Assembly (NCBI RefSeq): GCF_013391695.1
Contig: NZ_JACBGH010000001.1
Coordinates: 186,001 to 250,000, forward strand
DNA: 64,000 bases
Direction: 5' to 3'
DNA from: Thiomicrorhabdus cannonii
Lineage (GTDB): Bacteria > Pseudomonadota > Gammaproteobacteria > Thiomicrospirales > Thiomicrospiraceae
The position numbers were made by a program, and so were the translations under genes. Of this stretch, positions 1 to 64,000 are shown piece after piece. The stretch's first letter is position 1, and the number at the start of each line of letters is the position of its first letter. The notes under the pieces are model-generated. The model was not told the origin of the DNA. It made no database searches and saw only the letters and a program-made list of their open reading frames with translations.

Positions 1-628
1 TTTTCGGCGGATTCCAGCGGTGCATCTGCAAGGTTCTGAAATCGGTGACTTCCGGCTCCAACAATTGCGATTGATAGTCGGCATTATGGGCGATCACCTC
101 ATTGTAAAGCGCCGGATATTTCATGACCCCCAAGGTGGTGCGGCACGACAGATCCAAACCGTTTTCCGGCGTGTATTCGCCCAATCTGGCCAGAATGCGC
201 AATGTCTGGGCATTGCCTTCAAAACCGCCGAAGTGGCGCATCATATAGTTCAGCGCCACTTCACCGCCATGCCCGTAGGGCGGATGCCCCAAATCGTGTG
301 CCAGACAGATCGCCTCAATCAGATACATCGACGGCAGCCACGGCAGATAATCGGCCTCCTTACCCCCTTCGGTGCCCACCGTAATGAGTTGCTCAACCAG
401 ACCGGAACCGATCTGCGCCACTTCCATCGAGTGCGTCAAACGGGTGCGGTAGAAGTCCGATTCGCTCAGACCGAAAATCTGGGTTTTCGCCTGCAGGCGT
501 CTAAAAGAGGCGGAATGGATGACCCGCGCCCGGTCGCGCTGATAAACAATGCGCGCCTGGCGCGATTCCTGCCCCTGCAAAAACTCACTGTAACGCTGTG
601 TCCACGATTGTTCCGGGCTCGACACCAT
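1..628 (-). CDS. dgt: Deoxyguanosinetriphosphate triphosphohydrolase, 5' part (cut by window edge)
   Basis: Read on the minus strand from 628, this gives the N-terminal ~209 residues of a dGTPase-family HD phosphohydrolase; the 3' part lies outside the window. The family hydrolyses dGTP (sometimes other dNTPs) to the nucleoside and tripolyphosphate in the cytoplasm. Visible HD-domain metal motifs are RLTHSMEV (the first His) and [15 protein letters not shown] (the HD pair and following His), preceded by the family block [16 protein letters not shown]. The ATG at 628 is chosen because GGAG lies about 7 nt upstream. An in-frame ATG at 643 has no ribosome-binding site. Family assignment is secure; exact dNTP specificity cannot be read. 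Confidence 0.9.
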
Positions 629-738
629 GATCTCTCCATCCATGCGGTTTTGTTGGCTACCATCATACGCAAAGCGCCGGTTGATGCAAGCCAAGGCAGC
701 AAAAGCCCGCGATTATGGCCTGCACCAACAATTAAAAT

Positions 739-767
739 TTGCGCTTTATGGGGTGAGTTTGTATAAA
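739..767 (+). promoter_or_regulatory. Candidate sigma-70 promoter for the small lipoprotein gene
   Basis: TTGCGC at 739-744 and TATAAA at 762-767 are separated by exactly 17 nt, upstream of the gene starting at 815. An imperfect inverted repeat (AATGAC at 766-771, GTCATT at 794-799) follows and would fold just before the ribosome-binding site. This is pattern-based only. Confidence 0.4.
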
Positions 768-814
768 TGACCTAAAACGATACAAAAAGTATTGTCATTA
801 CGGAGGTGATACCC

Positions 815-1000
815 ATGAAATTGTCCTATGCGTTGTTAACGTTTATTGCATCATCCATCTTGCTATCCGGTTGTGAAAACCAAGAGCTGAAAAAGTGCAT
901 CGACCAACAAAGTTACCTGTGGAACAGCAGTTCCAAAGACCCTAATGCCAATAAAGCCTATTGGGCTGCCGTAGAGCGTTGTAAAGCAAAATACGACTGA
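815..1000 (+). CDS. Small lipoprotein of unknown function
   Basis: A 61-residue protein with a lipoprotein signal: MKLSYALLTFIASSILLSGC, where LLSGC is the lipobox and Cys20 would be lipidated. The mature part is only ~42 residues, with two further Cys and many Lys, and matches no family I recognise. The start at 815 is preceded by GGAGGTGAT (802-810), a near-perfect Shine-Dalgarno sequence; an upstream in-frame GTG at 806 overlaps that sequence and is unlikely. It has its own candidate promoter and is probably monocistronic. Most likely it sits on the periplasmic side of a membrane. Confidence 0.75.
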   Translation: MKLSYALLTFIASSILLSGCENQELKKCIDQQSYLWNSSSKDPNANKAYWAAVERCKAKYD

Positions 1001-1030
1001 TTCCCCCAAGTCTGGTTGAAAACACTGTTT

Positions 1031-1050
1031 AAAATCTCAACAGGCCGGTT
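1031..1050 (+). repeat. Interspersed 20-bp repeat, copy 1
   Basis: AAAATCTCAACAGGCCGGTT lies between the lipoprotein gene and the APC permease gene. It matches the consensus AAAACTCAACAGGCCGGGTA except for an extra T before CTC and GGTT in place of GGGT. Confidence 0.8.
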
Positions 1051-1077
1051 CCCTAAAGCCCAAAGATTCCGCATACC

Positions 1078-2298
1078 GTGATTAAACTCAAACGCACCAT
1101 CTCCCTCCCGCAAATGGTCTTATACGGCCTGGGCACCACCATCGGCGCCGGCATTTATGCGCTGGTGGGCGAAGTCGCCGCCCGTTCCGGCTATATGGCT
1201 CCTTTGGCCTTTTTTGCTGCGGCACTCTTGGCCGCCACCACGGCGCTTTCGTTTGCCGAACTCTGCGGGCGCTTTCCCAAAGCGGCCGGCGCGGCACTCT
1301 ATGTCAAACAGGGTTTCAATTCCGACCAACTCTCGCGCCTGATTGGCCTGCTCGTGGCTCTGGCCGGACTGGTTTCCGCCTCGGCGCTGATCAACGCCTT
1401 TTCGGGCTATCTTGCGCAACTGGTTCATCTGCCCGGCAATTTCACGCTGATCGCTGTTGTATTGGTCATTATCACGATCGCCATCTGGGGCATTGCCGAA
1501 TCGGTTTACATAGCCGGCCTGTTCACTTTGATCGAGGTCGGCGGACTGGTGTGGATAGTTCTCGTCGCTTCGCCCAATCTGGCGCACCTGCCGGAAATGG
1601 CGCCGTTGTTTATCCCCGATTTTTCGCTGCATAGCGCTTTTTTAATCTACAGCGGTGTGCTGCTGGCCTTCTTTGCATTTATCGGTTTTGAAGACATGGT
1701 GGATGTGGCCGAAGAGGTCAAACACGTGCGCCGCACTTTGCCCTTGGCGATTATTCTGACGTTGCTGATTACCGCCGCGCTCTACTTCAGCATTATGCTC
1801 CTGGCGCTGCTGACCGTTCCGCTTAGTGAACTGGCCGCCAGCAGCGCCCCGCTGGCCTTAATCTATGAAAAACAGACCGGCCAGCCGGCCACCGCCATCA
1901 GCATTATCGGTATGCTCGCCATCATTAACGGCGCCCTTATCCAGGTGATTATGGGGTCACGCGTGCTTTACGGACTCAGCAGCCGCAGCCTGCTACCGCT
2001 GTTTTTCAGCCATGTCAACGCCAAAACCCAAACCCCCGTTAATGCCACCCTCGCTGCCGGCGCATTGGTGATGGTGCTGGCGGTCAGCGGCGACCTGTCC
2101 ACCCTAGCGCAAACCACCTCCCTGCTGATGTTGGTTGTGTTCTCCCTGGTCAACCTCTCGTTATGGCGCATCAAAAAACATCAGCCGGTGCCCTACGGCA
2201 ATCTTTCAATCCCGCGCTGGATTCCCTTGATCGGTTTTTTGGTCAGCGCCGGCTTGGTGTTTTACGAATTATTGAATGCCTTGCAGGGCTATTTATGA
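1078..2298 (+). CDS. APC-superfamily amino acid permease
   Basis: A 406-residue polytopic inner-membrane protein with about 12 hydrophobic segments. The N-terminal block GLGTTIGAGIYALVGEVA, followed by SFAELCGRFPKAAGA, is the signature of the amino acid-polyamine-organocation family (APC, YhdG/cationic type), and GFEDMVDVAEEVK is the conserved segment after TM6. The family takes up amino acids by H+ symport or exchange; the substrate cannot be read here. The start is a GTG at 1078 with a weak ribosome-binding site; the next ATG at 1111 would cut into the first conserved block. The stop codon overlaps the next ATG (ATGA), so the two are translationally coupled. Confidence 0.88.
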   Translation: MIKLKRTISLPQMVLYGLGTTIGAGIYALVGEVAARSGYMAPLAFFAAALLAATTALSFAELCGRFPKAAGAALYVKQGFNSDQLSRLIGLLVALAGLVSASALINAFSGYLAQLVHLPGNFTLIAVVLVIITIAIWGIAESVYIAGLFTLIEVGGLVWIVLVASPNLAHLPEMAPLFIPDFSLHSAFLIYSGVLLAFFAFIGFEDMVDVAEEVKHVRRTLPLAIILTLLITAALYFSIMLLALLTVPLSELAASSAPLALIYEKQTGQPATAISIIGMLAIINGALIQVIMGSRVLYGLSSRSLLPLFFSHVNAKTQTPVNATLAAGALVMVLAVSGDLSTLAQTTSLLMLVVFSLVNLSLWRIKKHQPVPYGNLSIPRWIPLIGFLVSAGLVFYELLNALQGYL

Positions 2299-2951
2299 AC
2301 ACCTCCTCCCCTTCAGCCATAACCGCCTCGCATGCGTGGGGCATCTGGACATGGGCGCTCTGTTTTAGCGGCGTGACCCTCTGGTCGGTTATTGATCCCA
2401 AGGATTATCTGACGTGGTTTCTGGAATCCTTTCCGGCATTGATCGCCGCCGTGATAATAATCCTGACCTATAAACGCTTCCCCCTGACGCCGTTGAGTTA
2501 CCAGTTGATTCTGCTGCACAGCTGCATCTTACTGGTCGGGGCGCACTATACCTACGCCGAGGTGCCACTGTTTACCGAGCTGCAACACTGGCTCGGCACG
2601 GCACGCAACGACTACGACAAGGTCGGCCATTTCGCCCAGGGGTTTATTCCGGCGCTGATCGCCAGAGAGATCCTGCTACGTCTGGAGGTATTCAATCAGC
2701 GCAGCTGGTTGAATTTCTTTATTGTCTGTTTTGTGCTGGCCGTCAGCGCCAGCTATGAACTGTTGGAATGGTGGACGGCACTGCTCTCCGAAGAGGCGGC
2801 GGAGGCGTTCCTGGGCACGCAAGGCTACGAATGGGATACCCAGTCCGACATGGCCTGGGCACTGTTTGGCGCGATTATCGGATTACTCAGCATGAGCCGG
2901 CTGCAAAACAAACAACTGGCGCGTCTCTCAGCAAACCTAAAAGCGCGCTAG
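2295..2951 (+). CDS. DUF2238 (YjdF-like) inner-membrane protein
   Basis: A 218-residue membrane protein with about six hydrophobic segments. The central motif DYDKVGHFAQGFIPAL, the SYELLEWW segment and the later QGYEWDTQSDMAWALFGA match DUF2238/YjdF proteins, whose function is unknown. Acidic and His residues (DKVGH, ELLEWW, DTQSDM) sit near membrane borders and could bind metal, but that is inference. The start at 2295 overlaps the permease stop by 4 nt (ATGA), so the two genes are coupled; upstream in-frame ATGs lie inside the permease gene. Confidence 0.8.
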   Translation: MNTSSPSAITASHAWGIWTWALCFSGVTLWSVIDPKDYLTWFLESFPALIAAVIIILTYKRFPLTPLSYQLILLHSCILLVGAHYTYAEVPLFTELQHWLGTARNDYDKVGHFAQGFIPALIAREILLRLEVFNQRSWLNFFIVCFVLAVSASYELLEWWTALLSEEAAEAFLGTQGYEWDTQSDMAWALFGAIIGLLSMSRLQNKQLARLSANLKAR

Positions 2952-3076
2952 AAAATGCAATGCGGTTTTCAGCCAGCCGCAATTATGCTTAAATGTTTAC
3001 TATTCGTCCCATCAGCCCGCCAAACCGGCAGGCCTGGGTGCAGCAAATTCATCTCATCAGCGGGAGGAGACTCAAA

Positions 3077-5443
3077 ATGGGTGCGGTCAAAAAAATTGCC
3101 TTGGGTGTCGGCGGAATTGTCGGTTTGGGTGTGATTGGTGCAGGCATTTTTCTGGCCACCATCGACCCTAATGACTACCGCGACGAAATCACACAGGTTG
3201 TTAACCAGCAGACAGGTCGTGAGTTGCAAATCGGCGAAATGAAGCTGTCGCTCTTCCCGCACCTTGGTTTGAGCCTGCAAAATGCCCAGCTGAGCAATGC
3301 CAAAGGCTTCGACCAGACGCCGTTTGTGGCCGTCAAGGAGGTCAGTGTCGGCGTGGCGATTCTCCCGCTGCTGCAAAAACAACTGCAGGTGGACGCCCTG
3401 ACGCTCTACGGTCTCAAACTGCATCTGCAACGCAATGCCGAAGGTGTCACCAACTGGGATGATCTGGTCAAGCCATCCGCAGAAGAACACCATGAAGACC
3501 GCCATAAAGAGGCTGCCGATGAAAAAGGCAATCCTCTGGCCAAACTGGCCGCGCTAAACATCGGCGGTCTGGACATTCAGGACAGCGAAATCGTCTGGCA
3601 GGATGATCAGGCGCAACAGCGCGTGCAGCTTTCCCCGTTCACCCTGACCTCCGGCGCCGTTACGCTGAACGAGTTTTTTGATTTGGATCTGTCGATGCAG
3701 ACAGAAGTCAGCCAGCCAGAGCTTAAAGTCCATACACAACTGCACGCCCAGATCAAACTGCAAAGCGACGGCCTGATAACGGTACGCGATCTGAAACAGA
3801 CCAACCGCTTGAACAGCGGCTCGCTGCCTTTTGAACAGGTGACGACCGATCTGGCGGCCAACGAACTGACCTTCGGCTTAGAAAACCAGCAACTCTCGCT
3901 TCCTGCGGTTAAATTGCATTACGATTTCAAGGGGGCGAAAGACTTTGCCCTGAGCCAGTCGCAGGGCGAACTCAGCTTAAACGGCGTTGGCTTTGATCTG
4001 CAATCGCAACAACTCAAATCCGGCCCTATTCAACTGAAAGCCGAAGCTAAAGGCAGCCAGCTGCCTAACGGCGAAGCCAAACTGACTCTGAGCGCCCAGC
4101 CGGCACTCGACCTGAAGGCGCAAACCGCCTCGCTCAAGGATTTGCAGCTTGAAACGCTCAACACCCGTCTCAATGCGGACGTGAAAGTAACCGAATTGAA
4201 AGACGGCGCCAAAATCAACGCCAGCGCCGAACTGCTGCCGACCGATTTGCGCGCCCTGCTGAAACAGTTGGGGCTACAGATCGAAGCGGTTGACAAGATG
4301 TCCGACGCCAAAGCACTCACCGCCTTCGGCGCGCAAGTCAACGCAAGTTACGACACCACTAGACAGGCTATGAACGCCAGCAAAATCCACGTCAAACTGG
4401 ACGACAGCACCTTGTCAGGCAATGCATCGCTTGCCGGTTTCGACCGTCCCAATATCGCTTTCAACCTGAATCTGGACAAAATCAACCTCAACCGCTACCT
4501 GCCGCCTAAACCCGCCAAACCGCAAGAAACCAAGGAAACGGCACCAGCGCCAGAAGATATTGAGATTCCTTTGCCCAAGGAGTTGCTGCGCAAACTGACG
4601 GTTAACGGCACCGTCACGGCCGGCAACGTTCAGTTCGACAAACTCAATCCGCAAAACATTGTCGCCACCCTCAAAGGCAAGAACGGCGTGTATGACCTAA
4701 ATCCGTTGAAAATGAACATTTTCAACAGCACCCTGTCGGCTAGCGCCAAACTGGATGTCAGCGGCCAAGAGGCTAAATATGCCTTCAAAACCGACGCTCA
4801 AAACGTACCGGTTGGCGATGTCCTGCTGGCCTTTACCGACGATGACCGCATCAGCGGATTGGGCACCGTCAAGGCCGACCTGACTACCGCCGGCGAACGC
4901 CTCTCCCAAATGAAGCAGCACCTTAACGGCACGGCCGCGGTTAACCTTAAAAACGGCGCGGTGAAAGGCTTCAACCTGGCACAATCGATTCGCCAGGCCA
5001 AGGCGAAAATCGCCGGTGAGAAAGCGGCCGGTTCGACGGAAGAGCTCAAAACCGACTTTAGCGAGCTGATTGCCGAAGTGGCCATCGCCAACGGTGTCGT
5101 CGATACCAAAAAACTCTCCGCGCAAGCCCCTTTTATGCGCATCAGCGGCAGCGGCAAGGTTGATCTGGTCAAAGAAAGCCTGGACTATCTGGTCAAAACC
5201 AAAATCGTGGCCAGCGACAAAGGCCAGGGCGGCGAAGAGTTGCAGGAACTCAATGGACTGACCATTCCGGTCAAACTCAAAGGCGCCTGGACCTCACCCG
5301 ATGTGGGTCTTGACCTAGGTTCGATTCTGGAGCAGAAAGCCAAGCAGGAAGTGGAACAGAAAATCGAAGAGAAAAAAGAAGAGGTCAAAAAGCAGTTTGA
5401 AGATCAACTCAAACAGAACCTCTTTAAAGGATTGAAATTCTAA
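3077..5443 (+). CDS. AsmA-family protein
   Basis: A 788-residue protein with one N-terminal membrane segment (about residues 5-30, Gly/Val/Ile-rich) followed by the AsmA start signature (IDPNDYRDEI, TGRELQIG, LSLFPHLGLSL). The long middle is beta-strand-like repeats. The C-terminal AsmA domain carries the GTVKADLTTAG and LNGTAAVNLKNGAVKGFNLA blocks, and the end is a charged coiled coil (EQKAKQEVEQKIEEKKEEVK). AsmA-like proteins are inner-membrane anchored and bridge the periplasm; relatives are implicated in phospholipid transport to the outer membrane. The start at 3077 has GGGAGGAG 8 nt upstream, far better than the ATG at 2993. It directly abuts the next gene. Confidence 0.87.
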   Translation: MGAVKKIALGVGGIVGLGVIGAGIFLATIDPNDYRDEITQVVNQQTGRELQIGEMKLSLFPHLGLSLQNAQLSNAKGFDQTPFVAVKEVSVGVAILPLLQKQLQVDALTLYGLKLHLQRNAEGVTNWDDLVKPSAEEHHEDRHKEAADEKGNPLAKLAALNIGGLDIQDSEIVWQDDQAQQRVQLSPFTLTSGAVTLNEFFDLDLSMQTEVSQPELKVHTQLHAQIKLQSDGLITVRDLKQTNRLNSGSLPFEQVTTDLAANELTFGLENQQLSLPAVKLHYDFKGAKDFALSQSQGELSLNGVGFDLQSQQLKSGPIQLKAEAKGSQLPNGEAKLTLSAQPALDLKAQTASLKDLQLETLNTRLNADVKVTELKDGAKINASAELLPTDLRALLKQLGLQIEAVDKMSDAKALTAFGAQVNASYDTTRQAMNASKIHVKLDDSTLSGNASLAGFDRPNIAFNLNLDKINLNRYLPPKPAKPQETKETAPAPEDIEIPLPKELLRKLTVNGTVTAGNVQFDKLNPQNIVATLKGKNGVYDLNPLKMNIFNSTLSASAKLDVSGQEAKYAFKTDAQNVPVGDVLLAFTDDDRISGLGTVKADLTTAGERLSQMKQHLNGTAAVNLKNGAVKGFNLAQSIRQAKAKIAGEKAAGSTEELKTDFSELIAEVAIANGVVDTKKLSAQAPFMRISGSGKVDLVKESLDYLVKTKIVASDKGQGGEELQELNGLTIPVKLKGAWTSPDVGLDLGSILEQKAKQEVEQKIEEKKEEVKKQFEDQLKQNLFKGLKF

Positions 5444-6223
5444 ATGACTTCACAACCTCGCTGCGATTACCGTGTGGCGCTGATTACCGGCGCCTCCTCC
5501 GGAATCGGCAAGGCAACCGCCAGCGTATTGTCTCAGGCGGGTTATGCCCTGATCCTGTTGGCGCGGCGCGAGAACCTATTGCAAGCCTTGCAGTCTGAAT
5601 TGGCAACACCTTGCCATATCATCGCCTGTGACATCAATGATCATGCGGCGCTGAAAACACACTTGGAGGCGCTACCGGAGGCTTTCCGACCGGTAGAGGT
5701 GCTCATCAACAACGCCGGCTTGGCGTTGGGCCTCAACCCGGCGCATGAAACCGACTGGCAGGACTGGCAAACCATGATTCAAACCAATTGCCTCTCTTTG
5801 GCGTATTTAACCCGCCAAATCCTACCGGGCATGGTGGAGAACAACCGTGGCCATATTATCAATATCGGCTCGATTGCCGGCACCTATCACTACAGAGGCG
5901 CCAATGTCTACGGCGCCACCAAGGCCTTTGTGGAGCAGTTTTCGATCAACCTGCGCAGCGATCTGCTGGGAACGGCCGTGCGGGTCACCAATTTGGAACC
6001 CGGCCTGTTGAATCAGAGCGAGTTTTCGCTGGTGCGCTTTAAAGGTGATGCCAGCCGTGCCGAGCAGGTTTACGAAGGCGTAAACCCTCTCAAGGCGGAA
6101 GATGTGGCCGAAGCGATCCGCTGGATACTCCAGCAGCCCGCACACGTCAATATCAACCGCCTGGAAATGATGCCGGTTCAGCAGGCGCCTGGCGGGCCAA
6201 TTACCCATCGGAACGTTGTTTAA
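5444..6223 (+). CDS. ydfG: Short-chain dehydrogenase, YdfG type
   Basis: A 259-residue classical short-chain dehydrogenase/reductase. It has the cofactor motif TGASSGIG (about residues 16-23), NNAGLALG, the catalytic Ser in INIGSIAG, and YGATKAF holding the YxxxK pair. The segments NNAGLALGLNPAHE, HGHIINIG-like, GATKAFVEQFS, VRFKGDAS and PAHVNINRLEMMPV closely follow E. coli YdfG, which oxidises serine, allo-threonine and 3-hydroxy acids with NADP+. The start codon directly follows the AsmA gene's stop codon, suggesting one transcript. Substrate is inferred from family resemblance. Confidence 0.87.
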   Translation: MTSQPRCDYRVALITGASSGIGKATASVLSQAGYALILLARRENLLQALQSELATPCHIIACDINDHAALKTHLEALPEAFRPVEVLINNAGLALGLNPAHETDWQDWQTMIQTNCLSLAYLTRQILPGMVENNRGHIINIGSIAGTYHYRGANVYGATKAFVEQFSINLRSDLLGTAVRVTNLEPGLLNQSEFSLVRFKGDASRAEQVYEGVNPLKAEDVAEAIRWILQQPAHVNINRLEMMPVQQAPGGPITHRNVV

Positions 6224-6375
6224 CTTAACTGTCACCAAAATCTAAAACGCATGTAATAACATAGTGTGATTGCTTCAACGGATAATCAAACCTTGCTATT
6301 TTGATCATGCGGGCTCTTTTAACGCAAAAAAATTGTGGTAAAGTGAACTCCTTACACTTGTTAGTCTGAACCAAT

Positions 6376-7290
6376 ATGCCAAACCAGCCTTGCAGAAACA
6401 TCATGACTCTATACAAAACCTTTCTGGCGCTGTTGGTTGCCGTGATTTTAAGCGGCTGCAGCAACAAAGAATCCGACCGTCTGGAGATCATGACCAATTC
6501 CTGGATCGGTTTTTCCCCGCTGTTTTATGCCAAGGAACAGGGTTGGCTCGAACCGTTAAACATCAAACTCTCCAACGTCGTCTCTCTGGGTGAAAACATC
6601 CACATCTACCAAAACGCCCAGAAGCACGCTTTTACCGGCACACAGCACGAATTTTATCAAGTCAGCAAAATGCAGCCCGATCTGGTGCCGGTGATTATGT
6701 TCGACCGCTCCAACGGCGGCGATATGGTCATGAGCAATGTCACGCTGGAGGCTTTGCAGGCCATGCAGTCGCCCATTGATGTCTACCTGGAACTCGACAC
6801 CGTCAATAAAGTCGTGTTTGAGGATTTCATCAAACAAAACGCGCTGGAAGACAAACGGTTCAATTACCGCAACAAAGACCAGGTGAAAATCGTCACCACC
6901 ATCAAAAACCAGACGTTTTCCGAGCCGACGGTTATCGTGACCTACATTCCGTATAACTTCGAACTGCAACAACGCGGCTTCAACACCCTGGCGTCAACCG
7001 AAGACAACCTCAACCTCCTGGTAGTGGATGCGCTCTACACCCCCAAAAGCGTGCTGCTGAAACATCGCGAGCAGTTCGTGGGGCTGAAACAGGCGATTTC
7101 CAGAGCGCTGGAAGCGCTCAGAACCGATCCGCGCAGCTATTACAACACCGTTAAACCCTATCTTGAAAATGGCTCATTCGAAGATTTTCAGAGCAGTCTG
7201 CACGATATCGAGTGGCTTGACAACGAACTTGCACCGCCATTAATCGAGCGCCTGAATCGCGCACAATTTCCTATCAGAGACCTGCTGTAA
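6376..7290 (+). CDS. Periplasmic substrate-binding lipoprotein (NMT1/THI5-like fold)
   Basis: A ~300-residue protein with a lipoprotein signal (LLVAVILSGC) and then a type II solute-binding domain (LEIMTNSWIGFSPLFYAKEQ), as in the NMT1/THI5/nitrate-taurine binding family. No ABC permease or ATPase gene is adjacent; instead the next codon after its stop starts a membrane GGDEF-EAL gene. A sensory role, presenting a ligand to that protein, is therefore plausible (inference). The start is uncertain: ATG at 6376 or in-frame ATG at 6403, neither with a good ribosome-binding site; the signal peptide fits the 6403 start better. Confidence 0.8.
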   Translation: MPNQPCRNIMTLYKTFLALLVAVILSGCSNKESDRLEIMTNSWIGFSPLFYAKEQGWLEPLNIKLSNVVSLGENIHIYQNAQKHAFTGTQHEFYQVSKMQPDLVPVIMFDRSNGGDMVMSNVTLEALQAMQSPIDVYLELDTVNKVVFEDFIKQNALEDKRFNYRNKDQVKIVTTIKNQTFSEPTVIVTYIPYNFELQQRGFNTLASTEDNLNLLVVDALYTPKSVLLKHREQFVGLKQAISRALEALRTDPRSYYNTVKPYLENGSFEDFQSSLHDIEWLDNELAPPLIERLNRAQFPIRDLL

Positions 7291-9297
7291 ATGTTCGGTA
7301 TCCAACATTTTCTACTTTCCATCATCCTGATTATTGTCACCGTTTTCTACAGCGTTTTCTTCTACTACTTTTTGGAAGATCAGCAACGCAAAACCGACCT
7401 GATTCTGGAAAACATCCGCCATGATCTGTCGGAAAGCGCCTATGTGATCTCCACAGAAACCCACAATCTCGAATCGATCAAAGGTTTCACCTCTTTTTTG
7501 AATCGCAAAGTAGCCAACAATCCGCTGATCGACTCGATGGCGGTGGCCTACGGCAATCAAATCCTGGTGACCACCGATCCTCACATCCTCGCGCCGCCGC
7601 CACGTCAGCTGACGGTGTCCAGATTCGACAAAATCAGTGCTGCACAACTCATTCAGCAGCAGATCTTTGAAGCCCCGATTCGCTTCTATATTCAAGACGA
7701 GCCGCATGAATTGTCGCTCTTTATCTACCCCGACCAGGACTACCTGATTAACTATTTCTCGCAGCATCAGATCGATTTTATTGTGCTGTTCGGACTGATT
7801 CCGCTGGTACTCTTTGCGCTGTTCTGGCTGGCATTGCGTCAGTTCCTGACCAATCCGCTCGAAAAACTGCGCCAGTACGCCTACTATCAGTCAGAAATCC
7901 CCTCCCAATGCAAAATCCGCGAGTTGGAATATGTACGCGCCTCCATGGTGCAAACCTTTGATCGCCTGGAGCAGGAACGCGACGAGCTTTATCGCCTGGC
8001 GCGCACCGACGAATTGAGCGGGCTAGCCAACCGCAATCAGCTCAATGAACGCTTGAGCTGGCTGATTGCCGAAGCCGCCCGCAACAACAGCGAATTTGCA
8101 CTGCTGTTTATGGATCTGGACGACTTTAAAAAGGTCAATGACTCTCTGGGCCATGAAATCGGCGACAAACTGCTGCAGAGCGTGGCCGGGCTGATTCAGG
8201 ATGTTCTGCGTAAATACGACATCATCGCCCGTGTCGGCGGCGATGAGTTCGTGATTGTCTTGAGTCATTACAAAAACAATCTGGAACTGACCCATATCAT
8301 CGAACGTGTCCTCGCCCGCATCAAGGAAGTCCACCTGGTGGATATCCATCCGGTTAAGGTCGCCGCGAGCATCGGCGTGGCCTTTTACCCCAAAGACGGC
8401 AACAATATCGTCAACCTGCTCAAAAATGCCGATATTGCCATGTACGAGGCGAAAAACTCCGGCAAAAACCAGTTTAAATTCTTTACCGAAGAGCTGCACC
8501 GTCAGGTTCTGGCGGAAATCGAACTGGAACACGATATCCGCGAAGCACTCGATCACGAACAGTTTGAGCTCTATTACCAGCCCAAGATCTCCATTCATGA
8601 TTTCAAGGTCATCGGAGCGGAGGCGCTGATACGCTGGAACCATCCGACAAAAGGCTTTATTCCGCCAGATCAATTTATCCCCGCGGCAGAACGCAACGGT
8701 ATGATTGTCGAACTCGGTTGGTGGATTCTCAGGCAGGCGATTTGGCAGCAAATGCAATGGAAACAACAAGGCATAATCGATATTCCGGTGTCCGTTAACC
8801 TGTCTGCGGTGCAGTTTCTCGACAACCATTTCGACGAAAACTTCAAGGATCTGATTCATACCCCCGGGTTTGAGGCGAGCAAACTCGACGTGGAAATCAC
8901 CGAGTCGGTGTTTATCGAACGCTCCCATAACAATTTGAACTCCTTATTCCGTATCTCCAAACTCGGCGCAACCATCTCACTGGACGATTTCGGTACCGGC
9001 TACTCCTCGCTTGCCTACCTGAAAAGCTTTCCGCTCAACACCCTCAAAATCGACAAATCATTTATGGACGACTATGCCTCGGAAACCGGTGCCGCGTTTA
9101 TCGAAACCATCGTTAAAATCGCGCAAACCCTCAAACTCCATGTGGTGGCCGAAGGGGTGGAAACCCACGAACAGTTGGAATACCTGAAACGCATCGGTTG
9201 CGACAGCTATCAGGGCTACTACTGTTCCGCGCCTTTACCGGTTGGGAGGTTTGAAAACTTCATCCGCGAACATATCGCCGCAAAATTCTGTGACTGA
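7291..9297 (+). CDS. Membrane-bound GGDEF-EAL protein (c-di-GMP turnover)
   Basis: A 668-residue protein. TM1 lies at about 7-29, a ~140-residue periplasmic sensor region follows, TM2 lies around 165-185, then a HAMP-like linker, a GGDEF domain and an EAL domain. The diguanylate cyclase site GGDEF (316-320) is intact and the inhibitory I-site RKYD lies five residues before it. The phosphodiesterase domain keeps EAL (444-446), NLSAVQF, EITES, DDFGTGYSS, KIDKSFM and the VVAEGVET Glu. Both activities look competent by sequence. It abuts the upstream binding-protein gene with no gap, so the periplasmic region may read that protein's ligand state. The net direction of c-di-GMP change cannot be predicted. 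Confidence 0.92.
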   Translation: MFGIQHFLLSIILIIVTVFYSVFFYYFLEDQQRKTDLILENIRHDLSESAYVISTETHNLESIKGFTSFLNRKVANNPLIDSMAVAYGNQILVTTDPHILAPPPRQLTVSRFDKISAAQLIQQQIFEAPIRFYIQDEPHELSLFIYPDQDYLINYFSQHQIDFIVLFGLIPLVLFALFWLALRQFLTNPLEKLRQYAYYQSEIPSQCKIRELEYVRASMVQTFDRLEQERDELYRLARTDELSGLANRNQLNERLSWLIAEAARNNSEFALLFMDLDDFKKVNDSLGHEIGDKLLQSVAGLIQDVLRKYDIIARVGGDEFVIVLSHYKNNLELTHIIERVLARIKEVHLVDIHPVKVAASIGVAFYPKDGNNIVNLLKNADIAMYEAKNSGKNQFKFFTEELHRQVLAEIELEHDIREALDHEQFELYYQPKISIHDFKVIGAEALIRWNHPTKGFIPPDQFIPAAERNGMIVELGWWILRQAIWQQMQWKQQGIIDIPVSVNLSAVQFLDNHFDENFKDLIHTPGFEASKLDVEITESVFIERSHNNLNSLFRISKLGATISLDDFGTGYSSLAYLKSFPLNTLKIDKSFMDDYASETGAAFIETIVKIAQTLKLHVVAEGVETHEQLEYLKRIGCDSYQGYYCSAPLPVGRFENFIREHIAAKFCD

Positions 9298-9408
9298 ATA
9301 TCGCTGCGGGCACTTAAACGGCCACCATAATTGGCACACGATTGGCGCCGCCCGTGTGCTAAAATACCGCCAACTTTTTTCCTGTTGCTTTGAAGGTATT
9401 ACAGCGTA

Positions 9409-11124
9409 ATGAAAACATCCAACCTTTTGCTCTCCACTACCCGTGAAACCCCTTCCGACGCGGTGGTTATCAGTCATCAGCTGATGATTCGTGCCGGCAT
9501 TATCCGTCCGCTGGCGGGCGGCCTTTACAACTGGCTGCCGCTGGGCGTGCGCGTGCTGCGCAAAGTGGAGGGGATTATCCGCCAGGAGATGGATCGCGCC
9601 GGCGCGCAAGAGGTGTTGATGCCGGTGGTGCAGCCGCTGGAACTGTGGGATGAATCCGGCCGTGCCGAAGACTACGGTCCGGAACTGTTGCGCTTTAAAG
9701 ACCGCCACGATCGCGATTTTGTGCTGGGACCGACGCATGAAGAGATCATTACCGATCTGGTGCGCCGCGAAATCCGCAGTTACAAGCAACTGCCGGCTAA
9801 TTTCTACCAGATCCAAACCAAATTCCGCGACGAAATCCGCCCGCGTTTCGGGGTGATGCGTTCACGTGAATTCATTATGAAAGACGCCTACTCTTTCCAT
9901 ATGGATCAGGACAGCCTGCAAGCCACCTACGATACTATGTACGATACCTACAACCGCATTTTCAGCCGCTTGGGTCTGAATTTCCGCGCGGTGCAGGCCG
10001 ATACCGGCTCCATCGGCGGTGAAGGTTCGCACGAATTCCACGTACTGGCCGATTCCGGTGAAGACGATATCGCCTTCTCGACCGAGTCGGATTACGCCGC
10101 CAACGTCGAACTGGCCAAAGCGGTCGCACCGCGCGGCGAACGTGCCGCACCGACGGCTGAATTGACCAAAGTGGCCACACCGGGCAAGCACAGCATTGAA
10201 GAAGTTTGCGACTTCCTGCAGTTGAAGAAAAAAGTCGTGGCCAAAACGCTGTTGGTCAAAGGCGCGACCGATGCCCATCCTGTGGTGGCTTTGGTGTTGC
10301 GTGGCGATCACGAACTCAACGAAATCAAAGCACAAAAACTGGAACTGGTCGCCGATCCGTTGGAAATGGCAAGCGACGAGGCCATTTTCGCTGCGGCAGG
10401 CTGCAACGCCGGCTCCATCGGCCCTGTCGGCTTGAACATTCCGGTGATTGTTGACCGTACCGCGGCCTTGATGAGCGATTTTGTCTGCGGTGCCAACGAA
10501 GACGGTTACCACTTTACCGGCGCCAACTGGGAGCGTGATGCCAAAATCACCCTGGTGGCCGACATCCGTAATGTCGTCAAGGGTGATCCAAGCCCGGACG
10601 GCAAAGGCAAACTGGAAATCCGCCGCGGTATCGAAGTCGGCCATATCTTCCAACTGGGCAACAAATATTCGGCGGCACTCAATGCCAACGTGCAAAACGA
10701 AAGCAGCCGCGCGCAGATCCTGAAAATGGGCTGCTACGGTATCGGTGTGACCCGTGTGGTCGCCGCCGCCATCGAACAGAACTACGACGACAAAGGCATT
10801 ATCTGGCCGGAATCGATCGCCCCATTCCAGGTGTGCATTGTGCCGATGCAGATGCACAAGTCGCCGCGCGTGGCCGAAGTGGCGGAACAACTTTATGCCG
10901 AACTGCAAGCCAAAGGCGTGGAGGTGCTGTTTGACGACCGTGCGGAACGCCCCGGCGTGATGTTCTCCGATATGGATTTGATTGGTATCCCGCACCGCAT
11001 CGTGATTGGCGAGCGCGGGCTGGACAACGGCATGCTGGAATACAAACACCGCCGCGACGACGCGTCACAGGATGTCGCGCAAGAAGGGTTTATCGACTTC
11101 CTGATGGCGAAGCTAAACGCCTAA
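9409..11124 (+). CDS. proS: Prolyl-tRNA synthetase, bacterial type with editing domain
   Basis: 571 residues, the usual length of the bacterial (ProS type 1) enzyme. The N-terminal class II catalytic blocks include [40 protein letters not shown] (motif 1) and [31 protein letters not shown] is motif 2. A YbaK-like INS editing domain sits in the middle (~230-400, with [14 protein letters not shown]). The motif 3 region [14 protein letters not shown] and a C-terminal anticodon-binding domain follow. It charges tRNA-Pro. It stands alone between the GGDEF-EAL gene and a strong terminator. Confidence 0.97.
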
Positions 11125-11146
11125 AACGCGACTACCGCGTGGCAAT

Positions 11147-11188
11147 AAAAAGCGGCTGTAAATTCACTTTACGGCCGCTTTTTTATTT
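11147..11188 (+). terminator. Intrinsic terminator of proS
   Basis: AAAAGCGGC pairs with GCCGCTTTT, with inner TAAA/TTTA pairing, followed by TTTTTATTTTA. It lies 22 nt after the proS stop. Confidence 0.8.
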
Positions 11189-11205
11189 TAGGCACACTCA
11201 GGCAG

Positions 11206-11225
11206 ACCCGGCCTGTTGAGTTTTT
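11206..11225 (-). repeat. Interspersed 20-bp repeat, copy 2
   Basis: ACCCGGCCTGTTGAGTTTTT on the plus strand, the reverse complement of the consensus, contains the exact 13-mer. It lies just after the stop codon of the minus-strand MFS gene. Confidence 0.92.
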
Positions 11226-11235
11226 TTAACGCCTG

Positions 11236-12471
11236 TTAAACCTGTTTTCTCACACTGATCCATAATAGGGCCGCGACAAGCCACATCAAGCCTTGCGCCC
11301 ACGCCATCCATTGCAGGTTGGCATGCACCAGCGGTACGACCAATGCCGCCACCAATCCCGCCGTTCCCATCTGAAACAGACTCTGCACCGACGAGGCCAG
11401 ACCACGCCGGCTTGGCAGACAATCCAGCGCCACAATGCTCAACCCGGGATTCGCCAGCGCATAGCCCACCGCATAAAGCACAATCGGCCCCACCACCCAG
11501 AGCGCTTCCGGCTGCCACCCGGCCTGTTCAAACGCAATATTGGACACCACTGCAAACAAGCCCACTAACAAAGCGCCGTTTATCACCGCCTCCATACTGA
11601 AACGATTGGCCAAGCGGTGTGAAAAGAACGAACCCAGCAGGATCCCCGACACGACGGGCACAAAGAAGACCCAGAAGTCCTGCTCCTGAAGGTGCAAGTG
11701 GTCAAAAATCAGACTGGTCGAGCCGGCCACGTACACAAAAAAACCGCCGACCAACAACCCTTGCGCCATCACCAGACGCAAAAACTGCGGGTGCCGGGCA
11801 CTTTGCCAATAAGCCTTGGCAATCGCTCCCGGATGAATCGACTGCACATGCTCCGTTGCCTGGGTTTCACCGACGTGACGCCACATCATCCACCCTATCA
11901 CAATCGCATAAGCACCCAAAAAATAGAAAATCGAGCGCCAGCCGCTGTGCACTTCCAGCCAGCCACCGATAATCGGCGCGATGGCCGGTGCCGCGGTAAA
12001 CAGCATCATCACCAAGGCCATCGCCTTTTGCGCCTCCTGTTTGGGAAACACATCGCGCACCATCGCCCGGCTGGCCACCACACTGCCGGCCGCCATAACC
12101 CCTTGCAGCAGTCGCCCCCAGAAAAGCTGGTCGTAACTTTCCGCCAAGGCGCACAGCAGACTGGCCAAAAAATACCCCAGCAAGCTCCACAGAATAATGC
12201 GGCGGCGCCCCCACTTGTCGGCCATCGGCCCCCAAAAGAGCGTAGCCAATGCAAACGCCCCCAAATAAACCGCCAGTGTTTGGGTGAGCAGTTCACGTGA
12301 AGCCATCAGCTCGCGCTCAATCGCCGGAAATGATGGCAAATAGGTATCGATGCTGAAAGGCGCCAGCATGCTGATAAACGCCACAACCAAAATCAACAGG
12401 CCGGGTCGCAATGGGGAAGGGTTTGAAAATGTCACCGAGCGTCTCAAACAGATACATGGAGAGCTGTGCAC
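11236..12471 (-). CDS. MFS multidrug exporter, Bcr/CflA family
   Basis: A 411-residue 12-TM major facilitator. Family blocks are MLAPFSIDTYLPSFP in TM1, GPMADKWGRRRI (the loop 2-3 signature), GRLLQGVMAAGSVVASRAMV, RDVFPK and PIIGGWL, all typical of the Bcr/CflA drug-export subfamily. The substrate is unknown. The start is uncertain: a GTG at 12471, or a GTG at 12435 after the weak RBS-like TTTGAGAC. The 12471 start lies inside the left arm of a long palindromic element (12454-12622), and TM1 residues PGLLIL are encoded by a copy of the interspersed repeat. It is divergent from ald. Confidence 0.88.
   Translation of the reverse strand: MHSSPCICLRRSVTFSNPSPLRPGLLILVVAFISMLAPFSIDTYLPSFPAIERELMASRELLTQTLAVYLGAFALATLFWGPMADKWGRRRIILWSLLGYFLASLLCALAESYDQLFWGRLLQGVMAAGSVVASRAMVRDVFPKQEAQKAMALVMMLFTAAPAIAPIIGGWLEVHSGWRSIFYFLGAYAIVIGWMMWRHVGETQATEHVQSIHPGAIAKAYWQSARHPQFLRLVMAQGLLVGGFFVYVAGSTSLIFDHLHLQEQDFWVFFVPVVSGILLGSFFSHRLANRFSMEAVINGALLVGLFAVVSNIAFEQAGWQPEALWVVGPIVLYAVGYALANPGLSIVALDCLPSRRGLASSVQSLFQMGTAGLVAALVVPLVHANLQWMAWAQGLMWLVAALLWISVRKQV
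12389..12407 (+). repeat. Interspersed 20-bp repeat, copy 3 (inside the MFS gene)
   Basis: AAAATCAACAGGCCGGGTC carries the exact 13-mer at 12394-12406, opposite in orientation to the gene. On the gene strand it encodes RPGLLIL at the start of TM1. Confidence 0.85.
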
Positions 12472-12622
12472 GAGATAGATACACGATTAAAAAGGGCCAA
12501 AATCCGTCTGATTTTTGTTGAAAACTTGCTAATAGCTAGCTATTAGCTGCGTTTTCCGCCGCAATCAGCCAAATTTTGCTTCATTTTTTCTTCGCGCCCT
12601 ACTCGTGCAAAGCTCTCAAATG
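12454..12622. repeat. Long imperfect palindromic element (~169 bp)
   Basis: Two ~84-nt arms are inverted copies of each other: shared blocks outward from the centre are GCTAATAGC, GAAAAC, CTGATT, CAAAAT, a short A-run, TGCACGAG and AGAGCT. The centre is a perfect 20-bp palindrome, GCTAATAGCTAGCTATTAGC (12528-12547). The left arm overlaps the putative start codon of the MFS gene; the right arm ends ~110 nt before ald. It could be a MITE-like mobile palindrome, a long RNA hairpin in the MFS 5' leader, or an operator region. Confidence 0.75.
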
Positions 12623-12732
12623 GAAAAAACGTGCGCGGTTATCTCCGCCGAATGGCGATGGATTTAGTATAAACTAGATGTTGCTTTGTCTGGCGTCATT
12701 TCCCCTACCGCAACCGTGCAAGGAGGCAACAC

Positions 12733-13848
12733 GTGATCATAGGCGTGCCCAAAGAGATCAAAAACAACGAATTCCGCGTCGGTCTGATCCCCTCCAGTGT
12801 CCGCGAACTGGTCGCGCACGGCCATCGCGTCTTGGTCGAAACCCAAGCCGCGGCCGGCATCGGCCTTGACGACACCGATTATCAGCAGGCCGGTGCGACG
12901 TTGGTTGACTCCGCCGCAGAGATTTTTGCCCGCGCCGAACTGATCGTTAAAGTGAAAGAACCGCAACCCCATGAAATCGCCCTGTTGCGCCCCAACCAAG
13001 TGCTGTTCACCTACCTGCATCTGGCGGCCGATCCGCAGCAGACACAAGCGTTGCTTGACAGCCAGGCCATCTGCATCGCCTACGAAACCGTTGAAGACCC
13101 GCATGGACGCCTCCCCCTGCTTGCCCCCATGTCGGAAGTGGCCGGCAAACTCGCCGTGCAGGCCGGCGCACATTTTCTGCAAAAATCGCAAGGCGGCCGC
13201 GGCATTCTGCTGGGTGGGGCCGCGGGGGTAGCCTCCGGCAAGGTGGTCATTATCGGAGCGGGCACCGTCGGCCGCCACGCCGCACTGATGGCGGTCGGCC
13301 TGCAGGCGGATACCGTGGTGCTCGACACCAATCTGAATGCCTTGCACGCCTTGGAAGCGCAGTTCGGCAATCGCCTACAAACCCTTTATTCCAACCGCGA
13401 CAATCTCGAACAGCAACTGCTGCAGGCCGATTTGGTCATTGGCGCGGCGCTGATTCCCGGCGCCAGCGCGCCTAAACTAATTACCGCAGAACACATCCGC
13501 CACATGAAAACAGGGGCAGTGATTGTCGATGTGGCCATCGATCAGGGCGGCTGCGCCGAAACCTCGCGCCCGACCAGTCATGCCGAACCCACCTATACCG
13601 TTGATGGGGTGATCCATTACTGTGTGAGCAATATGCCCGGGGCCGTGCCGCATACGTCGGCTTATGCCCTAAACCACGCCACCCTGCCTTACATCCTGGC
13701 CCTGGCCGACAAGGGTTATCAGAAAGCCCTGCTGGAGGATCCGCATTTCAGAAAAGGCCTGAATGTCTGCTGCGGTCAACTCACCCATCCCGGCGTAGCC
13801 CAGAGCCTTGGGTTGGATTCTATCAATCCAGAAATAGTGCTCGCATAA
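12733..13848 (+). CDS. ald: Alanine dehydrogenase
   Basis: A 371-residue NAD-dependent L-alanine dehydrogenase (alanine to pyruvate and ammonia, reversible, cytoplasmic). It begins MIIGVPKEIKNNEFRVGL; the substrate region KVKEPQPHE (catalytic Lys) and TYLHLAAD are present, the Rossmann motif is VIIGAGTVGRHAA, and DVAIDQGGCAETSRPTSH and SNMPGAVPHTSA follow the family. Length is normal. The start is GTG at 12733 with AAGGAGG 7 nt upstream. Five bases separate it from the next gene, so they share a transcript. Confidence 0.95.
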   Translation: MIIGVPKEIKNNEFRVGLIPSSVRELVAHGHRVLVETQAAAGIGLDDTDYQQAGATLVDSAAEIFARAELIVKVKEPQPHEIALLRPNQVLFTYLHLAADPQQTQALLDSQAICIAYETVEDPHGRLPLLAPMSEVAGKLAVQAGAHFLQKSQGGRGILLGGAAGVASGKVVIIGAGTVGRHAALMAVGLQADTVVLDTNLNALHALEAQFGNRLQTLYSNRDNLEQQLLQADLVIGAALIPGASAPKLITAEHIRHMKTGAVIVDVAIDQGGCAETSRPTSHAEPTYTVDGVIHYCVSNMPGAVPHTSAYALNHATLPYILALADKGYQKALLEDPHFRKGLNVCCGQLTHPGVAQSLGLDSINPEIVLA

Positions 13849-13853
13849 CACCT

Positions 13854-14654
13854 ATGAAATGGCTTAAAAACCTGCTGACGCGTTATGCCCTCAAGCACCA
13901 CCCTTTAAACCATACGCAGTGGCAGAGATTAATGACCGGCTCGCCGCTGTTTAGCGACTTGAGTGCGGTCGAGAAAGCGCATCTGCGCGAACTCACCATC
14001 CTGTTTTTAGAGCGCAAACATTTTAGCGGCGCTTTGGGGTTGCCAATAGACGACACGATCAGAACCACCATTGCAGCCCAAGCCTGTCTGTTGTTGATTA
14101 ACCTGAATTTCGACTATTTTGATGACTGGTCGGACGTGGTGGTTTACCCCAGCACTTTCAAGGTCAAACGCCACCACGCCGACAAGCTGGGGATTGTTTC
14201 CGCCGAAGAACAGACTCTCGGGGGCGAAGCCTGGCTCAAAGGCCCGGTGATCATCGCCTGGGACAGTGCGGTAGCAGACATGCAGACGCCGCGTTTCGGA
14301 CACAACGTTGTCATCCACGAATTCGCGCATAAACTTGATATGCTCAACGGCAAAGCCAACGGCATGCCCCCTTTGCATGCCGATATGCCGCGCCAGGAAT
14401 GGACACAAGCCTTAAGTAACGCCTTTGAGACCTTGCAACGCCAAGTGAGCCGCGGCCACCGTACGGCAATCGATGCTTATGCGGCGACCTCGCCGGCCGA
14501 GTTTTTTGCGGTGTGCAGCGAACTGTTTTTCAGCGCCCCGCAAACACTGCACCGCGCCTTTCCCGAGGTCTACGCACAACTTGCCCTGTTTTATCGTCAG
14601 GACACGCTAAAACGCCACCCTTCTATTCGTCGACCAGATAATCCATCAGAATAA
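13854..14654 (+). CDS. mtfA: MtfA-like zinc metallopeptidase (DgsA/Mlc anti-repressor family)
   Basis: A 266-residue protein of the MtfA/DUF980 family. The zinc site is VIHEFAHKLDMLNG (HExxH plus the following D/N region), preceded by ITILFLERKHF-like and IAAQACLLLINL blocks and followed by DAYAATSPAEFFAVCSE-type residues supplying the third ligand. In E. coli MtfA binds the Mlc repressor and has peptidase activity; no Mlc gene is visible here, so the physiological role is open. It follows ald by 5 nt, and its 3' end overlaps a convergent small gene by 32 nt. Confidence 0.87.
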   Translation: MKWLKNLLTRYALKHHPLNHTQWQRLMTGSPLFSDLSAVEKAHLRELTILFLERKHFSGALGLPIDDTIRTTIAAQACLLLINLNFDYFDDWSDVVVYPSTFKVKRHHADKLGIVSAEEQTLGGEAWLKGPVIIAWDSAVADMQTPRFGHNVVIHEFAHKLDMLNGKANGMPPLHADMPRQEWTQALSNAFETLQRQVSRGHRTAIDAYAATSPAEFFAVCSELFFSAPQTLHRAFPEVYAQLALFYRQDTLKRHPSIRRPDNPSE

Positions 14655-14952
14655 TATAGAGTTTTTCCAGCACCTTGATGTTTTCCAGCGTCCGTTCATG
14701 GTCGCAATCAGGATGCTCCAGTGCATCGCGGTTCAATTGCCACAGACGTTTGCAGGTATGGATGGTCACGCGCAACTCATAAGGACTGGGATTGCCGGCT
14801 TCGGCCCAATCGGCCGGCATCATATCCTCTTCAGCCGCGACAAATTGGCAGAGATTGCCCTGCTTGGCAACAGGATATAGCACCTGACGCCCCGTAGGAC
14901 GAACAGATGAGGAGGAAGGAGGAATCGGTTTTAAACTCAAAACAGTCGCCAT
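14623..14952 (-). CDS. Hypothetical protein, 109 residues
   Basis: No family recognised. The N-terminal third is low complexity (Pro/Ser), and the C-terminal part looks like a helical bundle (residues ~60-109: VTIHTCKRLWQLNRDALEH then ENIKVLEKLYIILMDYL). No signal peptide or membrane segment is seen. The start is well supported: AGGAGCG lies 6-7 nt before the ATG. The gene runs convergently into mtfA and their 3' ends overlap by 32 nt. Confidence 0.6.
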   Translation of the reverse strand: MATVLSLKPIPPSSSSVRPTGRQVLYPVAKQGNLCQFVAAEEDMMPADWAEAGNPSPYELRVTIHTCKRLWQLNRDALEHPDCDHERTLENIKVLEKLYIILMDYLVDE

Positions 14953-15144
14953 AGTACGCTCCTATTGGCTGTGCAATACGCATGTTAAAGACCTTACCTC
15001 GCCCCCAGTATATAACCTAGTAAACAACTAGGAAATAGATATTTTTAATCACGCCATAATCTGATCGCCTTTCTTCTCGGAACGGGAATCGCCACTGCCT
15101 CCTTAAAACGTTATAATGCCCGCAACGAAACGCGGGAGGGGATT

Positions 15145-16086
15145 ATGGCTATTCAATGGTATCCGGGACACATGCATAAGGCACAGAAAGAGGTGCGCGA
15201 AATCTTCAATCAGGTGGATGTGTTCATCGAGGTGCTCGACGCCCGTATCCCTTTCAGCAGCGAAAACCCGCTGATTGCGCAAATCCGCCAGGACAAGCCG
15301 ACCATCAAAATCCTCAACAAAACCGATCTAGCCGATCCGGCGAGAACCCAAGCCTGGCAGGCCTTTCTTGAGCAGGAAAAAAGCGTCAAGACCCTGGCCT
15401 TCAACGCCCAGCAACAAGACAAACGCGAACAGATCATCAGCCTGATCAAAAAAATGGCGGCCGACAAAGCCGATACCGTCAAAACCATCCACGCGTTGAT
15501 TATCGGCATCCCCAATGTGGGCAAATCCACGCTCATCAACAATATCACCGGCCGCACCATTGCCAAAACCGGCAACGAACCGGCCGTGACCAAAAACCAG
15601 CAGCGCATCAAGCTCGAAGAGAACATCACCCTGATCGACACCCCGGGCATGCTCTGGCCGAATATCGAAAACGAGCACAGCGGCTATCGCTTGGCGATTA
15701 CCGGCGGCATCAAGGAAACCGCCTTTGAATTGCCGGACATCGCCTCCTATGCGGCGGAATTCATGCTGGCACACTACCCCGAAAACCTCAAACAGCGTTA
15801 CGGCTTGGAGGAGTTGCCGGTCAGCGACATCGAACTGCTGGAAGTCATCGGCCGCAAACGCGGCTGTCTGCGCGCCGGCGGACGGGTCGACATCGACAAG
15901 GTTTCGCGCCTGTTTGTTATGGAGTACCGCGACAACCTGTTCGGCCCGGTCACCCTGGAAACGCCGGAGATGATGCTCGAGGAACTCAAACAGGTAGAAG
16001 TGCTCCGTCTGCAAAAAGAAGAGAAGAAAAAGGCCCGCGAAGCCGACAAAGCGGCCAGAAAAGCGCGCCGCAAGCGCAATAGCTAG
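15145..16086 (+). CDS. ylqF: Ribosome biogenesis GTPase YlqF/RbgA
   Basis: A 313-residue circularly permuted GTPase. It opens with IQWYPGHMHKAQKEV and VLDARIPFSS; the G4 motif NKTDLAD comes before G1 GIPNVGKST and G3 DTPGM, the order diagnostic of the YlqF/YawG class. In Bacillus, RbgA completes the large ribosomal subunit. The tail is strongly basic (KKKAREADKAARKARRKR), consistent with rRNA contact. The start has GGGAGGGG close upstream. No operon partner; a repeat copy follows the stop codon by 30 nt. Confidence 0.94.
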   Translation: MAIQWYPGHMHKAQKEVREIFNQVDVFIEVLDARIPFSSENPLIAQIRQDKPTIKILNKTDLADPARTQAWQAFLEQEKSVKTLAFNAQQQDKREQIISLIKKMAADKADTVKTIHALIIGIPNVGKSTLINNITGRTIAKTGNEPAVTKNQQRIKLEENITLIDTPGMLWPNIENEHSGYRLAITGGIKETAFELPDIASYAAEFMLAHYPENLKQRYGLEELPVSDIELLEVIGRKRGCLRAGGRVDIDKVSRLFVMEYRDNLFGPVTLETPEMMLEELKQVEVLRLQKEEKKKAREADKAARKARRKRNS

Positions 16087-16116
16087 GTTTCGCCAAAAAG
16101 CCCAAACGCGTTTTAA

Positions 16117-16136
16117 AAAACTCAACAGGCCGGGTA
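16117..16136 (+). repeat. Interspersed 20-bp repeat, copy 4
   Basis: An exact consensus copy 30 nt after the ylqF stop. It is preceded by AAACGCGTTTTA, which also precedes the copy at 31241 (read on its own strand), so the conserved unit may be longer than 20 bp. Confidence 0.95.
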
Positions 16137-16256
16137 TCCAGCGCATTTGAGATAAATCAAATTTAGTGACGTAATCCGGCCCTTTTCACAGTTTTGCCAT
16201 AATCCTCGCGAATTGGGCGTGCTAAGATGACTGCAAAATCTCACGGGAGTTCAGTC

Positions 16257-17552
16257 ATGCCCTCACACCCTTCTCCTGCCTCCTCTGCAGCTTCTTCTGC
16301 CAGTTTGGACCAGGCCTTTAAAACCCAGATTCTCACCGATTCGCCCACGCGTTCACGCCGCGGCTGGATATGGCCGCTGGTGTTACTGCTGATCGTATCG
16401 GCTGCGGGCATCGCCTGGTGGTTCTCCCAAAAACAGAGCAGCGGCAACTACCAGTACATTACCGAACCTGCCGATATTGCCGACCTCACCATCAAGGTCA
16501 CCGCCACCGGCACCTTGCAACCGCTCGACCAGATCGACATCAGCTCGGAAACCTCCGGCACCGTCAAAGCGGTTATGGTGGAAGAAAACGATCACGTCAA
16601 ACAGGGTCAGGTTCTGCTCAAACTCGACACCACTACATTGGAAGCGCAGGTCCGGCAAACACAGGCCAATATCCAAGTCACCCAGGCGCAAATCCGCCAG
16701 GCCGAAATCGCTACTGAAGAAGCGCTGGCAACCTATCGCCGCAAACAAACGTTACAACCGCAAAACTTCATTTCCGCCGAGGAACTCAACGCCGCCAAAG
16801 CGGCTTATGAAAAGGCGCAGGCCAACCTGCAATCGGCCCGAGCCCAACTGTTGCAGGTGCAGGCCACCCTCGCCCTGCATCAGGATCAACTCCGCAAAGC
16901 CACCATCATATCGCCATTTGACGGAGTGGTTCTGTCACGCCAGATCGACCCCGGGCAAACCGTCGCCGCCTCCCTGCAAGCACCGGTTTTGTTCACTCTG
17001 GCGCGCGACCTGACCCAAATGGAACTGTTACTGGATATCGACGAAGCCGACATCAGCAGCGTCAAGACCGGCCAAAAGGCGGCCTTTTCGGTAGACGCTT
17101 ACGGCGATCTTCATTTTCCCGCTGTCATCACCAAAGTGCATCTGGCACCGCAAACAGTCGACGGGGTCGTCACCTATCAGGCCCGCCTTAAAGTCGACAA
17201 TCCGGACGGCAAACTGCTGCCCGGCATGACCTCTACCGCCGACGTCATCGTTGCCCAGATTCCGCAAACGTTGCTGGTCCCCAACAGTGCCCTGCGCTTT
17301 GAACCTCCGGCCACTCAGGACAGCAGCAGCCGCAGTCTGGTGAGTCAGTTATTGCCACGCCGCCCGCCGGAAGCGAAGAAAAACAATAAATCGGCCAACG
17401 GCAGCCAGCGGGTTTGGGTACTGCAAAACGGCCAGCCTGTCGCCATACCAGTCAAAACCGGCGTCAGTGACGGCCTGCGCACCCAAATCCTCTCCGGCCT
17501 CGAGGCGGGGCAAAACGTGATTGTCGATACCTTGCAGGGTAATCAACCATGA
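16257..17552 (+). CDS. macA: MacA-like periplasmic adaptor (HlyD/RND family)
   Basis: A 431-residue membrane-fusion protein. A Ser/Pro-rich cytoplasmic start (~35 residues) leads to one TM segment (WPLVLLLIVSAAGIAWW), a barrel-sandwich domain (TATGTLQPLDQIDISSETSG), an alpha-hairpin (~110-180) and beta-barrel domains ending near GLEAGQNVIVD. It would join the inner-membrane ABC exporter next door to an outer-membrane channel. The start at 16257 has GGGAG upstream; the ATG 30 nt earlier has none. The stop overlaps the next ATG (ATGA). No TolC gene is in this operon. Confidence 0.88.
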   Translation: MPSHPSPASSAASSASLDQAFKTQILTDSPTRSRRGWIWPLVLLLIVSAAGIAWWFSQKQSSGNYQYITEPADIADLTIKVTATGTLQPLDQIDISSETSGTVKAVMVEENDHVKQGQVLLKLDTTTLEAQVRQTQANIQVTQAQIRQAEIATEEALATYRRKQTLQPQNFISAEELNAAKAAYEKAQANLQSARAQLLQVQATLALHQDQLRKATIISPFDGVVLSRQIDPGQTVAASLQAPVLFTLARDLTQMELLLDIDEADISSVKTGQKAAFSVDAYGDLHFPAVITKVHLAPQTVDGVVTYQARLKVDNPDGKLLPGMTSTADVIVAQIPQTLLVPNSALRFEPPATQDSSSRSLVSQLLPRRPPEAKKNNKSANGSQRVWVLQNGQPVAIPVKTGVSDGLRTQILSGLEAGQNVIVDTLQGNQP

Positions 17553-18250
17553 GTCAGCCGCTACTGGCATTGCAAGAGGTATGCAAGGTCTACGGCCAGG
17601 GCGCCGCGCAGACCCCGGTGCTGAACCACATCGACCTGCAGATTGCCCAAGGCGAATTTGTCGCGATCATGGGCCACTCCGGCTCCGGAAAATCGACCAC
17701 GCTGAACATTCTCGGCTGCCTGGATACGCCGACTTCCGGCACCTACCTGTTTGACGGCATGCATGTCGAACAGATGAGCACCCAGCAGCGCGCACTGCTG
17801 CGGCGTTTTTACATCGGCTTTGTATTTCAGGGCTTCAATCTGCTCAATCGCACCTCCGCCCTTGAAAACGTCGAGTTGCCGCTGATTTATCGGGGATTGT
17901 CGCGTGAGCAGCGTCAGCAACTCGCCATGGACGCCTTAAAGGCTGTCGGATTGGAGGATTACGCCCATCACACGCCCGGCGAACTCTCCGGCGGACAGCA
18001 GCAGCGTGTTGCCATTGCCCGCGCCATTGTGACACAGCCCAAGGTACTCATGGCAGACGAACCCACCGGTAACCTGGATACACAGCGTTCCCACGAAATC
18101 ATGCAGATTCTGCAAAGCCTCAACCAGGAACAAGGCATCACCATCGTGATGGTCACCCATGAAGAGGAGATGGCTGCCTATGCGCATCGGCGCATTCTTT
18201 TCAAAGACGGGCAAATTGAATCGCCCGAGCTCCCGCCGGAGGCCGTATGA
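17549..18250 (+). CDS. ABC transporter ATPase, MacB/LolD type
   Basis: A 233-residue ATP-binding subunit. Walker A is GHSGSGKST (about 42-50), the Q-loop is GFVFQGFNLL, the signature is LSGGQQQR, Walker B is VLMADEPTGNLD and the H-loop is VTHEEE. The sequence style is that of the MacB/LolD/FtsE group, which drives mechanotransmission transporters. It is coupled by ATGA overlaps to the adaptor gene before it and the permease gene after it. In E. coli MacB the ATPase and permease are one chain; here they are separate. Confidence 0.92.
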   Translation: MSQPLLALQEVCKVYGQGAAQTPVLNHIDLQIAQGEFVAIMGHSGSGKSTTLNILGCLDTPTSGTYLFDGMHVEQMSTQQRALLRRFYIGFVFQGFNLLNRTSALENVELPLIYRGLSREQRQQLAMDALKAVGLEDYAHHTPGELSGGQQQRVAIARAIVTQPKVLMADEPTGNLDTQRSHEIMQILQSLNQEQGITIVMVTHEEEMAAYAHRRILFKDGQIESPELPPEAV

Positions 18251-19452
18251 TCTGGAATGCGTTTGTCCTGGCCTTGCGCGAAATACGCCGCAATCTGATG
18301 CGCTCTTTTCTCACCGTGCTGGGCATCGTCATCGGGGTTGCCTCGGTGATTACCATGGTCACCCTTGGCAGCGGTGCGACCGCCCAGGTCACACAGGATG
18401 TCGCCAGCCTTGGCTCCAACCTGATCAACGTCAGCCCCGGGCAGCGCATGGGCATGGGGGTTCGTACCAACGCCCCCTCTTTTAAACGCAGCGATGTGCT
18501 TGCGCTGAAGAACGAACTGCGCGGGGTCAAAGCCGCCGCACCCGTATCGCGTTCGGCCATTACCGCCAATTTCGGCAACGCTCACTGGTCCACCAGCCTC
18601 AGCGGCACGACCGCCGATTATTTTGAAGTGAGAGAGTGGCGCACGCAACAGGGCCGCCTCTTCACCGAAGCCGAAGAACGCGCCGGACGCGCGCTCTGTG
18701 TCATCGGCGAAACGGTGCGCGAACAGCTCTTCGGCAAAGAGAGCCCCATCGGCAACCAAATCCGTTTCCACAAAATGGCCTGTACTGTCATCGGCCTGCT
18801 GCAATCCAAAGGCCAGAGCAGCTTCGGTTCCGATCAGGACGACATCATCCTGATGCCGCTAAAAACCTTTCAACGCCGCATCAGCGGCGACCAGGACATC
18901 AATCTTATTCAGGTGGCGATTCTGCAAGGATTGGACACCAGCGAATATAAGCGCAAAATCGTCAAGCTGATGCGCGATCGCCGCCATCTGAGCGATAACG
19001 AAGACAACGACTTCTCGGTGATGGACATGAAAGAGATTGCCAATATGCTCAGCAATATCACCAAAGTCCTCACCATGCTGCTCGGTGCAGTAGCCGCCGT
19101 CAGCCTGCTGGTTGGCGGCATCGGCATTATGAATATCATGCTGGTCTCGGTGACGGAACGCACCCGGGAAATCGGCATCCGCTTGGCGATTGGCGCATTG
19201 GAAAAAGAGGTGCTGACGCAGTTTCTGGTGGAATCGGTGGTTCTTTCGACCTTTGGCGGCATTTTCGGCATTCTGCTGGCCTTTGTCGCCTCGTCGATTC
19301 TGGCCATGCTGATGTCGGTGCCATTGGTCTTCAATATCTGGGTCATCATCGCCGCCTTCCTGTTTTCGGCTTTCATCGGTGTATTGTTCGGTTACTTCCC
19401 GGCACGCAAAGCCGCGCGTCTTGATCCTATAGTCGCCTTGCGACATGAATAA
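18247..19452 (+). CDS. macB: MacB-like ABC permease (FtsX fold)
   Basis: A 401-residue permease. TM1 (RSFLTVLGIVIGVASVITMV) is followed by a ~200-residue periplasmic MacB_PCD domain and then three C-terminal FtsX-type TM segments (VAAVSLLVGGIGIMNIMLVS, TEREIGIRLAIGA-like loop, and a terminal pair ending FGYFPARKAARLDPI). With the two upstream genes it forms a MacAB-type exporter for antibiotics, peptides or lipids; cargo cannot be inferred. It overlaps the ATPase gene (ATGA). A weak hairpin without a T-run follows the stop. Confidence 0.9.
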   Translation: MIWNAFVLALREIRRNLMRSFLTVLGIVIGVASVITMVTLGSGATAQVTQDVASLGSNLINVSPGQRMGMGVRTNAPSFKRSDVLALKNELRGVKAAAPVSRSAITANFGNAHWSTSLSGTTADYFEVREWRTQQGRLFTEAEERAGRALCVIGETVREQLFGKESPIGNQIRFHKMACTVIGLLQSKGQSSFGSDQDDIILMPLKTFQRRISGDQDINLIQVAILQGLDTSEYKRKIVKLMRDRRHLSDNEDNDFSVMDMKEIANMLSNITKVLTMLLGAVAAVSLLVGGIGIMNIMLVSVTERTREIGIRLAIGALEKEVLTQFLVESVVLSTFGGIFGILLAFVASSILAMLMSVPLVFNIWVIIAAFLFSAFIGVLFGYFPARKAARLDPIVALRHE

Positions 19453-19664
19453 AGGCGATTCGCCCAATCGCCCTTAATCAACATAGTGAGTGTTGCTGAA
19501 GGGCATCCGTAAATATTGATTCTAATTAATAAAACCATCAAAACCCTTCCGAACTGGCGCACGCCAATTGACAAGCAATCAGGGCAACTCTACGCTTTAG
19601 CCATATCAATCTGCGAATTTAACCTTGCGGCTGCCGCACCTTAGCCACAAGAAAGGTCATCACC

Positions 19665-20312
19665 ATGAAACTGCCTATCCCCGATCGCACCGCTGCCGGC
19701 CAAGCCCTCGCCAAAGCGCTGCAAAAATACCAGCACCAGGACGATGTCATCGTATTGGCGCTACCGCGCGGCGGCGTACCGGTTGCCTATGAAATCGCCA
19801 TGGCGTTAAACGCCCCCTTGGATTTGATGCTGGTCAGAAAACTCGGGGCACCGCACTACCCTGAGTTGGCAATGGGCGCGATTGCCAGCGGCGGCATCCG
19901 CGTACTAAATCAACAAGTGCTTGCGGGCTACGCTATCCGCGAAGATGATATTGCCGTAGTAGAGGCCAAAGAACGTGAAGAACTGCTGCGCCGTGAAAAG
20001 ACGTATCGCGGCGACCGCCCTCTTCCCAATCTGAAAGATCAAACCGTTATTCTGGTTGACGATGGTCTGGCAACAGGCTCCACCATGCTGGCGGCGATGA
20101 AGGCGGTACAACAGCAACACCCTAAAGCAGTTGTGGTGGCCGTCCCCGTCGCTCCGCCGGAAACCGTTTATCGACTGCAGCAAATGGCCGACGAGGTGAT
20201 ATGTCCAATCCAGCCGGACGATTTCTATGCAATCGGACAATGGTACGCGGACTTTTCACAAGTCAGCGATGCCGAAGTTATCGCTCAACTGAATCAGGCT
20301 TGGCAATCATGA
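19665..20312 (+). CDS. Phosphoribosyltransferase-family protein
   Basis: A 215-residue protein with the type I PRTase fold. The PRPP loop is VILVDDGLATGSTM (about 128-141), with LALPRGGVPVAYEIA near the N terminus and LVRKLGAPHYPELAMGAI after it. This subgroup is often encoded beside, or fused to, a dienelactone-hydrolase-like domain, as is the case with the next gene. The substrate is unknown. The start follows AGAAAGG. It overlaps the hydrolase start by 4 nt (ATGA). Confidence 0.85.
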   Translation: MKLPIPDRTAAGQALAKALQKYQHQDDVIVLALPRGGVPVAYEIAMALNAPLDLMLVRKLGAPHYPELAMGAIASGGIRVLNQQVLAGYAIREDDIAVVEAKEREELLRREKTYRGDRPLPNLKDQTVILVDDGLATGSTMLAAMKAVQQQHPKAVVVAVPVAPPETVYRLQQMADEVICPIQPDDFYAIGQWYADFSQVSDAEVIAQLNQAWQS

Positions 20313-20983
20313 TCTACCACCCCAGTTTTCAGCCTCCGCTGCCGCAAGATGTCCTTATCCAGGCAGGCGATGTCGTACTGGAAGGGATTCTAAGCGTACC
20401 GCAATCCGCCAAAGGTATTGTGGTCTTCGTGCATGGTAGCGGCAGTAGCCGCTTCAGCCCACGCAACCACTATGTCGCCAAGATTTTAAACCAGGCCGGG
20501 TTGGGCACTCTTCTGTTCGATCTGTTAACGCCGCGTGAAAGCCAAATTGACGAGATTACCCGCGAGCTCCGCTTTGACATTCCGTTATTAAGCCGCCGCA
20601 CCATCGCCACGATCGATTGGCTGAATGAACACACCACCCTCAGCAAACTCTCTATCGGCTTATTTGGCGCCAGCACCGGAGCGGCAGCGGCACTCAATGC
20701 GGCGCAGGCACGCCCTAACGAAGTGGAATGTGTGGTTTCCAGAGGGGGACGCCCCGATTTGGCGGCGGACGCTTTGCCGGAAATACTGACGCCCACGCTG
20801 CTGATTGTGGGCGGCTATGATAGTGAAGTCATGGAATTGAATCGTTGGGCACAGCAGCACATGACACAGGCGAACTGTGAGTTGCAAAGCATCCACGGAG
20901 CAACCCACCTGTTTGAAGAACCCGGCACTCTCGAAGCCGCGGCAGAGGCGGCCAAGAACTGGTTTTTACACTATTTGAGTTAA
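20309..20983 (+). CDS. Alpha/beta hydrolase (dienelactone-hydrolase-like)
   Basis: A 224-residue hydrolase. The oxyanion region VVFVHGSGSSRFSPRN, the nucleophile elbow GASTG (Ser), the acidic residue in LLIVGGYD and the catalytic His in HGATHLFEEPG are all present in order. The partner PRTase gene overlaps its start by 4 nt; in many bacteria the two are one polypeptide, so they probably act together. Reaction unknown. In-frame ATGs upstream of 20309 lie inside the PRTase gene. Confidence 0.85.
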   Translation: MIYHPSFQPPLPQDVLIQAGDVVLEGILSVPQSAKGIVVFVHGSGSSRFSPRNHYVAKILNQAGLGTLLFDLLTPRESQIDEITRELRFDIPLLSRRTIATIDWLNEHTTLSKLSIGLFGASTGAAAALNAAQARPNEVECVVSRGGRPDLAADALPEILTPTLLIVGGYDSEVMELNRWAQQHMTQANCELQSIHGATHLFEEPGTLEAAAEAAKNWFLHYLS

Positions 20984-21052
20984 TCTCGGCATGAGCGCTT
21001 ATTGATAGGCTTTCGCAAAGCCGCTTATTAACAAAAAGGGAACAGAAAGGGA

Positions 21053-21871
21053 TCAGTCTTCCTTCAGATACTTTTCGGCAATGCGCAAAGCCTCGTCAGG
21101 TGCCAACCCCTGATGCATAAAATCGTAGGCGATTTGCTGCTGCTCACTTAAGAAACGGCGTTCAAAGTCGGCAACCATGGTTTTCCAGGCCTGCTTGTCA
21201 CGTGGCTGTTCGGGGGTGTGGGCTAACAACTTCGCGAGCATTCCCAGGGCCACCGTGGTCTGCATCATTTCCTGGTAACCATCGGCAAAGGCTTCAAATA
21301 AACGCTGCAATTCATGATGCAGCGCCTGACCCTGCAGACTATGCAAGGCATGGCGCATTTCATCCAGCAACTGCTCTCCGGACTCGCGCCCCGACTGCAT
21401 TTGCGACACCGCCAGATTCAAGGCCATACTGGCCTCTTGATAATCCCCCTGATCGGTGGATAGAGGCGAACCGTCTTCGACGAAGTTGAATTCATTGATC
21501 TGGCTATCGCGCATCGAAATCAATGCACTCTGCGCATCCGACATCACAATGCGATGGTGCGCAAGCAACTGCGAACTGGTCACCTGAGCGATATGGCAGC
21601 CGCATAGATAACGCCCCTCCTGCGCCCGCTGATGCACCACCTCGACCCCTTCCAAACAATAGACTTCATCGTTTTTCAGGTTTTTGACGCGCAAACTCAA
21701 AAGCTGTTCAGGAAAGAACAAATCCGGCTCTTTGACCCAAAAACTCAACCCGGTTAGATTGACGTCATGGCCTTCAAAGGGGTCAGAAAAGCCAGAATCC
21801 TCGTAATCCGTTACCAGAAACTCACGCGAAAAACGCGAAGATTGTCGCTGTTCCAAATCGAGTTGAATCAC
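21053..21871 (-). CDS. PilZ-domain-like protein with helical C-terminal half
   Basis: 272 residues. The N terminus has RQSSRFSRE (RxxxR-like) and, ~30 residues on, DVNLTGLSFWV, which resembles the PilZ (D/N)xSxxG motif with Thr for Ser; YLCGCHIAQV closes the barrel. PilZ proteins bind c-di-GMP. The C-terminal ~150 residues are predicted helical and unrecognised. The start is GTG at 21871 with GGGAG 8 nt upstream. It is last in a run of minus-strand genes. C-di-GMP binding is likely but not certain given the Ser-to-Thr change. Confidence 0.7.
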   Translation of the reverse strand: MIQLDLEQRQSSRFSREFLVTDYEDSGFSDPFEGHDVNLTGLSFWVKEPDLFFPEQLLSLRVKNLKNDEVYCLEGVEVVHQRAQEGRYLCGCHIAQVTSSQLLAHHRIVMSDAQSALISMRDSQINEFNFVEDGSPLSTDQGDYQEASMALNLAVSQMQSGRESGEQLLDEMRHALHSLQGQALHHELQRLFEAFADGYQEMMQTTVALGMLAKLLAHTPEQPRDKQAWKTMVADFERRFLSEQQQIAYDFMHQGLAPDEALRIAEKYLKED

Positions 21872-21888
21872 GCACCAGACTCCCGTCG

Positions 21889-22152
21889 TTACACTTTAGA
21901 CTTGAATCCCAACGCGAGACATTCAGACTCCGGCAACCAGCCCAAACAGCTTCTGACCTTGAGCGACTGATAGTTGCGCACGATCGGCATAATGGTCAAC
22001 ACACCCCAAAGAATCTGATACCAGTGCCAACCAATCGCAGACGGCTGTGCGGCCCACCAGAGATTATTGACGCCAAAATGTTTGGTTTTAAACAACAGGT
22101 GCAAAGCCAAACGCCAGTATTTCAAACCATAACGAATGCGTGTAGATAACAT
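21889..22152 (-). CDS. Hypothetical basic protein, 87 residues
   Basis: No family recognised. Short and rich in Trp, Tyr, Arg and Lys, with a possible membrane-associated stretch (WYQILWGVLTIMPIV, about 44-58). AGAGAG precedes the ATG at a reasonable distance. It sits between the adaptor gene (38 nt gap) and the PilZ-like gene (17 nt gap) on the same strand, so it is probably part of that transcript. Confidence 0.5.
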   Translation of the reverse strand: MLSTRIRYGLKYWRLALHLLFKTKHFGVNNLWWAAQPSAIGWHWYQILWGVLTIMPIVRNYQSLKVRSCLGWLPESECLALGFKSKV

Positions 22153-22190
22153 GAATTCTCTCTTTTAACCAAACAATAATCTAACAAGAA

Positions 22191-22724
22191 TTATTCGGGC
22201 TGCAAGGCAATCAAAGGATTGTTTTCTTCAAACACCGTGCTGCCCTGCGGGGCATGAATTTTAACCACCTTGGCGGCAAACGGTGCGGTAATTCTAAAAT
22301 ATTTGCCCTTAGCCTGAGCCATTTTCAATTCGGCCTTGGCCTTATCCAGAGAGGCTTTGGCAACATCATGCTGCAACTGTGCCGCATCGAGGGTGCGTTT
22401 AGCGGTTACGGTTCTGTCAAACAAGTCCAAGGCCTGTTCCAACTCGACTTTGGCGTCGCCGAATTGCGCGTTGCGCATCGCAACTTCGGCGCGCAGCGAC
22501 TCCAGACGCGCCTGATAGGCCTGCTGATCAATCTCCAACAGCACAGTACCGCTTTTAACCTCTTGCCCTTCGGTGACATAAACCTTGGTCACCTGCCCAC
22601 TGACCAGCGCGCCGATGGTCACCTCCTGCGCCATTGCAGCGGTCATTGGCAGAAATAGCGCCGCAAAAGCCCAAAGGCGCCCAGTTTTTAACGGGTTGTG
22701 TCCATATTCAGTTGTTTTTAACAT
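22191..22724 (-). CDS. Short periplasmic adaptor (HlyD/RND type)
   Basis: 177 residues from the chosen ATG: signal peptide (RLWAFAALFLPMTAAMAQ), first half of a barrel-sandwich (VTIGALVSGQVTKVYVTEGQ, typical lipoyl-like), a coiled-coil hairpin (~60-130) and the second lipoyl half (KYFRITAPFAAKVVKIHAPQ) ending soon after. The beta-barrel and membrane-proximal domains found in full-length adaptors are absent, so this is a minimal form. The gene lies just after the TolC-like gene, and no inner-membrane pump gene accompanies it. In-frame upstream ATGs at 22748 and 22739 lack a ribosome-binding site. Confidence 0.78.
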   Translation of the reverse strand: MLKTTEYGHNPLKTGRLWAFAALFLPMTAAMAQEVTIGALVSGQVTKVYVTEGQEVKSGTVLLEIDQQAYQARLESLRAEVAMRNAQFGDAKVELEQALDLFDRTVTAKRTLDAAQLQHDVAKASLDKAKAELKMAQAKGKYFRITAPFAAKVVKIHAPQGSTVFEENNPLIALQPE

Positions 22725-22767
22725 CTCTGTTTCTCGCATTAAATCCATTAGGAACCATCAGACGGGG

Positions 22768-24156
22768 TTATGGGGTAGGCTCATCCTGCCGAGCCTTACC
22801 GCCCGCCATTTCGGAAGAGCTTTCAAAAAGGGGTTTGCCCGTCAAACTATCCAAACTGGCCCACAACAAGGCCTGTTTAAACTGCCAGGCCACCTGGTTG
22901 TAATTAGCCTCCGACAAACGCACCATCGCGTCACCCAAATCGGTTTTACTCTCGTTCTCATAAAGCGCGCGGCTGTAATCCAGGTACAGATCCGCGTAAT
23001 CGCCGAATATCTTGTTTTGTTTCTGCTCGGCTTCCAGGAGTTTTAACTGAAAGTAAATATCCGCCACCTTATCACGCAACTTCTGCTCGTACAGACCGAT
23101 TTGCGCTGCGACCGCCTGCTCGTCGGCCTTGGCTTCATTGACTTTGGCGTCACGCAAACCGCTGTCGTAGAGCGGCATATTCAATGTCAGACCGATATTC
23201 CAGTTGCCTTCACGCTTCTCCGGATAGCTCGACAGCTGCCCGGCCCACCCCTCCAGCGCGATATCCGGCATGGCCGACGCCTGTTGGCTTTGCACCTTCA
23301 ACTGCGCTGCTTCCAGGCGCTTTTTGAGGGCATTCAATTGCGGATTTTCCTGCAAAACGTTTTGCTGCAACTTTTCCAGTGTCGTCTCGTTCAGCTGGCG
23401 TTGCGCGAAATTCTTCAACGCCGGAAAACTCAACTCATCCGGTCTTGCATCCGGCAGTCCCATCAAATTCGCCAGCGCCAGACGCGTTTGCAGCTGCTGA
23501 TATTCGGAGCGGCTGCGTTTCACCAGAATCTGCTGGTATTCATTTTCGAGCTTCAAGTAATCGACATCGGAGAGGCGCTTCAGCTCCAGTTCGTCCTTGG
23601 CCTTATCCAAACCGACATACGCCACCGCCATAGCTTCGTTGTCGATACGGTACTGGAAGTCCGCCAGCAACACATTGAAAAACCCCTGCATCAACTGCAA
23701 CTTGAGCTGATTTTCAGTGTTTTCAGACAATAAAGTTTGGGCCTCTTCATGGCGTTGCAGCGCTTCGACCTGCGAGCGGTTGCGGTCAAAATCATACAAC
23801 GACTGCTTGGCATGTAAAGCCGCCATGTGGAACTCTTCGGTCTCCTCGGCATAATCGCGCCACGCCAATCTGCCCAGCAAATCGAGCTGCAAGCCGTCTT
23901 GCGCCTGCTGCGCGCCCAACTGCGCCTGGATTTTGGCCAAATTCGCCTGCTCTGTGGCCAATAGGGGGTGAGCATGCATCGGCGCGGACATCACGTCCTG
24001 CAGGGTCAGGGGATTGGGCAGCGTATAGGGCAAAGGCGCCTGCTGCTGCGCTTGCGCCAGCGGCAGTCCGCAACACAACGCCGTGGCCAGAACGATCTTT
24101 CTCAGCGCTGAAAATTCCGCCCGCACAGGTTTAGTATGAGATAAAAACAAGGGCAC
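22768..24156 (-). CDS. TolC-family outer-membrane channel protein
   Basis: About 462 residues. A signal peptide ends near LPLAQAQ, and two halves rich in long amphipathic helices follow (LLATEQANLAKIQAQLGAQQ; LNALKKRLEAAQLKVQSQQ), with strand segments such as WNIGLTLNMPLYDSG. This is the TolC/OEP duplication pattern, for export through the outer membrane. GAGGTGAT (a perfect Shine-Dalgarno) overlaps the stop of the preceding thioredoxin gene and places the start at GTG 24156 rather than GTG 24162. Downstream is a short adaptor; no pump gene is adjacent. Confidence 0.87.
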   Translation of the reverse strand: MPLFLSHTKPVRAEFSALRKIVLATALCCGLPLAQAQQQAPLPYTLPNPLTLQDVMSAPMHAHPLLATEQANLAKIQAQLGAQQAQDGLQLDLLGRLAWRDYAEETEEFHMAALHAKQSLYDFDRNRSQVEALQRHEEAQTLLSENTENQLKLQLMQGFFNVLLADFQYRIDNEAMAVAYVGLDKAKDELELKRLSDVDYLKLENEYQQILVKRSRSEYQQLQTRLALANLMGLPDARPDELSFPALKNFAQRQLNETTLEKLQQNVLQENPQLNALKKRLEAAQLKVQSQQASAMPDIALEGWAGQLSSYPEKREGNWNIGLTLNMPLYDSGLRDAKVNEAKADEQAVAAQIGLYEQKLRDKVADIYFQLKLLEAEQKQNKIFGDYADLYLDYSRALYENESKTDLGDAMVRLSEANYNQVAWQFKQALLWASLDSLTGKPLFESSSEMAGGKARQDEPTP

Positions 24157-24163
24157 AATCACC

Positions 24164-24673
24164 TCACTTCTGCTGGCGTTTGTATTTGGTAAACGGCATA
24201 GTCTTATAGGCGCCGTCGATCACATATTGGGCCAATAATTTGAACTCTTCCTTGGTGCGCGTAGGGCCGGTATACTTCAACAGCGGATTGCCTTTCAAAT
24301 CGAAGATCATCATGACCGGCGTGGCGCGCACGCGGTATTTCTTTTCGGACATCTGCTGTGCGGTCGAGACTGTACCGTCGAAATCGGTCACCTCGTTACT
24401 GCCTTCGATATCCACTTCAAAATTCAAGAAATGCTCCTTGAACAAAGCAATCACATCCGGCTCGGTCATGATGGTCGTTTCCATACGACGGCAAAACGGG
24501 CATTCGTCCATCTGAAAAAACATAAATACGCCCTGTTTGCCCGCCTCCCTGGCCGCCTCCAGCTCTTCGCGGTAATTGCCGAACGATTCGTCAAAAAAAC
24601 CACCCTGTGCCCAGCTCGCCTGGCTCAAACCGCTCAACACGGCAAACATCGTACCTAAAATCCACTTTTTCAT
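24164..24673 (-). CDS. Secreted thioredoxin-fold protein (SoxW-like)
   Basis: 169 residues with a signal peptide (WILGTMFAVLSGLSQASWAQ) and a thioredoxin-like domain with the redox motif CPFC in FFQMDECPFCRRMET, then RVRATPVMMIFDLKG containing the cis-Pro. The arrangement is that of SoxW/thioredoxin_2 periplasmic proteins that reduce disulfides, seen in sulfur oxidisers, but no sox genes are nearby. The start follows AAAGGA. Its stop codon lies in the ribosome-binding site of the TolC-like gene, indicating coupling. Confidence 0.8.
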   Translation of the reverse strand: MKKWILGTMFAVLSGLSQASWAQGGFFDESFGNYREELEAAREAGKQGVFMFFQMDECPFCRRMETTIMTEPDVIALFKEHFLNFEVDIEGSNEVTDFDGTVSTAQQMSEKKYRVRATPVMMIFDLKGNPLLKYTGPTRTKEEFKLLAQYVIDGAYKTMPFTKYKRQQK

Positions 24674-24718
24674 CGGACCATCCTTTCCTCAAAGATTGTT
24701 TACTACGGCAGTCAAGCG

Positions 24719-25249
24719 CTATTTCTTCATTTCGGCAAAACGCTGCATGAACTCTTCCAGCATTTTCTGATCGACCATTCCCGTCCGCGCCGCCACAACG
24801 GTGCCGTCGGGAGCCACCATGTACGTGGTCGGCAACCCTTGCAACGGCCCCAACGGCGAGGTACGGCCGTCCACTTTCTGTTTGAAGCGCACCACCGGAT
24901 AGCTGATCATCTGCGATTCGGCAAAGGCCTTGACCTTTTCGGGATCGGTGTCCTCATAGTTCACACCGATGACGATGGCATCCTTGTCTTTGTGCGCTTC
25001 GTGAAACAACACCAGGTCCGGAATCTCCACCAGACAAGGCGGACACCAGGTAGCCCACAAATTCAATACCACCCATTTGCCCTGATAATCCGAAAGCAAG
25101 GAGGTCTTGCCGTCCAAATCCACCAGTTCGATCGGTTTGCTGGGCGGCTCCGCCTGAGCCGGTAAAGACAAGCCCAGACCTAACGCAACGGCAAATGTGT
25201 AAAATGTGCGACGCATGGTCGCCGACAGTGTAGCAGAAGAAAAAAGCAT
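24719..25249 (-). CDS. TlpA/ResA-like periplasmic thioredoxin
   Basis: 176 residues with a signal peptide ending near LPAQAEPP, then an AlkC-TSA/redoxin fold with active site WCPPC in LWATWCPPCLVEIPD and the cis-Pro segment GLPTTYMV. The role would be periplasmic thiol-disulfide exchange, for example in cytochrome c maturation or on exported proteins. The ATG at 25249 has AGGGA upstream; an internal ATG at 25216 would give a more compact signal peptide but has no RBS. It heads the minus-strand group that includes the SoxW-like protein and the TolC channel. Confidence 0.85.
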   Translation of the reverse strand: MLFSSATLSATMRRTFYTFAVALGLGLSLPAQAEPPSKPIELVDLDGKTSLLSDYQGKWVVLNLWATWCPPCLVEIPDLVLFHEAHKDKDAIVIGVNYEDTDPEKVKAFAESQMISYPVVRFKQKVDGRTSPLGPLQGLPTTYMVAPDGTVVAARTGMVDQKMLEEFMQRFAEMKK

Positions 25250-25319
25250 ACTTTCCCTATATCTTGTTATTTTTACTTATTATTGATTAAAATTTCAATA
25301 CATCCGAAAACGTTTCAAA

Positions 25320-25339
25320 AAAAGTGAACAGGCCGGGTA
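25320..25339 (+). repeat. Interspersed 20-bp repeat, copy 5
   Basis: AAAAGTGAACAGGCCGGGTA lies between the tlpA-like gene and hda. It differs from the consensus at two bases (GTG for CTC). AAAACGTTTC just upstream resembles the flank at 16105 and 31262-31271. Confidence 0.85.
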
Positions 25340-25359
25340 GCGACCATACCACAGAAGCC

Positions 25360-26067
25360 TTACACGTGCCCCAAGACCTTTTTAACAAACGGCAAGGTCA
25401 AACGGCGCTTTTCAACCAGGGAAGCCTGATCCAGCATTTTCAGCACCGCCAGCAACTCCTGCAAATCATTGGAAAACTGTTTAATCAAATAGTTACCCAC
25501 CTCTTGCGACAGTTCAATCCCCAAGCGTTTGGCATGACGCTGCAGCGCCATAATGACCTCTTCCTTCTCATTCAAAGAGCTCAGCTTAATCGGCAGTACC
25601 GTCATTAACGCCTTGGTCAGCTCCGGCGTCGTCAGCGCCCACTGCACTACCGACTGCTCGCCCGCCAAAATAACGTTATGTCCTTGCACGCTCGATTTCG
25701 TCAGAAGGTTGGCCAGCGCCACCTCCCATTTGGCATTACCGACAATGCGCTCCATGTCGTCCAAACAGACCAAAGGCGTCTGTTCCAGCCCAACCAGTAC
25801 GTCCGGAATCAACGGCAAGCCCTCGTCGCGCATCGGCAAATAGACACTCGCCTGCCCCTTTTCGGTGACGTAACGGCATGCCGCCTGCAGCAGATGGGTT
25901 TTGCCCACACCGCTGTCACCATACAGATAAAACGCATTCCCCGCGGGATGCTTCAGCGCCGATTGAAGCGCATTTAACGCCACAGCCAACGACTCCTGCT
26001 CGGTCACGAAAGTTTCAAAACAGGCATCATCACGCAAACCAATTTTAAGCGGCATCTGCACAAACAT
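25360..26067 (-). CDS. hda: DnaA regulatory inactivator Hda
   Basis: About 235 residues of an AAA+ protein related to DnaA domain III. It has Walker A GDSGVGKTH and Walker B-like LVCLDDME, and ends with LTLPFVKKVLG, as in E. coli Hda. The N terminus VQMPLKIGL corresponds to the QLSLPL-type clamp-binding motif by which Hda-ADP and DNA-loaded DnaN stimulate DnaA-ATP hydrolysis. GGAGGGG precedes the ATG at 26067, which shares its A with the TGA of the DUF2066 gene, so the two are coupled. Confidence 0.9.
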   Translation of the reverse strand: MFVQMPLKIGLRDDACFETFVTEQESLAVALNALQSALKHPAGNAFYLYGDSGVGKTHLLQAACRYVTEKGQASVYLPMRDEGLPLIPDVLVGLEQTPLVCLDDMERIVGNAKWEVALANLLTKSSVQGHNVILAGEQSVVQWALTTPELTKALMTVLPIKLSSLNEKEEVIMALQRHAKRLGIELSQEVGNYLIKQFSNDLQELLAVLKMLDQASLVEKRRLTLPFVKKVLGHV

Positions 26068-27275
26068 CACAGCCCCTCCCGCGTATTGGCTTCATACTCT
26101 TTCGACAGATCGATCAACTGCGTGGCAGGACGCTCCATCAATCCCGGCAATAGCACTTCGATCCGTGCGGTCAGCGCACTTTGCGACTGCAGCTTGGCAC
26201 CTTCAATCCCCATACAGACATTCAGCAGATCCTGATAGCGCCCCTGATACACCACCTCAAATTCCGCGCGACCGCCTTGCAACGCCACCAGCGTCGCCTG
26301 ATGAACCGCCGGGCGCTGTGACTGCAAGTAACGTTCAATCTCCATCAACTGTTCGGCACTGCTCAAGCGGTTGATGCCGATTACAGCCGCCCCCAAAACG
26401 GAGGCGCTCTGGCGATAGCTCTCGGAATAAAACGCCATCAGCCGGTCGAACAAGGCCGCGGTTAACGCCAAGCCGTTTGGCCCATTGGTGGATGCCGACA
26501 AAACACTCTGCCCGGACTGATCATACAAACGCCATAACAAGGCATTTTCGCCCCGCAGCGACTTCTCCAAGCGGAAGCTCAGCAAATATTGACTGCCGCT
26601 TTGCTTCAGTAACGCCTGAATCTGCTCGGGCGCAACGCTATCGGCCAACGGATAAACCCAGGAACTTTCCTTAACCGGCAACGCCAAAGGCAAGGCCAGC
26701 AGCTTTGGATAGGGGCGGAACTCGATATCAGGACGGTAACCCAACGCCTCCGGCGTCAGCTTCAAGATCCCGCCCTCCTGCAAGAACGAGCCCATCACCA
26801 ACGTCTTGGGACGCTCCTTCTGCGGCCAGACAATAATGTTTTTTCCCTGAAAGGCTTTCAGCAAGCGTTGACGGTCAAACTCCAAGCGCAGATTCTGCCC
26901 GACCGTCACCCCTTCCTCCTTGCGCGGTTCAAACGCATAGCGCGTTAGCCAGGATTTGGCGTCGCGAATAAATTCGCGCCCTTCCTCACTTTGCAACAGC
27001 GACGCGTCTCCGGTCAGACGCAACAGCAAATCGCGCATACCCTGCAGAATCTTTTGGTTCAAATCGGGCGTTTTCACGACCTGACCGGATGCATCGACCT
27101 CCGGATCAAACCCTTCCACCAGGGTAAAAAGGGCCTGTTCATCCAGTGGGGCGGCGGAATTCACGACGTTTGACAACGCCCCCTGCTCGGCATGAGCCGT
27201 CACGCAAAGCGTCAAACCCACCCCCAAGACAAACTGTCGCATGCAACTGTGTGTAATTTGAATAAAACTTCTCAT
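26067..27275 (-). CDS. DUF2066 domain protein
   Basis: 402 residues with a signal peptide (FVLGVGLTLCVTAHAEQ). The conserved pieces include ILQGMRDLLLRLTGDASLL and WPQKERPKTLVMG, features of DUF2066, a family typically found beside hda and purM in gammaproteobacteria. Function unknown; probably periplasmic. The stop overlaps the start of hda. It is divergent from purM, with a shared ~165-bp control region. Confidence 0.83.
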   Translation of the reverse strand: MRSFIQITHSCMRQFVLGVGLTLCVTAHAEQGALSNVVNSAAPLDEQALFTLVEGFDPEVDASGQVVKTPDLNQKILQGMRDLLLRLTGDASLLQSEEGREFIRDAKSWLTRYAFEPRKEEGVTVGQNLRLEFDRQRLLKAFQGKNIIVWPQKERPKTLVMGSFLQEGGILKLTPEALGYRPDIEFRPYPKLLALPLALPVKESSWVYPLADSVAPEQIQALLKQSGSQYLLSFRLEKSLRGENALLWRLYDQSGQSVLSASTNGPNGLALTAALFDRLMAFYSESYRQSASVLGAAVIGINRLSSAEQLMEIERYLQSQRPAVHQATLVALQGGRAEFEVVYQGRYQDLLNVCMGIEGAKLQSQSALTARIEVLLPGLMERPATQLIDLSKEYEANTREGL

Positions 27276-27320
27276 ATCCGGCTCTAAAATTTTCGTTACA
27301 ATATCATAATATTTTTTTGT

Positions 27321-27401
27321 CGTCCGGGGCGGGAGTTTTCACCCTATCCCTCAGACGCGCCTAGACGCGGACGAACCTAGAAGCCCGGATGGCAAAACCC
27401 C
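27321..27401 (+). promoter_or_regulatory. Possible structured 5' leader of purM
   Basis: An AT-rich stretch (27290-27320) changes abruptly to a GC-rich segment in which TCCGGG (27323-27328) can pair with CCCGGA (27384-27389) and GGGA with TCCC inside. It lies upstream of the purM start and would be transcribed. No known riboswitch is recognised. Confidence 0.2.
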
Positions 27402-27442
27402 GTTTACACCTGACTTTTAAAAAATTGGAAATCAGAAACACT

Positions 27443-28492
27443 ATGACTTCAAACAACGTATCCATCAGTTACAAAGACGCCGGCGTCGACATCGACGCCG
27501 GCAACGCTCTTGTCGAAGCGATCAAACCGATCGCCAAAGCCACTTCGCGCCCTGAAGTATGCGCCTCTCTGGGCGGTTTTGGAGCCTTGTTTGAATTGCC
27601 GATCAACAAATACAAAAACCCGATTCTGGTTTCCGGCACCGACGGCGTCGGCACCAAACTGCGTCTGGCGATTGACAGCGGCAAGCACGACCAAGTCGGT
27701 ATCGACCTGGTTGCCATGTGTGTCAACGACCTGATCGTCCAGGGCGCAGAGCCGCTGTTCTTCCTGGATTACTACGCGACCGGCCAGTTGGATGTGGCGG
27801 TGGCAACCGATGTGGTCAAAGGCATCGGCGAAGGCTGCCTGCAATCCGGCTGCGCGCTGATCGGCGGCGAAACCGCTGAAATGCCCGGCATGTATCCTAA
27901 AGGCGATTATGACCTAGCCGGTTTCTGCGTCGGTATCGTCGAAAAAGCCGATTTGATCGACGGTTCTAAAGTCAAGGCCGGCGACGTCATGCTCGGCCTG
28001 TCATCAAGCGGTCCGCACTCCAACGGTTATTCTTTGATCCGCAAGATCATCGAGGTGTCCGGCGTTGACCTGCAAAAAGACATCAACGGCCAGCCGCTGA
28101 TCGATGCGTTGATGGCGCCTACCCGCATCTACGTCAAGCCGATTCTGGAACTGATGAAGTCGGTTGAAATTCATGCGCTTTCGCATATTACCGGTGGCGG
28201 CCTGTTGGAAAACCTGCCACGCGTGATGCCGGAAAACACCATGGCTAAAATCAACACCAACAGCTGGAAGCGCCCTGCGGTGTTCGACTGGCTGCAGGAA
28301 GCAGGCAATGTCGCCTACGAAGAGATGCACCGCACCTTCAACTGCGGTATCGGCATGGTGCTGGTGGTTGACCAGAAAGACCAGCAGAAAGCGATTGACC
28401 TGTTGACTCAGGCAGGCGAAACCGTATCGGTTATCGGCCAGATCGAAGCGTCTGAACAGAGCACGCCAAGCGTATCGCTGTTTAAAGGTTAA
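27443..28492 (+). CDS. purM: Phosphoribosylformylglycinamidine cyclo-ligase
   Basis: 349 residues, the normal size. It performs the fifth step of purine synthesis: FGAM + ATP to AIR. Conserved pieces are [25 protein letters not shown]-like [35 protein letters not shown] and [13 protein letters not shown]. The start at [14 protein letters not shown] (27443) matches family N termini; the upstream ATG at 27389 would add 18 atypical residues. It is separated from purN by an intrinsic terminator. Confidence 0.95.
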
Positions 28493-28511
28493 TCGAAAAC
28501 TTGCGTTCATC

Positions 28512-28558
28512 TGAAACCGGTGATGTTTTCATTGAGAACATCGCCGGTTTGTTTTTGT
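28512..28558 (+). terminator. Intrinsic terminator after purM
   Basis: AAACCGGTGATGTT pairs with AACATCGCCGGTTT (14 bp with one G-T), followed by GTTTTTG. It sits between purM and purN, so purN may need read-through or its own promoter. Confidence 0.85.
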
Positions 28559-28596
28559 AAAGCATAGACTCACATACCGTTTTAACAGGTTTTGAT

Positions 28597-29259
28597 ATGC
28601 AACACCCTTTGAAAATCGCCGTGCTGATTTCCGGTAACGGCTCCAATCTTCAAGCCATTATCGACTACCAGCAACAGCACCCTGACGTTTACCAAATCGG
28701 CCTCGTTATCTCCAATAAAGCCGATGCCTTCGGATTGCAACGCGCCGAAAAAGCCGGTATTCCGACGTGCGTCATCAACCATAAAGACTACCCCGACCGC
28801 GTCAGCTTCGACCGGGCAATGCAGCGCGAAATCGACGCGCAAGAGGTGCAACTGGTGGTGCTCGCCGGTTTTATGCGCATTCTCAGCGCCGAGTTCACCA
28901 CACATTATCTGGGACGCATGCTCAATATCCACCCGTCCCTGCTTCCCAAATATCCGGGATTGAACACCCATCAGCAGGCGATCGACAACGGCGATGCCGA
29001 ACATGGCTTGAGTGTGCATTTCGTGACCGCCGAACTTGACGGCGGCCCCTTGATTTTGCAGTCGCGCGTCAGCCTGTTACCGGACGACGATGCCGTCAGC
29101 CTGCAGCACAAAGTCCATCAACAGGAACATCAGGCTTACCCGTTGGTGGTGCGCTGGTTCGCAGAAGGCAGATTGCAACTTAAAAACGGACAGGCCTGGT
29201 TTAACGGCCAGCCTTTGGCCGAACCGATTCAGCTTGAAGAGTTTTCTGGCGAACTCTAA
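28597..29259 (+). CDS. purN: Phosphoribosylglycinamide formyltransferase
   Basis: 220 residues of the folate-dependent GAR transformylase (purine step 3). KIAVLISGNGSNLQAI binds the phosphoribosyl group; the catalytic block is NIHPSLLPKYPGLNTH, with Asn and His present, and VHFVTAELDGGPLI supplies the catalytic Asp. Length is normal. It is followed 21 nt later by the DUF3108 gene, the usual order in gammaproteobacteria. Confidence 0.95.
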   Translation: MQHPLKIAVLISGNGSNLQAIIDYQQQHPDVYQIGLVISNKADAFGLQRAEKAGIPTCVINHKDYPDRVSFDRAMQREIDAQEVQLVVLAGFMRILSAEFTTHYLGRMLNIHPSLLPKYPGLNTHQQAIDNGDAEHGLSVHFVTAELDGGPLILQSRVSLLPDDDAVSLQHKVHQQEHQAYPLVVRWFAEGRLQLKNGQAWFNGQPLAEPIQLEEFSGEL

Positions 29260-29280
29260 AACGATATAGGAATCACGATA

Positions 29281-30066
29281 ATGACAGCTTCCACGATGCG
29301 CATCATAAACCGACTTCTGCAGCCGCTCACACGGCAGCGCACGGCATTATCCACAACCCTATCGTTCGGCCTGCTGCTTTCCGTGGCCAGCTTCACCACC
29401 CAGGCTGCCGCCCGCAACCTGCCGGAATTCAACGCAATGTTTGCGGTGCACGCCTTCAATATCAAACTCGGCACATCCGAACAGCAGCTGAGCTGCGAAA
29501 ACAGCGACTGCACGCTGGTCGCCACGGCCAAACCGAGCGGTTTCGCGAGCCTGTTTGTCAAAGAATACACCGAAGAACGCGTTGCTTTGCAGCAGCATAA
29601 CGAGAGCCTTGCCTGGCAGAGCTACCAGAAAATTATCCACCGCAAAGACGGCAACGACAAAACCGTCACCTTTGAACTCAGCGACGGCCAGCCGAGCGAA
29701 GTGCTTTATCCCGAAAAACAGCGTCGCTGGCCCCTGCAAGGCAAACTCTACGACATGGCTTCGATTGCCTACGCGTTGCAGTTTGCCCGTCTTAACAACC
29801 AGCCATTGAGCGATTTTTACCTGCAGGACACGCACGGCCAGGAAGCCATCACCTTGACGCCAATGCCTGACCTCAAGGAAGTGGCACTGGCCGACTTTGA
29901 AACCAGCTACCCGGCCGAGGCTTACGGCTTTGCCACCAGCAAAGCCAAGGTAAAAGTCTGGCTATTGCCGGAATACAGCTTCTTTCCCGCCAAGATTGAG
30001 GTTTATAATACCGAAGCTGACAAAACCATTATTTTAGTACTAGAAGAACTGCCCGAACTGTTATGA
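29281..30066 (+). CDS. DUF3108 domain protein
   Basis: 261 residues with a signal peptide ([17 protein letters not shown]) and a DUF3108 domain ([18 protein letters not shown]-like, [15 protein letters not shown], and the closing [15 protein letters not shown]). The family is usually encoded just after purN and is of unknown function, probably periplasmic. It overlaps dcd by 4 nt (ATGA). Confidence 0.82.
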
Positions 30067-30680
30067 AACTAAGCGACCGCGATATTATTCAACACCTTAA
30101 GGTCGGCAAAATCGCCATCGACCCTCAGCCCAGCCCTGAAAAGATCAAGGGAATCAGCGTCGATTTGCGTCTCGACAACCGTTTCCGCGTCTTCAACGAC
30201 CACACCGCCCCCTATATCGACTTAAGCGGGCCGCGCGCCGAAGTACAGCGCATTATGGATACGGTGATGGGGGATGAAATCATTATCGGCGAAGGCGAGG
30301 CGTTTTTCCTGCACCCCGGAGAATTGGCGCTGGCCGCAACGTTCGAGTCGGTCACTATTCCCGACGACCTGGTCGGCTGGCTCGACGGCCGTTCCAGCCT
30401 GGCGCGCCTCGGTCTGATGGTGCACGTCACCGCGCACCGCATCGACCCGGGCTGGCACGGTCAGATCGTGCTAGAGATTTTCAACAGCGGCAAACTGCCG
30501 CTGGCATTGCGCCCGGGTATGGATATTTGCGCCATCAATTTCGAGACCCTGTCGAGTGCATCGGCCAAACCGTACAACAAGCGTTCCGATGCCAAATACC
30601 GCGATCAAAAAGGGCCGACGGCGAGCCGCATCAACCAAGATCAAAAAGATGACAAACAGCTGGATTTATTAGCCGACTAA
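30063..30680 (+). CDS. dcd: dCTP deaminase
   Basis: 205 residues of a trimeric dUTPase-fold enzyme that deaminates dCTP to dUTP for dTMP synthesis. Family blocks: [43 protein letters not shown] (active-site Arg/Ser) and [14 protein letters not shown] (catalytic Glu). The C-terminal tail ([17 protein letters not shown]) matches the nucleotide-binding lid. The start overlaps the DUF3108 stop. Confidence 0.95.
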
Positions 30681-30725
30681 CTCAGATAGCGACTGCACCA
30701 CTTACTCATTAATAGAAACATTAAG

Positions 30726-31196
30726 ATGAGTTTGGTGACACGCTTCACTTTTACAGGAAGCCCGACATTGAAAACGCCCTTTAAAGCCTGTATGCCAGCG
30801 CTTGCTGCCGTTGTGATCAGCATTGCACCACTCTCGGCCTTAGCTGTCGACACCACCGATTTCAGCAAGCCGCAAATGAAAGAGTGGGCCATCGAATTCA
30901 ACCAGATGCAGGAATGCCTGACACAAATCGACGAAATGGCCGTACTTCAATATGACGAAACCCTCAATCGTCTGCAAAACCAACTCGGTGCTCTGTGTCA
31001 GGCCGGCAAAACCGATGAAGCGCACAACGCCGTCCTGGCCTTCCAACACACGGTTGAAGCCTCAGGCGTTTTTCAACAGATCCAGAGCTGCGGGACAAAA
31101 CTGCGCGAACACGGTTTTATGCCGCCGTTACCGCAAGTGACCACCGACAAGACTGCAGCAGCAGGTCCGCAAGTCTGCCATCAATTCGTGCGTTAA
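30726..31196 (+). CDS. Secreted hypothetical protein with four cysteines in the mature part
   Basis: 156 residues from the ATG at 30726; no family recognised. A signal peptide (CMPALAAVVISIAPLSALAV) precedes a helical, Gln-rich mature part with Cys pairs (QECLTQI, ALCQAG, QSCGTK, QVCHQF) likely to form disulfides in the periplasm. An alternative TTG start at 30768 has AGGAAG 7 nt upstream and gives a more typical signal peptide, so the true start may be there. It is followed by a hairpin of two repeat copies. Confidence 0.65.
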   Translation: MSLVTRFTFTGSPTLKTPFKACMPALAAVVISIAPLSALAVDTTDFSKPQMKEWAIEFNQMQECLTQIDEMAVLQYDETLNRLQNQLGALCQAGKTDEAHNAVLAFQHTVEASGVFQQIQSCGTKLREHGFMPPLPQVTTDKTAAAGPQVCHQFVR

Positions 31197-31208
31197 AATC
31201 CGCCGTTA

Positions 31209-31228
31209 AAAACTCAACAGGCCGGGTA
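31209..31228 (+). repeat. Interspersed 20-bp repeat, copy 6
   Basis: Exact consensus; left half of the inverted pair. Confidence 0.95.
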
Positions 31229-31240
31229 GAAATCATTTCC

Positions 31241-31260
31241 TACCCGGCCTGTTGAGTTTT
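31241..31260 (-). repeat. Interspersed 20-bp repeat, copy 7
   Basis: Exact consensus on the minus strand; right half of the inverted pair. It is flanked by CAAACGCGTTTT, the same outer flank as copy 4. Confidence 0.95.
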
Positions 31261-31288
31261 TCAAACGCGTTTTTTGGCTTTTAGAGTT

Positions 31289-32815
31289 TTATTCCGTAGG
31301 GCGCAAAAACAGCTGATAACCCGCATTTTCCTGTTCGTTCACATAGGGATAACCGAGATTCTGCAGATAATGCTCAAAACCGGCGCTCTGCTCCGGCGGC
31401 ACCTGCACGCCCACCAGCACGCGGCCATAAGCCGCACCGTGGTTACGGTAGTGGAACAGACTGATATTCCACTCTTCGCTCATCTGCGTTAAGAACTGCA
31501 ACAACGCCCCCGGTCTTTCCGGAAACTCGAAACGGTACAACAGTTCGTTTTGAATGCCTTGCGCGTGACCGCCGACCATATAACGCAAATGCAGCTTGGC
31601 CATTTCGTTGTCGGACATATCCTGCGCTTCGTATCCGGCCTGTTTCAAGCTTTGCAGAATGCCTTGACGTTCGGCGCGCCCGCCCTCGGTACGCACCCCC
31701 ACAAACACCACCGCCTTTTGCGCATCGGCATAACGGTAGTTGAATTCGGTAATCGCACGGCGGCCGCCCAGCAGCTCGCAAAACTGTTTGAAACTGCCCG
31801 GCTCTTCCTTGATGGTCACCGCAAAAATCGCTTCGCGCTTCTCGCCCAATTCGGTGCGCTCGGAGATATGGCGCAAACGGTCAAAATTCATATTGGCGCC
31901 GCTGACAATCGCCGCCATCTCCAGACCGGCCACGCTGTACTGTTCCACAAACTTCTTCATGCCGGCCAGAGCCACCGCGCCCGCCGGCTCGGCAATGGCA
32001 CGCGTATCTTCAAAAATATCCTTGATGGCGGCACAGATTTCGTCGGTATCGACGGTAATCATCTCATCGACACAGCGTTGTGCAATACGAAACGGAATTT
32101 CGCCAACCTGCGCCACCGCGACACCATCGGCAAAAATCCCCACCTGATCCAGCACCACGCGCTCGCCGGCTTCCAGCGCACGCGTCATACAGGCCGCATC
32201 TTCCGGCTCCACACCAATTACGCGGGTTTTAGGCGACACCTGCTTGATCACCGAGGCGATACCGGAAATCAAGCCGCCGCCGCCCACCGCCACAAAAATC
32301 ACGTCAAACGGTTTGCTGTGCTGACGCAGCATCTCCAACGCAATCGTGCCCTGTCCGGCAATCACATCCACATCGTCGTAGGGGTGAATAAAGGTCAGGC
32401 GCTGCTGTTCCGCCAGTTGCTTGGCAAAACGCGACGCCTCGTCATAGGTATCGCCATGCAACTCGACATGACCGCCCAGATTCTTGACCGCATTGACCTT
32501 GATGGGTGGGGTGGTACGCGGCATCACAATCGTCGCCTTAATGCCCATTTTGCTGGCCGAAAGCGCCACGCCCTGCGCATGGTTGCCCGCCGAGGCCGCA
32601 ATCACGCCGTCGGCTTTCTGCTCTTCCGTCAGATGCACCATGCGGTTGTAAGCACCGCGCAGTTTAAACGAGAATACCGGCTGCAAATCCTCGCGCTTTA
32701 ACCACACTTTGTTCTGCAACCGTTTTGACAACAAAGGCGCCACCTCCAAAGGCGTTTCATCGGCGATGTCGTAAACCGGCACAGTCAGCACGCGGCGCAA
32801 TATCTCTTCTGGCAT
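31289..32815 (-). CDS. ilvA: Threonine ammonia-lyase, biosynthetic
   Basis: 508 residues of the long biosynthetic form (threonine to 2-oxobutanoate, first step of isoleucine synthesis). The PLP domain has LKREDLQPVFSFKLRGAYN (Schiff-base Lys), ASAGNHAQGVALSA and VAVGGGGLISGIASV. The C-terminal part carries two ACT-like regulatory domains (REAIFAVTIKEEPGSFKQF; YRFEFPERPGALLQFL), expected to bind isoleucine and valine. Length and domains are complete. Monocistronic; its 3' end faces the repeat-built terminator. Confidence 0.95.
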   Translation of the reverse strand: MPEEILRRVLTVPVYDIADETPLEVAPLLSKRLQNKVWLKREDLQPVFSFKLRGAYNRMVHLTEEQKADGVIAASAGNHAQGVALSASKMGIKATIVMPRTTPPIKVNAVKNLGGHVELHGDTYDEASRFAKQLAEQQRLTFIHPYDDVDVIAGQGTIALEMLRQHSKPFDVIFVAVGGGGLISGIASVIKQVSPKTRVIGVEPEDAACMTRALEAGERVVLDQVGIFADGVAVAQVGEIPFRIAQRCVDEMITVDTDEICAAIKDIFEDTRAIAEPAGAVALAGMKKFVEQYSVAGLEMAAIVSGANMNFDRLRHISERTELGEKREAIFAVTIKEEPGSFKQFCELLGGRRAITEFNYRYADAQKAVVFVGVRTEGGRAERQGILQSLKQAGYEAQDMSDNEMAKLHLRYMVGGHAQGIQNELLYRFEFPERPGALLQFLTQMSEEWNISLFHYRNHGAAYGRVLVGVQVPPEQSAGFEHYLQNLGYPYVNEQENAGYQLFLRPTE

Positions 32816-32888
32816 TCCACTTCCCTTTCAATGCGGATCACTTAAATTGGCGCTCATTATATCACTCCTGACCTTAAGGAGGCTGCCG

Positions 32889-33062
32889 ATGTCCGTTGCA
32901 GAAAAATCTGGGACTTTCATCACAAAACTTATTCGGGCGCATGGCATCAAGACTTTCTCAATTATTCAGGCAGGATTGCGCAACACTCTTCGCCAACCCT
33001 TAAAACTCTCTCCAATCTGGCCATGCTTAAAAGTGCATAGAATACGCGCACTCCTGTATTAA
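32889..33062 (+). CDS. Possible 57-residue protein or leader ORF before the copper receptor gene
   Basis: ATG at 32889 is preceded by AAGGAGG (32877-32883), the strongest kind of ribosome-binding site, and the frame stays open for 57 codons. The peptide is basic (IRAHGIKTFSIIQAGLRNTL), with no signal peptide and no known family. It ends 27 nt before the TonB-receptor start on the same strand, so it could be a small protein or a regulatory leader peptide. Coding is unproven. Confidence 0.35.
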   Translation: MSVAEKSGTFITKLIRAHGIKTFSIIQAGLRNTLRQPLKLSPIWPCLKVHRIRALLY

Positions 33063-33089
33063 CCAAATAAAAACATTAAAGGATCCAAC

Positions 33090-35075
33090 ATGTTCCAGCG
33101 CAATAAATTGGCACTCGCCATTCTCACCACCCTTGCCTGCCCCTCGGCCGTTTACGCCACCGAAATCGCCCCAGTAGAGGTCGTGGAAAACAAGGAAGTC
33201 AATGTAGAAACCCAAAACGCTGAAACCCTGACGCAAACCGGCAACACCGAAACAGGGCAGATTTTGCGCCAGTTTAACGGTGTGGATGCGTCGCGCATGG
33301 GCGGGCATGGCTTGGATGTCAACATTCGCGGTCAGCAAAACACCCAAATCAACGTCGTTCTGGACGGTGCCGAAATCGCCGGCGGCTGTCCTAACCGCAT
33401 GGATCCGCCAACCTCCTATGCAGAAATCGGCAGCTACGACAGCGTCACCGTGGTCAAAGGCATGCAATCGGTGCAATACGGCGCCGGCGGCACTGGCGGC
33501 AGCATGATTTTTGAACGCCATGCCCCGGTGTTTGAAGACGGCAAAAACATTCAAGGCGAAATCAGCGCGGCCACCAGCAGCAACGGCATCAACCACGATG
33601 TGAATGCCAAAGTCGCGGCCGGCAGCGACAAGCTTTATGTTGTGTTGCAGGGCGCCAAAAAATCGGCCGACAGCTATAAAGACGGCAACGGTGATACAGT
33701 CAATTCCAGCTACGAAACCCAACAAGGCCATATTGACGTTGGTTTCCGCGCGAATGAAAACAATGAATTTAAATTCTCCTACGAGAAAAGCCGCACCGAA
33801 GATGCGCTGTATCAAGGCTCGAGCATGGATGCTCCGCTGTCAGAGGGCGAGATCAAACGCTTGAGCTATAAAGGTAAAAACCTCGCCAAAAACCTGCAGG
33901 GCCTGGAAGTTGAAGTGTATCAATCGACGGTTGATCATGTGATGAATAATTTTGAACTTCGCACCCCTACGGGAACAAAAATGGAAACGGTGTCCGATAC
34001 CGAAACCACAGGCGGAAAAATCAAACTAACCAGCCAATTTGGCCATACGCAGTTGGACTATGGTGTTATTTTGCAAAGCGAAGTTAAAAACGCCGTTCTG
34101 TCTAACATTACGATGGGAACGGACATGTTTGCAATGTGGCCTGATGTATTGACCACGCAAAACAGTGTTTTTGCAGAAAGCACATCCCTGTTCAAAGATA
34201 ACCAAAAAGTGATTTTAGGATTGCGTTACGACCAAGTGACCGCTGAAGTTCGTGATGCCAACGGTGTCAGCTCACCAGCTAATTCACCGTCTAACCTCTA
34301 TACCACCAACTATCCAGATTATTCAGACGACACCAAAATTGAAGAAGGCAACTGGAATGCGTTGGCCCGCTATGAAAAAGCCTACAGCAATGGTATGAAT
34401 AGCTTTATCGGAATCAGTCGCTCAACTCGAACTGCAGATGCCACCGAGCGTTTTATGGCGAAATCGAATTGGATTGGCAATCCAAATCTAACCCCTGAAA
34501 AACATACTCAAGCTGATTTAGGACTAGGGCAAACCACTCAGAAAATGAATTGGAACCTTTCTGCTTTCTATGATTCAGCGGAAGATTACATTACAGCTTA
34601 CAAACAATCGGGAAAAACCTTATACAAAAACATTGATGCAGTTATTTACGGCTGGGAGCTGGAAACAGCAGCCAAACTAAGCAATCAATTCAAAGTCGGC
34701 TTAAATGCAAGTTGTACGCGCGGTTTCAATACTACCGATAACGCCGACTTGATGGGTATAAACCCGCTTACAGGTAAAATCTTCGCTGAATATGCCACTC
34801 ACAACTTAACGGCTGGTGCACGTGTTAACATGGCCAGCGAGCAAAAAGCAGTGGATGATGCCTATGATGAACTGGAAACACCGGCATGGAGCACTGTTGA
34901 CCTATATGCCGGCTACCATGTCAACAAAACGTTTACACTATCAGCCGGTGTCGACAACTTGTTTGATCAAGCTTACTATACGGCCCTGAATCGCACCGAT
35001 ACATTATCAGGTAATCTCTATAAAGTTTATGAACCAGGCCGCAATGTCTGGGCTAAAGTTTCTGCCAAATTCTAA
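33090..35075 (+). CDS. oprC: TonB-dependent copper receptor (OprC/NosA type)
   Basis: 661 residues: signal peptide (LALAILTTLACPSAVYA), plug domain (GHGLDVNIRGQQNTQINVVL; SVTVVKGMQSVQYGAGG) and a C-terminal beta-barrel ending in FSAKF-like aromatic WAKVSAKF. The copper-site pattern described for Pseudomonas OprC, CxxxM plus HxM, is present: Cys100-Met104 in GGCPNRMDPP and His283-Met285 in DHVMNNF. It would import copper across the outer membrane with TonB energy. Downstream SCO1 and PCu(A)C genes support a copper role. A classical N-terminal TonB box is not obvious. Confidence 0.9.
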   Translation: MFQRNKLALAILTTLACPSAVYATEIAPVEVVENKEVNVETQNAETLTQTGNTETGQILRQFNGVDASRMGGHGLDVNIRGQQNTQINVVLDGAEIAGGCPNRMDPPTSYAEIGSYDSVTVVKGMQSVQYGAGGTGGSMIFERHAPVFEDGKNIQGEISAATSSNGINHDVNAKVAAGSDKLYVVLQGAKKSADSYKDGNGDTVNSSYETQQGHIDVGFRANENNEFKFSYEKSRTEDALYQGSSMDAPLSEGEIKRLSYKGKNLAKNLQGLEVEVYQSTVDHVMNNFELRTPTGTKMETVSDTETTGGKIKLTSQFGHTQLDYGVILQSEVKNAVLSNITMGTDMFAMWPDVLTTQNSVFAESTSLFKDNQKVILGLRYDQVTAEVRDANGVSSPANSPSNLYTTNYPDYSDDTKIEEGNWNALARYEKAYSNGMNSFIGISRSTRTADATERFMAKSNWIGNPNLTPEKHTQADLGLGQTTQKMNWNLSAFYDSAEDYITAYKQSGKTLYKNIDAVIYGWELETAAKLSNQFKVGLNASCTRGFNTTDNADLMGINPLTGKIFAEYATHNLTAGARVNMASEQKAVDDAYDELETPAWSTVDLYAGYHVNKTFTLSAGVDNLFDQAYYTALNRTDTLSGNLYKVYEPGRNVWAKVSAKF

Positions 35076-35102
35076 GTTGGGCAAATGCTTTAGCTAATAC
35101 GC

Positions 35103-35136
35103 AGCCGTCCAAGCGCATTTCGCTTAGGACGGCTTT
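35103..35136 (+). terminator. Intrinsic terminator after the copper receptor gene
   Basis: AGCCGTCC...AAGCG pairs with CGCTT...GGACGGCT (one bulged A), followed by TTTGAGTTT. The T-run is short, so partial read-through into the SCO1 gene is possible. Confidence 0.6.
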
Positions 35137-35159
35137 TGAGTTTAAGCAAGGAGAACTCC

Positions 35160-35786
35160 ATGCAAACAAAAAACCTGTTTACGATCATCATATTAGGAAT
35201 CATCATCGGGTTGGGCTCTTTCTTTATCCCCAACCTTTTCCAGCCACAGGCACAAACCGGCGCCAAACTTGTTTCCGACGCGCATCCGCAAGGCGGTGAT
35301 TTCACCTTGACCGCCGTGGATGGCAAGCATAGTTTGAGTGACTACAAGGGCAAGCTGGTGCTGATCTATTTCGGCTACACCTTCTGCCCCGACATCTGTC
35401 CCACCAATCTGGGCAATCTGTCGGTCGCCTATCGCAAATTAACGCCCGAAGAGAAGCAAAACCTGCAAATACTATTCGTGTCGGTCGACCCGGAACGCGA
35501 TACCCCGCAACGCCTGCAGCAGTATGCCAACTACTTTGAATCCAACATTGTCGGCCTGACCGGCGAGCCGCAAACCCTTGCCGAAATCGCCCAACGCTAC
35601 GGCGTGGTTTACGCCAAAGTGAATGACCCGAAAAACGGCACCAATTACGCGGTAGACCATTCCGCCTTCACCTATGTAGTCGACCAGCAAGGCCGATTGA
35701 AGGAACAGCTGCCGCATGCCACCCAACCGGATCAGTTCATTCACACCATTCGACGCTACTTATCGGCAACCGCCGTATCCGAATAA
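35160..35786 (+). CDS. SCO1/SenC-family copper chaperone
   Basis: 208 residues. One N-terminal membrane anchor (NLFTIIILGIIIGLGSFFI) is followed by a thioredoxin-like domain with the copper/redox motif CPDICP in FGYTFCPDICPTNLG and the third ligand His in VDHSAFTYVVD. SCO1 proteins deliver copper to the CuA site, or help cytochrome oxidase assembly, in the periplasm. The start at 35160 follows AAGGAG; ATG 35136 upstream does not. It is part of the copper group. Confidence 0.9.
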   Translation: MQTKNLFTIIILGIIIGLGSFFIPNLFQPQAQTGAKLVSDAHPQGGDFTLTAVDGKHSLSDYKGKLVLIYFGYTFCPDICPTNLGNLSVAYRKLTPEEKQNLQILFVSVDPERDTPQRLQQYANYFESNIVGLTGEPQTLAEIAQRYGVVYAKVNDPKNGTNYAVDHSAFTYVVDQQGRLKEQLPHATQPDQFIHTIRRYLSATAVSE

Positions 35787-35840
35787 CGCGAAGAACCCTA
35801 TTGAATTTATTACTTAAAACCCCTAAATTGTGAACCACAA

Positions 35841-35860
35841 AAAACTCAACAGGCCGGGTT
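35841..35860 (+). repeat. Interspersed 20-bp repeat, copy 8
   Basis: AAAACTCAACAGGCCGGGTT contains the exact 13-mer. It lies just upstream of the ribosome-binding region of the PCu(A)C gene, ending 18 nt before the start codon. Confidence 0.95.
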
Positions 35861-35878
35861 AGGCCAAAAGGAAACCCT

Positions 35879-36364
35879 ATGAACTACAAACGCAAACTCC
35901 TGGCTGTGACCTTTTCTGCTTTGACGGCTTTCGCCAGCGCCAATACCTGGGCAAGCCAGGCGGACGATTTGCAAGTGAACAATCCCTATGCACGTGAAGT
36001 GCCTCCGGGAGCCCCTGCCAGTGCCAGCTTTATGGAATTGAACAACCCGACTGACCACGACATCACCCTTACCGGCGCACAATCGGCAGCCGCTGACATT
36101 GTCGAGCTGCATACCCATACCAACGACAATGGCGTCATGCGCATGCGCCAAATCCCACAAATCGTGGTACCCGCACATGGCCAAGCTACACTGCAGCCAG
36201 GCGGCCTGCACATTATGCTGATCGAACCGCAGGAAACCCTTTCTGCCGGCCAAACTATCGAAGTGCAACTGCAATTCTCCGACGGTAGTCACAAAACCGT
36301 TTCCATGCCGGTTAAATCCCTAACCGGCATGGGCATGCAAATGCAGCATGGACATATGCACTAA
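35879..36364 (+). CDS. pcuC: PCu(A)C periplasmic copper chaperone
   Basis: 161 residues with a signal peptide (LAVTFSALTAFASANTWA) and the PCu(A)C (DUF461) motif: His in VELHTHTNDNGVMRMR, Met ~10 residues on, and GGLHIML (HxM) ~21 residues later. It binds Cu(I) in the periplasm and passes it to SCO1 or cytochrome oxidase. The C-terminal tail MGMQMQHGHMH is a second Met/His-rich copper site, as in PcuC proteins with extended tails. It lies downstream of the SCO1 gene. Confidence 0.92.
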   Translation: MNYKRKLLAVTFSALTAFASANTWASQADDLQVNNPYAREVPPGAPASASFMELNNPTDHDITLTGAQSAAADIVELHTHTNDNGVMRMRQIPQIVVPAHGQATLQPGGLHIMLIEPQETLSAGQTIEVQLQFSDGSHKTVSMPVKSLTGMGMQMQHGHMH

Positions 36365-36482
36365 GGCCAGTTTAGTTATTCCGATCAATGCCATTGAAAT
36401 AATAAATTGGATTTTTAAAACGGTTAGCAGGTAGACTATGCAGCCGTTTTAACCTGAAAACATAACAAAAATAGGTAGATAG

Positions 36483-36971
36483 ATGAAATTCACAACGCCA
36501 AAAACCGCTGCAACTCTTTTGCTTTCAGCGCTTTTTTCAGCCTCAGCTTGGGCTGATGACGCAAATAACAATATCAGCCAAATGAAAAACATTGATCTTT
36601 GTGTCAACTATTCCACTCTGGAATCAGAAGCCGACAAAAAAGCCTATTTTGACGAACTCAACAAACGCGGCCAATTAAGCTATAAAGATCTAGAACGCCT
36701 AGAGAAACGCGAAGTAGGTACCAGCTCGACCATTTGCGGCATGTATATGGCGCTGGGCAAACCTCTGGCAGAGCAGTCTCGCCAAATTCGCCCTATGACA
36801 TTCAAAGCCGTACACGTTTATCCTGACATGTATTACGTGTCGCAGTCCGGCATGATCGTCGATGTTTTAGAGCGCAAAGAAGGCGTTATGCCTCCTTCTT
36901 TATCGGTGGACACACCCAAAGTTCAGCCCTCCCCGATGCATGAACACAATATGATCAAACCGGCACAATAA
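36483..36971 (+). CDS. Secreted hypothetical protein with His/Met tail
   Basis: 162 residues with a signal peptide (LLLSALFSASAWADD); no family recognised. The mature part has two Cys (IDLCVNY, STICGMYM) and a C-terminal PSPMHEHNMIKPAQ, whose Met/His spacing resembles copper-binding tails. It follows the PCu(A)C gene on the same strand with a 118-nt gap. A copper-related periplasmic role is suggested only by the neighbourhood and the tail. Confidence 0.65.
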   Translation: MKFTTPKTAATLLLSALFSASAWADDANNNISQMKNIDLCVNYSTLESEADKKAYFDELNKRGQLSYKDLERLEKREVGTSSTICGMYMALGKPLAEQSRQIRPMTFKAVHVYPDMYYVSQSGMIVDVLERKEGVMPPSLSVDTPKVQPSPMHEHNMIKPAQ

Positions 36972-36987
36972 GTCCGTTTCCTACAAC

Positions 36988-37010
36988 CTCCCCACATTGG
37001 GGTGAGGTCG
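36988..37010 (+). terminator. Hairpin after the His/Met-tailed protein gene
   Basis: ACCTCCCCA pairs with TGGGGTGAGGT with a small bulge. No clean T-run follows, so terminator function is uncertain. Confidence 0.4.
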
Positions 37011-37137
37011 TATTTTCGAGCCTCTCACTCTTTTTTAAAAGCTATACAACACGTTGCTAATTGATTAAAATGTGCGGTTAAATAGCGTATAGCTGCTAAT
37101 ACAGAACAAAATAAAAAAATCAGGAAAAGAGATAATC

Positions 37138-37800
37138 ATGACGCAAGATGAACTAAAACAAAAAGTGGCTCAAGCCGCTATCGAATACGTGGTTCCAGAC
37201 ACCATTATCGGTGTGGGTACAGGCTCTACTGCCAACTTCTTCATCGACGAATTGGCCAAAATCAAAGGCTCGATTAAAGGCGCCGTTGCCAGCTCGGAAG
37301 CGACCGCACAGCGTCTGAAAGGGCATGGCATTCCTGTTTTCGATCTGAACTCAGTAGACGAAATGTCTGTTTATATTGACGGCGCGGACGAAGCCGATCC
37401 TGCTCTGCATTTAGTTAAAGGCGGCGGCGGCGCGCTGACACGTGAAAAAATCGTACTGGCTGTGGCTAAAAAATTCGTCTGTATCGCCGACGAAAGCAAA
37501 AAAGTCGCGGTGCTTGGCAAATTCCCGCTACCGATCGAAGTCATTCCGATGGCGCGTAGCTATGTTGCGCGTGAAGTCGTCAAACGCTTCGGCGGCGAGC
37601 CGGTATTGCGTGACGGTTTCACCACCGACAATGGCAATGTGATTCTGGACGTTCATGGTCTGCAAATCACGGATCCGGTGGCTATGGAAAATGAACTGAA
37701 CAGCATCGTGGGCGTCGTTACCAACGGTTTGTTTGCGGCGCGCAAAGCCGATGTGTTCCTGTGTGGCACACCTAACGGTGTAGAAACCATTACTGCGTAA
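37138..37800 (+). CDS. rpiA: Ribose-5-phosphate isomerase A
   Basis: 220 residues interconverting ribose-5-P and ribulose-5-P (pentose phosphate or Calvin cycle). Family blocks: [45 protein letters not shown] (catalytic Asp), [12 protein letters not shown] and the C-terminal GVVTNGLFA. Length is normal. It is monocistronic, with its own terminator. Confidence 0.96.
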
Positions 37801-37837
37801 GAGAGTTTGTCGCACTCTACAGGCCAAACTCCATCAC

Positions 37838-37876
37838 AAAACGGGTCCATTGCTCCGCAATGCCGGCCCGTTTTTT
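37838..37876 (+). terminator. Intrinsic terminator of rpiA
   Basis: AACGGG...ATTGC pairs with GCAAT...CCCGTT and is followed by TTTTTATTT. Confidence 0.75.
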
Positions 37877-37928
37877 ATTTCTATTTCATACTGGCTGTGT
37901 AGCCGCATTAAAACGAAGGGTATCCGCC

Positions 37929-38429
37929 ATGCAAAATCTTGGCAGTAAACTTTTTGGTCTTTTAGTCGTAGGCTTGCTGGCCTCCCTGCTCTATTTCACG
38001 GTATTTTCAGACGGTCTCGGCAAAGCACCGAAAGTCAATGTAAAGACCGCTCAAGGGCAACTTGATCTCAGCCTTCCTAGAAAACCGGTACTGGTAAACT
38101 TTTGGGCCACTTCCTGTCCGGGCTGCATTGCCGAAATGCCGCACCTGGCGGAGATGAAGCGCGAACTCGGCGACCGCTTCGAGCTCGTGGCTGTTGCCAT
38201 GCAATACGACCCAGCGTCGCAAGTGCAGAAGTTTATCGAGAGCAATCCCTACCCATTCACATTCGTGATGGATACGGACGGTAAAATCGCCCAGGCTTTC
38301 GGCGATGTACTGCTCACCCCCACCAGCTTTTTGATCGCCCCCAATGGCAATATTGTTTACCGTCAGATCGGTGAAGTGCAGTTTGATCTGGTCAAAGAAC
38401 GCATCAAACAGATGAGCCCGCAACTTTAA
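37929..38429 (+). CDS. TlpA-like membrane-anchored thioredoxin
   Basis: 166 residues. An N-terminal anchor (LFGLLVVGLLASLLYFTVF) leads to a redoxin/AhpC-TSA domain with active site CPGC in FWATSCPGCIAEMP and cis-Pro segment LTPTSFLIAPNG. This is the third periplasmic thioredoxin-like gene in the window. The start at 37929 (after GAAGGGT) gives a clean anchor; the ORF's earlier ATG overlaps the rpiA terminator. Ends 33 nt before hemL. Confidence 0.85.
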   Translation: MQNLGSKLFGLLVVGLLASLLYFTVFSDGLGKAPKVNVKTAQGQLDLSLPRKPVLVNFWATSCPGCIAEMPHLAEMKRELGDRFELVAVAMQYDPASQVQKFIESNPYPFTFVMDTDGKIAQAFGDVLLTPTSFLIAPNGNIVYRQIGEVQFDLVKERIKQMSPQL

Positions 38430-38462
38430 TCGTGACTTAACCGAAATCACCAAGGAATCCCC

Positions 38463-39743
38463 ATGAGTAAATCACACGATCTTTTTCAGGCCGCGCAAAA
38501 ACACATTCCCGGCGGCGTTAACTCTCCCGTTCGCGCTTTTAAAGGCGTAGGCGGCGACCCAGTCTTCTTCAAAGCCGCCAAAGGCGCCTATCTGGTCGAT
38601 GAAGACGACAAGAGCTATATCGACTATGTCGCCTCCTGGGGTCCGGCGATTCTCGGCCATGCCCATCCGTTGGTGATCAAAGCTGTTCAGGAAAAAGCCG
38701 AAAGCGGCCTGTCATTCGGGGCCCCGACCAAAATCGAAACGACTATGGCCGATCTGGTCTGTGAACTGATCCCGTCGATGGACATGGTACGTATGGTTAG
38801 CTCGGGTACCGAGGCGACCATGACTGCGATTCGTCTAGCGCGCGGCTACACAGGACGCGACAAGATTGTCAAATTCGAAGGCTGCTACCACGGCCACTCA
38901 GACTCCTTGCTGGTCAAAGCCGGATCCGGCGCACTGACGCTGGGCGTACCTTCTTCACCGGGTGTACCGGCGGCACTGGCCGAAGAAACCCTGACATTGA
39001 CGCACAATGATGCTGACGAAGTGCGCAAGGTGTTTGCCGAAATCGGTGACAAAATCGCCTGTATCATCGTCGAGCCGGTGGCCGGCAATATGAACTGCAT
39101 TCCGCCGGAACCGGGCTTTTTGGAAACCCTGCGCGAAGTGTGCGACCAATACGGCAGCGTGTTGATTTTTGACGAAGTCATGTGCGGTTTCCGTGTCGGC
39201 CTGCAAGGCGCGCAAGGCCGCTACGGCATCACGCCCGATCTGACCACCTTCGGTAAAATCATCGGCGGCGGCATGCCGGTCGGCGCGTTTGGCGGCAAGC
39301 GCGAAATCATGCAGCACATCGCGCCACTGGGCCCGGTCTACCAGGCGGGCACGCTGTCGGGCAATCCGGTCGCCATGGCGGCGGGCTTGAAGACATTGGA
39401 ATTGATCAGCGAACCGGGCTTCTTTGAGGAACTGGAAGCCAAAACCACCCGCTTGGTGCAGGGTCTGCAAGCCGTCGCTGACGAATTCAAGATTCCGTTC
39501 ACCACCAATCAGGTGGGCGCCATGTTCGGTTATTTCTTCAACGAAGAGAAGAACATCAGCCGCTATGCCCAGGTTGCCAAAGGCAATATGGAGCGTTTCC
39601 GCGCTTTCTATCACGGCATGCTGGACGAAGGCGTCTATTTGGCTCCTTCCGCCTTTGAAGCGGGCTTTGTTTCCGCGGCACATACCGAAGCGGATATTGA
39701 CGCCACGATCGACGCCGCGCGTCGCGTCATGGCCAAACTGTAA
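38463..39743 (+). CDS. hemL: Glutamate-1-semialdehyde 2,1-aminomutase
   Basis: 426 residues, normal length, class III aminotransferase fold: converts glutamate-1-semialdehyde to 5-aminolevulinate for haem synthesis. It has [64 protein letters not shown] and the PLP-Lys block [17 protein letters not shown]. The start follows AAGGAATCCCC. A strong terminator follows. Confidence 0.96.
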
Positions 39744-39778
39744 CAAACGATTGCGGCAAAAGCCGGTAGTCGTAAACA

Positions 39779-39810
39779 CAAAAGGCGCTTACAATAGCGC
39801 CTTTTTTATT
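39779..39810 (+). terminator. Intrinsic terminator of hemL
   Basis: AAAGGCGCT, loop TACAAT, AGCGCC, then TTTTTTATT. Confidence 0.85.
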
Positions 39811-39828
39811 GCTATCGATTTTTATCCT

Positions 39829-40368
39829 ATGCAACATACGCCGGAACACGCCGTTAGACTGTTTAACACGCTTTTTGTACCCACTTACAACACCGAGTTG
39901 GTCTGTTGTGAGTCCGAACCCATTTATCGCCCTGCCGATGCCGAACACCCGCATCATCGCATTGTTTTCGCCCACGGTTTCTTTGCCAGTGCCTTGCATG
40001 AAATCGCGCATTGGTGTGTGGCGGGCAAGGAGCGCCGTTTGCTGGAAGATTTTGGCTACTGGTACGAACCGGACGGCAGAAGTGCCGAAAGACAGGCGGA
40101 ATTTGAAAAAGTCGAAGTCAAGCCGCAGGCATTGGAATGGATTTTTTCACAGTCGGCGGATTTTCAATTCCATTTCAGCGCAGATAATTTAAGCGGCGGG
40201 GTCGGCGCATCGGATGGTTTTAAACAAGCCGTGTTTGAACAGGTACAAGATTATCTGCAACTGGGGCTGCCGGAGCGTGCCAGAATGTGGTCGGATGCCT
40301 TAATCAATCACTACCGTCCCGGCCGCCCGTTGCAGGCCGCAGAATTTTCACTTGAGAAGGTTTTTTAA
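39829..40368 (+). CDS. epmC: EF-P hydroxylase EpmC (YfcM)
   Basis: 179 residues. The motif FASALHEIAHWCVAG (HExxH), with GYWYEPDGRS and EFEKVEVKPQALEW, matches YfcM/EpmC, which hydroxylates the beta-lysylated Lys of elongation factor P using an iron centre. The start at 39829 follows the hemL terminator; the frame is open far upstream, but that part is inside hemL. No efp, epmA or epmB is in the window. Confidence 0.88.
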   Translation: MQHTPEHAVRLFNTLFVPTYNTELVCCESEPIYRPADAEHPHHRIVFAHGFFASALHEIAHWCVAGKERRLLEDFGYWYEPDGRSAERQAEFEKVEVKPQALEWIFSQSADFQFHFSADNLSGGVGASDGFKQAVFEQVQDYLQLGLPERARMWSDALINHYRPGRPLQAAEFSLEKVF

Positions 40369-40375
40369 AACCGGC

Positions 40376-40459
40376 CTATTTGCGGCGCGGCGGTTTGAGC
40401 ATCCACACAATCCACGCCACCACCAGCAATAAAATACCCAGCTCCAGCAACGCCCACAT
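40376..40459 (-). CDS. 27-residue putative single-span membrane protein
   Basis: ATG at 40459 lies 2 nt after the mpl stop codon. The peptide is MWALLELGILLLVVAWIVWM followed by LKPPRRK: one hydrophobic span with a basic cytoplasmic tail, a convincing small membrane protein pattern. No ribosome-binding site is seen beyond the mpl end (translation coupling likely). Function unknown. Confidence 0.45.
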   Translation of the reverse strand: MWALLELGILLLVVAWIVWMLKPPRRK

Positions 40460-40461
40460 AA

Positions 40462-41850
40462 TTAATCCCGCAAGGCAGCAAGCAATTTCTGGTGAATGCC
40501 GCCAAACCCGCCGTTGCTCATCACCACCACCGTATCGCCGGGCTGCAACGCCTCGGTCAATTGCGCCAACAGCGCCTCGTAACTGTCCGCCACACTCACC
40601 GGCGCTTTGAAGGCATCCAATGGCAGCTGCCAGTTCCAAGCCGGGTCGATAAAGGCGAATACCGCATCGGCTTGGTCAAACGCCGCCGGCAAGGTCTTGG
40701 CATGCACGCCCATGCGCATGGTATTGGAACGCGGCTCGAAAACCGCGACCAAACGTCCGCTTGGAGACTCATCACTACCCGGCCTGTTGAATTTTTGCAG
40801 GCGGTTTTTGACGCCTTGCAACGTAGTGGCAATGGCCGTCGGATGATGGGCAAAATCATCATAAATCGCAATGCCTTTGGCTTCACCCACCAACGTCATG
40901 CGGCGGCGAATGCCTTTGAAATACGATAACGCCTCCACTGCAATCCGCGCCGGTACGCCGCAATGCACGGCCGCAGCCACCGCGCTCAAGCCGTTGCGCA
41001 CATTGTGCAGACCGTTCAGCGGCCATTTGACGCGCCCCATGCAACTGCCCTGAAAACGCACTTCAAATTCCGAACCATCGGGCTCATACAGATGGTAGCT
41101 CCACTGCGCGCTACTGCCCTGCTTCTCGACCGGCGTCCAGCAGCCTTTGGCAATCACCTCATCCAAATTCGGCTCGTCGTTCGGCATTACAATCAAGCCG
41201 TTGCCGGGTACGGTGCGCACCAGATGATGGAACTGCTTCTGGATGTCTTTGACGGAATCGAAAATATCGGCATGATCAAACTCCAGATTATTCAACACGC
41301 AGGTGCGCGGATGGTAATGCACGAACTTGGAACGCTTGTCGAAAAAAGCGGTGTCATATTCGTCAGCCTCCACCACAAAAAACGGTGCTTCCCCCAAACG
41401 GGCCGACACGCCGAAGTTTTCGGGCACGCCGCCAATCAGAAAGCCCGGTTGCAAACCGGCGTGCTCCAAAATCCACGCCACCATCGACGCGGTGGAGGTT
41501 TTGCCGTGGGTGCCGGCCACGGCGATCACCCAACGGTCTTTCAGAATATGTTCCGCCAGCCACTGCGGGCCCGACGTGTAAAACTGCTGGGCGTTCAAGG
41601 TCGCCTCCACCGCTTTGTGGCCGCGGCTTAAGGCGTTGCCGATCACCACGGCGTCCGGCCCGCTTTGCAAAAAACGCACATCCTGGTCATCGCCCACGGC
41701 AATGCCGGCCTGTTCAAGCTGGGTGCTCATCGGCGGATAAATCGCTTTGTCCGAGCCGCTGACCTCATGCCCCATCGCCTTGGCAAGCTGCGCGATGCCG
41801 CCCATAAAGGTGCCGGCAATGCCCAAAATATGAATTTGTTGCTTTTTCAC
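40462..41850 (-). CDS. mpl: UDP-N-acetylmuramate:L-Ala-gamma-D-Glu-meso-DAP ligase
   Basis: About 462 residues of the murein-recycling ligase that rejoins the tripeptide to UDP-MurNAc. It has HILGIAGTFMGGIAQLA, ATP loop VAGTHGKTSTASM, EADEYDTAFFDKRSKF, NLEFDHADIF and DDFAHHPTAI. The start is GTG at 41850 with GGAAGGGAT before it. Relative to E. coli Mpl, it carries a short insert (KFNRPGSDESPSG) just before LVAVFEPRSNTMRMG; that insert is encoded by a copy of the interspersed repeat. Divergent from rnd. Confidence 0.93.
   Translation of the reverse strand: MKKQQIHILGIAGTFMGGIAQLAKAMGHEVSGSDKAIYPPMSTQLEQAGIAVGDDQDVRFLQSGPDAVVIGNALSRGHKAVEATLNAQQFYTSGPQWLAEHILKDRWVIAVAGTHGKTSTASMVAWILEHAGLQPGFLIGGVPENFGVSARLGEAPFFVVEADEYDTAFFDKRSKFVHYHPRTCVLNNLEFDHADIFDSVKDIQKQFHHLVRTVPGNGLIVMPNDEPNLDEVIAKGCWTPVEKQGSSAQWSYHLYEPDGSEFEVRFQGSCMGRVKWPLNGLHNVRNGLSAVAAAVHCGVPARIAVEALSYFKGIRRRMTLVGEAKGIAIYDDFAHHPTAIATTLQGVKNRLQKFNRPGSDESPSGRLVAVFEPRSNTMRMGVHAKTLPAAFDQADAVFAFIDPAWNWQLPLDAFKAPVSVADSYEALLAQLTEALQPGDTVVVMSNGGFGGIHQKLLAALRD
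40776..40795 (-). repeat. Interspersed 20-bp repeat, copy 9 (inside mpl)
   Basis: Reads along the gene strand with the exact 13-mer. It encodes KFNRPGS, residues not found at this place in E. coli Mpl. Confidence 0.95.
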
Positions 41851-41917
41851 ATCCCTTCCTTCTCGTTTACTCGTCGGCACGCTTGCGCTGGCTGCCGCTT
41901 GCTTTTACACTTGCGCT

Positions 41918-43123
41918 ATGAAAAAAATCAGCTCTCATTTCGACTACACCAACTATCTCGACATTCGCACCGCTGAGGCGCTGAACGCCTATGCCGAGCG
42001 TCTTCTGCAAAACGGCGAGGTGCAGTGGATCGCCATCGACACCGAATTCGTGCGCACCGACACTTACTTCGCGGAACTCAGCCTGGTGCAGATTCAGGAC
42101 TGTCTTGGCCAAGTCGCCATTATCGACCCGCTGCCCATTCAGGCTGCCGACCCCGAAAACGGTTTGCAGGGCTTGGTGAACATTCTGATTGAACCGCGTC
42201 TTACCAAGGTGTTTCACTCAGCCCGTCAGGATTTGGAAGTATTGTATCAACTTGCACAGCAGATGCCCGTGTCAATTTTTGATACGCAACTGGCCGCCGT
42301 TTTCTTCAAACATGGCGACATTGCCGGCTTTGCCCGCGTGGTCGAAGCGGAACTGGGCTGCAAGTTGTCGAAGGACCAGACGCGCACCAACTGGCACGCT
42401 CGCCCTTTGAGCGAACAGCAGATTCAATACGCGATTGACGATGTGCGTTATCTGGCACCGCTTTATGAGAAATTCAAATCACACCTCACGCCGGCGCAAC
42501 TGAAAGCGATTGAAGAGGATTGCGCCGCCCTGCTGGATGAAAGCCTCTATCAACCCAACCCAAGCCGCGCCGGCGAAAAAATCAAAGGCGTGCGCGGCTT
42601 CAAACCCAAGCAGCTGGCCATAGTCCATGCTTTGGCGGAGTGGCGCGAACATTACGCGATTGAACACAATCAACCCAAGAAATGGGTCATCAGCGACGAG
42701 GTGATCACCGCCATCGCACAACGTCCGCCGAAAACCGTCGAGGCGCTCTACAAAGTGCCGCAGATCAAAGCGTCATCGGTCAAGGAGTTCGGCGAGCAGT
42801 GGATTGCGTGCATCGACATCGTATTCGCCGCCGACCCGGCCAGCTGGCCGCAACACGAACCCAAACCGCCGGCAGCCGATGCGCAGGAAGAGGTCTTGAT
42901 CAGCTTCTGCATGGCTTTATGCCATCAAATTGCGCTGGATTACCGCCTCAATCCGCATAATCTCGTGAATAAAGCCGAACTGCTGGCGCTGATTCGCGGC
43001 ATGGAAAGCGTGGATTTGAACGGCTGGCGCGGCTTGTTACTACTCGAACCGCTGCAGCAGCTGCTACGTGGTCAGGCCGCACTCTCCATTGCCGACAACC
43101 GCCTTGCCGTGCAGCTGTCATAA
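41918..43123 (+). CDS. rnd: Ribonuclease D
   Basis: 401 residues of a 3'-5' exoribonuclease for tRNA maturation. DEDD-type motifs: Exo I AIDTEFVRTDTYF, Exo II HSARQDLEVL (Asp) and Exo III YAIDDVRYLAPLY (Tyr/Asp). HRDC domains follow (LAEWREHYAIEHNQPKKWVI). Slightly longer than E. coli RNase D. No RBS is obvious; it is divergent from mpl with 67 nt between. Confidence 0.93.
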   Translation: MKKISSHFDYTNYLDIRTAEALNAYAERLLQNGEVQWIAIDTEFVRTDTYFAELSLVQIQDCLGQVAIIDPLPIQAADPENGLQGLVNILIEPRLTKVFHSARQDLEVLYQLAQQMPVSIFDTQLAAVFFKHGDIAGFARVVEAELGCKLSKDQTRTNWHARPLSEQQIQYAIDDVRYLAPLYEKFKSHLTPAQLKAIEEDCAALLDESLYQPNPSRAGEKIKGVRGFKPKQLAIVHALAEWREHYAIEHNQPKKWVISDEVITAIAQRPPKTVEALYKVPQIKASSVKEFGEQWIACIDIVFAADPASWPQHEPKPPAADAQEEVLISFCMALCHQIALDYRLNPHNLVNKAELLALIRGMESVDLNGWRGLLLLEPLQQLLRGQAALSIADNRLAVQLS

Positions 43124-43176
43124 AACCTTCCTTTAATTAACTTATAATTGCCCTATCAGTATTTCAGGTGTAAACC

Positions 43177-44463
43177 ATGACAACCCAGCAAAACGAGCCA
43201 TCCAACGTCCTTTATGCGCAGGCCGGCGGTCCCAGCGCCGTGCTCAACGCCAGCGCCGCTGCGGTGATTGAAACCTGTCGCCAATATCCGCAGCGTTTTG
43301 GACGGATTTTTGCCGCCATCAACGGCATCAAAGGCGTGTTGGAGGAACAACTGGTCGATACCGCTACACTCGGCACAGACGACTTGGAACGCCTTAAAAA
43401 CCATCCCGGCGCGGCGTTTGAAGCCTGCCGCTTCGACCTTGACCCGATTGAATACAACCCCGCCCAATATGAACGTGTTCTGGCGGTGTTCAAAACCTAT
43501 CAAATCGGCTACTTCTTCTACAATGGCGGCAACGGCTCCATGGTCACCGCGCAGAAGGTGGCCGATTACTGTTCGGCACACGGCCACAAGGTCACCTGCA
43601 TCGGCATCCCCAAAACCATCGACAACGATTTGGCTCTGTCGCATTGCAGCCCCGGCTTCGGCAGCGCCGCGAAGTATCTGGCGGCCAGCCTGCTGGAGGC
43701 AACGCTGGACTTGTATTCCATGCACAACACCTCCACGCGTTTTTTTGCGCTGGAGGCCATGGGGCGCAATGCCGGCTGGCTGGCGATGGCAGGCGGCCTG
43801 ATCAAACAACAGATTCCCGACGTACCGCTGATTATTCTGCCGGCGGAACGTCGCTTTGATCGCGCCGCATTTCTACAGAAAGTGGCCGGCTTCTTTAAAA
43901 CCCACGGTTACTGTAGCTGTATCGTGTCCGAAGGGTTGGTGGATATCAACGGCGACTATATCTCCATCGAAAGCGTCGAACATACCCATCTGAAAGACTA
44001 CACCCAACTCGGCGGCGTGGCGCACACCATCGCCAAAATCGTCGCCAACGAGTTTGGCTGCAAAACGCACAGTGCCGTGCCGGATTATCTGCAACGTGCC
44101 GCCAGCCACTGGGTTTCACAGACCGATTGGGAATTGGCATACGGTGCGGGCGTGGCTGCGGTGGACGCGGCTCTGGAGGGCAAACACGGCGTGTTGCCGG
44201 TCGTCGAAATGACGGCCAACGAACCGTTTGCATGGCGATTCAAGACGGTGGATCTCTTTGCCGTGGCCGACTTGGAATACCGTGTCGAAGACCGTTTTAT
44301 CAGCGAAGACGGCATGGATATTACCCAAGCCGGATTGGATTACTTGCAGCCGTTGATTCAAGGCGAGCGGCCATTACTTTACCGCGATGGCCTGCCGGAT
44401 TTGCGAATTATGACCTTCCAAACCATCGAACGGCAATTACCGCTCTATCAGGCGGTTAAATAA
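43177..44463 (+). CDS. pfkA: 6-phosphofructokinase, PPi-type superfamily
   Basis: 428 residues. The active site is recognisable: GGNGSMVTAQKV (phosphoryl donor loop), PKTIDNDLALSHCSPGFGSA (catalytic TIDND, Lys in front), EAMGRNAGWLA and VSEGLVDINGDYI. In this family Lys before TIDND goes with PPi use, whereas a Gly after GGN (rather than Asp, GGDD) goes with ATP use, so the donor (PPi or ATP) is ambiguous. The enzyme interconverts fructose-6-P and fructose-1,6-bisP. It lies 53 nt after rnd. Confidence 0.85.
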   Translation: MTTQQNEPSNVLYAQAGGPSAVLNASAAAVIETCRQYPQRFGRIFAAINGIKGVLEEQLVDTATLGTDDLERLKNHPGAAFEACRFDLDPIEYNPAQYERVLAVFKTYQIGYFFYNGGNGSMVTAQKVADYCSAHGHKVTCIGIPKTIDNDLALSHCSPGFGSAAKYLAASLLEATLDLYSMHNTSTRFFALEAMGRNAGWLAMAGGLIKQQIPDVPLIILPAERRFDRAAFLQKVAGFFKTHGYCSCIVSEGLVDINGDYISIESVEHTHLKDYTQLGGVAHTIAKIVANEFGCKTHSAVPDYLQRAASHWVSQTDWELAYGAGVAAVDAALEGKHGVLPVVEMTANEPFAWRFKTVDLFAVADLEYRVEDRFISEDGMDITQAGLDYLQPLIQGERPLLYRDGLPDLRIMTFQTIERQLPLYQAVK

Positions 44464-44480
44464 TCAACGGAGTACTGGGC

Positions 44481-45005
44481 ATGTGGCGTTACCTAAAACT
44501 CAAAATGCACCAGATCGGCCGTCAAACCCGCCAGTCGGTGTTTCTGAACAAATATTTCCCTCGCTTCAAGGATAGGGTTTACTGGGCGGGAGACCGCACC
44601 TCATTTGCACGCGCCGGTTTTATCGGGTCGGTGTGCATGATGCTGCCAGTGCCTTTTCAGATGGTGCTGGGTTCGGTTTTCGCCTATTACCTGCGCGCCA
44701 ATATTCCGCTCGCCACCGCGCTGGCGTGGATTACCAATCCGCTCACCATGTGGCCGATCTGGTACGGCGGCTATAAATTCGGCACTTGGATTCTAGGCAC
44801 GCCCGATCTTTACGATATGAGTTCTGCCATCCCCATCGGCTCGGAGCAGTGGTTTAACGAAGTCTTTCCGCATATCTGGCAGGCGCTCTATTTCGGCAAC
44901 CTGCTGCTCGGCGTGATTATCGGCACCACGCTCTATCTGAGCATCCAGCATTTTCATCTGATTCGTTTTGTTCGCAGCCTGTTTAAAAGTAAACAGGCCG
45001 GGTAA
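44481..45005 (+). CDS. DUF2062 membrane protein
   Basis: 174 residues with about three hydrophobic segments and the DUF2062 pattern (FIGSVCMMLPVPFQMVLG; LAWITNPLTMWPIWYGGYKFG). Function unknown; members are small inner-membrane proteins. GGAG lies 9 nt before the start. It follows the PFK gene by 17 nt. The last residues SKQAG and the stop codon are supplied by a copy of the interspersed repeat. Confidence 0.82.
   Translation: MWRYLKLKMHQIGRQTRQSVFLNKYFPRFKDRVYWAGDRTSFARAGFIGSVCMMLPVPFQMVLGSVFAYYLRANIPLATALAWITNPLTMWPIWYGGYKFGTWILGTPDLYDMSSAIPIGSEQWFNEVFPHIWQALYFGNLLLGVIIGTTLYLSIQHFHLIRFVRSLFKSKQAG
44985..45004 (+). repeat. Interspersed 20-bp repeat, copy 10 (end of DUF2062 gene)
   Basis: AAAAGTAAACAGGCCGGGTA spans the last six codons and two bases of the TAA stop codon (45003-45005). 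Confidence 0.88.
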
Positions 45006-45039
45006 AGTGGCTCGATAGAAAACCGCAAACATGCAGTTT

Positions 45040-45543
45040 TCACACCTTATCCACAGCTTGTTCCACAACCAGTCCGAGTGCCATAAAATCCGGCAAGCGT
45101 TGCCTGGGAATGGCGGCGGCAAACGCCGGCAACCCCAGTTGCCGCAAATACACCAGACGGTGCCTGCCCTGCAGGATCCGCAGATGACCCATATCCGAAA
45201 ACGCGGCCTCAAAACAGACGGCAGGAATTTCGCTAGTCAATTGATGTTGCCCCACCCAACGCGCTATTTTGACGCGATGAGATTCGATTTCCGCCTCATA
45301 GGCCGCATCATCCTCACAGCAGGAGGTTGGAAAATCAGCCAGATCATCCGGCACATAATTACAAGGTTCCTGCCGCCAATAAGCCTCCCATTTCAGCATA
45401 TCGACAAGACAGTGCTGATAATCTATCCCCGGCAGGCCGTCACGGCTTTCAACAAAATCAACCGCAAGCGCTTGATCGGCACCTAGCGCCACAAAACCCC
45501 ATAAGGCCCCGTCATCCTGTTGTGTCTTTACCCATCGCATCAT
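45040..45543 (-). CDS. Hypothetical protein with a ParB/Srx-like GRHRL motif
   Basis: About 167 residues, family not known. The C-terminal ILQGRHRLVYLRQLGLP resembles the GxHRL motif of ParB/sulfiredoxin-like nucleotide-binding proteins. Two adjacent Cys (TSCCEDD) precede it. The start is uncertain: tandem ATGs at 45543/45540 lack a good RBS, and upstream sequence reads into the tRNA terminator. The gene lies just after tRNA-Ser on the same strand. Confidence 0.6.
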   Translation of the reverse strand: MMRWVKTQQDDGALWGFVALGADQALAVDFVESRDGLPGIDYQHCLVDMLKWEAYWRQEPCNYVPDDLADFPTSCCEDDAAYEAEIESHRVKIARWVGQHQLTSEIPAVCFEAAFSDMGHLRILQGRHRLVYLRQLGLPAFAAAIPRQRLPDFMALGLVVEQAVDKV

Positions 45544-45561
45544 GACAAAAATCGCAGATAT

Positions 45562-45596
45562 AAAAAAACCCGCAATCAATTTCTCGATTGCGGGTT
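45562..45596 (-). terminator. Intrinsic terminator of tRNA-Ser
   Basis: On the minus strand ACCCGCAATC pairs with GATTGCGGGT, followed by TTTTTTT. It lies 11 nt after the tRNA 3' end. Confidence 0.8.
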
Positions 45597-45606
45597 CTAA
45601 GAATAA

Positions 45607-45697
45607 TGGCGGTGGACTAGGGATTCGAACCCCAGGTAGGCTATAAACCTACAACGGTTTTCAAGACCGCCGCCTTCAACCACTCAGCCAGTCCACC
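45607..45697 (-). tRNA. tRNA-Ser, anticodon UGA
   Basis: 91 nt on the minus strand. The acceptor stem GGTGGAC pairs with GTCCACC; discriminator G and encoded CCA follow. The anticodon loop CTTGAAA gives UGA, a D-arm (CTGGCTGAGTGG) and T-arm GGTTCGAATCC are present, and the long variable arm is that of a class II tRNA. It reads UCA (and UCN by wobble). Confidence 0.95.
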
Positions 45698-45847
45698 TTT
45701 GTTTGATGTGGCGTATTATAGAGGGTCAGCCTAATTTTGCAAGCATCCCGACGGGATTTTTTGCGATATTTTTGAAAATTTTCTTTCAGCCTCTAAAATC
45801 AACAATAAACCCGTGAGCCAACCCATTCGAGCAGGAACATCACCGCC

Positions 45848-46162
45848 ATGAAAACCCGATCCGACCTGTCGCAACGCTGTTATGCGCTTTTAAAAAACAT
45901 TCCGGCCGGCAAGGTCACCACCTACAAGCTGCTGGCCGAGGCGCTCGATACCCAAGCGTATCGGGCGATTGGTCAGATTCTTTCCAAGAATCCGGATTTA
46001 GTGACAGTGCCCTGCCACCGTGTCGTTAAAAGCGATGGTGAAGTCGGCGGTTATGCATCGGGAACAGCCGCCAAAATCGCACTGCTGCAACAAGAAGGGA
46101 TAGAAGTTGTCGACGGACACATCCACAACCTCAGTGCAGTGCTGTATGTATTCAATGAATAG
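45848..46162 (+). CDS. Short MGMT-family protein (alkylated-DNA cysteine transferase)
   Basis: 104 residues, only the C-terminal DNA-binding half of Ogt/AGT: VTTYKLLAEAL, YRAIGQILSKNPD (arginine-finger helix) and the active-site PCHRVV. The acceptor Cys is present, unlike alkyltransferase-like proteins, which have Trp or Ala there. It could transfer methyl groups from O6-methylguanine. Its 3' end converges on serS, with a repeat-built terminator between. Confidence 0.82.
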   Translation: MKTRSDLSQRCYALLKNIPAGKVTTYKLLAEALDTQAYRAIGQILSKNPDLVTVPCHRVVKSDGEVGGYASGTAAKIALLQQEGIEVVDGHIHNLSAVLYVFNE

Positions 46163-46179
46163 CCATCAAAAAACTAAAA

Positions 46180-46198
46180 ACCCGGCCTGCTGAATTTT
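46180..46198 (-). repeat. Interspersed 20-bp repeat, copy 11
   Basis: ACCCGGCCTGCTGAATTTT: reverse-complement copy with CTG for TTG. It shares its AT centre with copy 12. Confidence 0.85.
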
Positions 46199-46212
46199 CA
46201 ACAGGCCGGGTT
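46193..46212 (+). repeat. Interspersed 20-bp repeat, copy 12
   Basis: AATTTTCAACAGGCCGGGTT contains the exact 13-mer; it is fused head-to-head with copy 11. Confidence 0.92.
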
Positions 46213-46244
46213 CACCAAGTTTTAAGCGATTGACTGAAGTCGAT

Positions 46245-47540
<1,296 letters not shown>

Positions 47541-47618
47541 CTAAATTAATAAAATTCGAAAACGGTTGAAAAATTGCGGATTATTCTAACATCAAAAAGC
47601 AACGAGGATTCACAGGCT

Positions 47619-48014
47619 TTACAGCACCCACTGCCGTGCGGCGATAAAGCCCAACCACACCGCCAACAAACAGGCGACAAAGCTCACCGCCATATTAAGC
47701 ACCGCTTTGGAAAGCTCACCCACCTGCAAATACTGCAAGGTCTCGAACGAAAAGGTCGAAAAAGTGGTAAAGGCGCCCAAAAAGCCCACCATAAAAAAGG
47801 CACGCCACTCGTTGGAGGCGCCCAACTTATCCACCAACAACACCGCCAGGAAGCCCATTAAAAACGAACCGAGCACATTGACCGACAGCGTTCCCCAGGC
47901 AAAATCACGTCCCAACCACTGGTAGACCTGGTGCGACATGGCAAAGCGCGACACGGCTCCCAGAGCGCCGCCTGCGGCAATCGCTGTCCAACCCAGTCCT
48001 GTCATACCCAACAT
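47619..48014 (-). CDS. crcB: Fluoride ion channel CrcB (Fluc)
   Basis: 131 residues with four TM segments; GGALGAVSRFAMS, GTLSVNVLGSFLMGF and GFLGAFTTFSTFSFE (Phe-box) are diagnostic of Fluc channels that export fluoride. AAGGGGAAGCC precedes the start. It sits 24 nt after rarA on the same strand, so it shares that transcript; no fluoride riboswitch is visible. Confidence 0.93.
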   Translation of the reverse strand: MLGMTGLGWTAIAAGGALGAVSRFAMSHQVYQWLGRDFAWGTLSVNVLGSFLMGFLAVLLVDKLGASNEWRAFFMVGFLGAFTTFSTFSFETLQYLQVGELSKAVLNMAVSFVACLLAVWLGFIAARQWVL

Positions 48015-48038
48015 GGCTTCCCCTTCTCACTCAAACGC

Positions 48039-49379
48039 TTAATGTTCGTCCCGACGCTTAAAAATGGCATGGGCATTCAATTCACGCAAATGCGCCAACT
48101 TGGCGGCAATTTTGATTTCCAGACCGCGCTCCACCGGCTGATAGTAATCGCGCTCCGCCATCTCTTCCGGAAAATAACACTCGCCTGCCGCAAAGGCTTC
48201 CGGTTCGTCATGCGCATAACGATAACCCTTGCCGTAATCCAACTCCGCCATCAATTTAGTCGGGGCATTACGCAAATGCAACGGCACTTCATAAGAACCG
48301 TGCTCTTTAACATCTTTCAAAACCGCTTTATACGCCATATAAGCCGCGTTGGACTTGGGCGCCACCGCCAGGTAGGTCGCGGCATGCGCCAATGCCAAGT
48401 CCCCTTCCGGCGAACCCAAACGCTCATACGCCTCGGCGGCGTTCACCGCCAACTGCAACGCCTTGGGGTCGGCATTGCCGATCTCTTCGCTGGCCATGCG
48501 GATCAGACGGCGAGCCAGATAACGCGGATCGACTCCGCCGTCCAGCATCCGCACCAACCAATAGAGCGCCGCATTCGGATCGGACCCACGCACCGATTTA
48601 TGCAATGCCGAAATCTGATCGTAAAAGGCTTCACCCCCCTTGTCAAAGCGGCGCACACCGCCTTGCACCACTTCGCGGCAATGGTCGGCCGATAAACTCA
48701 ACAGGCCGGGTTGCCCCTCCACCGCTTCGGCAAAATCCGCCGCTTGCTCCAGCAGGTTCAGCAAGCGCCGGGCATCGCCGTCCGCCGCCTGAATCAACAG
48801 CTCTCTGGCCTTGTCCTCAATCTGCAACGTCTGACCGTCCGCCTGCTGCAAATCGGCCGACAACAAGGCCACACCGCGCACCAGAATCTCCGCCAGCTCG
48901 TCCTCGTCCAAGGAGCGCAATACATACACGCGCGCACGTGACAGCAAGGCATTGTTCAATTCAAACGATGGGTTTTCGGTGGTCGCGCCAATAAAAATAA
49001 AGGTGCCGTCTTCCACAAACGGCAAAAAGGCGTCCTGCTGCGCCTTATTAAAACGGTGTACCTCATCCACAAACAATAGGGTTCCCTGTTTGAACTGCTC
49101 GCGGTGCAAACGTGCCTGTTCCACCGCGGCGCGCACCTCTTTAACGCCGTCCAGCACCGCGGAAAGACTAATAAACTGCAGATCGGACTGTTTGGCAATC
49201 AAGAGCGCCAAGGTCGTTTTACCGGTACCCGGCGGCCCCCAGAACACCATGGAGTGCAGCTTGCCGCTGGCAAACATGCGCGACAACGCACGGTTGGCAC
49301 CAAGCAGATGCGACTGCCCCACATACTCGTCCAAACGGGTCGGGCGCAAACGGTCGGACAAAGGCTGGTAAAGACTCAT
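48039..49379 (-). CDS. rarA: Replication-associated recombination protein RarA
   Basis: 446 residues of an AAA+ clamp-loader-like protein (MgsA/WRNIP1 family) acting at stalled forks. It has RLDEYVGQSHLLG, Walker A GPPGTGKTTLA, Walker B LLFVDEVHRFNK, sensor 1 IGATTENPSFEL and the C-terminal RNAPTKLMAELDYGKGY block. The variable segment after DFAEAV is EGQPGLLSLSADH, encoded by a repeat copy on the opposite strand. It overlaps no neighbour; lolA lies 18 nt upstream. Confidence 0.94.
   Translation of the reverse strand: MSLYQPLSDRLRPTRLDEYVGQSHLLGANRALSRMFASGKLHSMVFWGPPGTGKTTLALLIAKQSDLQFISLSAVLDGVKEVRAAVEQARLHREQFKQGTLLFVDEVHRFNKAQQDAFLPFVEDGTFIFIGATTENPSFELNNALLSRARVYVLRSLDEDELAEILVRGVALLSADLQQADGQTLQIEDKARELLIQAADGDARRLLNLLEQAADFAEAVEGQPGLLSLSADHCREVVQGGVRRFDKGGEAFYDQISALHKSVRGSDPNAALYWLVRMLDGGVDPRYLARRLIRMASEEIGNADPKALQLAVNAAEAYERLGSPEGDLALAHAATYLAVAPKSNAAYMAYKAVLKDVKEHGSYEVPLHLRNAPTKLMAELDYGKGYRYAHDEPEAFAAGECYFPEEMAERDYYQPVERGLEIKIAAKLAHLRELNAHAIFKRRDEH
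48693..48712 (+). repeat. Interspersed 20-bp repeat, copy 13 (inside rarA)
   Basis: TAAACTCAACAGGCCGGGTT has the exact 13-mer, opposite in direction to the gene; on the gene strand it encodes QPGLLSL. Confidence 0.92.
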
Positions 49380-49397
49380 CGGCTTGGCTCAATCAGC

Positions 49398-50024
49398 TTA
49401 AGGCTGCGCATAACCCGGCTGGCCGAGCAAGTCGTAACCGGCCGGCGCGCGGTACACAAAGGTTTGCGCCGGCAGCGTTTGATTCATGGCGATCTGACTA
49501 AAGCGCACCTTGGTGATATTGTCCGGCCCTTGATACATCCACACTTCCTGCATCTGTCCGTCCTTCAAGCCGATTTCGATGCTCTGGAAATAGGTCGCCT
49601 CTTTGGGTTTGAGGTTAAACCACTCCATATTATTGCGGTTTCCGGCAGGGATAATCGTAAAACGGCTCTCGATCGGCTCGTCATACAGCAACCAGCTCAA
49701 CGGAATTTCCGCCTTGATGTCGTTGATCGGGCGCACACTGACCTGCTCCAAATCATCGTCCTGCACCCACAGATTGATGCCGTCCACCACAATCTTCTGC
49801 GGCTGCGGCTTGCGGTACTGCCACACCAGCTTACCCGGACGCTGCAACTCAAAATGGCCAAACGACTCGTTCAGTTGAAACTTCTCCTCATCCGGCTGAA
49901 TCTGCCGGAAATCGGCGCTGAAGGTTTTCAACTGGTTGACATAATCCTGCAACGGATTGGCAAAAACCAGCCCGGAAAAACTCAACAGGCCGGCTAGCAA
50001 CCATCCTTTGAATGAAAACTTCAT
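49398..50024 (-). CDS. lolA: Outer-membrane lipoprotein carrier LolA
   Basis: 208 residues. The signal peptide FKGWLLAGLLSFSGLVFANP leads to the LolA domain (DYVNQLKTFSADFRQIQ, PGKLVWQYRKPQPQKIVVDG, LWVQDDDLEQVSV). It ferries lipoproteins through the periplasm. The start at 50024 is chosen for the signal peptide; frame upstream overlaps the ftsK end. Part of the signal peptide (AGLLSFS) is encoded by a repeat copy. It follows ftsK by 16 nt and precedes rarA by 18 nt: a gene order common in gammaproteobacteria. Confidence 0.92.
   Translation of the reverse strand: MKFSFKGWLLAGLLSFSGLVFANPLQDYVNQLKTFSADFRQIQPDEEKFQLNESFGHFELQRPGKLVWQYRKPQPQKIVVDGINLWVQDDDLEQVSVRPINDIKAEIPLSWLLYDEPIESRFTIIPAGNRNNMEWFNLKPKEATYFQSIEIGLKDGQMQEVWMYQGPDNITKVRFSQIAMNQTLPAQTFVYRAPAGYDLLGQPGYAQP
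49977..49996 (+). repeat. Interspersed 20-bp repeat, copy 14 (inside lolA signal sequence)
   Basis: AAAACTCAACAGGCCGGCTA, one base from the consensus, is antisense to lolA and encodes its hydrophobic residues LAGLLSF. Confidence 0.9.
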
Positions 50025-50040
50025 CACAAATAAAACCCTC

Positions 50041-52659
50041 TTAATCCTGATTTTTAGGTGCCAAGACTTCACGGTTACCGTTGGCCTGCATCGGCGACAC
50101 CACCCCTGCCGACTCCATCGCCTCGACAATCCGTGCCGCGCGGTTGTAACCGATTTTAAAACGGCGCTGAATCAGCGATACCGACACGCGGCGGCCGTGA
50201 ATCACAAACGCCACCGCTTCGTCATAAAGCGCGTCCTGCTCGGCATCGTCAAAGCCTTCATCGCCACCGCCATCGCTACTATGGCCTTGGGTAATGACCT
50301 CCAGATATTGCGGCTCGCCCTGCGACTTAATGAATTCGGCAACGCGATGCACCTCTTCGTCGGTCATAAAGGCGCCATGCACCCGCTTGGGCGAACCGGA
50401 ACCCGGCGGCATAAAGAGCATATCGCCCATGCCCAGCAACTGCTCGGCCCCACCCTGGTCGAGAATGGTGCGCGAGTCGATTTTGGTATTCACCATAAAG
50501 GAGATACGCGTCGGGATATTGGCTTTGATCAGGCCGGTAATCACGTTGACCGACGGACGTTGCGTCGCCAGAATCAGGTGAATCCCGGCGGCACGCGCTT
50601 TCTGAGCGATACGCGCAATCAGCTGCTCCACCTCTTTACCCACCACCATAATCATGTCGGCAAACTCGTCCACCACCACAACAATATACGGCAGCGGCGT
50701 CAAGGTCGGCGGCGCCTCGCCGAGCTCATGGCCGAAATTGGCGACCTGCTGATAGAGCGGATCAATCATCGGCTGGCCTTTGTCGATGGCTGCCTGCACC
50801 TTCTCGTTAAAGCCGGCGATATTGCGCACCCCGACCTTGGCCATGAGCTGATAACGGCGATCCATCTCAAACACACACCAGCGCAGCGCATTGGCGGCAT
50901 CGCTCATGTCGGTGACCACCGGCGTCAGCAGATGCGGAATGCCCTCGTAAATGGAGAGTTCCAGCATTTTCGGGTCGACCATAATCAACCGCACCTGATC
51001 CGGACGGCTCTTGTAAAGCAGGCTCAAAATCATGCTGTTAACGCCGACCGATTTACCCGCACCTGTCGTTCCCGCCACCAGCAGGTGCGGCATTTTGGCG
51101 ATGTCGGCCACCACCGGTTTGCCGGCAATGTCCTTGCCAAGCGCCACGGTCAGCGGCGACACCGAACGCTGGAATTCGTCCGAGGAGAGCACCTCACGGA
51201 AACTCACCAGCTCACGCTGCTCGTTCGGAATCTCGATCCCCACAAACGCTTTGCCGGGAATCACGTCCACCACACGCACCGACTTGACCGACAAGACGCG
51301 CGCCAAATCCTTGGCCAAATTGTTGATCTGACTGACCTTGACACCGGGCGCCGGCAGGATTTCAAAGCGCGTGACCACCGGACCGGGTTGCACCGATTCG
51401 ACTTTCACCGTCACGCCGAACTCCAGTAGGCGCTGTTCCAACAACGACGAAAGCGCCGTGAGGTCTTCGGCCGAGAAGCCCTCTTCGTATTCCGGCGGCG
51501 GATTCAGCAGCTCCAGGCCCGGCAGATCGCCCGACTGCACCACCGGCATGGCGCTGGACGGTTTTTGGCGGGTGCCGACTTTGACATGCGACAAAGGCGC
51601 AGGCGAAGACTCGGCTGCCACCGCGCCTGGCAGAGTGTCGTCATCCAAGGAGGGTTCATCCTGCTCCCACGGCAAGTCGGCCAGATCGTCGTCATTGATG
51701 CGGTGCTCCGGCTCCTTAAGCGCACCCTGCGCCGTTGGTGCGGCTGGCGCCGCTTTGGCGTTATCCGATTTTTTAAACACATCCAGCACCTTGGCGAGAG
51801 CCGGCCTGTTGACTTTTTCAGCGGGTTTTTCTGCGGTATTTTCTAAATTTGCGGCAACACTGGTCTGGATGCGCGGCTGAATCACCACCCGGCCTGCTGA
51901 GTTTTCTGTGACCGTTTTTGGGCTCAAGTTTGGGCTTACGTTGGGTCTCAAGGCGCGCTGTTTAAGCGTGGCAAAACGCTCCGATTCCAACACCTTATCC
52001 TGGAATTGCGCCGACACATACTCGCCCGCCTGCCATGCCAGCCGACCGGTGACCTCGATAATGGTGAGCCAGGAGTAGCTGGTAAACAGACTAAAGGCGA
52101 TGGCAAACAGCACCAGCAACGTCAAGGTCGCCCCCAAGAGATCCACACCTTCCACCAACCAGTTGCTGAATTCATACCCCCACACGCCACCGGCCGAATA
52201 CGGCAGTTCAATCATGCCGCCCTGCGGCTGCATATACAGATTGGCGAGTCCCGCCCCGGCGGAAATCAGCAACAACAAACCGAACAGACTCAGGCCAAAG
52301 CGCACATAATCCAGATCGCTGCCGGAACGGACTTTCAGCGTGACCCAAGCGGCCATCAGGATACCGAACGGAATCAGAAACCCGAAAATACCGAACACAT
52401 AGAGGATGATGGACGCCAGCCACGCCCCGGTTTTGCCACCGTAGTTTTTAAGTTCATGCACGCTGCCGGCGGTATCGAATCCCGGATCATTCGGGTTGTA
52501 GCTGAACAGCACAATAAACAGAAAGAACGCCAACCCGATACAGCTCAGCACCAGCGCATCCTTGAGCACCCAGTTAAAGCGCCCTTTTGTCTGTGAAGCG
52601 GCGGAGGGTCCGGCGGATGAGGTGGTGGCATCGGATGTTTTAACGGGCTTAAAGGTCAT
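50041..52659 (-). CDS. ftsK: DNA translocase FtsK
   Basis: 872 residues. An N-terminal membrane domain has about four TM segments (LVLSCIGLAFFLFIVLFSY; ILYVFGIFGFLIPFGILMA), followed by a Pro/Ala-rich linker (~215-375), the RecA-like motor with Walker A GTTGAGKSVG and Walker B LIMVDPKML, and the C-terminal gamma winged helix (GYNRAARIVEAMESAGVVSP) that reads KOPS. It pumps chromosomes through the division septum. Shorter than E. coli FtsK because the linker is short. Two repeat copies lie in the linker. Upstream of lolA on the same strand. Confidence 0.96.
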   Translation of the reverse strand: MTFKPVKTSDATTSSAGPSAASQTKGRFNWVLKDALVLSCIGLAFFLFIVLFSYNPNDPGFDTAGSVHELKNYGGKTGAWLASIILYVFGIFGFLIPFGILMAAWVTLKVRSGSDLDYVRFGLSLFGLLLLISAGAGLANLYMQPQGGMIELPYSAGGVWGYEFSNWLVEGVDLLGATLTLLVLFAIAFSLFTSYSWLTIIEVTGRLAWQAGEYVSAQFQDKVLESERFATLKQRALRPNVSPNLSPKTVTENSAGRVVIQPRIQTSVAANLENTAEKPAEKVNRPALAKVLDVFKKSDNAKAAPAAPTAQGALKEPEHRINDDDLADLPWEQDEPSLDDDTLPGAVAAESSPAPLSHVKVGTRQKPSSAMPVVQSGDLPGLELLNPPPEYEEGFSAEDLTALSSLLEQRLLEFGVTVKVESVQPGPVVTRFEILPAPGVKVSQINNLAKDLARVLSVKSVRVVDVIPGKAFVGIEIPNEQRELVSFREVLSSDEFQRSVSPLTVALGKDIAGKPVVADIAKMPHLLVAGTTGAGKSVGVNSMILSLLYKSRPDQVRLIMVDPKMLELSIYEGIPHLLTPVVTDMSDAANALRWCVFEMDRRYQLMAKVGVRNIAGFNEKVQAAIDKGQPMIDPLYQQVANFGHELGEAPPTLTPLPYIVVVVDEFADMIMVVGKEVEQLIARIAQKARAAGIHLILATQRPSVNVITGLIKANIPTRISFMVNTKIDSRTILDQGGAEQLLGMGDMLFMPPGSGSPKRVHGAFMTDEEVHRVAEFIKSQGEPQYLEVITQGHSSDGGGDEGFDDAEQDALYDEAVAFVIHGRRVSVSLIQRRFKIGYNRAARIVEAMESAGVVSPMQANGNREVLAPKNQD
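51799..51818 (-). repeat. Interspersed 20-bp repeat, copy 15 (inside ftsK)
   Basis: AGCCGGCCTGTTGACTTTTT, in gene sense AAAAAGTCAACAGGCCGGCT, encodes KVNRPA in the FtsK linker. Confidence 0.87.
51887..51905 (-). repeat. Interspersed 20-bp repeat, copy 16 (inside ftsK)
   Basis: ACCCGGCCTGCTGAGTTTT, in gene sense AAAACTCAGCAGGCCGGGT, encodes ENSAGRV in another frame than copy 15, 70 nt away. Confidence 0.87.
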
Positions 52660-52861
52660 TGAGCGAATCGATTCTCTATAGCAGACTTGGTGGTAATTGG
52701 ATAATAAGTTAGATAATAAGTAGGTTTAACAATGAAAATGGCCGCAAAAGGCTAGTTTATCCAGTAAAAGCTGTTAGAATTTTAGCACAGTGCGAAAGTG
52801 AATAACTTATAAGATTACAACGCGGTTTTACAACATTGCGGTAGACAAAACGGCGTTTTAA

Positions 52862-53830
<969 letters not shown>

Positions 53831-53848
53831 TCGGGTTAACCAAGATTG

Positions 53849-53877
53849 AAACCACCGTCATGCGGTGGTTTTTTTTA
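53849..53877 (+). terminator. Intrinsic terminator of trxB
   Basis: AACCACCG, loop TCAT, GCGGTGGTT and T8. Confidence 0.85.
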
Positions 53878-53898
53878 CCCTGAAATTACCTGGCCGAT

Positions 53899-53916
53899 AC
53901 CCGGCCTGTTGACTTT
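53899..53916 (-). repeat. Interspersed 20-bp repeat, copy 17
   Basis: ACCCGGCCTGTTGACTTT carries the exact 13-mer, between the trxB terminator and the FKBP ribosome-binding site. Confidence 0.92.
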
Positions 53917-53932
53917 AAACAAGGATGAAAGA

Positions 53933-54625
53933 ATGAAAAAAGCGTTATGGCTTGCTCTGGGAATGAGCGCAACGTCACTGGCCTATGCGGCTGAACCCGC
54001 CCTGCAAACCACCGAGCAAAAAGCCAGTTACACCTTGGGCGTGGATTTGGCCAAAAACATGCAACAGCAAGGCCTGCAAATCGATATCAAGGCCTTGACA
54101 CTGGGTATGCAGGACGCTTTCAATCAAAAGCCTTTGCGCTTGACACCAGAAGAGATGCAAACAGCCGTCAATGAAGTGAAAAAAGCGATGATGCAAAAGC
54201 AGATTGAAGCCCATAAACAGCAGGCAGAAGCCAATACCAAAGCCGGTGCGGCTTTCCTGGCGGAAAACAAAACCAAACCCGGCGTTAAAACCACCGCCAG
54301 CGGCCTGCAGTATAAAGTGATTACCGCAGGTAAAGGTCCCTCTCCGACTGAAAACGACAAGATCGTCGCCAACTATCAGGGAGCCTTGCTGAACGGCGAG
54401 GTGTTTGACAGTTCCTTCGAACGCGGTTCACCGATTGAGTTTCAGATGGGCAACGTGATCAAAGGCTGGCAGGAGGCGCTTAAGCTGATGAACGCCGGCG
54501 CAAAATGGGAGGTCTATATTCCTGCTGAACTGGCTTATGGCGAGAAAGGCGCCGGCAACCGCATCGGCCCGAACGAAACGCTGGTCTTCACCATTGAACT
54601 GATTTCATTCGCTAAAGCGGAATAA
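53933..54625 (+). CDS. Periplasmic FKBP-type peptidyl-prolyl isomerase (FkpA/Mip-like)
   Basis: 230 residues: signal peptide (LWLALGMSATSLAYAAEP), N-terminal dimerisation helices (KASYTLGVDLAKNMQQQG then a long helix ~70-115) and a C-terminal FKBP domain (TASGLQYKVITAGKGPSP; VFDSSFERGSPIEF; VIKGWQEALKLM; IPAELAYGEKGAGN; LVFTIELI). It aids folding of secreted proteins. The start at 53933 follows AAGGATGA; the ORF's earlier start lies in the trxB terminator. Confidence 0.92.
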   Translation: MKKALWLALGMSATSLAYAAEPALQTTEQKASYTLGVDLAKNMQQQGLQIDIKALTLGMQDAFNQKPLRLTPEEMQTAVNEVKKAMMQKQIEAHKQQAEANTKAGAAFLAENKTKPGVKTTASGLQYKVITAGKGPSPTENDKIVANYQGALLNGEVFDSSFERGSPIEFQMGNVIKGWQEALKLMNAGAKWEVYIPAELAYGEKGAGNRIGPNETLVFTIELISFAKAE

Positions 54626-54649
54626 TCTTTCCCTGTTATCAGGACAAAA

Positions 54650-54677
54650 AAAACCCGGTTACATTGAACCGGGTTTA
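54650..54677 (+). terminator. Intrinsic terminator of the FKBP gene
   Basis: AAACCCGGTT, loop ACATTG, AACCGGGTTT; A-rich before and TTTAAAT after, so it may act for both strands. Confidence 0.7.
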
Positions 54678-54862
54678 AATGAAGTTGCTCTTCAAGAGGA
54701 GTGTTGGTTAAACAACGAGTTCATAGTAATGCGATTTACTTAACACATCAACATTTTCTTATATTAATTATCCCTGTTTAATTTTGCGCATGAATAAATG
54801 CATCTAATGGTCATTAGCAACCCCTGATATAAAGCCACTTTAACACATTTAATAAAACAAAC

Positions 54863-55180
54863 TTATAAGGCAATATCCGCCAGCGCATAAACTTCGTAAG
54901 CCGGAGTTTCATAAGGATGCGCTTTGAGTAACGCGCTAACTGCGGCGGCAATCAATGCATCTTCGCAGACCATTTCCACCTTGTACTCCTCCACCCGCTC
55001 GACTTCGTTTTGCGAACCGATAAAAGGCCGACTGCCCTCCAATGGCCGGAACTGTCCTGTGCCCAACGCCTCCCAGCTGCAGCAGTCATACTGCCCGATC
55101 CTACCGGCCCCCGCCGCAAACACCGCTTGTTTGACTGTTTCGAGATGTGACGTCGGCACAAAAAAACAAAGTTTATACAT
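54863..55180 (-). CDS. NIF3/YqfO C-terminal-domain-like protein
   Basis: 105 residues, similar to the stand-alone CutA-like domain found at the C terminus or middle of NIF3/YqfO: LCFFVPTSHLETVKQAVFAA, GAGRIGQYDCCSWEALG and LLKAHPYETPAYEVY. Function unknown; likely a small trimeric or dimeric cytosolic protein. It stands alone; its 3' side faces the FKBP terminator across 237 bp without another recognised gene. Confidence 0.82.
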   Translation of the reverse strand: MYKLCFFVPTSHLETVKQAVFAAGAGRIGQYDCCSWEALGTGQFRPLEGSRPFIGSQNEVERVEEYKVEMVCEDALIAAAVSALLKAHPYETPAYEVYALADIAL

Positions 55181-55297
55181 GGTTATTCCCTTAAATTCGC
55201 TACTGATTTAACGTTGTATGTACCTTAGCCCTTACGGCTCGCGTTTAAATTCAATACAATACCGCTGGCTTGTTTTATTTATTCAGGAACGATCGAC

Positions 55298-55567
55298 ATG
55301 ACACCACTTTTAATCACCTATGCCATTATCCTCGGACTCGGCATCGCCTCCATGCTGACCCATATTCATTATTTCGCCAATATCGCGGGTTTTATCGGCG
55401 CCATTGGCTTGATGTTTGTTTTCTTTAAGGATCGGCCCGACGAGGAGACGGCAAGAGACAAGCAACTGCGCCGTTACTGGTACATTGTATGCGCTACCGG
55501 CATTTTCTTCAGCCTGCTTTTCGGCAGCTTATGGAACGACAAAATGGGCGGCATGATGCCTTCCTGA
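55298..55567 (+). CDS. Small hypothetical membrane protein
   Basis: 89 residues with three likely membrane segments (LLITYAIILGLGIASML; YFANIAGFIGAIGLMFVFF; YWYIVCATGIFFSLLFGSLW) separated by a charged loop (KDRPDEETARDKQLRR). No family recognised. CAGGAACG precedes the start. Divergent from the NIF3-like gene. Confidence 0.65.
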   Translation: MTPLLITYAIILGLGIASMLTHIHYFANIAGFIGAIGLMFVFFKDRPDEETARDKQLRRYWYIVCATGIFFSLLFGSLWNDKMGGMMPS

Positions 55568-55766
55568 ATAAGAGCGATGAATGGCGGGCGACCATTCATT
55601 CGATGAGAAAGAAACCGCTTTGCCACAGCCTGTGGCTCTTCATAAGAAATAATGGCTTCGTCGAAGAAGCCATTTAGAGATCATTGTCAGCGATCATCTG
55701 TCCGGGATCTTCAAATGACCCCGTTTATCTTTTAAAGAGTAACCACATTTTATGATTGATTTATTG
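55568..55766. other. Gene-free stretch with hairpins
   Basis: No gene seen. It holds GAATGG/CCATTC (about 55578-55597) and AATGGCTTC/GAAGCCATT (55651-55676) hairpins; the latter may end transcription of the small membrane protein gene but lacks a T-run. Confidence 0.4.
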
Positions 55767-55936
55767 AACCACAGAGTACACGAAGAGCACGAAGACTTTG
55801 AGCGTTAATCAGTTGTTGGTGTTATTTTTGTGTTTTAAAGCCGTTTTAAAAACATTTAAAATCAACAAGATGAGTTTTAATAAGGCATATCAACTACTTA
55901 AGAAAACTTCGTACTCTTCGCGTTCTTCGTGGTTTT
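55767..55936. repeat. ~170-bp element with inverted GAAGA-rich ends
   Basis: The left end AACCACAGAGTACACGAAGA and the right end, read in reverse complement as AACCACGAAGAACGCGAAGA, are ~33-bp imperfect inverted repeats continuing into GCACGAAG/GTACGAAG. The AT-rich interior (55801-55900) has no ORF. It resembles a small palindromic or MITE-like element; I cannot name it. Confidence 0.6.
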
Positions 55937-56017
55937 AATCATCATCAACTTATCAATCACAAAATATGGATACCCCTTTTAAACAGTGTGTTATCCATCA
56001 CCATGCGGTAACGGCCC

Positions 56018-57250
56018 CTAGAAAAGATCAACATCACCCTCATCCATACTATCGGCCTGAACGCGGCGCATACGGTTGCTTTCCATATACTCCCGCTGCT
56101 GCTGGATAACCAGTTTCAATTGGTCGATACGCTCCTGATGCTCACTTTCGTTACTCACAGGCAATACGGCGCTCTCTTCGAGAAATTTGCTGACCTTGCC
56201 GGAAAAATCCTCCAAATGCATCAAGTGATGGATTACCTGATCAACCAACTGACGCACGATATCCTCAAACTGCAGTGAACGCATGGCATTGGACACATTG
56301 ACCTCAATCTCGGAAATAATGCCGGAAACATCACCCAACTTATCGGAGATACCAGAATTCATTTCCTCCAGACCATTGATCATGCCATTCACTTTGGACT
56401 GCGACGAAACCGCATGTTCCATGTCCTTGGTGGCGGTTTCACTGACAATATGTCTGACCTGATCGACCGTACCGCGGGCCTTTTCCGCCTGCTTGCGAAT
56501 CTGTTCGTTAAGCTGGTTCGAGTTCAGCGACAGTTTACGTACTTCGTCGGCGACCACCGCAAACCCTCGACCCGCTTCACCGGCACGCGCTGCTTCAATG
56601 GCGGCGTTCAACGCCAACAGGTTGGTCTGGTCGGCAATGCCTTTAACGTCTTCCAACAGGGTAAAAATAGCCTCGATCTGCCCGACCATGTCGTCGATTT
56701 TATTGACCGTTTGGGTACTACGCTGACTGGCATTCATCAATAAATCGATCAAGTATTGCAAAATCGCCTTAATATCGGCCGAGAAACGCTGCACACTCAT
56801 CTGTTCGGAAGAACCATCGCCTCCCAAGTTATCCAGAAGCGATAACACCATTTTGTACTCGGCCTGCGTCTGCTCATGCAACCCTGCAAAACTGTCGTTC
56901 AAGGTATCAATCGCTTCGGCAATCAATTCCTTAACCTGCGCCAACTCCTCGTTAATCACATCAATTTCACGCTTGATGACGCCTTCGTAATCGCTGACAA
57001 CCGCTTGCAATGACTCATCGACAACAGCGATGGAAACCACGGTTCCCGCCGCCGGCTTGGCTGACGGCTGTTCCTTCTCTAGCGGAGCTGCCGCTGCAGA
57101 TCCGGCAAGATTTGCCACCATAAATGTCCACAGCAATGACACGACGAAAACGCCGATCGGTGCCGCAAACGGCACATCAAATAAACTCAACGCTATCACC
57201 AGCACCGTGATAAGCCATGCCGTCCAATAAGACTTGAGGATTTGAAGCAT
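56018..57250 (-). CDS. Methyl-accepting chemotaxis protein-like transducer without a periplasmic sensor
   Basis: 410 residues. Two TM segments at the N terminus ([32 protein letters not shown]) have almost no loop between them, then a long coiled coil contains the highly conserved signalling tip ([20 protein letters not shown], then [15 protein letters not shown]). It should contact CheA and CheW. No C-terminal CheR-docking pentapeptide is seen. The start at 57250 follows AAGGAAATC. It lies 176 nt after cheB on the same strand. The stimulus is unknown, possibly membrane or cytosolic. Confidence 0.88.
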
Positions 57251-57425
57251 GTTGATTTCCTTCACTATAAATCTTTAAGACACTTGTGATGAATGACATC
57301 CGTTATGAACGCCATCCCGTTATCAGCATCGTGAAATGCCGAGTTAAACCGGCACTGAATAGAAAAGCATGGAATGTGCCAGTACATAAAAACAGCACAT
57401 CCATACTCAAAGAATCGCGGCTGCG

Positions 57426-58556
57426 CTATCTGGCGGCCAGCTCAAGAATTTTTGCAGCCACCGCCTCCAAAGGCAGGATGCTATCGGCGGCCCCAAGCTT
57501 GACTGCTTCACCCGGCATCCCCCAAACCACACTGGTCTTTTCGTCTTGTGCAATGGTCGGCGCCTTTACAGATTGCAGCTCTTTAAGCCCTTGCGCACCA
57601 TCATTCCCCATACCGGTCAACAACACGCCGATCGCATTGGGGCCGACATTCTGCACCACCGAACGGAACATCACATCTACCGACGGTTTGTGGCGATTGA
57701 CCGGCGGGCCGTCATGCAGGCGGCAAATATAACGCGCGCCATCACGCTCCACCAAAAGATGTTTATCCCCCGGCGCGATATAAACGTGCCCCGGTAGAAT
57801 CTGCTGGCCGTCCTCCGCCTCGGTCACAGACATTTCAGACACCGAGTCCATACGCTTTGCAAAAGGCAGACTAAAGGCTGCAGGAATATGCTGTGTAATC
57901 ACTATGCCAGGGGTGGATGCCGGCAGTCTCATCAAAACTTCCTTAATCGCTTCCGTTCCACCGGTTGAAGCGCCCAGCGCAATAATCTTGTCCGAGGTTC
58001 TAAAATGACGGCTGTTGAAACCGCGTTTTTCGAGGATGGCGTCTGCCGTGTACTTCTCCGAAATGTTTAACGCCGCAGGCACAGGCTTCAATACCACCTG
58101 CTTGCGATCGGCGTTAGCCGTATAACGGGCGTACTGACGCTCCAGCATGGTACGCGTCACACGCGATGCCGCTTTCACCTTGCCGCAAATTTCATGAGTG
58201 TAGTCCTCGAACGTGTTCACCAAATCGATCTTGGGCTTGGTCACAAAATCGACCGCGCCCAGATCCAGTGCCTCAAAGGTCACGTCCGCCCCTTTTTCCG
58301 TCAGGGTTGACACCATCACCACCGGCAACGGATGCAATCGCATCAAATTTTTAAGGAAGGTCACGCCATCCATGCGCGGCATCTCCACATCCAAGGTCAG
58401 GACATCCGGATGCAACTCCTTGATTTTTTCACGTGCCATATACGGGTCAGAAGCGGTTCCGACCACCTCGATCATAGGATCAGAAGAGAGCATCTCCTGT
58501 AGCATTTTTCTGACCAGTGCAGAATCATCCACAATAAGCACTTTAATTTTCGTCAT
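57426..58556 (-). CDS. cheB: Chemotaxis methylesterase CheB
   Basis: About 376 residues: receiver domain (KVLIVDDSALVRKML; phospho-acceptor Asp in LTLDVEMPRMDG; Lys in FVTKPKID), linker, then the methylesterase domain with the catalytic triad Ser in GASTGG, His in ITQHIPAAF and Asp in GMGNDGAQG. It demethylates receptors for adaptation. The start ATG at 58556 follows GGGGA. It is 29 nt after cheR, so both are cotranscribed. Confidence 0.95.
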   Translation of the reverse strand: MTKIKVLIVDDSALVRKMLQEMLSSDPMIEVVGTASDPYMAREKIKELHPDVLTLDVEMPRMDGVTFLKNLMRLHPLPVVMVSTLTEKGADVTFEALDLGAVDFVTKPKIDLVNTFEDYTHEICGKVKAASRVTRTMLERQYARYTANADRKQVVLKPVPAALNISEKYTADAILEKRGFNSRHFRTSDKIIALGASTGGTEAIKEVLMRLPASTPGIVITQHIPAAFSLPFAKRMDSVSEMSVTEAEDGQQILPGHVYIAPGDKHLLVERDGARYICRLHDGPPVNRHKPSVDVMFRSVVQNVGPNAIGVLLTGMGNDGAQGLKELQSVKAPTIAQDEKTSVVWGMPGEAVKLGAADSILPLEAVAAKILELAAR

Positions 58557-58585
58557 ATTATTCAATCCCCAAAAGCGTCGCCGCC

Positions 58586-59413
58586 CTAGTGAAGTTTCCG
58601 GTAAATGGTCTGACCGATCAGTTCAAACCGGTCACACACTTTGTATAAAGATTCTGAATGTCCAATGAAAAGGTGGCCATGAGAAGGTAACAGATTCGCA
58701 TAGCGATCAAACAACTTGGCCTGGGTCGGCTTGTCGAAATAAATCACCACGTTACGGCAAAAAATCACATCAACCTGCTCACGTAAAGGCCACTCATTCA
58801 TCAGGTTGATCTGCCCGAAATCGATGATCGACTGCAGCTCCGGCTTGACCTTGGCAAACCCGCTCTGCGCCCCACCGCCTTTCAGAAACCAGCGCTTCTT
58901 ACGCTCTTCACTCACGCCTTTCAGGCGCTCCAACGGGTAAATGCCGGTTCGCGCGGTATCCACCACATTGGTATCCAAATCGGTGGCAATCACCTTGGCA
59001 TCCCAGCCCGCCGGAACCGTTTCTTTCAACGTAATGGCGATTGAATAAGGCTCCTCCCCGGTTGAGCAGCCTGCAGACCAGATGCGGATCTTTTTACTCG
59101 ACTGATTCGCGCTAAGCAGCATCGGAATCACCTGATTGGCAAGATAATCAAAATGGTGATTTTCCCGAAAGAAAAAGGTCAGGTTTGTGGTGATTGCATT
59201 AATCAGGTTGACAAACTCGGCCTCCCCCTGCTCTTCGACATAATTTAAATAAGCCTTAAAGGTATTGAGCCCCAAAATACGAATGCGTTTAGACAACCGG
59301 TTGTAGACAAGGTTCTTTTTCGATTCGTTCAAATCGATCCCGGCAAACTCATAAACCATCTTCTTGATTCTGGCAAAATCATCAGAAGTAAATTCAAATT
59401 CTCTATCACTCAT
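58586..59413 (-). CDS. cheR: Chemotaxis protein methyltransferase CheR
   Basis: 275 residues. The N-terminal helical domain (FARIKKMVYEFAGIDLNESK) precedes the SAM-dependent methyltransferase fold: FFRENHHFDYL, IRIWSAGCSTGEEPYSIA (SAM site), VIATDLDTNVVD and DVIFCRNVVIYFDKPTQ. It methylates receptor glutamates using SAM. The weak AAGG lies upstream. Divergent from the FliK-like gene, upstream of cheB. Confidence 0.95.
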   Translation of the reverse strand: MSDREFEFTSDDFARIKKMVYEFAGIDLNESKKNLVYNRLSKRIRILGLNTFKAYLNYVEEQGEAEFVNLINAITTNLTFFFRENHHFDYLANQVIPMLLSANQSSKKIRIWSAGCSTGEEPYSIAITLKETVPAGWDAKVIATDLDTNVVDTARTGIYPLERLKGVSEERKKRWFLKGGGAQSGFAKVKPELQSIIDFGQINLMNEWPLREQVDVIFCRNVVIYFDKPTQAKLFDRYANLLPSHGHLFIGHSESLYKVCDRFELIGQTIYRKLH

Positions 59414-59568
59414 GATTTATAGTAACCTTAATGGGATTAAACGGATGGAGCCACAGAGGCTCGACTCTATTTTGTCACGCTATTTTGTCTTTACGTTCGT
59501 CTTCGTCTTGTTACGCCGACGGCCTATTTTAATTTATTCATGCAAACGTAAAATAAAATTTTTGCCCG

Positions 59569-60618
59569 ATGATTACCATTCCTAACACTGCTAGCGGCAA
59601 CACCCTTAGCCTGAACACCAGCTCTCCGCTGCTTTCGGGCCTTAAGGCTGGGCAATTGGTAACCATCAACGTGACACAAATCCAAGGCAGTCAAGCCGTC
59701 ATCACCCTGGGTAACCAGACGCTGACCGCCGATTTAAAAGGACCACAGTTAAAACCCGGGCCTCTGGAAGTCGAAGTCAAGCAAACCCACCCGTCGTTAG
59801 TTTTAACCGTTCCCCCAAAAGCCCCCCAGAATCTCCAGAGTGAAGTCTTAAATTCTCAACAGGCCGCCCTGCAAAACCAGTACAAACAACTGCTGGCCAA
59901 TCAGCAACCCATCACTCAGGTGTTGCAGCAGCTGCAAAACGCCCCGAACCTTTCTCAGAACATACAGACCGTCATTGGCCAACTGCTGGAACAACTCCTA
60001 AAACCGGGCGCCAACCTCAACGGCCAGCGCCTTAAGGAGGCGCTCAGCAACAGCGGATTGCTACTTGAAAACAAACTGCTCAAAGCCGACTCGGGCAACC
60101 TTGCCAACGACACCAAGGCTCAATTACTCCGGCTGCAACAGCTCATCAAGCAGGAACCGCCGGCTTCCCCCAACGCCAGCCTATTGGCACACCTCGGTAA
60201 AGCCCTTGCAGAAGGCATCAATAAAATCACATTGCAGCAACTGCAATCATTTGAACACCCCGAATTAGTTAATCTTGAACTGCCCTTTCAGCAACAGGGC
60301 GAAATAAAACCGATACAAGTGGGCATCTACCAAAAGCGCTATCCGCAACAAACGCTCTGGGAGATACTTGTGGAGCTGGAAATCAACCAATCCGACAGCC
60401 TTTTTAAACTCACCCTGAACGAATCGAAAGAGACGCTGTATTGTTCAATTTGGTGCGAAACCAGCTCGCTCGAAGCTGCCATACAGACCAAACTGCCGAT
60501 ACTGATCGAGCAGCTGCAAACACTCGGTCTGCACGTTCCCCCGCCACAGATCCTGCCGCAAAAGCCCAAACAATCGGATTTCGCAACCCGCGTCGCCTTA
60601 ATCGATATCAAAGTTTAA
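59569..60618 (+). CDS. FliK-like flagellar hook-length control-related protein
   Basis: 349 residues. The N-terminal half is low-complexity, Gln/Leu/Pro-rich (QQAALQNQYKQLLANQQPI), and the C-terminal part (~245-349) resembles the FliK C-terminal domain, with WEILVELEINQSDSLFKLTL and a Leu-rich tail (PILIEQLQTLGLHVPPP). No export signal is needed for this class. Function is inferred: control of hook length or flagellar secretion switch. A degenerate repeat copy encodes SQQA near residue 97. The start is the ATG at 59569; no strong RBS. Confidence 0.65.
   Translation: MITIPNTASGNTLSLNTSSPLLSGLKAGQLVTINVTQIQGSQAVITLGNQTLTADLKGPQLKPGPLEVEVKQTHPSLVLTVPPKAPQNLQSEVLNSQQAALQNQYKQLLANQQPITQVLQQLQNAPNLSQNIQTVIGQLLEQLLKPGANLNGQRLKEALSNSGLLLENKLLKADSGNLANDTKAQLLRLQQLIKQEPPASPNASLLAHLGKALAEGINKITLQQLQSFEHPELVNLELPFQQQGEIKPIQVGIYQKRYPQQTLWEILVELEINQSDSLFKLTLNESKETLYCSIWCETSSLEAAIQTKLPILIEQLQTLGLHVPPPQILPQKPKQSDFATRVALIDIKV
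59850..59866 (+). repeat. Interspersed 20-bp repeat, copy 18 (degenerate, in the FliK-like gene)
   Basis: AAATTCTCAACAGGCCG matches the 5' and central part, then diverges (CCCTG instead of GGTA). Confidence 0.55.
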
Positions 60619-60798
60619 CTTCGGTGCAATATTTGCTTGCTACCCTACCCGGCAGGCCTGAACACCGCCTCGTGAATAAACAAAACCTTAGCGTCCAGCC
60701 TGGTTTTTACAGTAAAATAAGCCATCCCGGACTAGACGTTTTTAGTTGAATAAGGTACTTTACCCCTAATTGTTTTAATCCAAATAGAGTAACTCAGT

Positions 60799-61323
60799 AT
60801 GGACACCAATCTGAATGCAGTTCAAGAGCAAATCGGCCAGAAAAAAGGCCACGACGATCAGGTTCTTAGCTTTATTCTTGGTAGAGAGGAGTATGGGGTG
60901 GATATCCTGACGGTTCAGGAAATCAAAGGATGGGAAAAAACCACCGCCATCCCGAATACCCCCGGCTATGTCATGGGCGTGATCAACCTGCGTGGCGCCG
61001 TTGTTCCCATTATCGATTTACGCGTTCGTTTTGGCTTAGAAAACATCACCTATAACGAATCGACGGTCGTGATTATTCTTCGCGCCGAAGACGTTTCGGG
61101 CTCCCAAAAAATCATCGGGCTGGTGGTCGACGGGGTTTCCGACGTATACACCCTCAACAAATCAGAGATTCAATCCTCGCCGGACATGCAAGGCACCATC
61201 CATACCGATTACGTAAACGGATTGGCCACGGTCGGGGAAAAGATGATCGTGGTATTGAATGTCAACCAACTGATCAATGAGGGAATCCTGGCGCGCATCA
61301 GAAAAAGCCTGAATCGCGAATAA
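60799..61323 (+). CDS. cheW: Chemotaxis coupling protein CheW
   Basis: 174 residues with the CheW SH3-like double barrel: QVLSFILGREEYGVDILTVQ, TPGYVMGVINLRGAVVPIID and LVVDGVSDVYTLNK. It links CheA to receptors. This copy reads toward cheY; a second, divergent cheW (62482-62988) is next to cheA. AGAGTAAC precedes the start. Confidence 0.94.
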   Translation: MDTNLNAVQEQIGQKKGHDDQVLSFILGREEYGVDILTVQEIKGWEKTTAIPNTPGYVMGVINLRGAVVPIIDLRVRFGLENITYNESTVVIILRAEDVSGSQKIIGLVVDGVSDVYTLNKSEIQSSPDMQGTIHTDYVNGLATVGEKMIVVLNVNQLINEGILARIRKSLNRE

Positions 61324-61392
61324 TGCTTATTGTTGAGCAAACCAAATTTAAGTAAAGTTACGTTTTAATTTTTAGAGTGTGAGAGAAAAACA

Positions 61393-61752
61393 ATGTCAAA
61401 AATCCTAGCCGTAGACGATTCAAAATCAATGCGCCAGATGGTCAGCATGTCGCTGAAGTCAGCCGGGCACGATGTGACAGAGGCAGAGGATGGTGTGATG
61501 GCTTTGGATTTGGCAAAGCAGAATCAATTCGACCTGATTGTCACCGATATCAACATGCCGAACATGAATGGCATCGAGCTCATCACGGCATTACGCGCCC
61601 TGCCGAACTATAAGTTCACCCCCATCCTGTGTCTGACCACCGAATCTTCCGGTGACATGAAGACCAAAGGCAAAGAAGCGGGCGCAACTGGCTGGATCGT
61701 AAAACCTTTCAGCCCTGAAAAACTGCTTTCCGTTATCGGCCGCGTGCTTTAA
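61393..61752 (+). CDS. cheY: CheY-like response regulator
   Basis: 119 residues, receiver domain only: acidic pair in KILAVDDSKSM, phospho-acceptor Asp in LIVTDINMPNMNG, Thr in CLTTESSG and Lys in IVKPFSPEK. It would carry the signal from CheA to the flagellar motor. GAGAG precedes the start. It is 69 nt after cheW and 99 nt before the STAS gene. Confidence 0.92.
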   Translation: MSKILAVDDSKSMRQMVSMSLKSAGHDVTEAEDGVMALDLAKQNQFDLIVTDINMPNMNGIELITALRALPNYKFTPILCLTTESSGDMKTKGKEAGATGWIVKPFSPEKLLSVIGRVL

Positions 61753-61765
61753 TTGATTCCATCAA

Positions 61766-61803
61766 ACAGCCGCATCCAAGGGGATCCATTCCCGCGCGGC
61801 TGT
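61766..61803 (+). terminator. Hairpin after cheY
   Basis: ACAGCCGC pairs with GCGGCTGT around a loop with its own GGAT/ATCC pairing. No T-run follows, so it may stabilise mRNA rather than terminate. Confidence 0.35.
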
Positions 61804-61851
61804 GTTCATGCAGACCAACCATCCTTATAAATCCTTATAAAGGGACATTCC

Positions 61852-62127
61852 ATGGCTGATATCATTACCCTTCCGGAAACACTGACCATTCACACCATCG
61901 GGCAAACCTTTTCTGAACTGCAAGAGCGTTTTGAGAGCGCTGGCGACGCCATCCTAATTGACGGCACCAGTGTCGAAACGCTGGATACTAGCGGCTTGCA
62001 GGCCCTTATTGTCCTCATCAACGCGGCACAGGAAAATGACAAACAGGTCAGCTGGCAACAGACGAACGAGCTGATCGCCTCTTCTGCCAAAAAACTGGGA
62101 TTAAACGACGCCTTGTTGCTGGCATAA
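61852..62127 (+). CDS. STAS-domain protein
   Basis: 91 residues, a single STAS domain (SpoIIAA/MlaB-like). The loop VETLDTSGLQALIVLINAA contains the DxSG Ser that is phosphorylated in anti-sigma antagonists. The fold is small and cytosolic; in this place it likely binds a kinase or adaptor of the chemotaxis pathway, but that is inference. AAAGGGACATTCC precedes the ATG. The stop codon is adjacent to a repeat copy. Confidence 0.82.
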   Translation: MADIITLPETLTIHTIGQTFSELQERFESAGDAILIDGTSVETLDTSGLQALIVLINAAQENDKQVSWQQTNELIASSAKKLGLNDALLLA

Positions 62128-62128
62128 A

Positions 62129-62148
62129 AATTCTCAACAGGCCGGGTA
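62129..62148 (+). repeat. Interspersed 20-bp repeat, copy 19
   Basis: AATTCTCAACAGGCCGGGTA with the exact 13-mer, directly after the STAS gene stop codon. Confidence 0.95.
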
Positions 62149-62172
62149 CAAGCCGCATCTGAGGAGTTCAAC

Positions 62173-62490
62173 GTGAGCGATCAGAAAAAAAAGGCATCGA
62201 CTCTGGCGGATAAAATAGCGGTTTCACTCCAGTATGATGGTGAAAAAGCCCCTATCGTCACCGCTAAAGGCAGCGGTCACATCGCCGAGCAGATCATCGA
62301 ATTGGCTCGCGAGCATCAGATTCCGATTCAGCAGGATCCGGAACTGGTTTCATTATTGAGCCAGGTAGAACTCAATCAGGAAATTCCGCAAGTTTTGTAT
62401 GAAGCCGTGGCTCAGGTGCTTGTGTTTGCCTATCAGCTCGGCGAAAAATCGCCGCCGCAAGCCAAACAAACACCTCCGCCATCAAGCTAG
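62173..62490 (+). CDS. FlhB C-terminal-domain-like protein (FhlB type)
   Basis: 105 residues, equivalent to the cytosolic C-terminal part of the flagellar export switch FlhB without the membrane part: AVSLQYDGEKAPIVTAKGSG, HIAEQIIELAREHQIPIQQD and PQVLYEAVAQVLVFAYQL. It also lacks the NPTH autocleavage site. Such proteins can replace the FlhB C-terminal fragment. The start is GTG with GAGGAG upstream. Its end overlaps the convergent cheW gene by 9 nt. Confidence 0.82.
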   Translation: MSDQKKKASTLADKIAVSLQYDGEKAPIVTAKGSGHIAEQIIELAREHQIPIQQDPELVSLLSQVELNQEIPQVLYEAVAQVLVFAYQLGEKSPPQAKQTPPPSS

Positions 62491-62988
62491 CTTCATCATC
62501 ATGTTGTCCACATCGATCAGAATAATCACGTTGTTCTGATAATGCGCAATGCCTTGAATGTAGCGGGATGCATTTTCCTTAGTAGAGGATAAGGCTTCAA
62601 AACGGCTTTCGGGGATGTCGCGCACTTCCATCACAAAGTCCACCATCATCCCAACCGTCTGCTCCTCTTCAAGCTCGACAATGATAATACGCGACAGATC
62701 CGTAACCGGTTTTCTAGGCATGCCGTAAACCGTACGGGTATCAACCACCGTCACAATCACGCCGCGCACGTTGATAACCCCCAGCACATGCGACGGCGTA
62801 CCCGCTACTTGGCGGATTTTGCCGACCCGCAGGACTTCACGAATTTTCTTCACGTAAATGCCGTAAATCTCGTCCTCCAGTGTGAACAGCACACAACGTG
62901 CGCTCGGACCTGCATAGGCACCATCATCATCAAGCCCTGCATCTACCGCCTGAAACGATGAAAGCTTTTGTCTTGCATCTAAATTCAT
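62482..62988 (-). CDS. cheW: Chemotaxis coupling protein CheW, second copy
   Basis: About 168 residues with the CheW fold: CVLFTLEDEIYGIYVKKIRE, TPSHVLGVINVRGVIVTVVD and VGMMVDFVMEVRDIPESRF. The N-terminal ~35 residues are an extension. The start ATG at 62988 follows GAGGGAG; the frame's TTG at 63003 is less likely. It follows cheA by 15 nt, so the two are coupled. The sequence differs from the first CheW, so it is not a recent duplicate. Confidence 0.93.
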   Translation of the reverse strand: MNLDARQKLSSFQAVDAGLDDDGAYAGPSARCVLFTLEDEIYGIYVKKIREVLRVGKIRQVAGTPSHVLGVINVRGVIVTVVDTRTVYGMPRKPVTDLSRIIIVELEEEQTVGMMVDFVMEVRDIPESRFEALSSTKENASRYIQGIAHYQNNVIILIDVDNMMMKLA

Positions 62989-63003
62989 AAAGAACTCCCT
63001 CAA

Positions 63004-64000
63004 TTACTGAAAGCGGTGGATAACACCCGGTAAATCCAAAATCAAGGCAATACTGCCATTCCCCGTAATGGTTGCGCCCGCATAGCCGGCGACTTTTTTG
63101 AGCATCATACCCAACGGTTTAATGACAACCTCTTCCTGACCGTTAACCTGCTCCACCACCAAACCGGCACGCTGGTTACCGATGGTCACAATCACGACCT
63201 TATCGCCTGCATAATCGTCTTTCACCTTCTCCGGCGCCAACCACTCCGTCAGAAAATACAGCGGAATACTCTTCTCGCGCAATCTCACCATCATTTGACC
63301 GTCGATTTTGTTGGTTTTGCCGGTTTCATAATCAAAAATCTCCTGCACACTGGTCAACGGAATAGCGTAGTTGTCCTCTCCGAAGGAAACCATCAGGGTT
63401 GGTAAAATCGCCAAGGTTAAAGGCACGCGAATACTCATGCGCGTTCCTTCGCCCAAAACGGAGTGAATGTCAATGCTGCCGTTCAGCTTGGTAATCATGC
63501 TTTTGACGACATCCATTCCCACACCGCGTCCGGAAATATCGCTAATCTGTTCCGCGGTCGAAAAACCGGCAGACATAATCAATTCAAATGCCGCCTTGTC
63601 GTCCAACTGGTTGGCCGTCATTTCGTCCAGCATGCCTTTTTCAACCGCTTTGCGACGCAAAACATCCGGGTCCATGCCTTTGCCGTCATCGGTGATGGAC
63701 AGCAGAATATGGTCCCCTTCCTGCTCGGCAGCCAAAATGACTGTACCTTTTTTAGGCTTACCGGCCTTAATGCGATCTGCCGGCATTTCAATGCCGTGAT
63801 CCACCGAATTACGCACCAGGTGGACCAACGGATCCGCCAGAGCCTCGACCAGGTTTTTATCCAGGTCGGTCTCCTCGCCACGCAATTCAAGTTCGATTTC
63901 CTTGCCCAGTTTGCGGGCCAAATCGCGAACAACGCGCGGGAACCGGCCGAACACTTTTTTAACCGGCTGCATACGCGTTTTCATGACCGACGTCTGTAGA
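63004..64000 (-). CDS. cheA: Chemotaxis histidine kinase CheA, C-terminal part (cut by window edge)
   Basis: The visible 331 residues cover the end of the dimerisation domain (SVMKTRMQPV), the ATP-binding kinase domain (N box HLVRNSVDHGIE; G1 ITDDGKGMD; F box MSAGFSTAEQISDISGRG; G2 GRGVGMDVV) and the P5 CheW-like regulatory domain (VSFGEDNYAIPLTSVQEIF; LILDLPGVIHRF). The Hpt domain with the phosphorylated His is upstream, outside the window. It phosphorylates CheY and CheB. The reading frame stays open to the window edge. Confidence 0.95.
   Translation of the reverse strand, partial: LQTSVMKTRMQPVKKVFGRFPRVVRDLARKLGKEIELELRGEETDLDKNLVEALADPLVHLVRNSVDHGIEMPADRIKAGKPKKGTVILAAEQEGDHILLSITDDGKGMDPDVLRRKAVEKGMLDEMTANQLDDKAAFELIMSAGFSTAEQISDISGRGVGMDVVKSMITKLNGSIDIHSVLGEGTRMSIRVPLTLAILPTLMVSFGEDNYAIPLTSVQEIFDYETGKTNKIDGQMMVRLREKSIPLYFLTEWLAPEKVKDDYAGDKVVIVTIGNQRAGLVVEQVNGQEEVVIKPLGMMLKKVAGYAGATITGNGSIALILDLPGVIHRFQ

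Follow-up and report, generated by a model that had tools for sequence, protein, structure and literature searches.

The imperfect palindrome upstream of an exporter gene in the window, the whole 64,000-nucleotide stretch of Thiomicrorhabdus cannonii DNA analysed here, is very probably (roughly 0.93) a non-autonomous transposon, a type II MITE belonging to a family of the Thiomicrorhabdus group. The family is new and ordinary in kind, and it is spread through this group of sulfur-oxidising bacteria. An earlier note on this DNA had raised the idea of a mobile, MITE-like palindrome, which is supported by scattered copies, 5-bp target-site duplications, an insertion sequence (IS) with matching ends and an orthologous locus that lacks the element.

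The palindrome and its family

The element is a near-full-length palindrome of 159 bp (12459–12617), non-coding and well below 500 bp, with terminal inverted repeats. It was assigned to the minus strand, which yields the better-folding RNA and is also the direction of exporter transcription. Alignment of 12459–12617 to its own reverse complement gave 116 matches in 164 columns and a score of 61, compared to a mean of 1.2 (sd = 7.3; max. = 31) for 1000 dinucleotide shuffles. The palindrome is thus real and far above chance. The earlier note had described an imperfect palindrome of ~169 bp (12454–12622), whose long arms match inverted over most of their length around a perfect 20-bp central palindrome. 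The alignment confirms the long arms, and the central 20 bp, GCTAATAGCTAGCTATTAGC (12528–12547), are indeed perfectly palindromic, but the inverted repeat is limited to 12459–12617. The 5 bp flanking it on either side form a direct repeat, not an inverted one, and represent the two halves of the target-site duplication: ACATG on the left (12454–12458) and AAATG on the right (12618–12622), identical at 4/5 positions, with the length of 5 bp taken from the rule of the family. The left terminal inverted repeat, GAGAGCTGTGCACGAG (12459–12474; 16 bp), differs at one position from the family end GAGASCTTTGCACGAG, and its right counterpart is CTCGTGCAAAGCTCTC (12602–12617; 16 bp). These outer arms are 94% complementary in an ungapped search.

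In a 53-copy alignment, the AATAGC and GCTATT blocks flanking the two middle bases of the central palindrome were at least 90% conserved. A terminator scan identified 2 terminator-like sites in the region, where 0.7 would be expected; one of them, on the plus strand, is the central palindrome. No open reading frame (ORF) of at least 60 aa was found inside the 159 bp, and a search of Rfam with the element returned a single match at E up to 1, which at 12.2 bits lies below the gathering score of 40. The RNA hairpin foreseen in the earlier note held up, as the element with its flanks folds strongly on both strands (z = −3.82 for the plus strand, 12430–12650; z = −4.48 for the minus strand, 12400–12660).

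The sequence is not unique to the window. BLASTN of the 169 bp against the host genome returned 20 pieces, counting the window copy and inverted self-matches. Allowing up to 2 mismatches, the end GAGASCTTTGCACGAG occurs at 16 forward and 16 reverse sites in the host, while the reversed control occurs at 1 and 0. Pairing these ends by eye gave 13 two-ended copies of 159–224 bp (ten of 159–162 bp, the others of 196, 222, and 224 bp). Two further ends may form a 41-bp pair, and three with up to 1 mismatch stayed unpaired. Among 58 genomes including the host, 27 had a match to the element. Of the 26 matches in the 57 other genomes, one (G050) is doubtful, being short and at a locus without any family end. 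Nine genomes of the same genus had no BLAST match (G003, G011, G014, G015, G018, G020, G024, G026, and G031). Family ends with up to 1 mismatch numbered 401 in G016, 189 in G012, 151 in G019, and 104 in G004, with none for the reversed pattern in these four genomes. The copies nearest to the window copy are 91% identical to it and lie in another genome, G025, at loci that have neither the exporter nor its neighbour ald. A search of plasmids with the element gave no match. Two matches of the end sequence to viral contigs were discarded, since they were single ends without a partner, as expected by chance. In G016 (two contigs, 2.7 Mb), the 401 ends correspond to roughly 200 copies if most are paired.

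Target-site duplications were analysed in 84 copies, a non-random sample drawn from the best BLAST hits and from chosen stretches. We kept two-ended copies of 157–165 bp with up to 4 mismatches per end and up to 6 in all, leaving out shorter and longer variants. An exact 5-bp flanking duplication was present in 38/84 copies, and a further 19 matched at 4 of 5 positions. Exact 6-bp repeats were found in 0/84 copies and exact 4-bp repeats in 8/84. The exact 5-bp duplications are 87% A+T. The window copy represents an insertion that is old or has decayed slightly. By rough, ATG-only ORF calls, 0/84 copies fall within an ORF of at least 90 aa, and their flanking genes are codirectional in 41 cases, divergent in 22, convergent in 7, and unclassed in 14; the other adjacent ORF pairs at the same loci, called in the same way, are codirectional in 53 cases, divergent in 14, and convergent in 16.

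These properties resemble those of other bacterial MITEs, which, in the accessible text of one article, are likewise short, non-coding and intergenic, with inverted ends, target duplications, strong RNA hairpins and size variants (PMC10969869). Here, by comparison, nearly the whole 159 bp forms one palindrome, and neither the family nor its termini were found named in that text. MITEAba12 of Acinetobacter (111–114 bp) was linked to its IS by common ends and matching duplications, and duplications flank 40% of its 90 copies, close to the 38/84 found here; it differs in its 9-bp duplications and GGCTTTGTTGC-type ends, as given in some rows of an IS table, whereas the present family has 5 bp and other ends (available portions of PMC6382973). 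QMITE1 and QMITE2 of Coxiella are likewise MITEs of Gammaproteobacteria, and many of their copies are truncated or short, but the QMITE2 duplications given in a table of the source measure 7–9 bp as opposed to 5 bp (available part of PMC5896051). None of the literature matches listed for Thiomicrospira, Thiomicrorhabdus, Hydrogenovibrio, or IS5-family MITEs was a paper on this family, in a search whose coverage excluded most subscription journals. For this bacterial group, without a MITE paper among the matches listed, the present analysis defines a MITE family, its ends and the length of its duplications, together with an IS that is plausible as the parent.

A candidate parent insertion sequence

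Beside one family end in G017, we found a 586-bp element that has these ends and a shortened transposase frame. When this frame was used as the query against 62 family genomes, 10 had matches, several of them weak or partial. Eight of the loci hold ISs of 1244–1264 bp with family-type ends (L186, L187, L190, L195, L196, L200, L203, and L205). Around the match, open frames of 337–346 aa are present in L186, L187, L190, L195, and L200, while the other three are broken. The IS ends resemble the MITE ends over about 12–18 bp (elements in G007, G029, G081, and G077); beyond this, no similarity was seen by eye. A MITE that has only its termini in common with the parent IS is classed as type II in the accessible text of PMC10969869, and the confinement of the similarity to the first 12–18 bp places the present family in this class.

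The parent transposase scores 261.7 and 261 bits on NF033581 (IS5 family), against a curated cut-off of 140, and is a PF01609 protein with DUF772 and DDE_Tnp_1 domains; its IS is thus placed in the IS5 family by an IS5-type DDE transposase. Some IS5 groups follow a 4-bp duplication rule. Nine parent-type loci were inspected for duplications, namely the eight full-size elements and the shortened L185. Judging the flanks by eye, three of them have exact 5-bp duplications, consistent with the MITE (AATAA at L200, AAGCT at L203, and AAGAT at L205). From these sequences, the ~1.25-kb IS5-family element of related genomes is the likely parent of the MITE.

Some points speak against the MITE account: the duplication of the window copy matches at only 4/5 positions, the other six parent-type loci have no exact 5-bp duplication, and the host genome had no match to the parent transposase in either search. 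From the last point, the window copy is probably stranded. Host contig C16 does carry a different PF01609 transposase, as a broken frame that lacks family ends. In G016, neither search found a match to the parent transposase, and G019 retains transposase remnants only; both genomes are likely to have undergone bursts followed by transposase loss. Since the number of family ends ranges from none found to 401 per genome, the family might be used as an indicator of transposon bursts. In the proposed course of events, an IS5-family transposase would have cut at the ends of the element and pasted it between ald and the MFS gene in this lineage, 23 bp upstream of the probable start of the exporter. 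Later loss of the transposase, or its absence from the outset, would have left the copy fixed.

Other candidates for the parent were rejected. Among PF01609 transposases in 8 genomes, the transposase was flanked by paired family ends at 0/25 loci, and none of these genomes was later found to have an intact parent copy. IS701 transposases, searched in 12 genomes, gave 21 hits, all at the PF01609 places of G016. We also chose 40 stretches around ends that appeared unpaired among the matches listed, several of which proved to be ordinary pairs; in 19 of the 40, no ORF of at least 80 aa was the parent transposase. One locus (L136) has, by eye, an IS3-like orfA-type frame, and the same place holds a remnant of the parent.

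Pairing between the arms and strand asymmetry

The 53-copy alignment (52 distinct sequences, window copy included) was used to analyse base pairing across the family. A 45-pair structure had 93.5% of its cells paired, and 23 pairs had changed on both sides, in 106 such cells. These values were reached by 0/500 shuffles, and slid controls were 35–49% paired. Because the structure derives from this very alignment, some of its excess over the slid controls is to be expected. In a palindrome, compensatory change may arise from arm-to-arm conversion as well as from selection.

A comparison of the two strands is more informative. As RNA, the minus strand of the family folds better in 82/84 copies. 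One-sided changes of Watson–Crick pairs, counted on the minus strand over 50 consensus pairs and a FastTree tree, gave 100 G-U and 41 A-C, with 31 pairs leaning towards G-U and 5 towards A-C. Outside the 16-bp ends, the counts were 59 and 28. An initial count of 143:47 was dropped because its pairs had been chosen on the minus-strand fold; the 50 pairs used instead are common to both strands. On terminal branches, the ratio of G-U to A-C was 79:33, a G-U share of 0.71 (bootstrap 0.62–0.78), compared to 0.48 expected from 25 unpaired columns.

This asymmetry hints at, but does not prove, a constraint at the RNA level on one strand. The copies of many species would then keep the RNA hairpin of one strand, tolerating G-U and avoiding A-C, and the MITE would make, or be kept for, an RNA of its own, which we consider unlikely. 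A related reading, in which the element is an RNA gene on a mobile body whose own minus-strand hairpin RNA is kept by selection, appears rather improbable. It would account for the better folding of the minus strand and for the excess of G-U, which has the same direction in both host transcription directions (25:14 and 18:6). However, a broader set of unpaired columns raises the expected share to ~0.54 and shrinks the excess, and distinct pair-by-type changes number only 50 for G-U versus 35 for A-C. On terminal branches, the host (9:7) and G019 (8:7) show a weak signal. It stands at 7:2 in G016 and at 55:17 in all other genomes, and thus comes mostly from copies outside these three. The better folding of one strand could in part reflect a founder effect, and a promoter scan of the region found no promoter-like site. 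A comparison of transcribed and antisense folding in the 41 codirectional contexts revealed no difference (p = 0.83).

If the constraint were real, the hairpin RNA could act, for example, as a substrate of RNase III or as a small RNA affecting copy maintenance or neighbouring genes. Small RNAs have been reported from the Coxiella QMITEs (accessible text of PMC10969869). The strand-specific signal offers a concrete case for asking whether the hairpins of bacterial MITEs are preserved at the RNA level or only at that of the DNA.

The exporter locus and variant copies

The gene next to the window copy encodes a Bcr/CflA family efflux MFS transporter (11236–12435, minus strand; TIGR00710, 236 bits, cut-off 200.9). 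Its divergent neighbour is the alanine dehydrogenase gene ald (12733–13848, plus strand; TIGR00518). On the ald side, 50 bp past the element, a −10-like TATAAA was seen by eye at 12668–12673, and the zzn3 locus described below has a similar stretch. The insertion leaves this sequence intact; the promoter scan reported no promoter there. In the earlier note, the left arm of the palindrome was thought to overlap the exporter start. This applies only to the longest ORF, which begins at GTG 12471 inside the left terminal repeat. Homologous N-termini (MAPPSALL.. in Thiomicrorhabdus sp. zzn3, MKTALSPF.. in Hydrogenovibrio sp. SC-1) match best to a start at GTG 12435–12433, 23 bp outside the element and, by eye, with GAGA six bases upstream. 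The exporter therefore probably starts at GTG 12435, and the GTG 12471 start is a longest-ORF artefact.

The genome of Thiomicrorhabdus sp. zzn3 (G005) has the same exporter/ald pair, also divergent; this was the sole orthologous pair available for comparison. No family end lies near this locus among the matches listed, and the element is absent from its intergenic sequence, which has diverged too far to reveal where precisely the insertion took place. As judged from this orthologue, the window element was inserted here and does not represent a leader conserved with the exporter.

The earlier note had also suggested a regulatory leader. A long hairpin, either evolved or co-opted for the purpose, would then control the exporter around the site of its initiation. 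The position of the element directly upstream of the likely start and the fold of the exporter-sense strand, the better of the two, agree with this. In addition, 32/79 flanking gene starts lie within 50 nt of an element, compared to 22.1 expected under uniform placement, a proximity that rests on rough ATG-only ORF calls and carries no significance test. However, the same element adjoins many other genes, in both orientations (21 and 20 of the 41 codirectional contexts), and is missing from the zzn3 orthologue. A purpose-built leader is not supported by these observations, and leader control in any form seems quite improbable; the element is probably not a dedicated regulator of the exporter.

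An incidental effect of the transposon on exporter expression is possible, given its location directly upstream of the likely start codon. With this start 23 bp outside the element, a transcript would begin within the element or cross all of it, so that the hairpin is probably part of the 5′ leader of the exporter mRNA. The promoter would lie inside or beyond the element, the mRNA would contain part or all of the long 5′ hairpin, and the ribosome-binding site would be left outside the base of the hairpin. Such a hairpin could alter mRNA stability, for example through cutting by RNase III, and the element could put distance between the gene and its promoter.

The Correia/NEMIS elements of Neisseria, which have TA duplications and ends unlike those of the present family, offer a precedent for an effect on an exporter. 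In the accessible text of PMC10969869, this MITE is described upstream of an efflux operon, with a transcript hairpin that is cut by RNase III. The element analysed here likewise lies upstream of an exporter, which it may affect.

The high copy number, the mostly intergenic placement, the palindromic form with compensatory pairing and the very short versions of 32–43 bp would also fit an extragenic palindrome of the REP/BIME kind, mobilised by a RAYT transposase (single-strand Y1). This origin is highly improbable and is largely refuted by the 5-bp target duplications, which are not expected from RAYT movement, and by the IS with matching ends, both of which point to DDE transposition.

Several copies depart from the usual 159 bp. 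Five loci in G010, G016, and G019 (L175, L176, L177, L178, and L179) are palindromes of ~32–43 bp, barely more than two facing ends. They look like centre-deleted elements, and no clear duplications were seen by eye. Two host copies, L040 (C4, ~46 kb; 224 bp) and L041 (C3, ~63 kb; 222 bp), have an insert near the right end that contains a small stem (CTCGGCTCTACAGCCGAG). An inserted stretch of the CCCTCA(A/G)GGGGTACTTACG type is common to copies of two species (L067, L069, and L071 in G025 and G030), which apparently form a distinct subfamily. In G012, contigs C25 and C189 (L165 and L166) end in or just past the same 126-bp sequence, which starts with a family end and is possibly another, larger derivative.
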